Assembly (NCBI RefSeq): GCF_030160635.1
Contig: NZ_BSOS01000033.1
Location: forward strand, 1-64,000
Reading direction: 5' to 3'
Source: Acidocella aquatica
GTDB lineage: Bacteria > Pseudomonadota > Alphaproteobacteria > Acetobacterales > Acetobacteraceae
DNA: 64,000 nt
Shown one piece after another: positions 1 to 64,000 of this stretch (position 1 is its first letter; each line of letters starts with the position of its first letter). The position numbers and the translations under genes are program-made. The notes under the pieces were generated by a model. It had not been told where the DNA came from. It worked only from the letters and a program-made list of their open reading frames with translations, and searched no databases.

Positions 1-62
1 CATGGTGACCCATTGATTCAGAGATTAAGCCGCTTCGCAACCAAAAAATCACAACTGTAATG

Positions 63-170
63 CTAGATCAATATTGGTTTAGCTTGAATCACCCGATTCA
101 AGCTAAACCAATGAAATTGATCGTAAAACATAAGGTAGAGCGTGATTGACGTGAGGCAATCACGCTCTAG
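63..170 (+). repeat. Dispersed palindromic repeat R1, copy A
   Basis: A 108-bp element made of two hairpins. The first is a perfect 18-bp inverted repeat (73-90 with 95-112, loop ACCC), flanked by GATCAAT and ATTGATC. The second is a perfect 13-bp inverted repeat (136-148 with 157-169). A second copy lies at 21119-21226 and differs at only two positions, both in the second hairpin. No protein is encoded. It abuts R2 at the shared CTCTAGAG. Function unknown; it looks like a non-autonomous dispersed intergenic repeat. Confidence 0.85.
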
Positions 171-275
171 AGTGCGATCGTTTGAGGTTCGCTCAACCGA
201 GCGAGCCGAAAGCGTGAATCGCCCTCAGAAAAATGGCCAGAGCCTGATCGCAATTAAAGCGATCATGCTCTGGCG
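169..275 (+). repeat. Dispersed repeat R2, copy A
   Basis: About 105 bp, beginning AGAGTGCGATCG and ending in a hairpin of the form AGAGCCTGATCGC...GCGATCATGCTCT. Related copies are at 21448-21552 (same strand) and, on the opposite strand, at 42527-42631 and 43175-43278. The middle carries GGTTCGCTC...GAGCGAGCC, which folds as RNA with one G-U pair. Purely intergenic. Confidence 0.85.
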
Positions 276-325
276 CAGTATGCGTCTAACATGCCGCAGA
301 ACGCTTAAACAAAACGCTGGAATAT
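276..325 (+). repeat. Repeat module R3, copy A (diverged)
   Basis: The stretch after R2, with GCAGTATGCGTCTAACATG then GCAGAACGCTTAAAC, is recognisably similar to 21057-21110 (CAATATGTGTCCAGAGTGACG then GGAGCGTTCAAGCC). Here the order is R1-R2-R3; at the other locus an R3-like module precedes R1. The similarity is partial and was judged by eye. Confidence 0.5.
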
Positions 326-350
326 TCAACGAATAGCTGAATATTCCAGC
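302..350 (-). terminator. Terminator of the leftward operon, overlapping the gene end
   Basis: A perfect 13-bp inverted repeat (316-328 with 338-350, 9-nt loop) is followed, in leftward transcription, by GTTTTGTTTAAG. The stop codon of the dehydrogenase gene (326-328) lies inside the left arm, so the last codons of the gene form one side of the terminator hairpin. Confidence 0.75.
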
Positions 351-1528
351 AGGCAATCGGTCCAGCTGCCGCCATGGGCGGCGGAGTGTGCCGCCGCCTC
401 GATGAACTTCATGCCCTTCGCGCCGTCCAGCACGGTGGGGTAACGCAGCAGGGCCTCGGGCAAGGTTCTGCCATCCCGCCGGGCCTCGATGGCGATAGCG
501 AATTCCGTGTAGAGATTGGCCCATGCATCGCTCAGCGCCTCGGGATGGCCGCGCGGCATGCGCACGAAGCGGCTGGCCTCCACGCCCATTCCGCCACCCA
601 GCCCGCGTGAGATGATCTGCGCTGGCATGCCAACCTGGTTGAAACGCAGATATTCAGGATTCTCCTGGTCCCATTCCAATCCACCGGTTTCGCCAAATAC
701 CCGCAGGCGCAATCCGCATTGCGTGCCTGCGGCGGCCTGGCTGACCATCAGCGTGCCGGCAACATCGCCCGCGAAGCGGACATGCATGAAGGCCGTGTCC
801 TCCTTTGGCTTGGGCGAGCCCGTGACCAGAAAATCCGCGCGCAAGGCGGTCATCTCCAGCCCGGTGACAAAGCAGGCGAGGTGATGCGCATGCGTGCCGA
901 TATCACCGGTGGTGAAGGTGGGCCCACCCTTGGCGGAATCCAACCGCCAGGCATCCGCGACGTCCATCGCCCATTCCTGGAAATATTCCACATGCACCTG
1001 CCGCACCGCGCCGATGGCGCCTTGCGCGATCATCTGCCGGGCCTGCCGCACCATCGCGTGCCCTGAAAAGCTGTAGGTCACGCCAAAAACGAGTCCGGTT
1101 TCGCGCTGCAGCCGCACGAGGTCCAGCGCCTCTTCCAGCGTCACGGTCAAGGGTTTGTCGGAGATCACATCGATGCCATGCTCCATGAAAGCGCGCGCGA
1201 TGGGATGATGTGACGCATTGGGCGTGGTGATCGCCACGGCATCAATCCCATCCGCGCGCGCCGCCTCGGCCGCCGCCATCACCCGATAGTCGGTATAGAT
1301 GCGATCCTCGGCCAAAAACCAGTCGCGGCCTGATTGGCGGGCGATTTCAGGCCGCGAGGAGAGCGCGCCGGCAACCACCTCCCAACGGCCGGAAAGCCGC
1401 GCGCCGTTGGCGTGGACAGGGCCGATGAACGCCCCCTGCCCGCCGCCGGCAATGCCCAGGCGCAACCGGCGCTTGGGCTTGGGAAACGCCAGCTCATCCG
1501 CGGCTTCGCCTTTATGCCACGCGTTCAC
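326..1528 (-). CDS. Gfo/Idh/MocA-family NAD(P)-dependent dehydrogenase
   Basis: Protein of 400 residues with the two-domain fold of sugar and inositol dehydrogenases. The N-terminal Rossmann loop is GIAGGGQGAFIG (residues 25-36), the cofactor-linked DKP motif is at 124-126 (lysine 125), and the catalytic-type signature GDIGTH is at 208-213 (D209, H213). Family members oxidise a hydroxyl of inositols, inosamines or sugars to a ketone. The start is GTG and overlaps the stop of the upstream isomerase gene by 4 bp (GTGA), so the two are translationally coupled. It is a paralogue of the dehydrogenase at 2870-4057; the key motifs fall at the same residue numbers. The exact substrate cannot be read from the sequence, but the mocDEF-like neighbours suggest a cyclitol. 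Confidence 0.88.
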   Translation of the reverse strand: MNAWHKGEAADELAFPKPKRRLRLGIAGGGQGAFIGPVHANGARLSGRWEVVAGALSSRPEIARQSGRDWFLAEDRIYTDYRVMAAAEAARADGIDAVAITTPNASHHPIARAFMEHGIDVISDKPLTVTLEEALDLVRLQRETGLVFGVTYSFSGHAMVRQARQMIAQGAIGAVRQVHVEYFQEWAMDVADAWRLDSAKGGPTFTTGDIGTHAHHLACFVTGLEMTALRADFLVTGSPKPKEDTAFMHVRFAGDVAGTLMVSQAAAGTQCGLRLRVFGETGGLEWDQENPEYLRFNQVGMPAQIISRGLGGGMGVEASRFVRMPRGHPEALSDAWANLYTEFAIAIEARRDGRTLPEALLRYPTVLDGAKGMKFIEAAAHSAAHGGSWTDCLLEYSAIR

Positions 1529-2589
1529 GCCAGTTCCTCCAGGCCGATGATCTTGCGGTTGAGCTGGCTGCTGGCTTCCGCCTTCACGAAATCATCGAAG
1601 GCATGGGTTGAAACCCCGATGATATGGTCGCGGATGAAGCGCGCTCCTTCCGCCGCGCCGTCCTCGGAGTTCTTCAGGCAGCATTCCCATTCCAGCACCG
1701 CCCAGCCATCGTAATCATAGCCGGTGAGCTTGGAGAAAATGCCCTTGAAGTCGATCTGCCCGTCGCCCGGCGAGCGGAACCGCCCGGCCCGGCTGACCCA
1801 GGGCTGAAATCCGCCATAGGCGCCCGTCTTGCCCGTCGGGCGGAACTCCGCGTCCTTGACGTGGAACATTTTGATCCGCTCGTGATAATGATCGATATAG
1901 GCCAGATAATCGAGCGATTGCAAAAGCAGATGGCTCGGGTCGTACATGATGTTGCAGCGCGGATGGTTGTTCACGCGCGCCAGGAACATCTCGAAGGTCA
2001 GCCCGTCATGCAGATCCTCGGTGGGATGAATCTCAAAGCAGAGATCCACGCCGTTATGCCCGAACGCATCCAAAATCGGCAGCCAGCGTTTCGCTAGTTC
2101 GTCGAATCCCTCATCAATCAGCCCATCCGGCCATTGCGGAAAGGGGTAGAGATAGGGCCAGAGCAGTGTGCCGCTGAAAGTTACATGCCGGTCTATGCCA
2201 AAACGCGCCGAGGCGCGGGCGGCGAGGTGAAGCTGGTTTACCGCCCATTCCTGCCGCGCTTTCGGGTTATTGCGCAGGTGGGGGGGCGCGAAGGAATCGG
2301 CCGGCAGATCAAAGGCCGGATGCAACGCCACAAGCTGGCCCTGCAGATGGCTGGCCAACTCGGTGACCACCAGCCCGTGCGCGGCGAGTTTGCCCTTATA
2401 TTCGTCGCAATAATCCTGGCTTTCGGCCGCCAGTTCCAGGTTGATGGCGCGCTTGTCCCAGGTCGGGATCTGCACGCCCTTGAACCCCTTGCCCGCCGCC
2501 CAGCGCGCAAGCCCCTCGATGTTGTTGAACGGCGCCTCGTCGCGCGCGAACTGCGCGAGAAACACGCCAGGGCCCTTGATGGTTCTCAT
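1525..2589 (-). CDS. Sugar phosphate isomerase/epimerase (xylose isomerase-like TIM barrel)
   Basis: Protein of 354 residues. The start is the ATG of MRTIKGPGVF; the frame stays open upstream but that part is not protein-like. It belongs to the AP-endonuclease-2/xylose isomerase-like TIM-barrel superfamily. The metal-binding strands typical of the fold are visible as LCFEIHPTED, NIMYDPSHLLLQ, HVKDAEFR and AVLEWECC near the C-terminus. Such proteins (IolE, IolI, MocC, hydroxypyruvate isomerase) isomerise or dehydrate keto-sugars and keto-inositols. First gene of a leftward two-gene operon with the dehydrogenase at 326-1528, probably handling the product of that enzyme. The promoter is within 2731-2760. 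Confidence 0.86.
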   Translation of the reverse strand: MRTIKGPGVFLAQFARDEAPFNNIEGLARWAAGKGFKGVQIPTWDKRAINLELAAESQDYCDEYKGKLAAHGLVVTELASHLQGQLVALHPAFDLPADSFAPPHLRNNPKARQEWAVNQLHLAARASARFGIDRHVTFSGTLLWPYLYPFPQWPDGLIDEGFDELAKRWLPILDAFGHNGVDLCFEIHPTEDLHDGLTFEMFLARVNNHPRCNIMYDPSHLLLQSLDYLAYIDHYHERIKMFHVKDAEFRPTGKTGAYGGFQPWVSRAGRFRSPGDGQIDFKGIFSKLTGYDYDGWAVLEWECCLKNSEDGAAEGARFIRDHIIGVSTHAFDDFVKAEASSQLNRKIIGLEELA

Positions 2590-2730
2590 GACAATGCGCT
2601 CGCGGCTGTTATTCTGGAATAGCGTGTGGTGGCGCGCGCAGGCCCCGATGCGGTGTTGAACTCCGCTGACATTGGCTTTCCTCCTCTGGCACGGGAGAGG
2701 CCCCATGCCGCTTGCTGACGATTTCTTGGA

Positions 2731-2766
2731 ATGATAATTGACAAATCATGGTACTTGCAATAATTT
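2731..2766. promoter_or_regulatory. Divergent, interlocked sigma-70-type promoters
   Basis: Rightward: TTGACA (2738-2743), 17-bp spacer, TAATTT (2761-2766), leading to the gene at 2870. Leftward, read on the minus strand: TTGCAA (2760-2755), 18-bp spacer, TATCAT (2736-2731), leading to the gene starting at 2589. The two promoters overlap face to face, so polymerase binding should be mutually exclusive. An imperfect dyad (ATGAT, 9 bp, ATCAT) at 2731-2749 covers both and could be a regulator site. Confidence 0.7.
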
Positions 2767-2869
2767 TTGCATCCCGAGGGCGGGAGTTGTCAATAGGTGA
2801 AAAACAGCCATGAGGCGCGATGTGCCATGGCGCGGCGCCCGCCATGGCGTGAACAGGGAAGTAGAAGCG

Positions 2870-4057
2870 ATGTCACTTGATAATGCAATCACCGGCACGT
2901 TGGCGCGGCGTTTACGGCTGGGCATGGTGGGCGGCGGGCACGGCGCCTATATCGGCGGCATTCACCGTTATGCCGCCCGTCTGGACGGCCAGTATGAGCT
3001 GGTGGCCGGCGCCTTCGATGTCGACCCGGAAAAAGGCAAGGCCTTCGCGGCGGAGGTCTTTATCGACTCCGGCCGCTCGTATGGTGATTATCAGGAGATG
3101 ATCGAGGCGGAGCGCCAGCGCGCCGATCGCATCGATGTCGTGGCGATCTGCACGCCCAACCACACGCATTTCCCCATCGCCGCGGCGTTTCTGCAAGCCG
3201 GGTTCGACGTGATTTGCGAAAAACCGCTGACCACCACACAGGAGGACGCGGTGAAGCTGGTGCAAATCGCCGGGGAGACCGGCCGGTTCCTGGGCGTGAC
3301 CTATACCTACAGCGGCTATCCGCTGGTGCATGAGGCACGGGCCATGGTGGCGGCTGGCAAAATCGGCAAGGTGCGCGTCGTGCAGGTGGAATATCCGCTG
3401 GAATGGATGGCAACCGCGATCGAGCAGGGCGGCAACCAGCAGGCAAGCTGGCGCACTGACCCGAAACGCTCCGGCCGTGGCGGCAGCATCGGCGATATCG
3501 GCACCCATGCCTATCACCTCGCCGGCTTCGTCACCGGGCTGAAGCTCGAATCCCTCTGCGCGGACCTGGCAACTTTCGTCGGCGGCCGCGTGCTGGACGA
3601 CAACGCCCATGTAATGCTGCGCTATGAGGGCGGGGCGCGCGGGCTGCTCTGGTCATCGCAAGTGGCAATCGGCTCCTCAAATGGCATCCGGCTGCGCGTG
3701 TTCGGCGAAACGGGCAGCCTGTCCTGGTTCCAGGAGGAACCGAACGTGCTGGTGCATGCGCCGCTGAACGGCCACCCGGTAACGATCAAGCGCGCGAACG
3801 CGGCATCAGGCACCGGCGCGCAGGCGCGAACAAGAACACCGCCGGGCCATCCTGAAGGCTATATCGAGGCTTTTGCCAATCTCTACGGCGGCTTCGCGGA
3901 GGTGATCCGCGCCGGCCGCGAAGGGCGGGACCCTGGGCCGATCGGCCAGGCCGTACCGGCAGGCTATGACGGGCTGAAAGGTGTGGCCTTCGTGGACGCG
4001 GTGGTAGACTCCCACGAAGCAGGCCAGATGGGCTGGGTCAAACCAGCCTATGTGTGA
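2870..4057 (+). CDS. Gfo/Idh/MocA-family NAD(P)-dependent dehydrogenase
   Basis: Protein of 395 residues from the ATG of MSLDNAITG. An ATG at 2810 in the same frame would add 20 residues, but the shorter start aligns with the paralogue at 326-1528. Rossmann loop MVGGGHGAYIGG (19-30), EKP motif at 117-119 (K118), and GDIGTHAYH with D209 and H213. It is divergently transcribed from the isomerase/dehydrogenase operon, with the strong promoter at 2738-2766 in between. Two paralogous dehydrogenases in one cluster suggest successive oxidations, or oxidation of two epimers of one polyol. The gene is alone in its transcript and ends at a hairpin shared with the convergent LacI-type gene. Confidence 0.88.
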   Translation: MSLDNAITGTLARRLRLGMVGGGHGAYIGGIHRYAARLDGQYELVAGAFDVDPEKGKAFAAEVFIDSGRSYGDYQEMIEAERQRADRIDVVAICTPNHTHFPIAAAFLQAGFDVICEKPLTTTQEDAVKLVQIAGETGRFLGVTYTYSGYPLVHEARAMVAAGKIGKVRVVQVEYPLEWMATAIEQGGNQQASWRTDPKRSGRGGSIGDIGTHAYHLAGFVTGLKLESLCADLATFVGGRVLDDNAHVMLRYEGGARGLLWSSQVAIGSSNGIRLRVFGETGSLSWFQEEPNVLVHAPLNGHPVTIKRANAASGTGAQARTRTPPGHPEGYIEAFANLYGGFAEVIRAGREGRDPGPIGQAVPAGYDGLKGVAFVDAVVDSHEAGQMGWVKPAYV

Positions 4058-4061
4058 ACGC

Positions 4062-4097
4062 CCTGGAGGAAACAGGCAGCGCCCTGTTTCCTCCAGG
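4062..4097. terminator. Hairpin between convergent genes
   Basis: A perfect 15-bp inverted repeat (4062-4076 with 4083-4097, 6-nt loop) lies between the convergent dehydrogenase and LacI-family genes. No T-tract follows on either side, so it may act as a bidirectional terminator or RNA-end stabiliser rather than a classic intrinsic terminator. Confidence 0.6.
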
Positions 4098-4141
4098 CGC
4101 GCCGGGGCGGAAGCCTTGCGGCGGTCAGGCAAAAGATCATC

Positions 4142-5155
4142 TCAGCAATTTTCCACCGTGTGCAGGGTGAAGGCAATATCGTTGCCGCCCGGCTGATCCG
4201 CGCCGCCCCTGATCCGGCTGATCATGATATCAATCGCGCGCCGCGCCTGTAGCTCCGGCGCCTGGTCTATGGTCATGGTCATGAGCCCCTCCTTCAACAG
4301 GGCCGCGCTCTCCTCCGTCAATTCATGGCCCGCGAACATGATCGCGCGGCCCTGCCCCCTATCGCGCAGGGCATGGCCCACGCCTTCGTTGCCGCCGCCG
4401 GTATTGTAGATTGTCACGAGCTCCGGCCGCTCCCGCAGAGCCTGCGCGACATGACGATACGCCAACTCAGGATCGTCATGCGTCATGACCACGGGCGCCA
4501 CGGCAACATCCGGCGCATGCAGCGCCAATGCGGCGCGGAATCCGTCGATCCGCTGCTTATGAGCCCGAAAACCCGCGCTGGCCGCGATAACGAGCGCCAC
4601 CCCCTCGCGGCGCCCCATGCGCGCCGCGAAAAAGCCCGCGGTCCGGCCGGCCTTGCCGTGGTCGATGCCCACATAGGCCATGCGCGGCGAATCCGGCACA
4701 TCCGTCACAATGCAGATCACCGGCCTCCCGGCGGCGGCCGCGGCCGCGATGGCAGCGATGTTCGCTGGATGCTCCTCGCAATAGACGACGATGCCATCCG
4801 CCCGGCAACTCATGATCCGAGCCGCGACCCGCGCCGGGTCCGTCATCTCGATGCTGGATCGCAACACGGTAATCGAGCGGTCCAGCGTCGCGGCGACCTG
4901 GCTCACGGCCATGCTCAGGCGTTTCATGAACGGCGAGACCGGAGGTGCCAGCATCACCTCGATGCGCAACTGCCGCGAATGCGGCGCGGGCAAAATCCGG
5001 CGCAGCCCGAGCGCCCGCGCAGCCTCCAGAACACGCTGTTCGGTCATGGCCGAGACGCTGCCCCGCTCGTTCAGAACGCGGTCAACGGTCGCAACCCCCA
5101 CCCCCGCGCGCTTCGCCACATCTTCCAAGCCATGGCGGGTCTTACGCCGGTCCAT
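4142..5155 (-). CDS. LacI-family transcriptional regulator
   Basis: Protein of 337 residues. The start is the ATG of MDRRKTRHG, preceded by GGAGG at good spacing; the frame is open 19 codons further but without a ribosome site. The N-terminal helix-turn-helix and hinge helix span about residues 10-60 (LEDVAKRAGVGVATVDRVLN is the LacI signature). The rest is a periplasmic-binding-protein-like sensor domain, about residues 65-337. It is divergent from the mocDEF-like operon and convergent with a dehydrogenase, so it most likely represses the catabolic genes until the sugar or cyclitol is present. Rhizobial moc loci use the GntR-type MocR instead. The palindrome at 5195-5212, in its own upstream region, is a plausible operator. 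Confidence 0.9.
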   Translation of the reverse strand: MDRRKTRHGLEDVAKRAGVGVATVDRVLNERGSVSAMTEQRVLEAARALGLRRILPAPHSRQLRIEVMLAPPVSPFMKRLSMAVSQVAATLDRSITVLRSSIEMTDPARVAARIMSCRADGIVVYCEEHPANIAAIAAAAAAGRPVICIVTDVPDSPRMAYVGIDHGKAGRTAGFFAARMGRREGVALVIAASAGFRAHKQRIDGFRAALALHAPDVAVAPVVMTHDDPELAYRHVAQALRERPELVTIYNTGGGNEGVGHALRDRGQGRAIMFAGHELTEESAALLKEGLMTMTIDQAPELQARRAIDIMISRIRGGADQPGGNDIAFTLHTVENC

Positions 5156-5194
5156 CGCCGCCTCCGTTATTCTTCTCAGGGGCAGAATAGCGAA

Positions 5195-5212
5195 TTGATG
5201 GAAATCCATCAA
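5195..5212. promoter_or_regulatory. Candidate LacI-family operator
   Basis: TTGATGG-AAAT-CCATCAA is an 18-bp inverted repeat (7-bp arms) in the 123-bp gap between the divergent regulator and mocD-like genes. Its size and symmetry fit a LacI-family operator. A TATAGA hexamer at 5244-5249 could be the -10 of the rightward operon, but no good -35 is seen. Confidence 0.5.
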
Positions 5213-5278
5213 ATGTTCCGTCCAGCAAGGGCGGCGTCATCGCTATAGAAGCTGAAATTGCATCCGTAGGGGGAGTCA

Positions 5279-6352
5279 GTGTCAACAACAACCATAAATC
5301 AGCGCGATTACAGCCTGACAGGTGAGGAGGCGCGCCGCGCCGAAGCGCGGGGCCTTGCATCGGCAGATTGGCATCAGGCCACCATCTCACGCAAACAGAT
5401 GAAAGAGCTGATGCGCCGCAAGGACGGCCCCGCCATTCGCGACACTGCGATCTGGCTCGGCACCATGGCGCTCTGCGCCGTGCTGGGCGTCCATTTCTGG
5501 GGCAGCTGGCTGGCCGTGCCGTTTTTCATCGTCTACGGCGTCCTCTACGGCTCCGCCTCGGATTCGCGCTGGCATGAATGCAGCCACGGCACCGCCTTCA
5601 AAACAGCCTGGATGAATAACGCCGTTTATCAGCTCGCCTGTTTCATGATCATGCGTGAGCCTGCGGTCTGGCGCTGGAGCCATACGCGCCATCATACCGA
5701 TACCATTATCGTCGGGCGCGACCCGGAGATTTCCGTAAAGCGCCCTCCTGATTTCGCGGGCCTCCTGCTCAATTTCTTCGCCATCAAGTCAACCATCGCC
5801 GCTCTGCAGAAGCTCGCCATCCACGCCACCGGCCGGCTCACAGCCGAGGAGCAGACCTTCATCCCAGAGATGGAGCGGCATAAGGTATTCTTCACCGCCC
5901 GCGTCTACATCGCCATTCTTGTTGCCATCGCGGCCCTCTCATTTGTCCTGCATAGCTGGATTCCAGCAATGCTCGCCGGGCTGCCCACGCTCTACGGCGG
6001 CGGCCTCACCATCGTCTACGGCATCACCCAGCACGCCGGTCTTTCCGAGGATGTGCTCGACCATCGCCTGAACAGCCGCACCGTCTACATGAACCCGGTT
6101 TCGCGTTTCATCTATTGGAACATGAATTACCACGTCGAGCACCACATGTTCCCCATGGTGCCCTACCACGCGCTGCCCGCGCTGCATGCCGCGATCAAAT
6201 CGCAATGCCCCGCGCCCTACCCCAGCATCATCGCCGCATACCGCGAAATCATCCCCGCCTTGCGCAAGCAGCGCCATGACCCGGATTATCATGTCCGGCG
6301 CCACCTGCCATCCGCCGCGCCGGCGGTTGATTACGCCGCCCAGCCCGCCTGA
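5279..6352 (+). CDS. mocD: MocD-like oxygenase (fatty acid desaturase superfamily)
   Basis: Protein of 357 residues starting at GTG just after GGGGGAG. It is a membrane-type di-iron enzyme with the three histidine boxes of the desaturase superfamily: HECSH (99-103), HTRHH (135-139) and HVEHH (285-289). Hydrophobic segments lie at about 55-90, 160-180 and 205-250. The family that contains the rhizopine oxygenase MocD is proposed to work with MocE and MocF to demethylate 3-O-methyl-scyllo-inosamine. Here the Rieske ferredoxin and reductase genes follow in the same order, which supports the MocD assignment over a lipid desaturase. The substrate is inferred only; another O-methyl cyclitol or an acyl chain remains possible. 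Confidence 0.82.
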   Translation: MSTTTINQRDYSLTGEEARRAEARGLASADWHQATISRKQMKELMRRKDGPAIRDTAIWLGTMALCAVLGVHFWGSWLAVPFFIVYGVLYGSASDSRWHECSHGTAFKTAWMNNAVYQLACFMIMREPAVWRWSHTRHHTDTIIVGRDPEISVKRPPDFAGLLLNFFAIKSTIAALQKLAIHATGRLTAEEQTFIPEMERHKVFFTARVYIAILVAIAALSFVLHSWIPAMLAGLPTLYGGGLTIVYGITQHAGLSEDVLDHRLNSRTVYMNPVSRFIYWNMNYHVEHHMFPMVPYHALPALHAAIKSQCPAPYPSIIAAYREIIPALRKQRHDPDYHVRRHLPSAAPAVDYAAQPA

Positions 6353-6380
6353 ACACATAAAGATATTTTGGAGGAATATA

Positions 6381-6695
6381 ATGGAACATTGGGTTGATGC
6401 CTGCGCCGTGAACGACATCGAGGAAGAGGACACCATCCGCTTTGATCACGCGGGCCAGAGTTTCGCCATCTACCGGCTGGAGGATGACCGCTACTTCGCC
6501 ACCGGCGGCTTCTGCACGCATGAGAATGTGCATCTCGCGGATGGGCTGGTCATGGGCCGCATCATCGAATGCCCCAAACATAACGGCCGTTTCGATATCC
6601 CCACCGGCCAGGCCAAGGGCGCGCCCGCCTGCATCAATCTGCGGACCTTCGGCGTGAAGGTCGAGGAAGGCCGCGTCTTCATCAACCTCGGCTAA
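6381..6695 (+). CDS. mocE: MocE-like Rieske [2Fe-2S] ferredoxin
   Basis: Protein of 104 residues starting at the ATG preceded by GGAGGA (6370-6375). Rieske cluster ligands are C45-x-H47 and C64-x2-H67 (CTH and CPKH), in a small single-domain ferredoxin as in oxygenase electron-transfer chains. It should carry electrons from the reductase encoded next to the di-iron oxygenase encoded before it. It lies 28 bp after mocD and 11 bp before mocF, in one operon. Length and motifs are complete. Confidence 0.88.
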   Translation: MEHWVDACAVNDIEEEDTIRFDHAGQSFAIYRLEDDRYFATGGFCTHENVHLADGLVMGRIIECPKHNGRFDIPTGQAKGAPACINLRTFGVKVEEGRVFINLG

Positions 6696-6706
6696 GGCGT
6701 CCGTTC

Positions 6707-7963
6707 ATGCAAACAACACCAGATCCCGGAATCGTCATTATCGGCGCCGGAGAAGCCGGCACCCGCGCGGCCCTCACCTTGCGCGAGAAGCACTATGCCG
6801 GGCCCATCACCCTCCTCGGCGCCGAAAGCCATTTGCCCTACGAGCGCCCGCCACTCTCAAAGACCGTGCAAACGGCACCGGAACCGCCAGCCCCCACGCT
6901 CATCGGCGGCGCCGGCACGCTGGCCGCGCAGAACATCTCCTATCGCGCGGGTAACACGGCAACGCGCATTGATCGCGCTTCCCAGGAAGTGCATCTGCGC
7001 GACGGCACCGCCCTGCGCTACTCCCGCCTGTTGCTCGCAACCGGCGCCCGGCCGCGCACCCTGCCATTGCCGGGCGCCGAACAAAACGGGGTGCTCTATC
7101 TGCGTAGTTTTGGCGACGCCATGGCCTTGCGCAACCGGCTCGCGCCCGGCCTCCGCCTTGCCGTGATCGGCGGCGGCTTCATCGGCCTGGAAATGGCGGC
7201 CAGCGCCCTGGAGCGCGGCTGCGATGTCACGGTGGTCGAAATGGCGCCGCGCATTCTCGGCCGCGCCGTACCGGCGCAAATCGCCGCGCTCGTGGCCGCC
7301 GAGCATCGCGCCGCGGGCATCACCATCATTGAAGGCATCGGCCTCACGGCGATCGAGCAACGCCCGAACGGATGCGCCGTCATCCTCGCCGATGGCCGCG
7401 AATTGGAGGCAGACGCCATCATTGCCGGCATCGGCGCCATTCCCGAAACCGCTCTCGCCGAAGCGGCCGGCCTGCCCGTTGAAAACGGCATCCGTGTCGA
7501 TGGCCGGCTCGCGACCGAAGACCCCCTCATTTTTGCCGCGGGCGATTGCTGCTCCTTTCCACATCCCGTTTTCAGCGGCCGCCGCCTGCGTCTTGAAGCC
7601 TGGCGCAACGCGCAGGACCAAGGGCGGCATGCCGCGGGCTCCCTGCTGGGCGAGACGGCGGCTTTCGCAACGGTTCCCTGGTTCTGGTCGGACCAGCACG
7701 GCAGCACATTGCAAATCAGCGGCCTGCCCGATGAAGGCAACCAGACCGTGACCCGCGACATCGATGGCATGCCCTTCCTGTTTCACCTAAGGGATGGCTG
7801 CCTGGTGGGCGCAAGCGCCTTCGGCCCCATCGGCAAAGTCGCGCGCGATATTCGGCTCGCTGAAATGCTCATCGAATCAGGCGCCAGCCCAGATCCCGCG
7901 GCCCTGGCCAACCCGTCCGTCAAACTCAAGACATTTTTGCAACCCCGCGCGGCGGTTGCCTGA
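6707..7963 (+). CDS. mocF: MocF-like FAD-dependent ferredoxin reductase
   Basis: Protein of 418 residues of the pyridine nucleotide-disulfide oxidoreductase class I fold, like rubredoxin and ferredoxin reductases of oxygenase systems. The FAD dinucleotide loop is GAGEAG (13-18), the NAD(P)H loop is GGGFIG (155-160), and the second FAD contact is the FAAGDC segment near residue 280. A reductase-type C-terminal domain follows. It takes electrons from NAD(P)H to the Rieske protein encoded immediately upstream. The stop is 2 bp before the next gene. Together with the two upstream genes it forms a complete three-component oxygenase system. Confidence 0.86.
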   Translation: MQTTPDPGIVIIGAGEAGTRAALTLREKHYAGPITLLGAESHLPYERPPLSKTVQTAPEPPAPTLIGGAGTLAAQNISYRAGNTATRIDRASQEVHLRDGTALRYSRLLLATGARPRTLPLPGAEQNGVLYLRSFGDAMALRNRLAPGLRLAVIGGGFIGLEMAASALERGCDVTVVEMAPRILGRAVPAQIAALVAAEHRAAGITIIEGIGLTAIEQRPNGCAVILADGRELEADAIIAGIGAIPETALAEAAGLPVENGIRVDGRLATEDPLIFAAGDCCSFPHPVFSGRRLRLEAWRNAQDQGRHAAGSLLGETAAFATVPWFWSDQHGSTLQISGLPDEGNQTVTRDIDGMPFLFHLRDGCLVGASAFGPIGKVARDIRLAEMLIESGASPDPAALANPSVKLKTFLQPRAAVA

Positions 7964-7965
7964 CG

Positions 7966-8790
7966 ATGCAAAAACTCCTCATCTTTCAATCCCTTTGGGG
8001 CATGCAGCGTTTGCGCGGCCAAACCGGCGAGCCAAGCCTCCCGGAAAAAATCGCGCGAATCGCGGCCGCCGGTTTTGATGGCGTCACCGACCATTTCTAC
8101 GACCGGGCCCATGCCGCCCCCCTGATGGCGCTTCTGCGTGAGCATGGGCTGGCCATCGAGGGTCAGGTTTTTCCGCGCAGCGTTGCCGATCTGGAGCCCG
8201 CGCTCGCCATGGCGGAAGAATTCGGCTGCCACCACATCACCATTCAGGCCATGGCCTGCCCGATGACGGTGAATGAGTGCCTCCCGCTTCTGGAAGGCTG
8301 GCAGCGGCTCGCGGAAAAAACCGGCGTCGCCGTCAATGTCGAGACCCATCGCGGCCGCATGACCAATGATCTGCTGTTTACCATGCAACTTCTTGAGGCC
8401 TTTCCCGGCCTGCGCTTTACCGCCGATCTTTCGCACTATGTAAACGCACGCGAGGTGGAACTGCCGGTCTCCCCGGAGACAGACGCCATGATTACCCGCA
8501 TTCTGGATCACGCCTGGGCGTTTCACGGCCGCGTCGCCGCATCGCATCAGGTGCAGGTGCCAATCAGTTTTCCGCAGCACCAGCCCTGGGTTGCGCAATT
8601 TGAAACCTGGTGGCGCGCGGGCTTCATCAATTGGCGAAACCGCGCGCCGCGCGATGCCACCCTATCGTTCACCTGTGAGCTGGGCCCGGCCCCCTATTCC
8701 ATTACCGGGCCAGACAATGAGGACCTGACAGACCGCTGGCGCGAGGCCCTATTGCTGAAGGAGATGGCGCGCAACCTCTGGAGCGGCTGA
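7966..8790 (+). CDS. Sugar phosphate isomerase/epimerase-like TIM-barrel protein
   Basis: Protein of 274 residues, fourth gene of the mocDEF-like operon, starting 2 bp after the reductase stop. It has the xylose isomerase-like TIM-barrel layout: KIARIAAAGFDGVTDHF (opening helix-strand), VAVNVETHRGR with a metal-type Glu, FTADLSHYV with Asp and His, and TLSFTCELGP near the end. MocC of rhizopine loci and IolE/IolI belong to this superfamily. It is not closely similar to the isomerase at 1525-2589. It probably acts on the demethylated, oxidised product. Only 2 bp separate its stop from the convergent cysQ gene, with no visible terminator. Confidence 0.75.
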   Translation: MQKLLIFQSLWGMQRLRGQTGEPSLPEKIARIAAAGFDGVTDHFYDRAHAAPLMALLREHGLAIEGQVFPRSVADLEPALAMAEEFGCHHITIQAMACPMTVNECLPLLEGWQRLAEKTGVAVNVETHRGRMTNDLLFTMQLLEAFPGLRFTADLSHYVNAREVELPVSPETDAMITRILDHAWAFHGRVAASHQVQVPISFPQHQPWVAQFETWWRAGFINWRNRAPRDATLSFTCELGPAPYSITGPDNEDLTDRWREALLLKEMARNLWSG

Positions 8791-8792
8791 TC

Positions 8793-9512
8793 TCACAGCA
8801 GCCCGAGCACCCTCCCGGCATCTTCCTTTCTGCAAATCAGCAAATCCGGCAGATACGGATTTTCGTTGTTATAAACCAGGGGCGAGCCATCAATCCGGCT
8901 CACATGCAGCCCCGCCGCCAGCGCCACGGCGGCGGGCGCGCAATTGTCCCACTCATATTGCCCGCCGGAATGCAGATAGATATCCGCCTCGCCGCGCAAC
9001 ACCGCCATCGCCTTCGCCCCCGCCGAGCCCATCGGCACCAGCTCGGCGCCCAAAGCCCGCGCCACCGCCACCGCCTCCGCCGCCGGCCGCGTGCGGCTCA
9101 CCAGCATGCGCGGCGTGGCGCCCGCCGGTGGCACCACATGCCCCGCCGCCGAGGTCAGCGTCAGCCCCAGCCCCGGCAGCGCCACCGCGCCCACGACCGG
9201 CGCGCCGTCAATCGCCAGCGCGATATGCACAGCCCAATCCGTGCGCGCCTCGCCATATTCGCGCGTGCCGTCCAGCGGATCAACAATCCAAACCCGGCTG
9301 GCACTCAAGCGCGCCGCATTGTCCTTCTCCTCTTCCGAGAGAATCGCATCATCCGGCCTCTGGCTTTTCAACGCCTCCATGATGAACGCATTGGCCACAC
9401 GGTCCCCCGCCTTGCCCAGCGCCTTCTCCCCGAACAACCCCGATTGCTGCAAGGTCAGCAGCAATTTGCCCGCCGTATCGGCCAGATGCCTGGCCAGCTC
9501 TGTATCGTTCAT
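8793..9512 (-). CDS. cysQ: 3'(2'),5'-bisphosphate nucleotidase CysQ
   Basis: Protein of 239 residues of the inositol monophosphatase superfamily. Metal-binding motifs are ILSEEEKD (about 58-65) and [12 protein letters not shown] (the DPLDGT signature), with the second aspartate motif in [10 protein letters not shown] near the C-terminus. It removes the 3'-phosphate from PAP (and PAPS), recycling the by-product of sulfation. It is the last gene of the cysD-cysNC-cysQ operon, and its ATG overlaps the cysNC stop by 4 bp. Operon context favours CysQ over inositol monophosphatase. Confidence 0.9.
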
Positions 9513-11425
9513 GGGATCAGCCTTTCGATGATGATATCCACCGCCTGCTCCGGCGTCAGCTTTGTCGTGTCAATCCGTATCTCCGGTGTCTGCGGCGGCT
9601 CGTAGGGGCTGTCGATGCCGGTGAAATTCTTCAGCGCCCCGCTGCGGGCTTTTTTATACAGCCCCTTCACGTCGCGCGCCTCGGCCTCGGCCAATGGCGT
9701 GTCGATGTGAATTTCGATGAACTCGCCGCCCGCCATCATCTCGCGCACCATCTGCCGCTCGGCGCGGAACGGGCTGATGAACGCGGTGATCACGATCAGC
9801 CCCGCATCGGTCATCAGCTTCGCCACCTCGCCCACGCGGCGGATGTTCTCGATCCGGTCAGCTTCGGTAAAGCCGAGGTCCTTGTTCAGCCCATGGCGCA
9901 CATTATCGCCGTCGAGCAGGAAGGTATGCCGGTTCATGCGCACCAGTTTCTTCTCGACCAGATTGGCGATGGTGGATTTGCCCGCCCCCGAGAGGCCGGT
10001 GAACCACAGCACCGCCGGCTTCTGGTTCTTCAGGCTGGCATGCGTCTCGCGGGAAATATCCAGCGCCTGCCAATGCACATTCTGCGAGCGCCGCAGCGCG
10101 AAATGCAGCATGCCCGCCGCCACCGTGGCGTTGGTGATCTTGTCGATGAGGATAAACCCGCCGAGCGTGCGGTTGGCCTCATACGGCTCAAAGGGGATCG
10201 GCCGGTCGGTGGCGAGGTTGGTCACGCCGATGGCGTTCAGCTCCAGCGTCTTCGCCGCCATATGCTCCATGGTGTTTACATTCACCTGATATTTCGGCGC
10301 CTGCACCGTGGCGGTCACCGTCTGCGTGCCAAGCTTCAGCCAATAGGGCCGGCCGGGGATCAACGCTTCATCGGCCATCCATACAATCACGGCCTCGAAC
10401 TGGTCCGCCACTTCCGGTGGCGCATCGGCAATGCTGATCACATCGCCGCGTGAGCAATCCACCTCATCGGCGAAGCACAACGTCACAGATTGCCCGGCCA
10501 CCGCCTGGTCCAGATCGCCACCGATGGTGACAATGCGCGTAATCGTCGAGGTCTTACCCGACGGCAGCACCCGCACGGCATCGCCCGGCCGCACCGCACC
10601 GCTGGCAATCAGCCCAGAGAAGCCACGGAAGTCCAGATTAGGCCGGTTCACCCACTGCACCGGCATGCGGAACGGTTTGGCCTGGTCCGCCGTGACATCA
10701 AGCTCAACCGCCTCCAAATGCGCGATCAACGGCACGCCATCATACCACGGCGTGTTCTCCGATTTGGTGGTGATGTTGTCGCCCATGAAGCCGGAGATCG
10801 GCATCGGGGTGAATTCCTTGATGCCGATGCTCTGCGCGAACTTCGTATAATCGGCGACAATCGCATCATATTTCGCCTGATCGTAGCCGATCAGGTCCAT
10901 CTTGTTCACCGCCAATACGATGTTCTTGATGCCGATGAGATGCGCGAGGTAGGAATGCCGCCGCGTCTGCGTCAGCACCCCCTTGCGGGCATCGATCAAA
11001 ATCACCGCCAGGTCGGCCGTCGAGGCGCCGGTGACCATGTTGCGCGTATATTGCTCATGGCCGGGCGTGTCGGCGACGATGAACTTGCGCTTCTCGGTGG
11101 CAAAAAACCGGTAGGCGACATCGATGGTAATACCCTGCTCGCGCTCGGCCGCGAGGCCATCCACCAGCAGCGCAAAATCAATATTCTGCCCCTGCGTGCC
11201 GGCCCGTTTGGAATCCGCCTCAAGTGCCGCCAGTTGATCCTCGAAGATCATCTTCGAATCATACAGCAACCGCCCGATCAGCGTCGATTTGCCGTCATCC
11301 ACCGAGCCGCAGGTGATGAAGCGCAGCAGCGATTTGTGCTGGTGCTGCACCAGATACGCGTCAATATCCGCGGCGATCAGCGCATCGGTCTGATAGGAGG
11401 ACTCTTTTGTGGTGCTAACGGACAT
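9509..11425 (-). CDS. cysNC: Bifunctional sulfate adenylyltransferase subunit 1 / APS kinase (CysNC)
   Basis: Protein of 638 residues that fuses two activities. Residues 30-455 are the GTPase subunit CysN, with GSVDDGKST (40-48), DTPGH (119-123) and NKMD (174-177). Residues 465-638 are the APS kinase CysC, with P-loop GLSGAGKST (477-485). With CysD it makes APS from sulfate and ATP driven by GTP hydrolysis, then phosphorylates APS to PAPS. Same architecture as rhizobial NodQ. The ATG overlaps the cysD stop by one base (TGATG). A PAPS-producing operon fits assimilation or sulfation; a sulfotransferase gene is found at 47062-47883. Confidence 0.96.
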
Positions 11426-12339
11426 CAGAAATACCCCTCCTGTTTCTTCTTCTCCATGCTGGCCGCCTGGTCGTGGTCAATGGCGCGGCCCTGACGCTCG
11501 GATGTCGTGGTCAGCAGCATCTCCTGGATCACCTGCGGCAGCGTGGTCGCCTCGGATTCCACGGCGCCGGTGAGCGGGTAGCAGCCCAGCGTGCGGAAAC
11601 GCACGGATTTCATCTCCGGCACCTCGCCGGGGCGCAGGCGGAAGCGCTCGTCATCGACCATGATGGTCAAGCCATCGCGCTGCACCACCGGCCGCTTCGC
11701 CGCGAAATACAGCGGCACGATCGGGATGTTCTCCAAATGGATATATTGCCAGATATCAAGCTCGGTCCAGTTGGAAATCGGAAACACGCGGATGCTCTCG
11801 CCCTTGGCCTTGCGCGCGTTATATAAATTCCACAGCTCCGGGCGCTGGTTTTTCGGGTCCCAGCGGTGGTTGGCGGAGCGGAACGAGAAAATCCGCTCCT
11901 TCGCGCGCGATTTCTCCTCATCGCGCCGCGCGCCGCCAAAGGCCGCGTCAAAGCCGTATTTGTCCAGCGCCTGCTTCAACCCTTCGGTTTTCCACATATC
12001 CGTGTGCAGCCCGCCGTGGTCAAACGGGTTGATCCCCCGTTCGGCGGCCTCCGGGTTGTGGTACACCAGCAACTCCATGCCGCTCTCGCGCGCCATGCGG
12101 TCGCGCAGCTCATACATTGCCTTGAACTTCCAAGTCGTATCCACATGCAGCAACGGAAACGGCGGCGGGCTCGGGTAGAACGCCTTGCGCGCCAGATGCA
12201 GCATCACCGCCGAATCCTTGCCCACGGAATACAGCATCACCGGCTTCTCAGCCTCCGCCACAACCTCACGCATGATATGGATCGACTCAGCCTCCAGCCG
12301 CTGTAGGTGAGTCAGGTTCGTGTTGGCCGCGCCCGTCAT
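11425..12339 (-). CDS. cysD: Sulfate adenylyltransferase subunit 2 (CysD)
   Basis: Protein of 304 residues. The start is the ATG of MTGAANTNL, preceded by GGAGGGG; the longer open frame upstream is not credible. The ATP pyrophosphatase PP-motif is SVGKDSAVM near residue 38, followed by conserved [16 protein letters not shown] and the [15 protein letters not shown] segments typical of CysD. It adenylylates sulfate to APS together with CysN. First gene of the cysD-cysNC-cysQ operon. A perfect 14-bp palindrome (12405-12418) lies in its upstream region, shared with a divergent LuxR-type gene. Confidence 0.96.
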
Positions 12340-12404
12340 GGAAATGCCCCTCCAATTTCTTGCTTTCGCTCCGCACTCATGATAACCGCTCGCCTTCAGC
12401 TCCA

Positions 12405-12418
12405 CCCCCATATGGGGG
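12405..12418. promoter_or_regulatory. Perfect 14-bp palindrome in the cysD/luxR-type gap
   Basis: CCCCCATATGGGGG is a perfect dyad, 66 bp from the cysD start and 22 bp before the chosen start of the LuxR-type gene. Its position between two divergent genes fits an operator for a dimeric regulator. No promoter hexamers could be assigned with confidence. Confidence 0.4.
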
Positions 12419-12440
12419 CAAAACGGCGAGATCGCGGGAA

Positions 12441-13535
12441 ATGAGAAGCATCGACGAACTGGATATGGTCGAAGCCCTCCACGAGGGGCAGTTCGAGCAG
12501 CCGCTATGGTCCACATTCCTGGAGCGGCTGCGCCGGCGTGCCCAGGCCGATTACGCAAGCCTCCTCATCCGCCGCGCGGAGGCGCCGTTCAATGAGCTGA
12601 TCGAGCTGTTCGCCCGCGCCCCCGGCGATCCCGGCCGCCTGCGCTTCGAGACCATCTACCTGCTCGACCCGCAGCGTTACCATGCGCTGAGGCCCGGCCG
12701 GGTGTACGACCTGCAGGACCTGCGCGAGCCGCCCGCCGCACCCCAAAACGCCGGCAACCCGGAGCTTGGGGAATTCCAGCATGCGCAGCTCATGCGCGTG
12801 GCCGAGCCGGGCGGCTGCACGGCCTGGGTGGTGATCGCGCGCCGGGCCAGGCCGTTCGGCGCGGCCGAGGGCGCGTTGCTCAGCTCGCTTGCCCGGCATA
12901 TCGGGCTTGCGGTCCGCGCCTTCGTCGCGGTCGAGCGCGAACGCTACCGCAGCGAGGTCGCGCAGCACGCCCTGCACCGGCTCAACTTTGGCTGGATGTC
13001 GCTGGCGGCCGATGGCCAGTTGATCGATTTCGACGTCAACGCCGAGCGGATGCTGCAACGCTCCCAGGTGCTGCGCCGCACCTCCCGCGGCAGGCTGATG
13101 CTCGCCTCGCCGGAGGCGGACCGCGCGCTGGGGAAGGCGCTGCGTACCTTCGAGGCCAACCCCCTGGCCCGGCCGCAGGCGATTCACCTGTCGGACGAAC
13201 CCTGGATTGATATATTGGTCCTCTCCACGGCCGACCGCGCGATGCCCGCAAACCGGACCCGCGCCCCCATGACGATCATCTATATTCACGGCGATGAGCA
13301 GACGAGCACGCATCGCGTGGAACAGATCGTTGATCTCTTCGGTCTGTCGCGCAACGAGGCCCGGCTCGCCCTCGCCCTCAGCCGGGGGCGCAGCATCGCC
13401 GAGGCGGCGGAGGAGATCGGCATCAGCCTTGAGACCGCGCGCAGCTACTCCAAAAACGTCTACGCCAAAACCGGCACGCGGCGGCAGGCAGATCTCGTGC
13501 GGCTGATCCTCATCAGCGTCATCACCCTGGCCTGA
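12441..13535 (+). CDS. LuxR-type (C-terminal HTH) transcriptional regulator
   Basis: Protein of 364 residues from the ATG of MRSIDELDM; a TTG further upstream (12360) is in frame but less likely. The N-terminal 290 residues hold a sensor-like region with no family I can name; a PAS/GAF-type fold is possible. The C-terminal 65 residues form a LuxR/FixJ-type helix-turn-helix ([15 protein letters not shown], then [19 protein letters not shown]). No phosphoacceptor domain is seen, so it is not a standard response regulator. It is divergent from cysD, and its 3' end overlaps the convergent ackA end by 14 bp. Target genes unknown. Confidence 0.72.
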
Positions 13536-14727
13536 CCGGCCGCAACCGCCCCCCCGCGCCGATCACCTCCCGGCAATGCGTGGCCAGCATCGCCTCTTCG
13601 TCAGCCGGGATCACGCGAACCTCGACACCGCTGGCGGCGGTGCTGATGAGGGGAGCGTTGGCGGCGTTGGCCTCGGGCGCGAGCGCCAGGCCGAGCCAGC
13701 CGAGGCGGGCGCAGATGGCGGCGCGGATCTCCGGGGCATGTTCGCCGATCCCCGCCGTGAAGATCAGGCCGTCCAACCCGCCGAGCGAGGTGATGAGACC
13801 GGCGATGTGGCGCGCCGCGGTGGCGGCGAAAAGTGTGAGCGCCTCGGCGGCTTCAGGTGCCGGGCTGGCGAGCAGGGTGCGCACATCGCCCGAAAGGCCG
13901 GAGACGCCGAGCAGGCCCGATTGCTTGTAGAGCAAGGTGGTCAGCGCCTCGGCGTTCATGCCGCGTGACTGCATGAGGTAGAGCAGCACGCCAGGGTCGA
14001 TGGCGCCGGCGCGGGTGCCCATCATCAACCCATCAAGCGCGGTAAAACCCATGGAGGTATCAACCGATTTTCCCCCCGCCATGGCGCACAGGCTGGCGCC
14101 GTTGCCAAGATGCGCAACGATGACGCGGCCCCGCGCCAGGCCGGGCGCCACCACGGGCAGGCGGGAGGCGATGTATTCATATGAGAGGCCATGAAACCCA
14201 TACCGGCGCACGCCTTCATCATAAAAATGCCGGGGCAGGGCGAAGCGCGCGGCGGCCTCGGGCAGTGTGTGGTGGAAGGCCGTGTCAAAACTGCCGGTCT
14301 GCGCCAGGCCGGGGCGCAGCGCCATCACCGCGCGCACGGCGGCGAGATTGTGCGGCTGATGCAACGGTGCGAGCGCCACAAACGTCTCCAGCTCGCTCAG
14401 GGTGGCGGCGGTGAGGCGGATGGGAGCGGTGAATCTGCCGCCGCCATGGACGATACGGTGGCCGCAGGCGATCAGGCGGTCCTCGCCCAGATGCGTGTCC
14501 ACCCAGTCCAACAGGGCGCCGAGCAGATCCTCATGCGTGAGCGGGGCATGGTCCGGCCATGTATGTTCCAGAGCCAGCTTACCCCCGGTGTGGATGCAGA
14601 GATGCGGCGCGGCGCCGATGTTCTCCACCTCGCCGGCGGCGATGCGGATAAGGTCTGGGCCGGTTTCAAACAATGCGAATTTGATGCTGGAAGACCCGGC
14701 GTTGAGCGTCAGGATCGCGTCAGGCAC
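13522..14727 (-). CDS. ackA: Acetate kinase
   Basis: Protein of 401 residues, close to the family length. The start is the GTG of the VPDAILTLNAGSSS segment, with AAGGAG upstream; the longer frame overlaps the previous gene too far. Signatures are LNAGSSSIKF (N-terminal), GHRIVHGG, and the ASKHA phosphate loops AHLGNGAS and FTAGIGEHA. It interconverts acetyl phosphate plus ADP with acetate plus ATP; propionate or butyrate use is possible. The start overlaps the stop of the phosphotransacylase fusion gene by 8 bp, so the two steps from acyl-CoA to acid are coupled. Confidence 0.95.
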   Translation of the reverse strand: MPDAILTLNAGSSSIKFALFETGPDLIRIAAGEVENIGAAPHLCIHTGGKLALEHTWPDHAPLTHEDLLGALLDWVDTHLGEDRLIACGHRIVHGGGRFTAPIRLTAATLSELETFVALAPLHQPHNLAAVRAVMALRPGLAQTGSFDTAFHHTLPEAAARFALPRHFYDEGVRRYGFHGLSYEYIASRLPVVAPGLARGRVIVAHLGNGASLCAMAGGKSVDTSMGFTALDGLMMGTRAGAIDPGVLLYLMQSRGMNAEALTTLLYKQSGLLGVSGLSGDVRTLLASPAPEAAEALTLFAATAARHIAGLITSLGGLDGLIFTAGIGEHAPEIRAAICARLGWLGLALAPEANAANAPLISTAASGVEVRVIPADEEAMLATHCREVIGAGGRLRPVRPG

Positions 14728-16165
14728 CCGCCGCCGCTCCTTGAGCGAACGCCGCATTCGCTTCTGGCGCAACCAACGCCTTCGCCCCGGCCAGGATCAC
14801 CGCCAGGGCGCAGGAGGCCATGCGCGCGCGCGCATCGTCGGCGCGGCTGGTCAGGATGATGGGCACGCTGGCCCCAAGCACGATGCCGGCAGCGTCCGCA
14901 TTGGCGAGGAAGGTGAGCTGCTTGGCCAATATATTGCCAGCCTCGATGCTGGGGACGACCAGAATATCCGCCAGCCCCGCGACCGGCGAGGAAATACCCT
15001 TCTGCGCCGCCGCGGTCGCGTTGATGGCGTTATCAAAGGCGAGGGGCCCATCCAGCAAGGCGCCGGTGATCTGTCCGCGCTCGGCCATCTTGCACAAGGC
15101 CGCGGCATCCAGCGTGGCCTGCATCGCCGGATTCACGGTCTCCACCGCCGCCAGAATGGCGACGCGCGGCGTGGCGATGCCCAGCACATGCGCAAGCTCG
15201 ATGGCATTCTGGATGATGTGGGTTTTGTCTTCCAGATCGGGCGCGATGTTGATGGCGGCGTCGGTCACCAGCAGAGGCTTGGGGTAGGATGGCACGTCCA
15301 TGACATAAACATGGCTGAGGCGTTTGCCGGTACGCAGGCCGGTCTGCGCGGCGGTGACCTCGTGCAGCAGCTCATCGGTGTGCAACGAGCCTTTCATCAG
15401 CAGCTTGGCCCGCCCCATGCGCACCAGCTCAACCGCGCGGGCGGCGGATTGGTGGCTGTGGGCGGTGGGCTCAATGCGGAAGGCGCTGATATCCAGCCCA
15501 TGGGTCTTGGCGGTGGCGCGGATTCTGTCCGCCGGGCCGACCAGGATGGGCGTGATAAGCCCCGCCCGCGCGGCCTCCACGGCGGCGAGCAGCGAGACTT
15601 CGTCGCACGGATGCGCGATCGCGGTGGGCAGCGGCGAACCCGCACCCGCACGGCTGAGCAGGCTGCGCAAATGCTCATGGCGCAGCAGCCGCACCTCCGG
15701 CAGCACAATGGCGCGGCGGCTGATCTTCTCCTCCGGCGCCTTCACCGTGGCGGTGCCGTGCAGGACGATGGCGCCATCCTGGTTGCGGCAGGTGCAATCA
15801 AGGATAACACGATGGTTCTGGGCAATTTTCTCCGACACGATAACCGTGGCGGTAACCGTGTCCCCAGGGCTGACAGGGGCCAGAAACCGCAAATCCTGGC
15901 CGAGATAGATGGTCCCCGGCCCCGGCAGCTTGGTGCCGAGCACGGCGGAGATCAGCCCGGCGGTGAGCACGCCCTGGGCGATGATATGGTGGAACAGGCC
16001 CGATGCCGCATATTCGGCGTCGAGATGCGCCGGGTTGATGTCCCCGGAAATGACCGAGAACAGAGCGATGTCGTCCAGCGTGATCTTGCGCGACAAGCTG
16101 GCGCTATCACCGGGCGCGATGTCGCCGAAAACCCGGTTCTCAATAATTTCGGTGTTTATATCCAT
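14720..16165 (-). CDS. Bifunctional MaoC-type hydratase / phosphate acetyl(butyryl)transferase
   Basis: Protein of 481 residues with two domains. Residues 1-145 are a MaoC-like hot-dog hydratase; ALFSVISGDINPAHLD carries the Asp and His of the hydratase motif. Residues 170-481 are a phosphotransacylase (LLMKGSLHTDELL and a C-terminal SRADDARARMAS segment). The fusion should hydrate an enoyl-CoA and transfer the acyl group of an acyl-CoA to phosphate, feeding the acetate kinase encoded next. A TTG five codons upstream is in frame; the ATG of MDINTEIIE was chosen because of a GAGAGG upstream. The fusion type is known in alpha- and betaproteobacteria, often near polyhydroxybutyrate genes, which suits the phasin-like neighbour. 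Confidence 0.92.
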   Translation of the reverse strand: MDINTEIIENRVFGDIAPGDSASLSRKITLDDIALFSVISGDINPAHLDAEYAASGLFHHIIAQGVLTAGLISAVLGTKLPGPGTIYLGQDLRFLAPVSPGDTVTATVIVSEKIAQNHRVILDCTCRNQDGAIVLHGTATVKAPEEKISRRAIVLPEVRLLRHEHLRSLLSRAGAGSPLPTAIAHPCDEVSLLAAVEAARAGLITPILVGPADRIRATAKTHGLDISAFRIEPTAHSHQSAARAVELVRMGRAKLLMKGSLHTDELLHEVTAAQTGLRTGKRLSHVYVMDVPSYPKPLLVTDAAINIAPDLEDKTHIIQNAIELAHVLGIATPRVAILAAVETVNPAMQATLDAAALCKMAERGQITGALLDGPLAFDNAINATAAAQKGISSPVAGLADILVVPSIEAGNILAKQLTFLANADAAGIVLGASVPIILTSRADDARARMASCALAVILAGAKALVAPEANAAFAQGAAAGA

Positions 16166-16278
16166 GCAGGCCTCTCGCAACTTCAGAGCTTTAGAGCAAC
16201 ATCCGGTCAGATGGAATCATTTGAGCGGATAAAGTCGTCCGCAAAACAACGCGTCAGCAGGTTCTCCGGCCTCTGGCT

Positions 16279-16545
16279 TCAGGCGGCGCGTTCATCGGTT
16301 TTGCGCGCCGCCTCGCTGGGGCGTTCGGCCTCCGCCGGGGCGGCCTGGGCGAACAGGGCGCTGAGAAAAACGGTGTTGGCCCGCATCAAGGCCTGACCAT
16401 AGGCGACCTGCGCCTCGGCGAGGTTGCGCGCCATCTGATTAAGCTGTTCGAAAGCCTTGCCGCTGGGCATGAAATTCTGCGGCGCGGCGAACAGGTTCTG
16501 CGGAATCTGGAAGGCTTCGAAAGGGTTCGTTGGTTTCCCGGTCAT
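16279..16545 (-). CDS. Short phasin-like protein
   Basis: Protein of 88 residues starting at the ATG after GAGGAGA. It has an N-terminal stretch with several FxxPQN-type turns, then an amphipathic helix (KAFEQLNQMARNLAEAQVAY) and an Ala/Glu-rich tail. The pattern is that of phasins and poly-beta-hydroxybutyrate-associated proteins, but it is shorter than usual. It is upstream of the phosphotransacylase-ackA pair and transcribed with it or just before it, about 110 bp apart. The assignment is by composition and context only. Confidence 0.55.
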   Translation of the reverse strand: MTGKPTNPFEAFQIPQNLFAAPQNFMPSGKAFEQLNQMARNLAEAQVAYGQALMRANTVFLSALFAQAAPAEAERPSEAARKTDERAA

Positions 16546-16683
16546 GGCAGTCTCCTCAGGCAAAAGCTGAGTTTAACCTTTGCATGAAACCGGGGGTGAA
16601 AGCTTGACCTGAATCAACATTAACAAAACGCAATGCGGAACGAGGAGCGGTTTCTTAAACATTTCGTGCCTAAACCTGCGGGT

Positions 16684-17004
16684 ATGAAGGCTTCCCGACC
16701 TGCGCGCCACCCGGCCGCATCCTGGCTCCTGCCGTCCGCGCTGGCGCTCTTCTCGCTGGCCGCGGCCGTGGGGATAGATCTGCAACCCGCCGCGCGGGGG
16801 CCGGTGGCCGCGGTGTTTCCGCCCTGGTGGAGCGGCGCGCGCGCCATGCTGGCCGCCGCGTCCGCTGGGCCTGTGGTGCGCCTGGGCGCGCTGCCGTTCA
16901 TCGTGGTGGCGCTGCCGGTTGCGGGCGATGGCTTCGCGCGGTTGCGCGGCCAGGGCGCCTGGCTGCTGCTCAATCCACAAGCCCTTGGCGGCTGCGGCAA
17001 ATGA
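16684..17004 (+). CDS. Small hypothetical membrane protein
   Basis: Protein of 106 residues from the ATG of MKASRPARH; an ATG at 16633 and a GTG at 16666 are in the same frame and no start has a convincing ribosome site. One hydrophobic segment (about 15-30) follows a positively charged N-terminus, so the protein is anchored or exported. A second hydrophobic stretch lies at about 60-80. Family not recognised. It precedes a membrane chemoreceptor gene by 73 bp and may be co-transcribed with it. Confidence 0.5.
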   Translation: MKASRPARHPAASWLLPSALALFSLAAAVGIDLQPAARGPVAAVFPPWWSGARAMLAAASAGPVVRLGALPFIVVALPVAGDGFARLRGQGAWLLLNPQALGGCGK

Positions 17005-17077
17005 TCGCGCCTGGAAACCCTAAACGCGCTGGAAACCCCAAACCCGCCGAAAAACTGAAACTGCTTGGAAAACCGAC

Positions 17078-18691
17078 ATGAAAACCGAGATGGACAAATT
17101 ACGCGACACGGTCAGCCGCTGGATGGTGCCATGGCTGTGGCTGCATGTGCCCTTGGCGGGCTTCGGCGCCTGGACGGCGGGCAATGGCCTCTGGGGGCCG
17201 TGCGTGGCGGCGGCGCTGGTGGCCGGCGTGGCGAGCGCCGCCTGGTCACTTGCGCCGGGGGCGAAATCAACGCGGCTGACCATCGCGGTGGCATATATCG
17301 CCCTGGTCTCGATCATTCTGGCCGCCTGCCGGGGCGCCTATATGCAGCTTGACGTACATATGTATTACTTCGCGGCGCTCGCCATCCTGGCCGCCTATTG
17401 CGACCGCGATGTGATCCTCGCCGCCGCGGGGGCGACGGCGCTGCAGCATCTGAGCCTGAATTTCCTGGCGCCCGCCCTGGTGTTTCCCGAGGGCGCGAAC
17501 CTGCCGCGCGTGCTGCTGCATGCGGTGGTCGTGGTGGCCGAGGCCGGGGCGCTGGTCTGGATGACGCAGCACATTGTTGATTTGTTCGACAGTTCGGCCC
17601 GGCATCTCGACGAGGCGCTGAGCGCCACCACACAAATGAAGGTGGCGGAGGCCGAGGCGGCGGCGCAGCGCCTGGTGGTGGAGGAAGAGCGCAAGCGGGC
17701 GGATGCGCTCCGGGCCGATGCGGCGCGCGACCTGAACCAGGTGGTGAGCGCGCTGGCGCAGGGGTTGGCGCGGCTGGCGGGGGGAGAATTGCGGGAGCAT
17801 CTGGAGCAGCCGTTTCCGTCCAATTACGAAAAACTGCGCACCGATTATAACGCCGCCGTGGCGCAACTGCGCGAGACCGTGACCTCGATTTTGCGGGCCA
17901 CGGGAACAATCAACGCCGGCACGGCCGAGATCATCTCCGCCTCCGGCGATCTGGCGCGCCGGACCGAGCAACAGGCCGCAACCCTTGAGGAAACCGCCGC
18001 ATCGCTTGATGAAGTGACCAGCGCCGTGCGCGCCACCGCCACCGGGGCGGAACAGGCGCGCGGCGTGGTGGGGGCGGCGCGCGGTGAGACGGCGCTCTCC
18101 GGCACTGTGGTGGCGCAGGCGGTGGAAGCCATGAGCGGGATTGATGCGTCCTCCCGCCAGATCGGCAATATCATCGGCGTGATCGACGAAATCGCCTTCC
18201 AGACCAACCTGCTGGCGCTCAACGCCGGGGTGGAGGCGGCGCGCGCGGGGGATGCCGGGCGCGGGTTCGCGGTGGTGGCCACCGAGGTGCGGGCGCTGGC
18301 GCAGCGCTCGGCCGGAGCCGCGAAAGAGATCAAGGCGCTGATCCAGACCTCCGAGACCCAGGTGCGCGAAGGCGTGGACCGGGTGGCGAAAACCGGCGAG
18401 GTGCTGGTGCGTCTGGCCGCGCAGGTGGGGGAGATCGCCCAGGCGGTGAACGCGATCAGCGCCTCGGCCAGCGAGCAGGCGGCGGCGCTGGCGCAGGTGA
18501 ACGACGCGGTGAACACCATGGACCACGGCACGCAACGGACCGCGGCAATGGTCGAGGAAGCCAACGCGGCGGCGCACAGCCTGGGTCAGGAGGTGCGTCA
18601 TCTGGCGGCGCTGGCCGCAAGGTTTGATGTGGGTGACATCCAAGCCGCCCCGGTGCGCACCCCCCGCGCGCGCCAACTCGTGGAGTCATGA
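17078..18691 (+). CDS. Methyl-accepting chemotaxis protein with membrane sensor region
   Basis: Protein of 537 residues. Residues 15-175 hold five or six hydrophobic segments and only short loops, so sensing is probably within or near the membrane rather than by a large periplasmic domain. A coiled-coil region (185-250) leads to the MCP signalling domain. Its conserved tip, [20 protein letters not shown], starts at residue 370 and binds CheA/CheW in the family. No che or flagellar gene is in the window, so the receptor is an orphan here. No C-terminal CheR/CheB tether pentapeptide is seen. Confidence 0.93.
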
Positions 18692-18698
18692 CGCCGCC

Positions 18699-19250
18699 AT
18701 GCAACTGACAAGGCGCGGCGCGCTGGGTGGGGCGGCGCTTGCCCTGGCGCTCTCCCCGGCGCGCGCGCAAAGCGCCATCGGCGGCCCCTTCAGCCTCACC
18801 GGCGGCGCGGGCCAGAGCATCACCAGCGATAATTTCCCCGGCAAATTCCTGCTGATATTTTTCGGCTACACGCATTGCCCGGATGAATGCCCGGCCACAA
18901 TGTATCAACTGGCCCGGGCGCTGGCCGAAATGGGTGCTGCGGCGCGGCGGCTGCAATGCTTGTTCATCACCATTGACCCTGCGCGCGATACCCCGGCCAT
19001 CGCCAGCCGTTACGCCGACCTGTTCTCGCCCGATATCATCGGCCTGTCGGGCACACCCGCGCAGGTGGCCCAGGCCATGCAAGCCTACCATGTATATGCC
19101 GCCCCCGCCGGCCCGCAGGGCGGTGAAATCACGCATAGCGACTTTATCTACCTCATGGCGCCCAACGGCAGCTTCATCACCGCCTACCCCGGCAACCTCC
19201 CCGCCAAAACACTGGCCGCGCGGATAACACCGGCAATGGGCGGCGCATGA
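18699..19250 (+). CDS. SCO1/SenC-family copper protein
   Basis: Protein of 183 residues with an N-terminal twin-arginine-like or hydrophobic export signal (TRRGALGGAALALALSPARA). The thioredoxin fold carries the copper ligands C60-x3-C64 (CPDEC) and H146. SCO proteins deliver copper to the CuA site of cytochrome c oxidase or act as thiol reductants in the periplasm. No oxidase genes are nearby. It starts 8 bp after the chemoreceptor stop. Confidence 0.88.
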   Translation: MQLTRRGALGGAALALALSPARAQSAIGGPFSLTGGAGQSITSDNFPGKFLLIFFGYTHCPDECPATMYQLARALAEMGAAARRLQCLFITIDPARDTPAIASRYADLFSPDIIGLSGTPAQVAQAMQAYHVYAAPAGPQGGEITHSDFIYLMAPNGSFITAYPGNLPAKTLAARITPAMGGA

Positions 19251-19295
19251 GCGCACCCTTTATGCCCGGCGCCGGGCCGTGCTAGGCCCCATGCC

Positions 19296-20981
19296 ATGTT
19301 CAGAACCATTGATCCCGCCAGCGACCTCGCCATTGCGCAATCTGCCCGCCTGCAGCCCATTGAGGCCATTGCCGCGGCGTTGAACATCCCGCCCGAGGCG
19401 CTCTACCGCTACGGCCCCTACAAGGCCAAGATACCGCTGGATCTCGCAACCAGCGCCATGGCCGCGCCACGCGGCAAGCTTGTGCTGGTCACCGCGATCA
19501 GCCCCACCCCGGCGGGCGAGGGCAAAACCACGACGAGCATCGGCCTGGGCGACGCGCTGCGCCGCCAGGGGGTTAACGTGGCGATCTGCCTGCGCGAACC
19601 AAGCCTCGGGCCATGCTTTGGCGCCAAGGGCGGGGCCACCGGCGGCGGGCAGGCGCAGGTTGGGCCGATGAGCGAGATCAACCTGCATTTCACCGGCGAC
19701 CTGCACGCCATCTCCGCCGCGCACAATTTGCTGGCCGCGATGATCGACAACCACATCTACTGGGGCAACACGCTGAACCTGGATACGCGGCGGCTCACCT
19801 GGCGGCGGACGGTGGATTTGAACGACCGCGCGCTGCGCGACATCGTGACCGGGCTGGGCGGCCCCGGCAACGGCGCCCCCCGCCAGACCGGCTATGACAT
19901 CACCGCCGCCAGCGAGGTGATGGCCATCCTCTGCCTCGCGGAATCGCTGGCGGACCTTGAGCAACGGCTGGGCGACATCGTCATCGGCCGCGACATGAAC
20001 AAGCGCCTGGTGCGCGCGCGCGAACTCAACGCCACCGGCGCCATGGCGGCGCTGCTGCGCGACGCGCTGGCCCCCAACCTGGCGCAAACGCTCGAAGGCA
20101 CCCCGGCCTTCATCCATGGCGGCCCGTTCGCCAACATCGCGCAGGGCTGCAACTCGGTCATCGCCACCAAAACCGCGCTCGGCCTCGCCGGTTACGTGAT
20201 CACCGAAGCCGGGTTCGGCGCCGATCTGGGGGCCGAGAAATTCCTCGACATCAAATGCCGCAAGGCCGGGCTGGCCCCCGCCGCCTGCGTCGTGGTCGCC
20301 ACCGTGCGGGCGCTGAAAATGCACGGCGGCGTGGCCCTGCACGAGCTTGCCAGCGAGCATGTGGAGGCGGTGCGCGCCGGTTGCGCCAATTTGCTGCGCC
20401 ATGCCGGCAACATGCGCAAATATGGTCTGCCGGTGGTGGTCGCCATCAACCGCTTCACCGCCGACACCCAGGCCGAACTCGCGGCGGTGGAAGCCGCCTG
20501 CGCCGCCGCCGGCATAAGGGTGGTTGCCTGCAACCACTGGGCCGAGGGCGGCGCCGGGGCGCTGGAGCTGGCCAGCGCCGTGCGCGAACTCTGCGATACG
20601 CCTTCCGAATTCCGGCTGCTCTACCCCGATGAGATGCCGCTGGAAGAGAAAATCCGCACCGTCGCCCAGCAGATTTACGGCGCCACGGAGGTCAGCTTCG
20701 AGCCTGCCGCGGCCCAACAACTCCGCGAATTCACAAGCGCCGGGTTCGCGGCCCTGCCCGTCTGCATGGCCAAAACCCAATACAGCTTCTCCGCTGACCC
20801 AACCCTGCGCGGCGCGCCGGATCACTTCAGCATCAACATCCGCGAAATCCGCCTCGCCGCGGGGGCGCAGTTTGTCGTCGCCTTCTGCGGTGAAATCCTG
20901 ACCATGCCTGGATTGCCCCGCCACCCGGCGGCTGAACGCATCTTCCTCGACGCCCAGGGGAATATCAGCGGGCTCTCCTGA
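19296..20981 (+). CDS. fhs: Formate--tetrahydrofolate ligase
   Basis: Protein of 561 residues, full length. The ATP-binding P-loop is [10 protein letters not shown] (71-80), followed by the family blocks [16 protein letters not shown] and [14 protein letters not shown]. It makes 10-formyl-tetrahydrofolate from formate, ATP and tetrahydrofolate, in the cytoplasm. Formate or formaldehyde released by O-demethylation (as in the mocDEF-like cluster) could feed this enzyme, but that link is only inferred. Followed by a 610-bp repeat-rich gap. Confidence 0.97.
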
Positions 20982-21024
20982 CGCCCTCCGCCCTTTAGCG
21001 GCCCAAAATGTGCGCCACCCTCGG

Positions 21025-21115
21025 AAAAGAGCATGATCGCCCTTAAAATCATCATGCCCTGGGGCAATATGTGTCCAGAGTGACGCGGAGCGTTCAAGCC
21101 AGCGTATTTTCCGCG
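21025..21115 (+). repeat. R2-end and R3 modules, copy B (diverged)
   Basis: It starts AGAGCATGATCGCC with a weak partner ATCATCATGCCCT, like the terminal hairpin of R2, and continues with a segment similar to 276-311. It sits directly before R1 copy B, so the module order differs from the locus at 63-325. Confidence 0.5.
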
Positions 21116-21118
21116 ACT

Positions 21119-21226
21119 CTAGATCAATATTGGTTTAGCTTGAATCACCCGATTCAAGCTAAACCAATGAAATTGATCGTAAAACATAAGGTAGAACGTG
21201 TTTGACGTGAGGCAATCACGCTCTAG
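21119..21226 (+). repeat. Dispersed palindromic repeat R1, copy B
   Basis: 108 bp, nearly identical to 63-170. The 18-bp hairpin arms are unchanged. The second hairpin has two substitutions in its left arm (GAACGTGTTTG in place of GAGCGTGATTG), which weaken the stem. Confidence 0.88.
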
Positions 21227-21305
21227 GCGAACGGAAAATGCTCTAGGTAGTTTCCGAAGCTTTTCCAGCGGCACAGGTAGACTTACTTAACACCTGATCA
21301 GGTTC

Positions 21306-21398
21306 ACACGGCCAAACTGGTGTCCTGCCCCTGAAGTCCGTTGCGTTCCGCGGCGGACGGAAGCGACAAGCAGGCCACTGAAAACAAAGGGCTAGTGT
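21306..21398. ncRNA. Candidate structured RNA (unidentified)
   Basis: A non-repeat island of about 220 bp (21227-21447) sits between R1 and R2. Within it 21306-21398 can fold as one long interrupted hairpin: ACAC/GTGT, GCC/GGC, a CTGGTG/CACTG-type stem, CCTGC/GCAGG, then GTTGC and TTCCG with CGGAA and GCGAC around a CGGCGGA loop. No credible reading frame or known riboswitch core was recognised. The rod shape with an internal bubble resembles 6S RNA, but this is only a hypothesis and the strand is undecided. Confidence 0.3.
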
Positions 21399-21447
21399 TC
21401 CGTGAGGGAAGATATTTCGATGCCACGAATTTTAGTATCGGGATATT

Positions 21448-21552
21448 AGAGCGCGATCGTTTGAAGTTCGCTCAACCGAGCGAGCCGAAAGCGTGAAACG
21501 CCCTCAGAAAAATGGCCAGAGCCTGATCTCACCTAAAGCGATCAGGCTCTAG
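21448..21552 (+). repeat. Dispersed repeat R2, copy B
   Basis: AGAGCGCGATCG to GATCAGGCTCT, about 105 bp, same orientation as copy A at 169-275. It ends 40 bp before the start of the YXWGXW-type gene and so forms part of its leader. Confidence 0.85.
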
Positions 21553-21591
21553 CAAATGTCTCGCCTTTTCCATTTCACAGTCGAGGATGCA

Positions 21592-22944
21592 ATGACCTTT
21601 TCCAGAAGCCTAGCCCTGCGCCGCACCTTGCTTGCCACGGCCATTCTTGCGGGTCCGTTGCTCCTCGCCGCGCCGGCTCCCGCGCGCGCCCAGCTGATGA
21701 TCGGAATTTCGATCACCATCGCCCCGCCGATGCTGCCGGTCTATGTTCAGCCGCCACTGCCCGAGGAAGGCTATATATGGATCCCCGGCTACTGGGCCTA
21801 TGGCCCGGTGGGCTATTACTGGGTGCCCGGCACCTGGGTTCTTCCCCCCGAGATCGGCCTGTTGTGGACCCCGCCTTACTGGGCCTGGGAGAATGGCTAC
21901 TATATTTTCCATAGCGGCTACTGGGCCCGGCATGTCGGCTATTATGGCGGCATTAATTATGGATACGGCTACGGCGGCGAGGGCTACGACGGCGGCCGCT
22001 GGCATGACGATCATTTCGACTATAACCGCGCCGCCAACAATTTCGGGCAGATGCGCGTCCGCAATGCCTATGAGCAGCATCTGCGCAACATCAACGATAC
22101 GCGGGTGAGTTATAACGGCGGCAACGGCGGCCTCAGAATTCCCCCATCGCCGCAAGACCTTCAGGCCGCGCATGAAAACCACATGCGCCCAACCGCCGAG
22201 CAGGAGCGCCACATCACCGCCGCCGAAGCTGATCCGGCGCTTGCCTGGCGCCATAACGACGGGCGTCCACCGATCGCCGCCACCTCACGTCCCGGCGATT
22301 TTCGTGGAACAGGATGGCAAAACCCCGCGCAACCGATGCTGAACCAACCGGCCTCGCCCATGCAGCCTCGCCCGCTGAACCAACCAGCGCCACCTGCCTA
22401 CCAGCAACAACAACAGCAACAGCAGATGAACCGCCCCGCCCCACCTGCGTACCAGCAACAACACATGAACCAACCCGCGCCGCCCATGCAGCCTCGCCCG
22501 CTGAACCAACCCGCCCCACCGGCGTATCAGCAACAACACATGAACCAACCCGCGCCACCGGCGTACCAGCAGCAACAGATGAACCGTCCCGCGCCACCGG
22601 CGTACCAGCAACAACAGATGAACCGTCCCGCCCCACCGGCGTACCAGCAACAACAGATGAACCGCCCCGCCCCACCGGCGTACCAGCAGCAACAGATGAA
22701 CCGTCCCGCGCCACCGGCGTACCAGCAACAACAGATGAACCGCCCCGCGCCACCGGCGTACCAGCAACAACACATGAACCAACCCGCGCCACCGGCGTAC
22801 CAGCAACAACAGATGAACCGTCCCGCCCCACCGGCGTACCAGCAACAACAGATGAATCGCCCCGCCCCACCGCCTCCTGAGCCACAAAAGAACAATGGCG
22901 GCGGAGCACCCTCACAGCATTGGAATGACCAGAAAAAGGATTAG
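21592..22944 (+). CDS. Exported YXWGXW-type protein with Gln/Pro tandem repeats
   Basis: Protein of 450 residues. The start is the ATG of MTFSRSLAL, after GAGG; an ATG at 21556 lies against the repeat and lacks a ribosome site. The signal peptide ends about at APAPARA. Residues 35-120 are rich in Gly, Trp and Tyr, with GYWAYGPVGYYWVPGTW-like blocks, the pattern of YXWGXW repeat proteins. From about residue 265 on the chain is low-complexity, made of 11 units ending PAPPAYQQQ(Q/H). Probably periplasmic or cell-surface; function unknown. The tail is likely disordered and its unit number variable. Confidence 0.82.
   Translation: MTFSRSLALRRTLLATAILAGPLLLAAPAPARAQLMIGISITIAPPMLPVYVQPPLPEEGYIWIPGYWAYGPVGYYWVPGTWVLPPEIGLLWTPPYWAWENGYYIFHSGYWARHVGYYGGINYGYGYGGEGYDGGRWHDDHFDYNRAANNFGQMRVRNAYEQHLRNINDTRVSYNGGNGGLRIPPSPQDLQAAHENHMRPTAEQERHITAAEADPALAWRHNDGRPPIAATSRPGDFRGTGWQNPAQPMLNQPASPMQPRPLNQPAPPAYQQQQQQQQMNRPAPPAYQQQHMNQPAPPMQPRPLNQPAPPAYQQQHMNQPAPPAYQQQQMNRPAPPAYQQQQMNRPAPPAYQQQQMNRPAPPAYQQQQMNRPAPPAYQQQQMNRPAPPAYQQQHMNQPAPPAYQQQQMNRPAPPAYQQQQMNRPAPPPPEPQKNNGGGAPSQHWNDQKKD
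22387..22871 (+). repeat. 39-bp coding tandem repeat
   Basis: A 39-bp unit encoding MN(R/Q)PAPPAYQQQ(Q/H) is repeated, with nine uninterrupted copies from about 22503 and two more separated by a MQPRPLNQ insert. Units differ mainly at synonymous sites (GTC/GCC, CAG/CAA), so the array is not a very recent expansion throughout. Confidence 0.92.
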
Positions 22945-22953
22945 CCATGTGAT

Positions 22954-22993
22954 GGCTCAGCCTTGCATCGCCATCGCGGCGCAAGGCTGAGCC
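22954..22993. terminator. Hairpin between convergent genes
   Basis: A perfect 13-bp inverted repeat (22954-22966 with 22981-22993) sits just after the YXWGXW gene stop and 7 bp before the comM stop. No T-tract follows, so it is probably a shared bidirectional terminator-like element. Confidence 0.6.
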
Positions 22994-22999
22994 CACCCG

Positions 23000-24517
23000 C
23001 TATTTCTGCGCCACCATCGCCCGCCCCGGCATGCGGTGCCGGTAGGCCAGCGCCTCGGCGATATGCCCTTTCTGCACCTCCAGTATCCCGGCCAGATCGG
23101 CAATCGTGCGGCCTACCCGCATGCTGCGCGTATACCCACGCGCTGAAAGCCGCAGCTTCGCCGCCGCCATTTCCAAAAATGTCTTCGCTTCGGGCGTGAG
23201 CCTTATCAAATCCGCCAGCGCCTCGGCATTGGTGGTTGCTCCGTCCTCACCGTAACGCTCGCGCTGGCGCTCGCGCGCGGCGGCCACCCGCGCCGCCACC
23301 ACAACACTTGCCTCCCCCACCGGCGCCCAGGACAATTCCTTTGGTGTCAGCGGCGTGATTTCAATGATGATATCAATCCGGTCCAGCAGCGGCCCGCTTA
23401 ATTTCGTCTGATAATCCTCACCGCACCGCGGCGCCCGCCCGCATTCGCGCGCGCCATCGCCCAGATACCCGCAGCGGCAAGGGTTCATCGCGCCGATCAA
23501 CTGAAACCGTGCCGGATACGTAATATGCGCCGCCGCGCGCGAGACCGTGGTGTGCCCCGCCTCCATCGGCTGGCGCAAAGCCTCCAGCGTGGCGCGCGGA
23601 AATTCCGGCATCTCATCCATGAACAGCACGCCCCGGTGCGCCAGTGAAACCTCGCCCGGCTTGGCCCGGTTGCCGCCGCCCGCCACCGCCGCCATGCTCG
23701 CGGAATGATGCGGCTCGCGAAACGGCGGGCGGGTGACAAGCCGCCCCCCATCCAGCATCCCCGCCACCGAATGCACCATGCTCACCTCCAGCGCCTCGCG
23801 CGGGGTGAGGTCGGGCAGCAGCCCCGGCAGCCGCGCCGCGAGCATCGATTTCCCCGCCCCCGGCGGCCCGATCATCAGCATGTTATGCCCGCCCGCCGCC
23901 GCCACTTCCAGCGCGCGCCGCGCCGTCTCCATGCCGCGCACATCCGCCAAATCCAGCGTCCTGCACCCGCCGCCCAGCAACCCGGCGGGCGGTGCCGCAA
24001 GCTGCTGCGTGCCCCGGAAATGATTGATCAGGCTCAACAAATCCGGCGCCGCCAGCACGCTAATGTCCCCCGCCCAGCTCGCCTCTGGCCCCTGCGCCTC
24101 GGGGCAGATCAACCCCAGCCCGCGCCCCGCCGCGGCAATCGCCGCCGGCAGCACCCCCGCCACCTGGTTGATCCGCCCATCCAGCGAAAGCTCGCCCAGC
24201 GCCGCAAACTGCGCCAGCTCCTCGCGCGGCAAAACATCCATCGCCGCCAAAACGGCGAGCGCCACCGGCAGGTCAAAATGGCTGCCCTCCTTCAACACAT
24301 CCGCCGGCGCCAGATTAACCAGCACGCGCTTGGGCGGCAGCGCCAGCCCCATCGCCGTCAGCGCCGCGCGCACCCGCTCGCGCGCCTCGCCCACCGCCTT
24401 GTCGGGCAGCCCCACCATCAAAAAATTGGGCAACCCGGCGGCTATCTGCACCTGCACTTCCACCGGCTGCGCGTCGATCCCCGCGAAGGCAAAACTGTTC
24501 ACACGCGCGATCGACAT
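23000..24517 (-). CDS. comM: YifB/ComM-family AAA+ ATPase (Mg chelatase-like)
   Basis: Protein of 505 residues. The N-terminal Lon-like domain begins SFAFAGIDAQPVEVQVQIA; the AAA+ core has Walker A GPPGAGKS (about 216-223) and Walker B HRGVLFMDEMPEF; the C-terminal Mg-chelatase-like lid ends RVGRTIADLAG. ComM is a hexameric helicase that promotes branch migration during natural transformation in Vibrio. Full length. No other competence genes are in view. It is alone on this strand, 50 bp from the SDR gene end. Confidence 0.93.
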   Translation of the reverse strand: MSIARVNSFAFAGIDAQPVEVQVQIAAGLPNFLMVGLPDKAVGEARERVRAALTAMGLALPPKRVLVNLAPADVLKEGSHFDLPVALAVLAAMDVLPREELAQFAALGELSLDGRINQVAGVLPAAIAAAGRGLGLICPEAQGPEASWAGDISVLAAPDLLSLINHFRGTQQLAAPPAGLLGGGCRTLDLADVRGMETARRALEVAAAGGHNMLMIGPPGAGKSMLAARLPGLLPDLTPREALEVSMVHSVAGMLDGGRLVTRPPFREPHHSASMAAVAGGGNRAKPGEVSLAHRGVLFMDEMPEFPRATLEALRQPMEAGHTTVSRAAAHITYPARFQLIGAMNPCRCGYLGDGARECGRAPRCGEDYQTKLSGPLLDRIDIIIEITPLTPKELSWAPVGEASVVVAARVAAARERQRERYGEDGATTNAEALADLIRLTPEAKTFLEMAAAKLRLSARGYTRSMRVGRTIADLAGILEVQKGHIAEALAYRHRMPGRAMVAQK

Positions 24518-24567
24518 AAAACACCCGTTAAAGTTGTTAACAGGTTACGAACGCGCGGCGTGATTGT

Positions 24568-25317
24568 CTACTCCCGCTTCACCGCGAACGGCCCATTGGC
24601 CTGGCAGGTCGGCATCATCTCGATCCGGTTGATATTCACATGCGGCGGCAATGAAATCAGCCACGCCGCCGTCTCGGCGATATCCTCCGGCACCATGGCG
24701 TTCGTGCCCGCGTAAACCGCCGCCGCCTTGTTATCGTCACCGCCGAAGCGCACCTTGCTGAACTCCGACCCCTGCACCATCCCCGGCTCGATATCCGTGA
24801 CGCGGATATTCCTGCCCACCAGATCAGCGCGCAAATTCAGCGAGAACTGCTGCACAAACGCTTTTGACCCGCCATAAACATGCCCGCCGGGATAGGGATA
24901 AACCCCCGCCACCGAGCCAAGGTTCAGGATAATCCCGTCGTTGCGCGCCACCATTCCCGGCAAAATCGCCCGCGTCACATGGATCAGCCCGGTGATGTTC
25001 GTCGCGATCATGGTGTCCCAGTCGCTCAAATCCGCTTCCCAGGCCGGGCTGAGCCCCAGCGCCAGCCCCGCGTTGTTCACCAGCACGTCGATCCGCCGCC
25101 AGCCCTCCGGCAGGCTGTCCACGAACCCGGCCACGGCGGCCTTGTCGGTCACATCCAGCGCCACCGGCAGCAGCCTCTCGCCCAGCTCTCCGGCCAGCGC
25201 CGCCAGCCGCTCCACCCGCCGCCCGGTGGCGATCACCCGGTGCCCATCGGCCACGAACCGCCGTGCGAATGCCGCGCCAAATCCCGCTGTCGCGCCCGTA
25301 ACCAGAATCGTCTTCAT
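24568..25317 (-). CDS. SDR-family oxidoreductase (YdfG-like)
   Basis: Protein of 249 residues, classical short-chain dehydrogenase. The cofactor motif GATAGFG is at residues 7-13, NNAGLALG follows near 86, and the catalytic Tyr and Lys are in VYGGSK. Closest in style to YdfG, an NADP-dependent 3-hydroxy acid/serine dehydrogenase. It starts one base after the cytosine deaminase stop, so the two are co-transcribed. Whether it works on a pyrimidine breakdown product such as malonic semialdehyde is a guess from context. Confidence 0.86.
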   Translation of the reverse strand: MKTILVTGATAGFGAAFARRFVADGHRVIATGRRVERLAALAGELGERLLPVALDVTDKAAVAGFVDSLPEGWRRIDVLVNNAGLALGLSPAWEADLSDWDTMIATNITGLIHVTRAILPGMVARNDGIILNLGSVAGVYPYPGGHVYGGSKAFVQQFSLNLRADLVGRNIRVTDIEPGMVQGSEFSKVRFGGDDNKAAAVYAGTNAMVPEDIAETAAWLISLPPHVNINRIEMMPTCQANGPFAVKRE

Positions 25318-25318
25318 C

Positions 25319-26608
25319 TCATGCTCCCGCCAAATTCGCGCGTGTAAAATCCACGGTCTTCACCGTGCCGCCAAACGTCACCACGCTCTGGCGCGGCGCC
25401 GCCTGCGCGAGCACCTTGCCCCGCCGCAGCACATATAGCCGCTCCGCCGAAATCCGTATCGCCTCGATCGGGTCCGCCGCCTGCAACACCACCATGTCGG
25501 CGTAACATCCCGGGGCGATGCCGTAGTCCACCAAATTCATCACCTTCGCCGCAGTCTCCGTCACCCCGGCGAAGCAGGCGTGGATTTCCGCCACCCCGGT
25601 CATCTGCCCCACATGCAGCGCCATGTTCGCCACCTCCAGCATGTCGTGGCTGCCCAGCGAATACCACGGGTCCATCACGCAATCATGCCCGAAGGCCACG
25701 TTCACCCCGGCGGCCAGCAGCTCCTTCACCCGCGTCATCCCGCGCCGTTTGGGGTAGGTGTCGTGCCGCCCCTGCAAGGTGATGTTGATCAGCGGATTCG
25801 CAATCGCCGCAACGCCTGCCTCGCGTATCAGCGCAATGAGCTTGCTGGCGTAGTAATTGTCCATGCTGTGCATCGAGGTCAGGTGCGACCCCGCGACCCG
25901 CCCGGCCAAGCCATGGCGCACCGTCTCGCCCGCCAGCACCTCGATGTGGCGCGAGAGCGGGTCATCGCTCTCGTCGCAATGCATATCCACCATCAAACCG
26001 CGCTCGGCGGCAATGCGCATCAGCGCCTTCACGCTGAGCGCGCCATCCTGCATGGTGCGTTCAAAATGCGGAATCCCGCCGACCACATCAACGCCTTTGT
26101 CGAGCGCCCGGTGCAGGTTCTCCTCCGATTTGGCGTGGCGGTAAAAACCATCCTGCGGAAACGCCACAAGCTGGATATCCAGATACGGCTTCATCTCCTC
26201 GCGCAGCGCCACCAGCGCATCCACCGCCAGCAGCCGGCCGTCGCAAATATCCACATGGCTGCGGATCGCCAGCGTGCCGCGTGCCATCGACCACATGCAA
26301 AGCTGCTTCGCGCGCTCATAAATCGCCTCCTGCGTCAGCGATGGCTTCAGCTCGCCCCACAGCGCGATGCCCTCCAGCAGCGTGCCCGATTCGTTCATCC
26401 GCGGCATGCCAAGCGAGAGCGCGGAATCCAGATGCACATGGCTATCGATGAAGGGCGGGCACACCAGCCGCCCGCGCGCTGCAATCTCGCGCCCCGCGCT
26501 CGCCTCCAGCCCCGGCTCCACGGCAACAATCCGCTCGCCCCGTACGCCGATATCCACATTATGCCGCCCGTCCGCCAGATTGGCCCCGCGAATGATCAAA
26601 TCAAGCAT
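25319..26608 (-). CDS. codA: Cytosine deaminase (CodA-type amidohydrolase)
   Basis: Protein of 429 residues of the amidohydrolase superfamily. Metal ligands are H57 and H59 (HVHLD), H210 in MHCDESDD (with E213) and D309 in FGHDCVMDPWY, the arrangement of E. coli CodA. It converts cytosine to uracil and ammonia; isocytosine or related bases are possible substrates. Cytoplasmic. No codB-like permease is adjacent. It is upstream of and co-transcribed with the SDR gene, and divergent from the lipoprotein-pyrD unit, which also serves pyrimidine metabolism. Confidence 0.9.
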   Translation of the reverse strand: MLDLIIRGANLADGRHNVDIGVRGERIVAVEPGLEASAGREIAARGRLVCPPFIDSHVHLDSALSLGMPRMNESGTLLEGIALWGELKPSLTQEAIYERAKQLCMWSMARGTLAIRSHVDICDGRLLAVDALVALREEMKPYLDIQLVAFPQDGFYRHAKSEENLHRALDKGVDVVGGIPHFERTMQDGALSVKALMRIAAERGLMVDMHCDESDDPLSRHIEVLAGETVRHGLAGRVAGSHLTSMHSMDNYYASKLIALIREAGVAAIANPLINITLQGRHDTYPKRRGMTRVKELLAAGVNVAFGHDCVMDPWYSLGSHDMLEVANMALHVGQMTGVAEIHACFAGVTETAAKVMNLVDYGIAPGCYADMVVLQAADPIEAIRISAERLYVLRRGKVLAQAAPRQSVVTFGGTVKTVDFTRANLAGA

Positions 26609-26681
26609 GCCGCATCTCCTTTTCCCGCAGATTGGCCGGGTGCTGGTTGCCGTGCAAGCCGGGCGCCGTTACATCTGGTTT

Positions 26682-27098
26682 ATGCGCAAAATCTCCCTCC
26701 TGGCTCTGGCTGCCCTAACCGCCTGCTCGCTGCCAGGGCGGCAAACCTTTGCCCCAACGCCCCTCGCGGCTGACCCGGCTTCCATCGCCGCCGCCAACGC
26801 CTTCGCCGGGCGCATCCCGCTGGTGAGCATCGCCCCCGGCACCGCCGATTTTGCCGCCCCCCTGTCAGGCGCCGTGCGCCAGGCCCTGGCCATCAAGCCC
26901 GGTGCCGCCTTCGATGTTGAGGCGCAAGCCCCCGCCGCCGCCACGCCGGGCGCCAGCGCCGCCGCCCTCGCGCCGCTCACCCCGCTGGCCAGCGCCGTCG
27001 CGCAGTCCATCGCGGCGGATGGCGTCGCCCCTGACCATATCATGCTCACCGCGCGCACCGGCGGCACCGCACCGGTCATTCTCGTCTACGTCAAATGA
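26682..27098 (+). CDS. Small Ala-rich lipoprotein
   Basis: Protein of 138 residues starting MRKISLLALA, with a lipobox LTAC (Cys15) after a short hydrophobic signal. The mature part is Ala/Pro-rich and of low complexity, without a recognised domain. It overlaps the pyrD start by 4 bp (ATGA) and so is translationally coupled to it, although a functional link is not obvious. The longer frame open upstream overlaps the divergent deaminase gene and is rejected. Confidence 0.68.
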   Translation: MRKISLLALAALTACSLPGRQTFAPTPLAADPASIAAANAFAGRIPLVSIAPGTADFAAPLSGAVRQALAIKPGAAFDVEAQAPAAATPGASAAALAPLTPLASAVAQSIAADGVAPDHIMLTARTGGTAPVILVYVK

Positions 27099-28123
27099 AT
27101 CTCGCCGCCGCTCTCATGCCGGTCATGCGCCGGCTCGACCCCGAGACCGCGCATAACCTCTCGCTGCGCGCCCTGCGCCTGGGGCTGGCGGGGCGCGATG
27201 CCACGCCCGATGACCCCATCCTCGCCACCCCCGCCTTTGGCCGCTTGTTGAAAAACCCCATCGGCCTCGCCGCCGGGTTTGACAAAAACGCCGCCGCCCT
27301 CACCGCGCTGGGGCGCCTAGGCTTCGGCTTCGTCGAGGCGGGCACCGTCACCCCCCGCCCGCAGCCGGGCAACCCCCGGCCCCGGCTGTTCCGGCTGGAG
27401 GAGGATGCCGCCGTCATCAACCGCATGGGCTTCAACAACGCGGGGCTTGAGGTCTTTCTCGCCAATCTGCGCCGCGCCGGGCGCACCACCGCCGCCGTGG
27501 GCGCCAATGTGGGCATCAACAAAGAGGGCGCGGACCCCGAGCGCGACTACCCCGCCCTGGTCAACGCCCTCTCCCCCCATGCCGACTACCTCACCATCAA
27601 CATCTCCTCGCCCAACACCCCCGGCCTGCGCGATCTGCAGTCCGAGGCGCGGCTCACCGCCATCCTCTCCGCCATCACCACGGATAAGCCGGTGTTCGTG
27701 AAAATCGCGCCGGACCTCTCGCCCGAGGGGCTGGAGGCGGTGATCTCGGTCGCCCTGGCGCGCAGCATCGCGGGGCTGATCATCTCCAACACCACGCTGG
27801 CCCGGCCGGATACGCTGCGCAGCCCGCGCAAAACCGAGACCGGCGGGCTCTCCGGCGCGCCGCTGTTCGGCCCCTCCACCGCCATGCTGGCACGCGCGCA
27901 CCAGCTTTGCGGCGGAAAGCTCACCCTCATCGGCGCCGGGGGCATCTCAACGCCCGAGCAGGCGCTCGCCAAAATCCTCGCGGGCGCCTCGCTGGTGCAG
28001 CTCTACACCGGCTTCGCCTATGGCGGCCCCGCGCTCATCCCGGCGCTCAAATCCGGCCTCGCCGCCCTGCTGCGCGCGCGCGGCTTCAGCTCTCTCGCCC
28101 AGGCGGTGGGGGCAGGGGCATGA
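27095..28123 (+). CDS. pyrD: Dihydroorotate dehydrogenase (quinone), class 2
   Basis: Protein of 342 residues with an N-terminal helix (LMPVMRRLDPETAHNLSLRAL) used by class 2 enzymes for membrane association and quinone access. FMN and substrate motifs: GLAAGFDKNA, INRMGFNNAG, NISSPNTPGLRDLQ with the catalytic Ser, and GAGGISTPEQA for phosphate binding. It oxidises dihydroorotate to orotate in pyrimidine synthesis. It overlaps its neighbours by 4 bp on both sides, forming a three-gene unit. Confidence 0.96.
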   Translation: MNLAAALMPVMRRLDPETAHNLSLRALRLGLAGRDATPDDPILATPAFGRLLKNPIGLAAGFDKNAAALTALGRLGFGFVEAGTVTPRPQPGNPRPRLFRLEEDAAVINRMGFNNAGLEVFLANLRRAGRTTAAVGANVGINKEGADPERDYPALVNALSPHADYLTINISSPNTPGLRDLQSEARLTAILSAITTDKPVFVKIAPDLSPEGLEAVISVALARSIAGLIISNTTLARPDTLRSPRKTETGGLSGAPLFGPSTAMLARAHQLCGGKLTLIGAGGISTPEQALAKILAGASLVQLYTGFAYGGPALIPALKSGLAALLRARGFSSLAQAVGAGA

Positions 28124-28947
28124 CCAGCTTCGGCGCGCTCGCGCAAAATTATGACGGTTTCATCGTCGATCTCTGGGGCGTGGTGCATGACGGGGTCAAA
28201 CCCTATCCCGGCGTGCTGGACTGCCTCTCGCGCCTGCGTAACGCGGGCAAAACCGTGGTCTTTCTCTCCAACGCCCCGCGCCGGCCGGATTCCATCGCCG
28301 CCACGCTGGGCGCCATGGGCATCGGCCCCTCGCTCTACACCGGCATCATGTCCAGCGGCGAGGCGGTATATCTGGCCTTGCGTGACCGCACCGATGAATT
28401 CGCTGCCCTGGGCAACAAACTCTACCACCTCGGCCCCGCGCGCGACCGCGGCGTGTTTGACACCTTGCCCCTCGGCCAGGTGGACGACCCCGCCGCCGCT
28501 GATTTTCTCCTCAACACCGGGCCGGACGACGTGCTCGGCCCGCAGGACCCGGAGCTTTACGCACCGGTCCTGAAAGCCGCCCTGCGCGCGCGCATCCCCA
28601 TGGTCTGCGCCAACCCTGATCTGGAAGTCGTGCGCGACGGCGTGCGCATCATCTGCGCCGGGCTGCTGGCTGAATACTACAAAGCGGATGGCGGAACCGT
28701 GATCCAGCGAGGCAAGCCGGACCCGGCGATCTACAAACCCACCCTCGCCATGCTCGGCACCACGCCGGCGCGCACTCTGGCCATTGGCGACTCGCTGCGC
28801 ACTGACATCGCGGGCGCCAAGGCCGCCGGCATCGCCTCCTGCTGGGTGCTCTCGGGCATCCACGCCCTGCACCCCGATGCCGCCCCGCAGGAAGCCGCGC
28901 AGCTGGGCCTCGCCCCGGTCTCGATCCTTCCCGGTTTCAGCTGGTAA
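28120..28947 (+). CDS. HAD-superfamily class IIA hydrolase
   Basis: Protein of 275 residues starting at the ATG within the pyrD stop (ATGA). HAD motif I is FIVDLWGVVHDG, a variant with Trp after the nucleophile Asp. Motif II lies in FLSNAPRR, the conserved lysine in RGKPDPAIY, and motif III in AIGDSLRTDI. Class IIA enzymes dephosphorylate small phosphate esters such as p-nitrophenyl phosphate or nucleotides. Substrate unknown. The unusual DLWG motif is typical of a subfamily common in alphaproteobacteria. Confidence 0.85.
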   Translation: MTSFGALAQNYDGFIVDLWGVVHDGVKPYPGVLDCLSRLRNAGKTVVFLSNAPRRPDSIAATLGAMGIGPSLYTGIMSSGEAVYLALRDRTDEFAALGNKLYHLGPARDRGVFDTLPLGQVDDPAAADFLLNTGPDDVLGPQDPELYAPVLKAALRARIPMVCANPDLEVVRDGVRIICAGLLAEYYKADGGTVIQRGKPDPAIYKPTLAMLGTTPARTLAIGDSLRTDIAGAKAAGIASCWVLSGIHALHPDAAPQEAAQLGLAPVSILPGFSW

Positions 28948-29031
28948 GCCCGCTTCCGCCATCATCCTTCCTTAATCATTGCGGCCCTATAAATCGCCCA
29001 CCTGAACAGCGGTTAAAGGTCGGTTTCAAAA

Positions 29032-30825
29032 ATGAGCATCATGGACTGGGTCGATAGTGGTGACAACGCGGCGGTTTTGCGCGCGCTGAAAAAATCTTTC
29101 GCGGTGATAGAATTTGAGCCCAGCGGCAAGATCATCACCGCAAACGAGAGTTTTTGCGCCCTCACCGGCTACGCGCTGAGCGAGCTGCAAGGCAAGCACC
29201 ACAGCCTGCTGGTAGACCCTGAATATGCCCGTTCCGAGGCGTATCAGGAATTCTGGCGCCGCCTCAAAAAAGGCGCGTTCGAGACGGGTGATTTCCGCCG
29301 CATCGGCCGTGGCGGGCAGGAGGTCTGGCTCCAGGCGTCATACACCCCGGTCACAATGGCGGGCGGGCATGTCAGCAAGATCATAAAGCTGGCGCTGGAC
29401 ATCACGAAAAGCAAAGCGGCGGCGGTGCGCAACGCCAGCCTGCTGGAGGCGATCTCCCGCTCGCAGGCGATGATCGAATTCAGCCTCGATGGTGTGATTT
29501 TAGGCGCCAATGAGAATTTCCTGCGCGTCATGGGCTACAGCCTGGAAGAAATCGTCGGCCGCAAACACGCCATGTTCGTCGAGCCCGCCTACGCGGCCGG
29601 CGCGCCGTATCATGAGTTCTGGGAGCATCTGCGCGCGGGCGAATTCATGTCCGCGGAGTTCAACCGCACCGGCAAAAACGGCCGTTCGGTCTGGCTCCAG
29701 GCGAGCTACAACCCGGTGTTCGGCAGCGGCGGCAAGATCACCAGCGTGATAAAATTCGCGACCGACCTCACCGGGCGGATGGAAAATGTCGCCATTGTCG
29801 GCGCTTCGATGTCGCGCCTGGCGGAGGGAGACCTGGAAGCGCGGATTACCGAAAACCTCATGCCATCGCTGGATAATTTGCGGATTGACTTCAACGCCGC
29901 GGCGGAAACACTGCAATCGGCGCTGCACAAGGTTTCAGGTGCTGCGTTCACCATTCAGTCCGCGACGGGTGAAATCAGCACCTCCGCGCGCGACCTCTCC
30001 CGCCGGACGGAGCAACAGGCCGCCAGCCTGGAGGAAACCGCGGCGGCGCTGGACCAGATAACCGCCACGGTGCAAAAAACCGCCACCGGCGCCCTGCACG
30101 CGCGCAAGATCGTCGCCACCGCCACCGGCGATGCCGAAAAATCGGGGGACATTGTGCGCCACGCCGTCTCCGCGATGGACGGGATCGAGAAAAGCTCGCG
30201 GGAAATCGGCCAGATCATCGGCGTTATCGACGAAATCGCCTTCCAGACCAATCTGCTGGCGCTCAATGCCGGGGTTGAGGCGGCCCGCGCGGGCGATGCC
30301 GGGCGCGGCTTTGCCGTCGTCGCCTCCGAAGTGCGCGCCCTGGCGCAACGCTCCGCCGACGCCGCGAAGGAGATCAAGCGGCTCATCACCACCTCGGGCC
30401 GGCAGGTGGCCGATGGCGTCAGCCTGGTGGGGGATGCAGGCAGCGCGCTGGAGCGAATCGCCAGGCAGGTCGCTGAAATCAACACCGTGGTCGCTGAAAT
30501 CGCGGCCAGCGCGCAGGAGCAGGCAACGGGCCTCGGCCAGGTCAACACCGCCATCAACCAGATGGACCAGATGACCCAGCAGAACGCCGCCATGGTCGAG
30601 GAGACCACCGCCGTGAGCGAGAGTCTGGCGCATGAGGGGCATGATCTGGCGCAGCTGATCTCGCGCTTCAAGGTCGGCCGGGCCGCGCCCGCTGCCCCAC
30701 AACCCGCGCCGCCGCCCAAAAAGAGCATGGCGCGGCCTGCACAATCCAAAACCCCGGTCAGCAGCGCACGCCGCCTGGCGCCCAGGGAAGTTCCGGTGGT
30801 GGAGGACGAATGGGCCGAGCTTTGA
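29032..30825 (+). CDS. Soluble chemoreceptor with two PAS domains
   Basis: Protein of 597 residues with no membrane segment, so cytoplasmic. Two PAS domains with PAC ends occupy about 20-130 and 140-250 and are similar to each other (both with EVWLQASY or SVWLQASY and a GxKHxM/L turn), pointing to internal duplication. A short HAMP-like linker precedes the MCP signalling domain, whose tip [20 protein letters not shown] starts at residue 400. The extreme C-terminus, EWAEL after a Pro/Ala linker, looks like a degenerate CheR/CheB tether pentapeptide. It likely senses an internal cue (redox, oxygen or a metabolite). Confidence 0.92.
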
Positions 30826-30932
30826 GCGGCCGGGCCGTCAGTTCGTTGTTTTTTCGACACAAACTCGCACAAATTGGGGTGCAAGCAAAAAATAAACCAA
30901 ATCTAACAACGCGTTAGAAGGTTTTTAGCGCA

Positions 30933-30950
30933 AAAGCTTCACGTGAAGCT

Positions 30951-30952
<2 letters not shown>
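30933..30952 (-). terminator. Perfect 20-bp palindrome at the kdsA end
   Basis: AAAGCTTCAC-GTGAAGCTTT is a perfect dyad that includes the last base pairs of the kdsA stop codon (30951-30953). In the leftward transcript it gives a hairpin followed by TTGCGCTAAAAACC; a weak terminator, or a binding site for a dimeric protein. Confidence 0.5.
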
Positions 30953-33409
<2,457 letters not shown>

Positions 33410-33491
33410 TCATACATGAGTGGTGAAAAAAGCGAGAGGGGAAAATGCGCGCGCGGCTGGATGGCAGCCACGCGCGGCTGAGCGGGCGAGA

Positions 33492-33893
33492 CTATTGCGC
33501 AGGGGGGGCGCCCGGCGCGGGAACCGCCGGGGCGGCGGGCGGGGGCAGGGCATCGGCCGGGGTCTGCGGCAGGCTGGGAATGGCCGGCGCCGAGGTGGGG
33601 GCCGGCACGGCGGGGGCGCCTTGTTGCGCCGGGGCGTTGAGGATGGCGGCGGTGTTCTGAGCGGTGCCGCCCTTGTAGAGCATGGCCAGCGAGAGCGAGA
33701 GCACGAAAAAGGCCGTGCCCAGAATCGCGGTGGCGCGGGTGAGCAAATTGGCGGTGCCGCGCCCGGACATGAAGCTGCCCATGCCCTGGCCGCCGCCGAG
33801 GCCAAGCCCGCCGCCTTCGGAACGCTGGATCAGCACCACGCCGATGAGCGCGATGGTGACGAAGACGTGCAGCACGAGAAGAACTTTAATCAT
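33492..33893 (-). CDS. secG: Preprotein translocase subunit SecG
   Basis: Protein of 133 residues starting MIKVLLVLHVFV. Two membrane helices (about 4-22 and 53-72) flank the conserved cytoplasmic loop QRSEGGGLGLGGG. The C-terminal 60 residues are Ala/Pro-rich and probably disordered, longer than in E. coli but common in alphaproteobacteria. It is part of the SecYEG channel. It lies between tpiA and pyrG, as expected. Confidence 0.94.
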   Translation of the reverse strand: MIKVLLVLHVFVTIALIGVVLIQRSEGGGLGLGGGQGMGSFMSGRGTANLLTRATAILGTAFFVLSLSLAMLYKGGTAQNTAAILNAPAQQGAPAVPAPTSAPAIPSLPQTPADALPPPAAPAVPAPGAPPAQ

Positions 33894-33924
33894 GGCAACC
33901 TTTAAGGAAACTGTTGCGGGGCTT

Positions 33925-34656
33925 CTAGCCGCAGGGCGCGCCCGCAGCAATGGCCAGCAGATCTTCGGCCCGCAGGCTGGCGCCGCCGACCAGCGCGCCG
34001 CCGACCTCGGGCAGGGCGAGCAGGGTGGCGGCGTTGCTGGGCTTGACCGAGCCGCCGTAGAGAATTTTTACCCCCGCACCCGCCTCGCCGAGGTGGCGCA
34101 GCAGCACAGCGCGGATGGCGGCATGCATGGCGGTGACATCGCCCTCGGTCGGGGTGCGCCCGGTGCCGATCGCCCAGACCGGCTCATACGCCACCACGCC
34201 GCTGAAATTTTGCGGCAGGCTGTGGATCAGCTGGCTGCGCACCACGGCTTCGGCATCACCGGAGTCGCGCTGGGCCTCGGTTTCGCCGGCGCAGACGATC
34301 GGGGTCAGCCCGGCGGCGATGGCGGCTTCCACCTTGGCGGCGACGTCGGCATTGGTCTCGCCGTGGTTCTCGCGCCGCTCGGAATGGCCAAGGATGACGT
34401 ATTGTGCACCGGCCTCCCGCAGCATCGCGGCGGAAACATCACCGGTATGCGCGCCTTGCGGGCAAGGCGCACAATCCTGCGCCCCAAGAGCCACTGCACT
34501 GCCTGCCAGTGCAGAACCGAAGCGGTCCAGCAGGGTGAAAGGCGGGCAAACCAGCAGGTCGGCATGGGGCGGCGCCTGCCGGATGGCCGCGGCGTAACCC
34601 GCCACATCCGCCAGTTTTCCGTGCATTTTCCAGTTTCCTGCAATAAGTTGCCGCAT
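33925..34656 (-). CDS. tpiA: Triosephosphate isomerase
   Basis: Protein of 243 residues starting [13 protein letters not shown] after GGAGG. Catalytic His is in ILGHSERRE and catalytic Glu in [11 protein letters not shown]; the phosphate-binding loop is [10 protein letters not shown]. It interconverts glyceraldehyde 3-phosphate and dihydroxyacetone phosphate. First gene of the leftward tpiA-secG-pyrG-kdsA series. Confidence 0.97.
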
Positions 34657-34767
34657 TTTTTCCTCCGGTTTAGCTATGAATATTACAAATGCTGCTATGC
34701 AGCAAAAAAGCTTGATTCAGAATGCCGCAATGCAACATGATCTGGTGAAAGTTAAGGAGTACAGACC

Positions 34768-34926
34768 ATGTTGGCATTTTTGATCATTTTCACGCTGGCG
34801 ATTGCCGGGCTTCTGATTGTGCAGGCGATGGATGTTGAATGCACCAAGCCGCGCACCCGCCGTGGCAAGGTTACGCGCCCGGCCCCGGCCGCGCTGTTTT
34901 TCGATACCCTGGCGGGGCTGCGCTAA
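34768..34926 (+). CDS. Small single-helix membrane protein (52 residues)
   Basis: Reading frame of 52 codons starting ATG after AAGGAG (34754-34759) with 8-bp spacing. Residues 2-19 are a continuous hydrophobic helix (MLAFLIIFTLAIAGLLIVQA), then MDVECTKPRTRRGK gives a short basic cytoplasmic or periplasmic tail ending FFDTLAGLR. No family recognised. It sits in the 413-bp gap between tpiA and the ppiD-like gene. The good ribosome site, hydrophobic N-terminus and normal stop argue it is real, but conservation is unknown. Confidence 0.6.
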   Translation: MLAFLIIFTLAIAGLLIVQAMDVECTKPRTRRGKVTRPAPAALFFDTLAGLR

Positions 34927-35069
34927 GCACGGCGGTTGCCCGGCGGTTCGTGTGGCCGCCGCCCCGGCATGTTTCGCCGCGAATGCCCGTATGTTGGTGA
35001 TCCTTCCCTGCAATTGCCCAGTCCTGGCCGTCTAGCTATAGAGGCGGGGGTTTGGGGTAAATAGGGCCG

Positions 35070-36950
35070 ATGATCGTCTGGGTACGCAAGTTGCTGGAAA
35101 ACTGGGTTGCGCGAGGTTTTTTCGCGCTTCTGGTGATAGGTTTTGTGTTTTGGGGCATTTCCAATGTCACCACGCTGATCGGCAGCAACACCGCCGTGGC
35201 GCGTGTGGGCGGGCAGGATATTGATGTCTCCCTCGTGCAGGCGGCGTATCAGCGGGCGCTGAACCAGGCCAGCCAGAACGGCCAGGGCCAGCCGGACCTC
35301 GCCACGCGCAGGCAGCTTGCTCTTGGCGCGCTTTCCGGCGTGTTGCGCCAGCAGGTGTTGCAGGATGAGCAGCGCAGGCTCGGAGTCGTGGTGCCCGACA
35401 GCGCGTTGCGCGCGATGATCGGCGCGATCCCCGCGTTCCAGACCAATGGCGCGTTCGACGAGCAGAAGTTCAACCAGGTTTTACAGCAGAACAATATTAC
35501 GCCGGACCATTTTATCGGCGAGATCAAGGATGACATCGCCGGGCGGCAGATGCTGGGCGCAATCCTCGGGGGCGTCGCGCCGCCCGATGAGCTGTTGAAG
35601 CAGTTGTTCAGTTATATCGCCGAGCAGCGCTTTGCCGCGGCGGTGAACATTCCCTTTGCCGCGCAGGCCCAGCCCAAGCCGCCGGGCGATGATGTGTTGC
35701 AGCGTTTCTGGCACAACAACCCGGCGCTGTTCACCTCGCCGGAGCTGCGCACGGCCAAGATCGTGATCCTCTCCCCCGCGCTGCTGGCGCCCAAGGAGGT
35801 TGTGGCGCAGGCGGATGTGGACGCGGCCTATGACCGCGCCGCGGCGGCCACCCCCCCGGCCGTGCCCTTGCGCAGCGTGCAGGTGATCTCGGTTGACAAT
35901 CTGGCCGCCTCATCGCGCCTGGAAGCGGCCTGGAAGCGTAATGCGAGCTGGGCGGAGATGCAGGCGATGGCGAAGAAATTCGGCGCCAGCACCATCGAGC
36001 TGAAGCAGGCCAAGCAGGTGGAAATTCCTTCTCCCACGCTGGGCGCCGCAGTGTTCGCGGCGCAGCCCGGCCAGGTGAACGGCCCGGTGGCCGGGACCAA
36101 TGGCATGTATGTGTTCAAGGTGACGGATGTGAGCGCCAGCGGCACGGATGCGGCGGCTTTGCGCGCGCAGGTGTTGCAGAGCCTGCAGATGCAGAAGGCG
36201 CAGGCGGATGTGGCGCAGGATGTGGATAATCTGCAGGACGCGCTGGCCGGGCAGACGCCGCTGGACCAGTTGCCGGGAAGCCTGGGGCTGACCGCGGTTG
36301 AAGGCACGCTGGATGCGAACGGTAACGCGGCCGGCGGCACGCCGGCGCCGATTCCGGGTGGCGCGGATCTGAAGGCGGCGATTGTGAAAGCGGTGTTCGC
36401 GGCCCATGCGGGCGACCCGGCGCAGCTGACCAACGGGCCGGATGGCAGTTATTTTGCCCTGACGGTGAGTGCGGTGACGCCGCCGGCCTTGCAGCCCTAT
36501 GCGCAGGTGCAGGCGAAGGTGTTGAGCGCCTGGACGCAGCAGGAGATAACCCGCGAGGCGGAGGTGCAGGCGGCGAGCCTGATGCAGGCGGTGAACCAGG
36601 GGCAGAGCCTGGCGGATGCGGCCAAGGCCATTGGGGCGAGTGTGAGCATGACGCAGGGTTTCACCCGCGCGGTGCCGCCCAGCGGTATTCCCAGCCAGAT
36701 GGTGCCGGTGCTCTTTACGCTGAAACCAGGGCAGGCGACGATGCAGCAGACGGACAGCGGCTTTAGCGTCGCGGCGCTGGTGAAGATCGTGCAGCCGGAC
36801 CCGGCGGCCGACCCCGCCGATTATGCCCAGTTGCAGCAGGCGATGACGAAGGAATTGCAAAACGACGCGGGTGAGAGTTTGCTGAGCGGGTTGCAAAAGC
36901 GCGACAAGGTGACCGTTGACCAGAAACTGCTCGCCCAGATTTATCAGTGA
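35070..36950 (+). CDS. ppiD: PpiD/SurA-like periplasmic peptidyl-prolyl isomerase
   Basis: Protein of 626 residues with an N-terminal membrane anchor (ARGFFALLVIGFVFWGIS, about 14-31), a SurA/PpiD-type chaperone N-domain (about 35-165), a parvulin-like region in the middle and a C-terminal chaperone part. In the family it meets newly secreted proteins at the SecYEG channel. The parvulin region is diverged, so catalytic activity is doubtful. Its place directly before trpE is a standard alphaproteobacterial arrangement. Confidence 0.88.
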   Translation: MIVWVRKLLENWVARGFFALLVIGFVFWGISNVTTLIGSNTAVARVGGQDIDVSLVQAAYQRALNQASQNGQGQPDLATRRQLALGALSGVLRQQVLQDEQRRLGVVVPDSALRAMIGAIPAFQTNGAFDEQKFNQVLQQNNITPDHFIGEIKDDIAGRQMLGAILGGVAPPDELLKQLFSYIAEQRFAAAVNIPFAAQAQPKPPGDDVLQRFWHNNPALFTSPELRTAKIVILSPALLAPKEVVAQADVDAAYDRAAAATPPAVPLRSVQVISVDNLAASSRLEAAWKRNASWAEMQAMAKKFGASTIELKQAKQVEIPSPTLGAAVFAAQPGQVNGPVAGTNGMYVFKVTDVSASGTDAAALRAQVLQSLQMQKAQADVAQDVDNLQDALAGQTPLDQLPGSLGLTAVEGTLDANGNAAGGTPAPIPGGADLKAAIVKAVFAAHAGDPAQLTNGPDGSYFALTVSAVTPPALQPYAQVQAKVLSAWTQQEITREAEVQAASLMQAVNQGQSLADAAKAIGASVSMTQGFTRAVPPSGIPSQMVPVLFTLKPGQATMQQTDSGFSVAALVKIVQPDPAADPADYAQLQQAMTKELQNDAGESLLSGLQKRDKVTVDQKLLAQIYQ

Positions 36951-36983
36951 GTTTATTAGTGAGTTTATCGGTGAGTTTATCGG
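36948..36983 (+). repeat. 12-bp tandem repeat at the ppiD-trpE junction
   Basis: GTGAGTTTATTA, GTGAGTTTATCG and GTGAGTTTATCG follow each other directly, with a partial fourth unit GTGATTG. The ppiD stop codon (TGA, 36948-36950) is in the first unit, so repeat number changes leave both genes intact but alter the spacing to trpE. Confidence 0.85.
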
Positions 36984-36996
36984 TGATTGAAGGATT

Positions 36997-38511
36997 ATGA
37001 ACGCAATTTCGCCAGACCGTTTTGAAGAGTTTCGTGCCGCCTATGAGCAGGGTCGCGGCGCGCTGGTCTGGCGGCACGGCATTGCCGACCTGCTGACGCC
37101 GGTGGCGGCGTTCATGAAGGCGGCGCATGGGCAGCCGTATTCGTTCCTGCTGGAAAGTGTCGAGGGCGGCACCGCGCGCGGGCGCTATTCGGTGATCGGC
37201 ATGGCGCCTGATCTGATCTGGCGCTGCGAGAAGGGGGTCGCCACCATCAACCGTGACGCGCGCGGCGAGGCGGGGGAATTTCTGCCGGTGGGCGATACGC
37301 CATTGGAGAGTTTGCGCGACCTGATCGCCGAGACGAAGCTGCATGTGCCCGAAGGGTTGCCGCCGATGACGGGCGGGCTCTCAGGCTATCTGGGCTACGA
37401 CATGGTGCGGCTTATGGAGAAGCTGCCGGAGACCAAGCCGGATGTGCTTGGCATCCCCGATGGTGTGCTGGTGCGCCCGGGTGTGTTTATTATTTTTGAT
37501 GGTGTCACCGATGAGATGACGCTGGCGGCGCCGGTGTATCCGCGCGCCGGAATTTCGGCGGCCTCGGCCTATGCGGCGGCGGAACTGCGGCTCAACAATG
37601 TCGCCAAGGCGCTGGATCGCCCGGTGCCGAAGCTGACCGGCACGCTGGAAGGGCCGCTGGAGCAGAGCTGCAACATGGAGAAGGACGAGTTCCTGACCAT
37701 GGTGGAGACGGCGAAGAACTATATCCGCGCGGGCGATGTGTTCCAGGTGGTGCCGAGCCAGCGTTTTGAGGCAAAATTCTCGCTGCCGCCGTTTGCGCTG
37801 TATCGCAGCCTGCGGCGGGTGAATCCGGCGCCGTTTTTGTTTTATCTGGACTTTGGCGATTTTGTCGCCGTGGGGTCCAGCCCGGAGATTTTGGTGCGGC
37901 TGCGCGATGGCGTGGTGACCATCCGCCCGCTGGCCGGCACGCGCAGGCGGGGGATGAACAAGGCGGATGATCTGGCGCTGGAGGCCGAGTTGCTGGCCGA
38001 CCCGAAGGAGCGCGCGGAGCATTTGATGTTGCTCGACCTGGGGCGCAACGATGTGGGCCGGGTCTCCGAGATCGGCTCGGTGAAGGTGGTGGAGAGCTTC
38101 GCGGTTGAGCGGTTCTCGCATGTGATGCATCTCTCCTCGACCGTTGAGGGCAGAGTGCGCCCGGAATGCGACCAGCTCGATGTGCTGATCGCGGGGTTTC
38201 CGGCGGGTACGCTCTCCGGCGCGCCAAAGGTGCGGGCGATGGAGATCATCGAGGAGCTGGAGCCCTCCCGGCGGGGGCTATATGCCGGGTGCATCGGCTA
38301 TTTCGCCGCCAACGGCACCATGGACACCTGCATCGGCCTGCGCACCGCGGTGGTGAAGGATGGCGTGATGTATGTGCAGTCGGGCGTGGGGGTGGTGGCG
38401 GATTCCGACCCCGAGGCGGAATATGCCGAGAGCGTGCAAAAGGCGCGGGCCTTGTTCCGCGCGGCGGAGGATGCGGCGCGCTATGTGACCGCGCCGGAGC
38501 AAATGTCATGA
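36997..38511 (+). CDS. trpE: Anthranilate synthase component I
   Basis: Protein of 504 residues, full length. N-terminal feedback-inhibition region includes FLLESVEGG; the chorismate-binding core has [21 protein letters not shown] and [18 protein letters not shown]. It makes anthranilate from chorismate with ammonia from TrpG. It overlaps trpG by 4 bp (ATGA). No leader peptide with tandem Trp codons was seen in the short gap before it. Confidence 0.97.
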
Positions 38512-39104
38512 TTCTGCTGATCGATAATTACGACAGTTTTACCTTTAACCTCGTGCATTTCCTGGGCGACCTGGGGGCGCAATGCGTGGTCAAGCGCAAC
38601 GACGCGCTGAGCGTGGAAGAGGCGATGGCGCTGAAGCCGGAGGCGATTGTGCTCTCGCCGGGGCCGTGTACGCCCAACGAGGCGGGGATTTGCGTGGACC
38701 TGGTGCGCGCGGCGGCGGGGAAGATTCCGCTGCTGGGGGTTTGCCTGGGGCATCAGGCGATCGGCCAGGCGTTTGGCGGCAAGGTGGTGCGCGCGCCCGA
38801 ACCGGTGCACGGCAAGACCAGCCCGGTGTATCACGAAAACACCGATTTGTTCGCCGGGCTGCCCAACCCGTTCACCGCGACGCGCTATCATTCGTTGATC
38901 GTGAAGCGCTCGGATCTGCCGGAGGAGCTGGTCGTGACGGCGTTCATCCAGGACGGGATCATCATGGGGCTGCGGCATGCCACGTTGCCGGTATATGGCG
39001 TGCAGTTTCACCCTGAGAGCATCGCGACCAGCCATGGGCACGATATTTTGAAGAACTTCCTGGACCTCGCGGGCAAATTCAACGAGCCCAAGCAGGCGGC
39101 ATGA
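38508..39104 (+). CDS. trpG: Anthranilate synthase component II (glutamine amidotransferase)
   Basis: Protein of 198 residues. Class I amidotransferase with nucleophile C79 in LGVCLGHQ and the His/Glu pair in VQFHPES. It supplies ammonia to TrpE; in some bacteria the same subunit (PabA) also serves folate synthesis. The start lies in the trpE stop (ATGA), and its own stop overlaps trpD. Confidence 0.96.
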
Positions 39105-40126
39105 CGGCCAGTTTGAAGCCGGTGCTGGCGCGGCTGGGGCGCGGCGAGCGATTGGGCGTTGCCGATGCGCAAGACGCATTCGGCGTGGTGATGGACGGGC
39201 TGGCGACGCAAGCGCAGATCGGCGGCATGCTGATGGCGATGCGGGCGCGCGGCGAGAGCGTGGCCGAGCTGACCGGGGCGGTGACGGCGATGCGCGCGCG
39301 CATGACGCCGGTGAGCGCGCCCGAGGGCGCCATGGATGTTTGCGGCACTGGCGGCGATGGCGCGGCGAGTTTGAATATTTCCACCGCCGTGACATTTGTG
39401 CTGGCGGCCTGCGGCGTGAAGGTGGCCAAGCATGGCAACCGCGCGCTCTCATCAAGGGCCGGGGGGGCGGATGTGCTGCTGGCGCTGGGGGTGAACATCG
39501 AGCCGCCGATGGCGCGGCTGGCGGAGATTTTGGCCGAGGTTGGCTGCGTGTTTCTGTTCGCGCCGCGCCACCATCCGGCGTTGCGGCATGCGGCGGCGGT
39601 GCGGGTGGAGCTTGGCACGCGCACGATTTTTAATCTGACCGGGCCGATGGCCAATCCGGCGGGGGTGAAGCGGCAGTTGATCGGGGTGTTTGACCCGGTG
39701 TGGCTGCGCCCGGTGGCCGAGACGCTGCGCGATCTGGGCACTGAGTCGGCCTGGGTGGTGCATAGTCATGGGCTGGATGAGCTGACGCTGGCGGGCGAGA
39801 GCCAGGTGGTGGCGTTGAAGGATGGCGCGATCAGCGAATTTTGCGTGACGGCGGCGGATGCCGGCCTGGCGCCGGTGCCGCTGGCGGCGATAAAAGGCGG
39901 CGACGCGGCGGAAAACGCGGCGGCGCTGCGGGCAATGCTGGAAGGCGCGCGCAGCGGGTATCGCGACACTATATTGTTCAACACCGCGGCGGCGCTGATT
40001 GTGGCCGGTGTGGTGGGGGATTTGAAGGCCGGCGTGGCCAGGGCCGCGGCGGTGATTGATTCCGGCGCCGCGTTGCGCGTGCTGGAAAAACTGAAAGCAG
40101 CCTCAGAGGGGCGGGATTTTAAATGA
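39101..40126 (+). CDS. trpD: Anthranilate phosphoribosyltransferase
   Basis: Protein of 341 residues. Key blocks: DVCGTGGDG (PRPP binding), [31 protein letters not shown] and HSHGLDEL. It transfers phosphoribose to anthranilate. ATGA overlap with trpG and trpC ensures coupled translation. Confidence 0.97.
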
Positions 40127-40935
40127 GTTCGATGGTGATTGAAGACGATATTCTGGCGAAGATATGCGCCGACAAACGACTCGAGATCGCGCGGCGGCAG
40201 GCTGTGACGAGCATCGAGGAGCTGAAGCGCCAGATCAAGGATGTGGAAAAGCCGCGCGGTTTTGGCCGGGCGCTGATGGATGCCGCCGCCGCCGGGCGGC
40301 CCGGATTGATCGCCGAAATTAAGAAGGCATCACCATCGGGCGGGATGATCCGCGAGCATTTTGACCCCGCCGCGCTGGCGCGGGCTTATGCCGCGGGTGG
40401 GGCGGTCTGCCTCTCGGTGTTGACCGACCAGCCGTATTTTGATGGCAGCCCGGAGCATTTGAAGGCCGCGCGCGCGGCGGTGAAGCTGCCGGTGTTGCGC
40501 AAGGACTTTATTCTCGACCCCTGGCAGATTTATGAGAGCCGGGCGATGGGGGCTGACTGTATATTGCTGATCATGTCGGCGCTGACCGACGATGAGGCGC
40601 ACAGCCTGGAAGAGCTGGCGCGCGCGCTGGATATGGATGTTCTGGTTGAGGTGCATGACGAGGCCGAGCTGCAGCGCGCGCTGGGGCTGCAAACTCTGCT
40701 GATTGGCATTAACAACCGCAACCTGAAGACCATGGTCACCACGCTGGAGACCACTGAAAAGCTCTCCTGCACATGCCCGCCGGACCGGTTCGTGATCTCA
40801 GAATCCGGGATTAAAACGCATGAGGATGTGCTGCGGCTGCGCAAGGTTTGTGTGAGCGGTTTTCTGGTTGGCGAGTCGCTGATGCGCCGGGCGGATGTGA
40901 CCGCGGCCGTGCATGAGCTGTTGGGAACGGGTTGA
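40123..40935 (+). CDS. trpC: Indole-3-glycerol phosphate synthase
   Basis: Protein of 270 residues with the TIM-barrel motifs [37 protein letters not shown] and SESGI. Single-function enzyme (no fused TrpF). It closes the indole ring in tryptophan synthesis. trpF, trpB and trpA are not in this window. Confidence 0.97.
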
Positions 40936-41402
40936 GCCGGCTCACGCATACCGACGAGGCGGGGGCGGCGCGCATGGTCGACGTGTCGGCCAAGGATGAG
41001 AGCGTGCGCGAGGCGGTGGCCCGGGGCCGGGTGGTGATGCGGGCGGAAACGCTGGCGCTGATCAGCCAGAACAAGGCGGAAAAGGGCGATGTGCTGGCGG
41101 CGGCAAGGCTGGCGGGAATCATGGCGGCGAAGCGGACGGCGGAGCTGATTCCGCTGTGCCATCCCTTGCCGTTATCCGCCGTGGCGGTGGAGTTGGCGCT
41201 GGGCGATGAGGCGGTGGAAATTACCGCCACCGTGCGCACCACCGGGCGGACCGGCGTGGAGATGGAGGCGCTGACGGCGGTGAGCATCGCGGCGCTGACG
41301 ATTTATGACATGGTGAAGGCGGTGGACCGGGGCATGCGCATTGAGGCGGTGCGCGTGGTGCGTAAATCCGGCGGGAAATCGGGCGATTTTGCGCAGGATT
41401 GA
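40932..41402 (+). CDS. moaC: Cyclic pyranopterin monophosphate synthase MoaC
   Basis: Protein of 156 residues, starting at TTG within the trpC stop region (TTGA overlap); the residues [18 protein letters not shown] that follow are the expected MoaC N-terminus, which supports the rare start. Conserved [10 protein letters not shown] and [15 protein letters not shown]. It converts the GTP-derived intermediate to cPMP in molybdenum cofactor synthesis. In many alphaproteobacteria moeA lies between moaC and lexA; here it is absent. Confidence 0.95.
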
Positions 41403-41420
41403 GGCAGCGGCGCATAACGC

Positions 41421-41450
41421 TTGACGGGCGCGCGAGAACTAAACTAGAAC
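41421..41450 (+). promoter_or_regulatory. lexA promoter with alphaproteobacterial SOS box
   Basis: GAAC-N7-GAAC at 41436-41450 is the reverse complement of the alphaproteobacterial LexA site GTTC-N7-GTTC. It overlaps the presumed -10 (TAGAAC, 41445-41450), with -35 TTGACG at 41421-41426 and an 18-bp spacer. LexA bound here would block its own promoter. Confidence 0.88.
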
Positions 41451-41504
41451 ATTTGCTAAGTTGGCGCTTTGTTCCTGTATTGCGCCGCGGCACCGGAGGC
41501 TTTG

Positions 41505-42200
41505 ATGCTGACCACCAAACAACATGAATTGCTTGTCTTCATCGACAAGCATTTGCGCCAGACCGGGTGCAGCCCGAGTTTTGAGGAGATGAAGGAGGCA
41601 CTGGATCTGCGCTCCAAATCGGGGATTCACCGGTTGATCACGGCGCTGGAGGAACGCGGGTTTTTGAAGCGGCATAAGCACCGGGCGCGGGCGCTGGAGG
41701 TGGTGCGGCTCTCGGAGGATATGGCGCCGCAGGTGGCGCCGGCGCGGTTTTCGCCAAATGTGATCAAGGGGGATTTTTCTCACCGCTTGCCCGGTGCGCG
41801 GGCGGCGAATGTGGCCGGGGCGGTCTCGCTGCCGTTATACGGGAAAATTGCCGCCGGGTTGCCGATTGAGGCGATGCGCGATGAGGCGGAGGAGATCGAG
41901 GTGCCGGTGGCGCTGATCGGCGCGGGGGAGCATTTTGCCTTGCTGGTGGAAGGCGACTCGATGATCGAGGCGGGAATCCTGGATGGCGACACTGTGATTA
42001 TCCGCAAGGGCGAGACGGCGGAGAACGGGCAGATTATCGTGGCGTTGGTGGATGAGAACGAGGTGACGCTGAAACGGCTGCGCCGGCGGGGGAATTCGAT
42101 TGCGCTGGAGCCTGCGAACGCGCGTTATGAGACGAAGATTTTGCCGCCGGAGCGGGTGAAGGTTCAGGGCCGGCTGGTGGCGCTGTTGCGGCAGTATTGA
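41505..42200 (+). CDS. lexA: LexA repressor
   Basis: Protein of 231 residues from the ATG after GGAGG. Winged HTH at about 1-65, autocleavage site A104-G105, catalytic Ser152 (EGDSM) and Lys190 (NEVTLKRL). On DNA damage RecA filaments trigger self-cleavage and release of SOS genes. The site at 41436-41450 shows autoregulation. Followed 7 bp later by a small gene of unknown function, which may be SOS-regulated with it. Confidence 0.97.
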
Positions 42201-42207
42201 GGGTTTT

Positions 42208-42528
42208 ATGACACAGGAAGAACTGAGTGCCTGGGCGCTGAAGAACGGCTGGCAGGTTTTGGCGGGGAGTTTGAGCCTGGTGAAGCCATCATCGCCGAAG
42301 GAGGCGATTGTGCGGATGATTTTCAAGGCCACGGTGGTGAGCCTGGAGGTTAAAAAACCGGCGGGGAAATGGGAGAAGATCGCCTCCGCCCCGTATGCGC
42401 AGGTTGTTTATGACGAGGAGGGCGAACGGCCTGCGGGGCTGGGGTTTGAGAAGATTCCGAGCTTTGCGATGCTGATGCGCGAGAATAAGGACCGGCTGGC
42501 GTTCTCAAGGTTTGGGCAGGCCGGTTAG
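42208..42528 (+). CDS. Hypothetical protein downstream of lexA
   Basis: Protein of 106 residues, starting 7 bp after the lexA stop, so probably in the same transcript. Soluble, mixed alpha/beta pattern, with no recognised motif. The C-terminal part (FEKIPSFAMLMRENKDRLAFSRFG) is hydrophobic and helical. Its stop codon TAG is the first bases of repeat R2 copy C, so the gene end and the repeat are fused. Confidence 0.7.
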   Translation: MTQEELSAWALKNGWQVLAGSLSLVKPSSPKEAIVRMIFKATVVSLEVKKPAGKWEKIASAPYAQVVYDEEGERPAGLGFEKIPSFAMLMRENKDRLAFSRFGQAG

Positions 42529-42631
42529 AGCCTGATCGCTTTAAGTGCGATCAGGCTCTGGCTATTTTTCTGAGGGCGATTCACGCTTTCGGCTCGCTCG
42601 GTTGAGCGAACCTCAAACGATCGCACTCTAA
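42527..42631 (-). repeat. Dispersed repeat R2, copy C, with intrinsic terminator
   Basis: Reverse orientation relative to copies A and B. Its first part is a perfect 13-bp hairpin (AGAGCCTGATCGC, loop TTTAAGT, GCGATCAGGCTCT) followed by GGCTATTTTTC, which reads as an intrinsic terminator for the lexA-hypothetical transcript. The remainder matches R2. Confidence 0.88.
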
Positions 42632-42763
42632 TTACGAGAGTTTCACGCGGGTTTCGCGCGCTGCCATATTCTTGGCCTTTTCGAGTCATAAACAGGACAG
42701 ACAGAGCGAGTAACGCTTATGTGAGAATGACGGTTTCTGTTTGGTTTGTTGAAGGGGTTTGAA

Positions 42764-43177
42764 ATGGAACGAAAAAGAGCGGGTTTGATCGGCGCGCTGG
42801 CCGGCCTCGCCACCATGGGGAGTGCAACTGCTCAGGCTGCCAGCCATGCCGGCCCGATGCCGCCCGAGCCTATGCAAATTTCCTCGTATTCGGATTTGCT
42901 CCGGCCTGTTCCAAATGCGGTTGAGCTGTTGAAGGCCCATGATGCGCAACTGCAGGAGCGCGCCCGCAATGCGAAGGTGCTGCCGGTGCAGTATTACGAG
43001 GGGGATGACCACCACCATCACCACCACCACCATCATCAGGACTATTATCCGCCGCCGGAATATTACCCGCCGCCGCCGCCGCCGGAATATTATGCGCCGC
43101 CGGAGCATCATCACCACCACCATCATCAGGGCGGTGTGACGATTGTGCTGCCGGGCCTGGGCTTGCAGATTAATTAG
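42764..43177 (+). CDS. Exported His/Pro/Tyr-rich protein
   Basis: Protein of 137 residues starting MERKRAGLIG after AAGGGG. The signal peptide ends about at ATAQA. The mature part has a run of nine His, then PPPEYYPPPPPPEYY-type segments and a second run of seven His, ending VLPGLGLQIN. Such His runs usually bind Ni, Zn or Cu; function unknown. The gene is bracketed by two same-orientation copies of R2 (42527-42631 and 43175-43278), and its stop TAG is part of the second. Confidence 0.75.
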   Translation: MERKRAGLIGALAGLATMGSATAQAASHAGPMPPEPMQISSYSDLLRPVPNAVELLKAHDAQLQERARNAKVLPVQYYEGDDHHHHHHHHHQDYYPPPEYYPPPPPPEYYAPPEHHHHHHHQGGVTIVLPGLGLQIN

Positions 43178-43278
43178 AGCCTGATCGCTTTAAGTTCGAT
43201 CATGCTCTAACCGGTTTTTCGAGGGCGATTCACGCTTTCGGCTCGCTCGGTTATGCGAACCTCAAACGATCGCGCTTA
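43175..43278 (-). repeat. Dispersed repeat R2, copy D
   Basis: Same orientation as copy C. The terminal hairpin has one mismatch (AGAGCCTGATCG with CGATCATGCTCT) and is followed by AACCGGTTTTTCG. The element contributes the stop codon of the His-rich gene on one side and the TAA stop of the convergent gene (43276-43278) on the other. Confidence 0.88.
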
Positions 43279-44007
43279 ATCCTCCGCTGCCCGGTCCCTG
43301 GCCCGGGCAGCGCCGAGGATGTGGCGGTATGTGCCGTCAAATATTGTGTTGGTGGAGGATTTCCAGCGGGTCTCCTGGGCCAGGGTTTCGCGGCTGGCGT
43401 GGATGCGCCGGCTTTGCAGCTCGCGCTCGGCGGCTTCTTCGATGCCCATTGGCACCAATTCGAAGTCAGGCTCGGCGGGTACGATGCAGATTTGCATGAA
43501 CGGTTCGCCGGGGCGGAAGATATGCACTCCGCCTTCGTGCGGGGCTTTGAAGACCATGAACGAAATCATTGGCCACCATTCCGTGCGCAGCAGGGCTGGC
43601 ACGGCGATTGGCACGTCATTGGTCTCGCTCGTATAAAATCGGGGGTGCGGCTCGGTTCGGACGGCCAGGCCGGGCGGCACCTTCAGGTCCAGCAGGAGCT
43701 GGTAGGTGTAATAATTTTCGCCAAAGGCGCGGAAGGGCGGCCATTGCACGCCGGTTTGCGGGTTTGGGCCGAAATCGCCGTCAAAGACGAATTTGCCGCC
43801 CTGCCGGGAGACGCGCAGCTCATTGTCATAGGGGTAGAAAATCTCGATGCCTGACTGCGCGCCCTCAATGAAGGGCAGGCAGTGCCAGGCCTGCTCATGT
43901 GAGCCGTCGCGCCGGGGCTCTTTTGTCCCGGCCCAGCCCGGCACTTCGATTTTTGTGCGGCGGGGGGCGAGGCGCGGTGTGAACAGCCGGTATTTGATGG
44001 TTGTCAT
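43276..44007 (-). CDS. Hypothetical protein, possibly DUF6065-like
   Basis: Protein of 243 residues from the ATG of MTTIKYRLF; 23 codons upstream are open but not protein-like. No signal or membrane segment. Conserved-looking parts are YPYDNELRVSRQGG, PHPRFYTSE, TEWWPMISFMVFKAP and a cupin-like FRPGEPFMQICIVP. The family is not recognised with certainty. Its stop codon lies in repeat R2 copy D. Confidence 0.65.
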   Translation of the reverse strand: MTTIKYRLFTPRLAPRRTKIEVPGWAGTKEPRRDGSHEQAWHCLPFIEGAQSGIEIFYPYDNELRVSRQGGKFVFDGDFGPNPQTGVQWPPFRAFGENYYTYQLLLDLKVPPGLAVRTEPHPRFYTSETNDVPIAVPALLRTEWWPMISFMVFKAPHEGGVHIFRPGEPFMQICIVPAEPDFELVPMGIEEAAERELQSRRIHASRETLAQETRWKSSTNTIFDGTYRHILGAARARDRAAED

Positions 44008-44099
44008 GGTATTTCCCATTTTTGCAGCCATTGGATATGGGAGCGAAGCGGGGATGGATTTAAGGGGGCGGAGCAAGATTGCTCAGCGCCCCGGCGGCA

Positions 44100-45896
44100 T
44101 CAATATGTTTTTTTCAGCACCTTGTTTTTGCGGCGGCGTTCCTGCTCGGTGGGTTTGCCGCCTTCGGGGCGGGCGGGGCGGATGAATTTGGTTTTTTCCG
44201 GGCGCGGTCCGGGGTCACGCGCCGGGCCAGCGCCGGGGGCGGTGCTGGGTTCGACCAGCAGGTCAGTCACGCCGGGGGCGGTGATGGCGGCGGCGAAGGC
44301 TTCGGCCACGGGGGCCGAGATTTCGAACTTGGTCTCACGGTCAAAAATGCGGATGGCGCCGATTTCCGCCTTGGTGATGCCGCCGAGGCGGCAGATCAGC
44401 GGGATCAGCCATTTGGGGTCGGCATTGTGCTTGCGGCCGATGGGCGAGCGGAACCAGGCCATGGGGGCGTTGTCCGTGCGGCGCTCATAGGGCGTGTTTT
44501 CCCGCACGGGACGCTCAAAGGGCGCGTTTTCACGCGCGGGGCGCGGGCCGCGCTCGGGCCGGGCGGCGAAGGGTTCGCGCGGGGCGTGGGCCTGGATGGT
44601 GACGTTTGCCGGCTCGGGCAGATGTGAACGGTAGAGGCGGATGAGGGCGGCGGCGATGGTCGCGGCGTCCTGGCGTTCCAGCAGTTTGGCGCCCAGGGCG
44701 AGTTCATCCTCGGAGGGGGCGGCGGTGAGGATTTCGTCCTCCAGCAGGCGCTCCTGGTCACGGGCCTTGATCTGGGCTGCGGTCGGCGGGTCTTGCCAGA
44801 TGGCCTCGATATTGGCGGAGCCGAGCAGGAGCTCGGCGCGGCGGCGCTTGGAGGGGGAGACCAGCACGAGGCACATGCCCTTGCGCCCGGCGCGGCCGGT
44901 GCGCCCGGAGCGGTGGAGCAGGCTGGCTTTGTTGGTCGGCAGATCGGCGTGGATGACGAGGTCGAGATCCGGCAGGTCGAGCCCGCGGGCGGCGACGTCG
45001 GTCGCGATGCAGACCTGGGCGCGGCCTTCGCGCAGGGCGTTGAGGGCGGTGTTGCGCTCGCTCTGGGAGAGCTCGCCCGAGAGGGCGACGGCGTTGAAGC
45101 CGCGCGCGAGCAGGCTGGCGTGCAGGTGGCGCACAGTGTCACGCGTGGAGCAGAACACCAGGGCGCGGGAATCGTGGAAGCGCAGCAGGTTGACGAGGCC
45201 CTGCTCGATCTCGTGGCCGCCGACGCGGATGGCGCGGTATTCAATGTCGGCATGCGGCTGGTTGCGGGCGACGGTGTCAATCCGCAGGGCGTTTTGTTGA
45301 TATTTGCGGGCGAGGTTGGCGATTTCGCGCGCGATGGTGGCGGAGAACAAGAGAGTGCGGCGGGACTCGGGCGCGGCGGAGAGGATGAACTCCAGCTCGT
45401 CCTTGAAGCCGAGGTCGAGCATCTCGTCGGCTTCGTCGAGCACCACGGCCTCGCATTCGTCGAGCTTGAGGGCGCCGCGGTTTATATGGTCCTGCAACCG
45501 GCCGGGGGTGCCGACGACGATGTGGCAGCCGGCGGCGAGCAGGCGCTGCTCACGCCGAGCGTCCATGCCGCCGACGCAGGAGACGACGCGCCCGCCGGCC
45601 TGCTCGTAGAGCCAGGTGAGTTCGGCGTGAACCTGCAAGGCCAGCTCGCGCGTGGGGGCGATGACCAGGACCAGGGGGAGGATGGTGGCGGGCAGACGCT
45701 CGGCGTCGCCCAGGATGGTGGAGGCCAAAGCCAGGCCGAAGGCCACGGTTTTGCCGGAGCCGGTCTGGGCGGAGACCAGCAGGTCACGGTCCTCGGCCTC
45801 GGGTGCCAGCACGGCGAGCTGGACTTCGGTGGGGTCATTGTAGCCGCGCGCGGCCAGGGCGCGAGCGAGCGCCGGATTTTTTATGGGGAAGGGCAT
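44100..45896 (-). CDS. DEAD-box RNA helicase with C-terminal RNA-binding domain
   Basis: Protein of 598 residues. Motifs: AQTGSGKT (43-50), PTRELA, VLDEADEMLDLG, SAT, and HRSGRTGRAGRKG. After the helicase core (to about 370) comes a DbpA/CsdA-type RNA-binding domain (about 465-545, with PKWLIPLICRLGGITKAEIG) and a basic Arg/Lys tail. It should unwind short RNA duplexes in ribosome assembly or RNA decay, often cold-induced. A double cold-shock-domain gene is divergent 217 bp away. Confidence 0.94.
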   Translation of the reverse strand: MPFPIKNPALARALAARGYNDPTEVQLAVLAPEAEDRDLLVSAQTGSGKTVAFGLALASTILGDAERLPATILPLVLVIAPTRELALQVHAELTWLYEQAGGRVVSCVGGMDARREQRLLAAGCHIVVGTPGRLQDHINRGALKLDECEAVVLDEADEMLDLGFKDELEFILSAAPESRRTLLFSATIAREIANLARKYQQNALRIDTVARNQPHADIEYRAIRVGGHEIEQGLVNLLRFHDSRALVFCSTRDTVRHLHASLLARGFNAVALSGELSQSERNTALNALREGRAQVCIATDVAARGLDLPDLDLVIHADLPTNKASLLHRSGRTGRAGRKGMCLVLVSPSKRRRAELLLGSANIEAIWQDPPTAAQIKARDQERLLEDEILTAAPSEDELALGAKLLERQDAATIAAALIRLYRSHLPEPANVTIQAHAPREPFAARPERGPRPARENAPFERPVRENTPYERRTDNAPMAWFRSPIGRKHNADPKWLIPLICRLGGITKAEIGAIRIFDRETKFEISAPVAEAFAAAITAPGVTDLLVEPSTAPGAGPARDPGPRPEKTKFIRPARPEGGKPTEQERRRKNKVLKKTY

Positions 45897-46113
45897 GGCG
45901 GCTCCTACCCCGGCGCGGGGGCCAGGGCTAGGTGTGCGTGTGAAGTTTGAGCGATGTTTTAGGAAATAACCCGCATTTTAGGTTGCATGAGGGCGCGTGA
46001 GGGGCATTTCGGGATTGATGGCGGCGCGGACGTGCCCTATGTTGCCCTGGCTCGGCTGGGCCGGGCAGCTTTAACGATTATACCTGAACGATCACAAGAG
46101 GACTGTTTAAATA

Positions 46114-46779
46114 GTGCGACCCCCGAAAAATGACCGCCAGCGGCAACCGCGTCGCCGCGGTTTTGACGACGATAATTTCTTTGGCAATACGCCGCCCCCC
46201 CCGCCGTCTTTTTCCGGGTTTGGGTCTGCGTCCTCCGCACCGGAGGCCAAGGCCACAGTGAAGTGGTATAACTCTGAAAAGGGTTTTGGCTTCGTGGAAA
46301 TGGCGGATGGCTCGGGCGATGTCTTCTTGCACGCCAACTCCTTGCAGAATGCCGGCTTCCAGGCTGTGACCCCCGGGTCCATCCTGCAGGTGCGCGTTGG
46401 CCAGGGGCAGAAAGGCCGCCAGGTTGACCAGGTGATTTCCGTCACCGAGGGCACCGGCGAAGCGCCGGGCGGCCGTGGTGGTTTTGGTGGTGGTGGTGAT
46501 CGTGGCGGGTTCGACCGTCCGCGCCCCGCGGCAGGCCCGCGCGCACCGCGCCAGCAGGCCAGCGGCCCGGCGGTTGAGATGACCGGCATCGTGAAGTGGT
46601 ATAACGCCACCAAGGGCTTCGGTTTTATCAGCCCGCAGAGCGGCGGCAAGGATGTGTTCGTGCACGCCACCGCGCTGGAGCAGGCTGGTTTGCCGCCGTT
46701 GCAGGAAGGTCAGTCTGTGCGCATGAACGTCGTGCAGGGCGCCAAGGGGCCGGAAGTCAGCTCGATCAGCGTCGACTGA
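46114..46779 (+). CDS. Double cold-shock-domain RNA-binding protein
   Basis: Protein of 221 residues starting at GTG. Two cold-shock domains: about 44-112 (KWYNSEKGFGFVEM, DVFLHA) and about 155-221 (KWYNATKGFGFIS, DVFVHA), joined by a Gly/Arg-rich linker (about 115-150). The first 40 residues are basic then Pro-rich. Each domain has its RNP motifs intact. It probably acts as an RNA chaperone or antiterminator. It is followed by a good intrinsic terminator at 46808-46841. Confidence 0.92.
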   Translation: MRPPKNDRQRQPRRRGFDDDNFFGNTPPPPPSFSGFGSASSAPEAKATVKWYNSEKGFGFVEMADGSGDVFLHANSLQNAGFQAVTPGSILQVRVGQGQKGRQVDQVISVTEGTGEAPGGRGGFGGGGDRGGFDRPRPAAGPRAPRQQASGPAVEMTGIVKWYNATKGFGFISPQSGGKDVFVHATALEQAGLPPLQEGQSVRMNVVQGAKGPEVSSISVD

Positions 46780-46807
46780 GCTTTTCTCCCCGGAGGTGAT
46801 TTTTGAG

Positions 46808-46841
46808 GCGGGCTCACGGCATGTGGGCCCGCTTTTATTTT
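46808..46841 (+). terminator. Intrinsic terminator of the cold-shock-domain gene
   Basis: GCGGGCTCAC (46808-46817), loop GGCAT, GTGGGCCCGC (46823-46832), with one mismatch, followed by TTTTATTTTGG. Confidence 0.9.
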
Positions 46842-46877
46842 GGCATTTTTGTTTTGCGGATGTGAAGGGCGGCAGGA

Positions 46878-47060
46878 ATGGCGTTTAAAGTGAATTACGG
46901 GCTGGAGCGGGCGGAGCGCAACCGCGCCAAGCAGGCCAAGAAAGAGGCCAAGGCGAAGGCGAAGAAGATGCCGGGCGAGAGCGGGGAGGCGGATGAAGGG
47001 GTGCCTCCGGCGGAGACGCCTGAGGGAGAAACGCCTGCCGGAGACGCGGAACAGGCGTGA
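46878..47060 (+). CDS. Small Lys/Ala- then Glu-rich hypothetical protein
   Basis: Protein of 60 residues after a GGCAGGA ribosome site. The N-terminal half is strongly basic and helical (AERNRAKQAKKEAKAKAKK), the C-terminal half acidic and Pro-rich. Such short alphaproteobacterial proteins may bind nucleic acid, but no family function is known to me. It is one base from the convergent sulfotransferase gene end. Confidence 0.6.
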   Translation: MAFKVNYGLERAERNRAKQAKKEAKAKAKKMPGESGEADEGVPPAETPEGETPAGDAEQA

Positions 47061-47061
47061 T

Positions 47062-47883
47062 TCAGCCGGGCAAATGGCGCAGGCTGGCGGCGAAACCGGG
47101 GTAGAACGGCTCGATGTCGGCCTCGATTGGCAGCAGGGCTTGCGCCAGGGCGGCGAAATCCACGCCGGGGTAGCGGGTTTGAAGGTTGATCTCGCGGATC
47201 GGGTGGGTCACCGGCGCGGGCGAGCCCGAGAGCGGGCGCAGCGTGGCGGCGGGGTCACGCGCCAGGGCTTCATAGGTCAGCACATGGCCGGGCGGCAGGG
47301 TGCGGTAGCGCTGAAAGATCCATTGCATGAGCGCGATCTGGCGCGGAAGGGGGGCGGATAGCCGGTCCAGCCGTTCGCGCAGGGCGGGGGCGTAGGCTTC
47401 GGCGGCGGGCATGCGGCCCTGACGGACGTTGAAATCCACCGATTGCCATGAGGCCAGCGCGGCGAGAGGGTGGCGGACGATGGCGTAGAACGTGAAGTTT
47501 TCCGCCAGTGGCTGGGCCAGGGCGGTGAAGAAGGCCGGGTGCTTGATGAAGAGGTTGAAATCCGCTGTCAGCGGTTTTTCGATTTTGACATCGGCGACCT
47601 TGGCGGCGCTGCGCCTGAGGTTTCCGTTGTGGTTCACTTCCTCGAATGTATTATCGACCATGAGGCCCGCGCGGCTCATGGAGGGGGCGAAACCTTCGCG
47701 CAGGATGCCCTCGCGCGTGGCGCGGGCGAAGGCGGCGACCTCGCAGACGGCCTGTTCGGCGTTGCCGTGGAGCGGGACGTTCATGGGCTCGGTGAGGGCG
47801 ACGCAATTGGGCAGCGTATTGAGGCAGGCGCAGATGAGCGTGGTGCCAGAGCGGGGCAGGCCGGTGAGGAGCGTGGTGGTCAT
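47062..47883 (-). CDS. Sulfotransferase-family protein
   Basis: Protein of 273 residues. The PAPS-binding P-loop-like motif is GLPRSGTT (8-15) and a 3'-phosphate-binding segment is YAIVRHPLAALASW. It would transfer a sulfuryl group from PAPS to a hydroxyl, perhaps of a glycan or lipid. Its start overlaps the glycosyltransferase stop by 4 bp (ATGA), so the two probably act on the same molecule. The PAPS could come from the cysD-cysNC operon in this window. Confidence 0.85.
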   Translation of the reverse strand: MTTTLLTGLPRSGTTLICACLNTLPNCVALTEPMNVPLHGNAEQAVCEVAAFARATREGILREGFAPSMSRAGLMVDNTFEEVNHNGNLRRSAAKVADVKIEKPLTADFNLFIKHPAFFTALAQPLAENFTFYAIVRHPLAALASWQSVDFNVRQGRMPAAEAYAPALRERLDRLSAPLPRQIALMQWIFQRYRTLPPGHVLTYEALARDPAATLRPLSGSPAPVTHPIREINLQTRYPGVDFAALAQALLPIEADIEPFYPGFAASLRHLPG

Positions 47884-48791
47884 GCGGCGTTGAGGAATTG
47901 GCGCAACAGGGTAAGGTAGGCGGCGCGCTCACGCGCGAGCGTGTGGTTTGCAGCCATTTTGGCGCCGGATTCGGCAAGAGCGGCGCGTTGGGCCGGGTTG
48001 CGGACGAGGGCGCGGGCGGCGGCGGAAAGTGATGCGGCGTTGTATTCGGGCATCAGGCAGGTCTCGCCGGGCAGGCAGAAGCCGCGATTGCCGGTGCAAT
48101 CGGGCACTACCACGGTGCGGCCAAGCGCCATGGCCTCCAGCGGCGGGAGGAAGAAGCCTTCGGCTCGCAGCGGCAGCAGGATGCAGATGCTGGCGGCGGC
48201 CATGCGGGCCAGGAATTCTTCCCGCGGGCACATGGTTGTCAGCAGGTCGAGCTCTGCTTCGCCTTGCAACAGGGCGGCGATTTCATGGGCCATTTCGGGG
48301 TTTTTAACGCCGCCGATGAGGATGCGCGCGGGTGTGTTGAGCGGGCGCAGCGGCGGCGGGGTGATCTCGATGCCGTTGGGGATGGCGTGTACCGGGCCGT
48401 TGGCGAAGGGGGCGATGGCGTCTGCGGCCTGCTGGCTGACGCAGATGCGCAGCGCGGGGCGCGCGAGGTAGCCGAACAGCGGCGTGCCGGGCTCAGCGTG
48501 GCGCAGGCCCTGGATGAGGTTGATGACCGGCGCCGCGCCGGGGGCGATGCCGGCGGCGTCGAGCAGGGACCAGTCCAGCCCGGCGAGGAAATAGGCCGGG
48601 AAGGGGCGCAGGGCGGTGATTTGCGGGGCGCCGCAATGGCCGAACGGGTTGCCGGGGCGTCCGGCGGAGCCGGGGGTTTGGTAGAGCACCGGCGCGGCGA
48701 GGCCGCTGGAAGCGGTGTGGCGCAGGTAGTCGTAGTATTTAAGGTGTCCGCCGGAGAAGCCGGTGAAGTCGCGGGTGAACAGCATCTCCAC
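47880..48791 (-). CDS. Glycosyltransferase (GT-B, family 4-like)
   Basis: Protein of 303 residues. The C-terminal half shows the donor-binding pattern of GT4 enzymes: AIPNGIEI, then LPLRAEGFFLPPLEAMALGRTVV with the EGFFLPPLE signature. The N-terminal acceptor domain is short. It precedes and overlaps the sulfotransferase gene. It is likely part of a surface-glycan function, but no other glycan genes are adjacent. Confidence 0.82.
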   Translation of the reverse strand: MEMLFTRDFTGFSGGHLKYYDYLRHTASSGLAAPVLYQTPGSAGRPGNPFGHCGAPQITALRPFPAYFLAGLDWSLLDAAGIAPGAAPVINLIQGLRHAEPGTPLFGYLARPALRICVSQQAADAIAPFANGPVHAIPNGIEITPPPLRPLNTPARILIGGVKNPEMAHEIAALLQGEAELDLLTTMCPREEFLARMAAASICILLPLRAEGFFLPPLEAMALGRTVVVPDCTGNRGFCLPGETCLMPEYNAASLSAAARALVRNPAQRAALAESGAKMAANHTLARERAAYLTLLRQFLNAA

Positions 48792-48801
48792 GGTTGAGGG
48801 A

Positions 48802-49419
48802 TTACAGCGCGGCGCTGTGGGCGCGGGTGACCCCGGCGGCTTGCAGGCGGCTCCAGGCGGCGGCGAGGGAGGCGTTCAGGTCGATGGCGCGGCAGGCGTC
48901 CTCGATGACCGTGGTTTTGAAGCCGAAGCGGCGCGCATCCTCGGCGGACCAGGCGACGCAATAGTCGGTGGCGAGGCCGCAGAGGTAGAGTTCGGTGATG
49001 CCGCGCGAGGTGAAATAACCGTCCAGCCCGGTTTTGGTGGCGCGGTCGGCCTCCAGGAAGGCTGAATAGCTATCGACGTCAGGGTGCAGGCCCTTGCGCA
49101 GGATCAGCCCGGCGTGGGGGATGGCGAGATTAGGGTGCAGGGCGGCGCCTGGGGTTGTTTGCACGCAATGGGTGGGCCAGAGCACCTGTTCGCCGTAGGG
49201 GAGGGCTATTGTCTGGAACGGCTCTTTGCCCGGGTGGTTGGCGGCGAAGGAGATGTGGCTGGGGGGATGCCAGTCCTGCGTGAGGACCACGGTGGCGAAT
49301 TTGGCGGCCAGGCGGTTGATGAGGGGGATTATGGCGGCGCCATCGGGCACGGCCAGCGCGCCGCCGGGGCAGAAATCGTTCTGGACGTCGATGACCAGCA
49401 GGGCGGCATTGTTTTGCAT
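48802..49419 (-). CDS. pncA: Nicotinamidase
   Basis: Protein of 205 residues from the ATG of MQNNAALLVID; the frame continues upstream without a plausible start. Catalytic triad D11, K109, C154 (in CGLATDYCV); metal ligands D49, H51 and H84 (QDWH, WPTHC). It hydrolyses nicotinamide to nicotinate for NAD salvage; such enzymes also accept pyrazinamide. Divergent from rplK. Confidence 0.94.
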   Translation of the reverse strand: MQNNAALLVIDVQNDFCPGGALAVPDGAAIIPLINRLAAKFATVVLTQDWHPPSHISFAANHPGKEPFQTIALPYGEQVLWPTHCVQTTPGAALHPNLAIPHAGLILRKGLHPDVDSYSAFLEADRATKTGLDGYFTSRGITELYLCGLATDYCVAWSAEDARRFGFKTTVIEDACRAIDLNASLAAAWSRLQAAGVTRAHSAAL

Positions 49420-49578
49420 GGCAGGGATATAAGCAATTTGCCGCCGGAGATATAGACAGGGTGGCGGGTAATACTGTAAGGCTCCCCCCCTCAAGGAACG
49501 TGGGAGGTTGGGTGATGGTTCGCCCGGCCGGTTGTACCACGGTCTATTGGCGCGTGCCAAAGGATTAAGGAGCCAGAA

Positions 49579-50013
49579 ATGGCAAAGAAGATTGTCGGTT
49601 ATATCAAGCTGCAGATACCTGCAGGCAAGGCGAACCCCTCACCGCCGGTGGGTCCGGCGCTGGGCCAGCGTGGTTTGAACATCATGCAGTTCGTCAAGGA
49701 ATTCAACGCCGCCACGCAAGGGCTTGAGCCCGGCATGCCGGTTCCGGTCGTGATCACCGCGTTTGGTGACCGTACCTTCAGCTTCGTGATGAAGACCCCG
49801 CCGAACACCTACTTCCTGAAGAAGGCCGCGGGCATCACCAAGGGCACGACCACGCCGGGCAAGGGCGCCGCGGTTGGCAAGGTGACGATGGCGCAGCTGC
49901 GCGAGATCGCGGAAAAGAAGATGATCCACATGAACGCCAACGATGTTGATGGCGCGGTGCGGATGTTGATTGGCTCGGCGCGCTCCATGGGCGTGACCGT
50001 GGTGGAGGGCTGA
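49579..50013 (+). CDS. rplK: Ribosomal protein L11
   Basis: Protein of 144 residues after AAGGAG. N-terminal [22 protein letters not shown] and the C-terminal rRNA-binding domain ([13 protein letters not shown]) are standard. It forms the GTPase-associated centre with 23S rRNA. It usually follows secE and nusG; here the upstream neighbour is the divergent pncA. Confidence 0.98.
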
Positions 50014-50017
50014 ACCG

Positions 50018-50710
50018 ATGGCACATGATAAACGCTTGACCGCCGCCCGCGCCAATGTGGACCGCAACAAGAATTATGCCCTGACCGAGGCCGTGGCCCT
50101 GGCGAAGGCGAATGCGAAGGCGAAGTTCGATGAGACCATCGAGATTTCGCTGAACCTGGGCATCGACCCGCGCCATGCCGACCAGATGGTGCGTGGCCTG
50201 ATCTCGCTGCCCAACGGCACCGGCAAGGTGTTGCGCGTGGGCGTGTTCGCCCGTGGCGCCAAGGCTGACGAAGCCCTGGCCGCCGGCGCCGATGTGGTGG
50301 GCGCCGACGATCTGGCCGAGAAGGTGCAGGCTGGCGATATTCAGTTCGACCGTTGCATCGCGACGCCGGACATGATGGCGCTGGTTGGCCGTTTGGGTAA
50401 GATTTTGGGCCCGCGCGGCCTGATGCCCAACCCCAAGCTCGGCACCGTGACCATGGACGTTAAGGGCGCCGTGACGGCGGCCAAGTCTGGCCAGGTTGAG
50501 TTCCGCGCCGAGAAGGCTGGTATCATCCATGCCGGTATCGGCAAGGCGAGCTTTGATGACGCCAGCCTGGTTGAGAACGCGAAGGCGCTGATTGACGCCG
50601 TGCAGAAGGCCAAGCCGACGGGCGCCAAGGGTACCTATCTGCAGAAGGTTGCGATGAGCTCGACGATGGGCCCGGGCATCCGCGTGGATGTGGCGAGCGT
50701 TACGGCCTGA
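50018..50710 (+). CDS. rplA: Ribosomal protein L1
   Basis: Protein of 230 residues, starting 4 bp after the rplK stop. Contains the typical [16 protein letters not shown] and [18 protein letters not shown] segments. It forms the L1 stalk and in E. coli represses the rplKA mRNA. Confidence 0.98.
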
Positions 50711-50982
50711 GTTTCAGGCTGACGAGATACATGGCGGCTTAACGGCCGCCATGGGCAGGCGGGGGCAACCCCGCTGATACCTGTCCGAGACCGCCTGTAC
50801 CGCGAGGTTTGATGGGAGAAATCCCGCAAGTGGTAGACGAGGTGCCAGAGGCTTTGCGTTAAGCAGGGGTTTTGGTGGTTCTGATGAATAGGACAGGCGA
50901 TTGGTGCTTTGGGATGGTCCTGGAGCACCTTGGGTAACCTGGCGGCGCATCAATGGTGCGTTGCCGCAAGTTGGAGACGGAT
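50711..50982 (+). promoter_or_regulatory. rplJL leader, probable L10 autoregulatory region
   Basis: A 272-nt gap between rplA and rplJ without a gene. It starts with a perfect 8-bp hairpin (50731-50738 with 50745-50752) and carries further GC stems (GGCGGGGGCAACCCCGC area). Position and length match the L10 leader, where the L10-(L7/L12) complex binds its own mRNA. Assignment is by position; exact fold not computed. Confidence 0.6.
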
Positions 50983-51507
50983 GTGGATCGCATAGAGAAG
51001 CGTGAATTCGTCGCTGAGTTGTCTGCGGTGTTTGCCGAGACCTCGATGGTTGTTGTGACGCGTAATGCGGGCATGACGGTTGCCGAAGTCACGGATCTGC
51101 GCCGTAAGATGCGGGCGGCGGGAGCGAGCTTCAAGGTTGCGAAGAATCGTCTGGCTTTGCTTGCTCTTGATGGAACCCGGTTTGACGGTTTGGCCCCCCT
51201 GCTGAAGGGGCCCACGGCGATGTCCTGGTCGAAAGACCCGGTTGCCGTGGCGAAAGCCGCTGTCGACTTCGCCAAGACCAATGACAAGTTTGTTTTGATC
51301 GGTGGTGCGCTTGGCACCCAGTTGCTTGATGTAGCTGGTGTTAAGGCGCTTGCCGAACTGCCGTCGCTGGATTCGCTGCGTGCCAAGCTGCTGGGGCTGC
51401 TCAATGCTCCCGCAACCAAGGTCGCGGGCGTGCTCCAGGCGCCGGCCGGACAGCTTGCACGGGTTTTCGCGGCGTATGCCGATGCCAGCAAGAGCGAGGC
51501 GGCCTGA
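50983..51507 (+). CDS. rplJ: Ribosomal protein L10
   Basis: Protein of 174 residues. The GTG of the [12 protein letters not shown] segment was chosen because GGAG lies 6 bp before and alphaproteobacterial L10 starts there; an ATG ten codons upstream is in frame. It is the base of the L7/L12 stalk. Typical blocks: KNRLALLAL and [17 protein letters not shown]. Confidence 0.96.
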
Positions 51508-51602
51508 AGGCACTTCGAGATCTTGTCGTAAAATTTGCGGGGCCGCGTGGTGCGGCCTTGCGTGGAACCAATCAAAGCCTACTTACACGAAGGATTTTTT
51601 AA

Positions 51603-51983
51603 ATGGCTGACCTTAACGCGCTCGTTGAAGAGCTTTCGAAGCTGACCGTCCTGGAAGCTGCTGAGCTTTCCAAGCTGCTTGAAGAGAAGTGGGGCGTTTC
51701 CGCTGCTGCGCCGGTGGCTGTCGCCGCTGCGCCGGCTGGTGGTGGCGCTGCTGCCGCTCCCGCTGAAGAGCAGACCGAGTTCACCGTGATCCTGGCCGCC
51801 GCTGGCGACAAGAAGATCAACGTCATCAAGGAAATTCGCACCATCACGGGTCTCGGCCTGAAGGAAGCGAAGGACCTGGTTGAGGGCGCCCCGAAGACCG
51901 TCAAGGAAAACGCGACGAAGGACGAGGCTGCCGCGATCAAGAAGACACTGGAAGAGAATGGCGCGACTGTCGAAGTCAAGTAA
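51603..51983 (+). CDS. rplL: Ribosomal protein L7/L12
   Basis: Protein of 126 residues after GAAGGA. N-terminal dimerisation domain (about 1-35), Ala/Pro-rich hinge (about 36-52) and the C-terminal factor-binding domain with [19 protein letters not shown]. Recruits translation factors to the ribosome. Separated from rplJ by 95 nt. Confidence 0.98.
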
Positions 51984-51992
51984 TTCACTTAT

Positions 51993-52073
51993 CACCGCCG
52001 TGGCCAATGGCCGCGGCGGTTATATGCCTAAAGGGCAGGCGATTACCGTTGGGTGATCGCCTGCCGCCTGTTT
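51993..52073 (+). terminator. Two hairpins between rplL and rpoB
   Basis: First: CCGCCGTGGCC, loop AAT, GGCCGCGGCGG (51993-52017; one G-U pair) followed by TTATAT. Second: 14-bp stem GGCAGGCGATTACC with GGTGATCGCCTGCC (52032-52063; one G-U pair) followed by GCCTGTTTTTG. Both look like intrinsic terminators, giving partial readthrough into rpoBC as known at this junction in other bacteria. Confidence 0.82.
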
Positions 52074-52129
52074 TTGTAAGACAGGTTTTTGTAAGACTGA
52101 GCTAAAATTTAAAAGCGAGGGTGAATACG

Positions 52130-56317
<4,188 letters not shown>

Positions 56318-56367
56318 GTGGCTGTCTGACCCGGGCGAAACAGATTCTGGCAGTTTAAGGATGATGA

Positions 56368-60531
<4,164 letters not shown>

Positions 60532-60563
60532 GCTTAAAACGGCTTGTTTTGTCTCTTTACTGG

Positions 60564-60594
60564 AACGGCGCCCTGGTTTTGGGCGCCGTTTTCC
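60564..60594 (+). terminator. Terminator after rpoC
   Basis: Perfect stem AACGGCGCCC (60564-60573) with GGGCGCCGTT (60581-60590), followed by TTCC; the T run is GTTTTCC. Confidence 0.88.
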
Positions 60595-60676
60595 GTTGCG
60601 GCGGGCATGGATCGGATGGGAGCCATGCCCAAAACTATTACCTGGGTTTTTCTACCATTGAGTCGGGTGCTGAAGC

Positions 60677-60853
60677 TTGACTTGGGGGTGGGGGGCTCTT
60701 AAGGAAGGCGCTCTCGCGGCTCTGGGACTTCTTCAGGCGCGGGTTGTTGATGAAAAATCTGGCGCGTGCGGCGCCGTCCTGGGAAACCAGAACTAAGGCC
60801 GCGTGCTGGAGACGTTTCCGCAAGCAGGACATTCCGGCTTGCGGCCGTTTTTT
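60677..60853 (+). promoter_or_regulatory. rpsL upstream region with attenuator-like hairpin
   Basis: Between rpoC and rpsL. A possible promoter is TTGACT (60677-60682), 17 bp, TAAGGA (60700-60705; weak -10). At 60818-60853 a perfect 8-bp stem CCGCAAGC...GCTTGCGG runs into CCGTTTTTT, an intrinsic terminator 60 bp before the rpsL start. GGCCGC at 60797-60802 can instead pair with GCGGCC at 60841-60846, a possible antiterminator. Either an attenuator of the rpsL operon or the end of a small RNA. Confidence 0.55.
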
Positions 60854-60912
60854 ATGGATGACCTGTACTGGAATGAACCGGGGCACGCGGAACACACGAA
60901 GCAGGATGAGAT

Positions 60913-61284
60913 ATGCCGACCATTAATCAGTTGATCGCCAAGGGCCGTGAGCCCGCGCCGAAGCGGAACAAGGTGCCGGCCCTTGAGGGTTGCCCCCAGA
61001 AGCGCGGCGTTTGCACGCGCGTCTATACAACGACCCCGAAGAAGCCGAACTCGGCGCTTCGTAAGGTTGCCAAGGTGCGCCTGACCAATGGTTTCGAGGT
61101 GGTGAGCTACATCCCCGGCGAAGGCCATAACCTGCAGGAGCACTCTGTGGTGCTGATCCGCGGCGGCCGCGTAAAAGACTTGCCGGGCGTGCGCTACCAC
61201 ATCCTGCGCGGTGTGCTGGATACGCAAGGTTTGCCGAAGCGCCGTAAGCGCCGTTCGCTGTATGGCGCGAAGCGGCCGAAGTAA
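60913..61284 (+). CDS. rpsL: Ribosomal protein S12
   Basis: Protein of 123 residues. [31 protein letters not shown] (with the lysine linked to streptomycin sensitivity in the PKKPNS segment) and [13 protein letters not shown] are standard. Decoding-centre protein. First gene of the str-type cluster. Confidence 0.98.
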
Positions 61285-61298
61285 GAGAGAGCAGAGAT

Positions 61299-61775
61299 AT
61301 GAGCAGACGCCGCCGCGCCGTAAAACGCGAAGTTCTCCCGGACGCCAAGTTCGGAGATATTGTGATCAGCCGTTTCATGAACGTGTTGATGTACGATGGT
61401 AAGAAATCAGCCGCCGAAGGCATTGTCTACGGTGCGCTCGATGTGTTGAAGAAGCGCGGCGGGGCGAATGCCGACCCGGTGCGCCTGTTCCACGAGGCGC
61501 TGGACAATGTGAAGCCGGCGATTGAAGTGCGTTCACGCCGCGTTGGCGGTGCGACCTATCAGGTGCCGGTTGAGGTGCGCTCTGAGCGCCGCCAGGCTCT
61601 GGCGATCCGCTGGATCATCGACTCGGCGCGCAAGCGCGGCGAGCACACGATGGAAGAGCGGCTCTCCAACGAATTGCAGGATGCGGTGAACAATCGCGGT
61701 TCTGCTGTGAAGAAGCGTGAGGACACCCACCGTATGGCCGAAGCCAATAAGGCTTTCAGCCATTACCGCTGGTAA
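61299..61775 (+). CDS. rpsG: Ribosomal protein S7
   Basis: Protein of 158 residues, 14 bp after rpsL. Typical [15 protein letters not shown] start, and [19 protein letters not shown] core. It nucleates assembly of the 30S head and in E. coli represses the str operon. It is followed directly by tuf; fusA is missing from its usual place. Confidence 0.98.
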
Positions 61776-61822
61776 TTACGACTACCAACTCTTTAAGTTT
61801 TTAGCCCGCACGGAGCAGACAA

Positions 61823-63010
61823 ATGGCCAAATCGAAATTTGAGCGGAATAAGCCGCATCTGAACATTGGCACGATCGGCCACGTCGATCATGGCAAGACC
61901 TCCCTGACAGCCGCCATCACCAAGGTGCTGGCAAAGTCCGGCGGCGCGACCTTCACCGCTTACGACATGATCGACAAGGCGCCGGAAGAACGCGCCCGCG
62001 GCATCACGATCTCGACCGCTCACGTTGAGTACGAGACCGCCAACCGCCATTACGCGCACGTCGACTGCCCCGGCCACGCTGACTATGTGAAGAACATGAT
62101 CACCGGCGCCGCGCAGATGGACGGCGCGATCCTCGTTGTTTCCGCGGCTGACGGCCCGATGCCGCAGACCCGTGAGCACATCCTGCTCGCTCGCCAGGTC
62201 GGCGTGCCGGCGCTGGTGGTGTTCCTGAACAAGATGGACCTTGCTGACCCTGATCTGGTCGAGCTGGTTGAGATGGAAGTGCGCGAGCTGCTCAGCAAGT
62301 ATGGCTTCGATGGCGACAATATCCCCATCATCAAGGGTTCCGCTGTGGCGGCGCTCGAAGACAAGACCCCGGAGATTGGCGAACAGGCGATCCTGGAGCT
62401 GATGAAGGCGGTTGACGAATACATTCCGCAGCCCGAGCGCGCCAAGGACAAGCCGTTCCTGATGCCGGTTGAAGACGTGTTCTCGATCTCTGGCCGTGGC
62501 ACCGTTGCCACCGGCCGCGTTGAGCGCGGCGTGATCAAGGTTGGTGAGGAAGTTGAAATCGTTGGCCTGCGTCCGACGACCAAGACGATCGTTACCGGCG
62601 TTGAAATGTTCCGCAAGCTGCTCGACCAGGGTGAGGCCGGCGATAACATCGGCGCGCTGCTGCGCGGCACCAAGCGTGAAGACATTGAGCGCGGCCAGGT
62701 TCTGGCGGCTCCGGGCTCCATTACGCCGCACACCAAGTTCCAGGGTCAGGCCTATATTCTGACGAAGGAAGAAGGTGGCCGTCATACCCCGTTCTTCACC
62801 AACTACCGTCCGCAGTTCTACTTCCGCACCACCGACGTGACCGGTGTTGTGACCCTGCAGGAAGGCACCGAGATGGTGATGCCTGGTGATAACGTGACGA
62901 TCGAAGTCGAGCTGATCGCTCCGATCGCCATGGATGATGGTCTGCGTTTCGCCATCCGCGAAGGCGGCCGGACCGTTGGTTCGGGCGTTGTCGCCAAGGT
63001 AACGAAGTAA
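61823..63010 (+). CDS. tuf: Elongation factor Tu
   Basis: Protein of 395 residues. GTPase motifs [10 protein letters not shown] (G1, about 19-28), DCPGHADY (G3) and NKMD (G4). Delivers aminoacyl-tRNA to the ribosome. It lies between rpsG and rpsJ. Full length; whether it is the only copy cannot be told. Confidence 0.98.
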
Positions 63011-63050
63011 GTTTCGGCCCCCTGTATCTGTGAAAAGAGCTTGAGTTAAG

Positions 63051-63359
63051 ATGGACAACCAAAACATCCGTATCCGCCTGAAGGCGTATGATCACCGCGT
63101 GCTGGATAACAGCACGAAGGACATCGTCAACACGGCGAAGCGTACAGGCGCGCAGGTGCGGGGGCCAATTCCGTTGCCGACACATATCGAACGTTTCACC
63201 GTGAACCGTTCGCCGCATGTGGACAAGAAGAGCCGCGAGCAGTTCGAGATTCGGACTCATCGCCGCTTGCTGGATATCGTTGACCCGACCCCGCAGACCG
63301 TTGACGCGCTGATGAAGCTCGATCTCGCTGCGGGCGTCGAAGTCGAAATTAAGATCTAA
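63051..63359 (+). CDS. rpsJ: Ribosomal protein S10 (NusE)
   Basis: Protein of 102 residues, [15 protein letters not shown] start and the conserved loop [22 protein letters not shown]. Head of the S10 ribosomal protein operon and a partner in NusB-dependent antitermination. Confidence 0.98.
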
Positions 63360-63373
63360 GCTTAGGTGGTATT

Positions 63374-64000
63374 ATGCGTACCGGTGTAATTGCAAAAAAA
63401 CTGGGGATGACCCGGTTGTTCAAAGATGACGGCACGCATGTGCCGGTCACGGTTCTTCACCTCGACGAGGTGCGGGTTGTGGCGGCGCGGACTGTTGAAA
63501 ACGACGGCTACTCCGCTGTGCAGCTCGGCTATGGCAAGGCCAAGCCGAAGAATGTGAGCAAGCCGCAGAAGGGCCATTTCGCGAAGGCGCAGGTGGAACC
63601 TTCGATGAAGCTCGTTGAATTCCGCGTTGCGGACGATGCGCTGCTGCAGCCCGGCGCGCAGCTTTCGCCGTCGCACTTCTCGATTGGCCAGTTTGTCGAC
63701 GTTGCCGGCATCACCAAGGGCAAGGGCTTTGCCGGTGGTATGAAGCGCTGGAACTTCGCGGGCCTTGAAGCGTCGCACGGCGTGTCCGTCAGCCATCGTA
63801 GCCTTGGCTCGACCGGTAACCGTCAGGACCCGGGCAAGACCTTCAAGAACAAGAAGATGCCTGGGCATCTCGGCCAGGAGCGCGTGACCACGCTGAACCT
63901 GCAGGTCGCTGGTCTCGATGAAGAGCGTAACCTGGTGCTCATCCGCGGCGCCGTTCCAGGCTCCAAGGGCAGCTATGTTCTGCTGCGCGATGCGATCAAG
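63374..64000 (+). CDS. rplC: Ribosomal protein L3 (3' end outside the window)
   Basis: 209 codons are visible, starting ATG after AGGTGG, without a stop before the window end. [16 protein letters not shown] and [26 protein letters not shown] and KKMPGHLG are L3 signatures. Normal L3 is about 210-230 residues, so only a short tail is missing. Second gene of the S10 operon. Confidence 0.97.

Follow-up and report, generated by a model that had tools for sequence, protein, structure and literature searches.

R2, a repeat of about 104 bp, is probably a TA-targeting and TA-duplicating, non-autonomous MITE-like element of Acidocella, the first base of which, G, preserves the stop codons that it meets. 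TA is duplicated at two clean insertion sites, the ends of R2 coincide with gene stops in most of the arrays, and the C-termini of the proteins are unchanged at most of the testable sites.

The window, i.e., the whole 64,000-nt stretch of DNA that was analyzed, lies on contig C33 of the draft genome of Acidocella aquatica (G000; 4.03 Mb, 137 contigs). The LexA of G000 is 93–95% identical to those of the five nearest drafts, two of which are named Acidocella. The window contains four R2 copies, two of which (C and D) are located at stop codons:

168–274, minus strand: R2 copy A, not at a stop
21447–21553, minus strand: R2 copy B, not at a stop
42523–42569, plus strand: terminator-like stretch of copy C, 17-bp stem including G-U pairs, then ATTTTT
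42526–42528, plus strand: TAG stop of the gene 42208–42528, made of TA and the first R2 base
42526–42630, plus strand: R2 copy C, from TA to TA; the same site is occupied in the relatives G010 and G002
42527–42559, plus strand: hairpin of copy C, perfect 13-bp stem with a 7-base loop
42591–42612, plus strand: inner body hairpin of copy C, GGCTCGCTC-GGTT-GAGCGAACC, one mismatch
43175–43177, plus strand: TAG stop of the His-rich gene 42764–43177
43175–43278, plus strand: R2 copy D, between convergent genes, with stops at both ends
43276–43278, minus strand: TAA stop of the convergent gene 43276–44076, the start of which is uncertain (the gene caller gives 44007)

The preliminary description of this DNA had placed the TAG codons at 42526–42528 and 43175–43177 and the reverse-strand TAA at 43276–43278 on the edges of R2, and had given copy C a perfect 13-bp stem followed by five T; both statements were confirmed. 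The arms of copy C (42527–42539 and 42547–42559) are fully complementary over 13 bp, and TTTTT (42565–42569) is found five bases beyond this stem, which reaches 17 bp via G-U and G-C pairs and then abuts A and TTTTT. The 13-bp stem of copy D has two mismatches. Copy D is missing in G010 and in more distant relatives.

R2 is non-coding and has imperfect inverted ends (TA-GAG...CTC-TA). In its own orientation, the layout is TA-GAGCCTGATCGC-loop-GCGATCAGGCTCT-GGCC(A/G)-TTTTT-CTGAG-body-GATCGC(A/G)CTC-TA. Read inward, the ends are TA-GAGCCTGATCG on the left (hairpin) side and TA-GAGYGCGATCG on the other, and the terminal inverted repeats, present and imperfect, are TAGAGCCTGATCG and TAGAGYGCGATCG (both read inward). 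The body was searched for with a 37-base pattern (up to three mismatches), which gave 95 matches across many G000 contigs and none with the reversed-pattern control. With 95 body matches and a length of ~104 bp, R2 is short, dispersed, multi-copy, and non-coding, as MITEs are. From these matches, 92 distinct copies with flanks were obtained and grouped into 86 arrays. The pattern matched 41 times in G002, 37 times in G010, and 45 times in G022, and the arrays of these relatives described below are from fetched loci (28, 28, and 27, respectively), some of which share ancestry with the G000 copies. When two candidates were scored per genome, R2 matches at E 1e-6 were obtained in 6 of 299 sampled genomes of the order, all six within one of 65 genera. 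No match was found in the plasmid collection at E 1e-3, and the Rfam search of window positions 42400–43400 gave three matches, none reaching the gathering score. Mosaic copies also exist, such as locus L016, where an R1-type hairpin (see below for R1) is joined to an R2 body. Head-to-tail R2 bodies with a period of 64–70 nt were observed in G022 (C20, C22, C23, C65, and C106) and G002 (C46 and C97); adjacent units often have the same 4-base loop variant, and the variant differs among loci.

The insertion footprint was read from sites that are empty in relatives. At two loci (L036 and L044), TA-R2-TA in G000 corresponds to a single TA in both G010 and G002: at L036, aagt[TA]GAG...CTC[TA]attaatt is aligned with aagt[TA]attaatt in G010, and likewise in G002, which is 4 nt shorter. 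These are the only two fully clean sites at which the target-site duplication of TA is present. Copy D matches the TA scheme when compared to a more distant orthologue (L179), in which the two stops overlap (AAC[TA]ATC), while in G010 a 12-nt spacer separates both stops at this site, i.e., the spacer was replaced. Other sites are less regular: the insert has 6 additional nt left of the hairpin at L046 and 34 additional nt at L049, a 9-nt stretch with both stops was replaced at L215, and the second flank was not alignable at many sites. Of the 86 arrays, 58 have TA at the right junction and 28 have another sequence. At one position, R2 is found at the same stop of orthologous genes in opposite orientations (L087, G000 C33:77090–77192, and L276, G002 C86), by either in-place inversion or two insertions. 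Locus L035 (G000 C13:102768–102874) has R2 in the loop of an apparent older terminator (AAAAAAGGGGGCTT...AAAGCCCCCTTT), and the element at L332 (G022 C113) is flanked by sequence resembling the L035 flanks.

Genes were called with a codon-usage caller trained on the window, and in 52 of the 86 G000 arrays at least one R2 end falls exactly on the stop of such a gene (right end 37, left end 18, with 3 arrays counted for both ends). The corresponding counts for the fetched loci of relatives are 17/28 (G002), 13/28 (G010), 10/27 (G022), and 2/4 elsewhere. The G000 arrays are located between convergent (49), tandem (31), or divergent (2) genes or at contig or locus ends (4). That R2 settles exactly at gene ends, as first proposed from the window, thus holds genome-wide; the opposite case, most copies lying far from stops, was not what was found, as a gene 3' end is within about 50 nt in 70 of the 86 arrays, 52 of them exact.

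Three null expectations of increasing strictness were used for this coincidence. Among the TAs of non-coding DNA and stop codons, 130/1948 (6.7%) are in stops, compared to 52/92 copies (binomial p ~1e-36); this null is too loose because R2 copies are mostly at gene 3' ends. For a tighter null, TAs of element-free intergenic regions with matched gene arrangement were taken from the window and the stretches around copies. Stops were then expected for 27/78 TAs (35%) between convergent genes and 71/663 (11%) between tandem genes, and were observed for 36/49 (p ~3e-8) and 16/31 (p ~2e-8) arrays, respectively. When only TAs at most 50 nt from a stop were counted, the expectation rose to 27/44 (61%; p 0.053) for convergent and 71/233 (30%; p 0.011) for tandem genes. 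At 64% GC, stop codons contribute many of the TAs found at gene 3' ends, so that a TA target and survival at gene ends explain much of the coincidence, not all; a moderate excess is left over the tightest null. A simple NTAN target preference was rejected as the sole cause of this excess, as even the best context, CTAG, is in stops in only 15 of 70 cases. In eight arrays of relatives (L257, L278, L270, L307, L262, L314, L326, and L245), the right-hand gene enters R2 by 16 nt and ends at an internal TGA; this class is absent among the 86 G000 arrays.

The following course of events would produce this distribution. A transposase acting in trans would insert R2 at TA, duplicating the TA. Insertions within genes would presumably be removed by selection and divergent copies are rare, so that the surviving copies would gather at gene 3' ends, where TAA and TAG stops would make up a large fraction of the available TAs, the genome being 64% GC. 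The first base of R2 is G, so that insertion at the TA of a TAA or TAG stop would yield TAG whichever of its ends is next to the gene, and the protein would stay unaltered. The hairpin and T-tract may in addition stop transcription that enters from the left, and not from the right. An autonomous partner was looked for in the draft G000 with PF13358, PF13340, and PF01797, each of which gave one match, and the four IS630, IS5, and Y1 transposase loci tested had no R2 ends.

The exact fit to stops had originally been attributed to function: R2, as a ready-made terminator of the intrinsic type, would be kept at gene ends, its position being set by selection for termination. Such selection is unlikely to be what places R2. 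R2 often looks like an intrinsic terminator in one orientation, and to that extent the term ready-made terminator was apt: by a simple geometric rule, 33 of the 62 hairpin copies are terminator-like on the plus strand, and this applies to 28 of the 45 copies into whose hairpin the left gene reads, compared to 5 of the 16 from which it reads away (Fisher p 0.043). Element-free gene ends were terminator-like in 17/215 cases in a 220-nt scan, which exceeds the stretch scanned per element, making the comparison conservative and not identical. On the minus strand, however, 0 of the 62 copies are terminator-like, and this strand is the relevant one for 37 of the 55 genes that share a stop with R2, namely those facing the right end; only one of these 37 has any terminator-like structure at a distance of up to 220 nt from the stop. 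On the strand of the gene, 9 of 18 left-exact hairpin copies and 0 of 26 right-exact ones are terminator-like, so that the rule fails for half of the left-exact copies as well. Arrays between tandem genes more often have the non-terminating orientation (21 vs 10 in G000, p 0.07; 38 vs 18 when all genomes are pooled, p 0.01, with some copies not independent), an asymmetry that can be listed in favor of such selection. A terminator would moreover serve equally well a few bases past the stop. The TA target and the first base G are enough to give the exact stop fit, which requires no terminator function, and the precise coincidence of a repeat with a stop codon does not in itself show that a terminator was selected.

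The same limits apply in the window, where R2 had been proposed to terminate three genes. In the window, the scan for terminators found copy C (17-bp stem, ATTTTT) and did not call copy D on either strand; the plus strand of copy D folds moderately better than shuffled sequences (z −1.8). Judged by sequence, copy C is a plausible terminator of the gene 42208–42528 and copy D a weak candidate for 42764–43177, and copy D offers no terminator candidate for the gene at 43276, which is on the strand with 0 of 62. A terminator role for all three genes was thus rejected.

The flank left of the hairpin tends to pair with bases inside of the right arm: in the 57 G000 copies with a clear hairpin, 2.65 contiguous pairs were counted on average, against 1.96 (sd 0.11) when flanks were swapped, and 0 of 2000 swaps were as high. 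Part of this pairing is trivial, because the longer left end of some copies (L046) belongs to R2. At L050 (C73:93705–93810), TGATT precedes the stem and AATCA follows it, which suggests arm-to-arm copying or selection. The flank pairing in general could stem from selection, from copying between the arms, or from a left end that was longer in the ancestor. The stem extension does not depend on the direction of the left gene, an argument against its having arisen by selection for termination.

To see whether the stops predate R2, the 55 gene ends that share a stop with it were compared with G010 and G002. For 29 of them, at least one of these two genomes has an element-free orthologue, with a gene end at least 80% identical and no body or hairpin match in the 170 nt past the stop; the other 26 have none. 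The last residue is the same in the element-free orthologue at 25 of the 29; at the remaining four, the relative is one residue shorter (three gene ends) or 4–6 residues longer (L065). R2 had been supposed to supply stop codons to genes, and this is not supported: since 25 of the 29 orthologues without R2 end at the same residue, an existing stop was kept or rewritten in these cases. Of the 25 gene ends of the same length, 18 have a relative with a TAA or TAG stop, and at the other 7 the relatives have only TGA, which contains no TA. At L190, the gene end is 100% identical to that of G002, where the stop is TGA. As a control for stop switching, element-free G000 genes ending in TAA or TAG were compared with their relatives, and TGA was found in the relative in 4 of 36 pairs; the share of 7/25 is above this control, not significantly so (Fisher p 0.17). 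The copy C gene is a separate case, as its G010 and G002 orthologues carry R2 and the stop is three codons earlier in G022 and G032; a three-residue change at this gene is therefore possible. A single common insertion (L233, G000 C88:32056, vs L252, L273, and L277) gives TAG in G000 and TGA in the three relatives, as though one A had been gained or lost with the protein end preserved.

Insertion could instead be aimed at stop codons themselves, through translation termination or through cleavage or exposure of the nucleic acid there, rather than at TA. The excess over the null of TAs within 50 nt (p 0.053 and 0.011) the seven gene ends with TGA in close element-free orthologues, and the L190 gene end are what such a process would leave behind. 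The TA duplication at the clean sites and the TA at 58 right junctions nevertheless point to TA as the target, 34 of the 86 arrays are not exact, and the stop-switching control makes the TGA cases unsafe as proof of stop-directed insertion, their share not being significantly higher (p 0.17). Insertion aimed at stops is accordingly regarded as improbable. A more elaborate version, in which R2 mobility senses translation stops including TGA, the TAG ends evolved to reseal genes, and the element read from left to right is a portable, flank-matched terminator, is given similarly little credence.

It is very improbable that R2 belongs to the REPs and owes its mobility to a RAYT (Y1 tyrosine) transposase. 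The palindromic hairpin, the position near 3' ends, and the TAG given to genes recall the GTAG REPs described in PMC3733652, and one Y1_Tnp match each was obtained in G000 and G010 (2 of the 10 genomes). On the other side, no Y1_Tnp match was obtained in the copy-rich G002 or G022, and R2 differs from REPs in being ~104 bp rather than 20–40 bp long, in having variable bases before the stem and no constant GTAG tag, and in duplicating TA; by length and tag, R2 is not a member of the REPs. That R2 shortens genes, its TAG being a new truncating stop, is refuted as a general rule, as the longer relatives at L065 (4–6 residues) stand against the 25 of 29 protein ends that are unchanged.

The reading of R2 as a TA-duplicating, MITE-like element is itself not free of contrary observations: 28 of the 86 right junctions are not TA, clean sites are few, the close element-free orthologues have only TGA at 7 of 25 gene ends, and a moderate excess at stops is left. 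TA-duplicating MITEs, e.g., those of the IS630/Tc1-mariner type, are small, structured, non-coding DNA elements with inverted ends and many similar copies. R2 resembles them in size, inverted ends, TA duplication, structured non-coding sequence, and copy number. It differs from them in that its ends are only partly symmetrical, tandem bodies and mosaics occur, and no partner transposase was recognized among the loci examined. The most suitable label for R2 is that of a MITE-like element for which no partner is known.

Among previously known repeats, RUP of pneumococci likewise duplicates TA. The sections on pneumococcal repeats in PMC3049150 describe BOX, RUP, and SPRITE as short interspersed repeats enriched between convergent genes; there, SPRITE is terminator-like and near 3' ends, and BOX encodes the stop codon for 36 of 58 overlapping CDSs, with no strong evidence of truncation given in these sections. 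R2 is similar in being a short repeat between convergent genes and near 3' ends that shares gene stops, but its sequence and host are unrelated, its layout is a hairpin plus a body, and its end is exactly at a stop in 52/86 arrays. The GTAG REPs, as characterized in the relevant part of PMC3733652, are palindromic and near 3' ends, and their termini often give flanking ORFs a TAG stop, so that R2 is like them in position and in its effect on stops. Repeats that provide gene stops have thus already been published, as BOX and as GTAG REPs (PMC3049150, PMC3733652). A search limited to open-licence PMC papers found no published description of the Acidocella R2.

R2 can be taken as a quantified example of how a small transposon may persist where the genome is compact and rich in GC. 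With TA as the target and G as the first base, TAA and TAG stops would be safe landing sites, and gene ends could gather repeats with the proteins unharmed. The 29 gene ends having an element-free orthologue are natural pairs for measuring terminator effects.

Two other repeats were observed in the window. R1 is a second repeat of ~108 bp with an TAGAGCGTGATTG hairpin, located at 63–170 and 21119–21226 (copies 98% identical), and 4 of its 11 G000 copies have their right end at a stop codon. A 39-bp tandem repeat of ~15 units (22372–22956) is found in the gene 21592–22944, the product of which has a WXXGXW motif.
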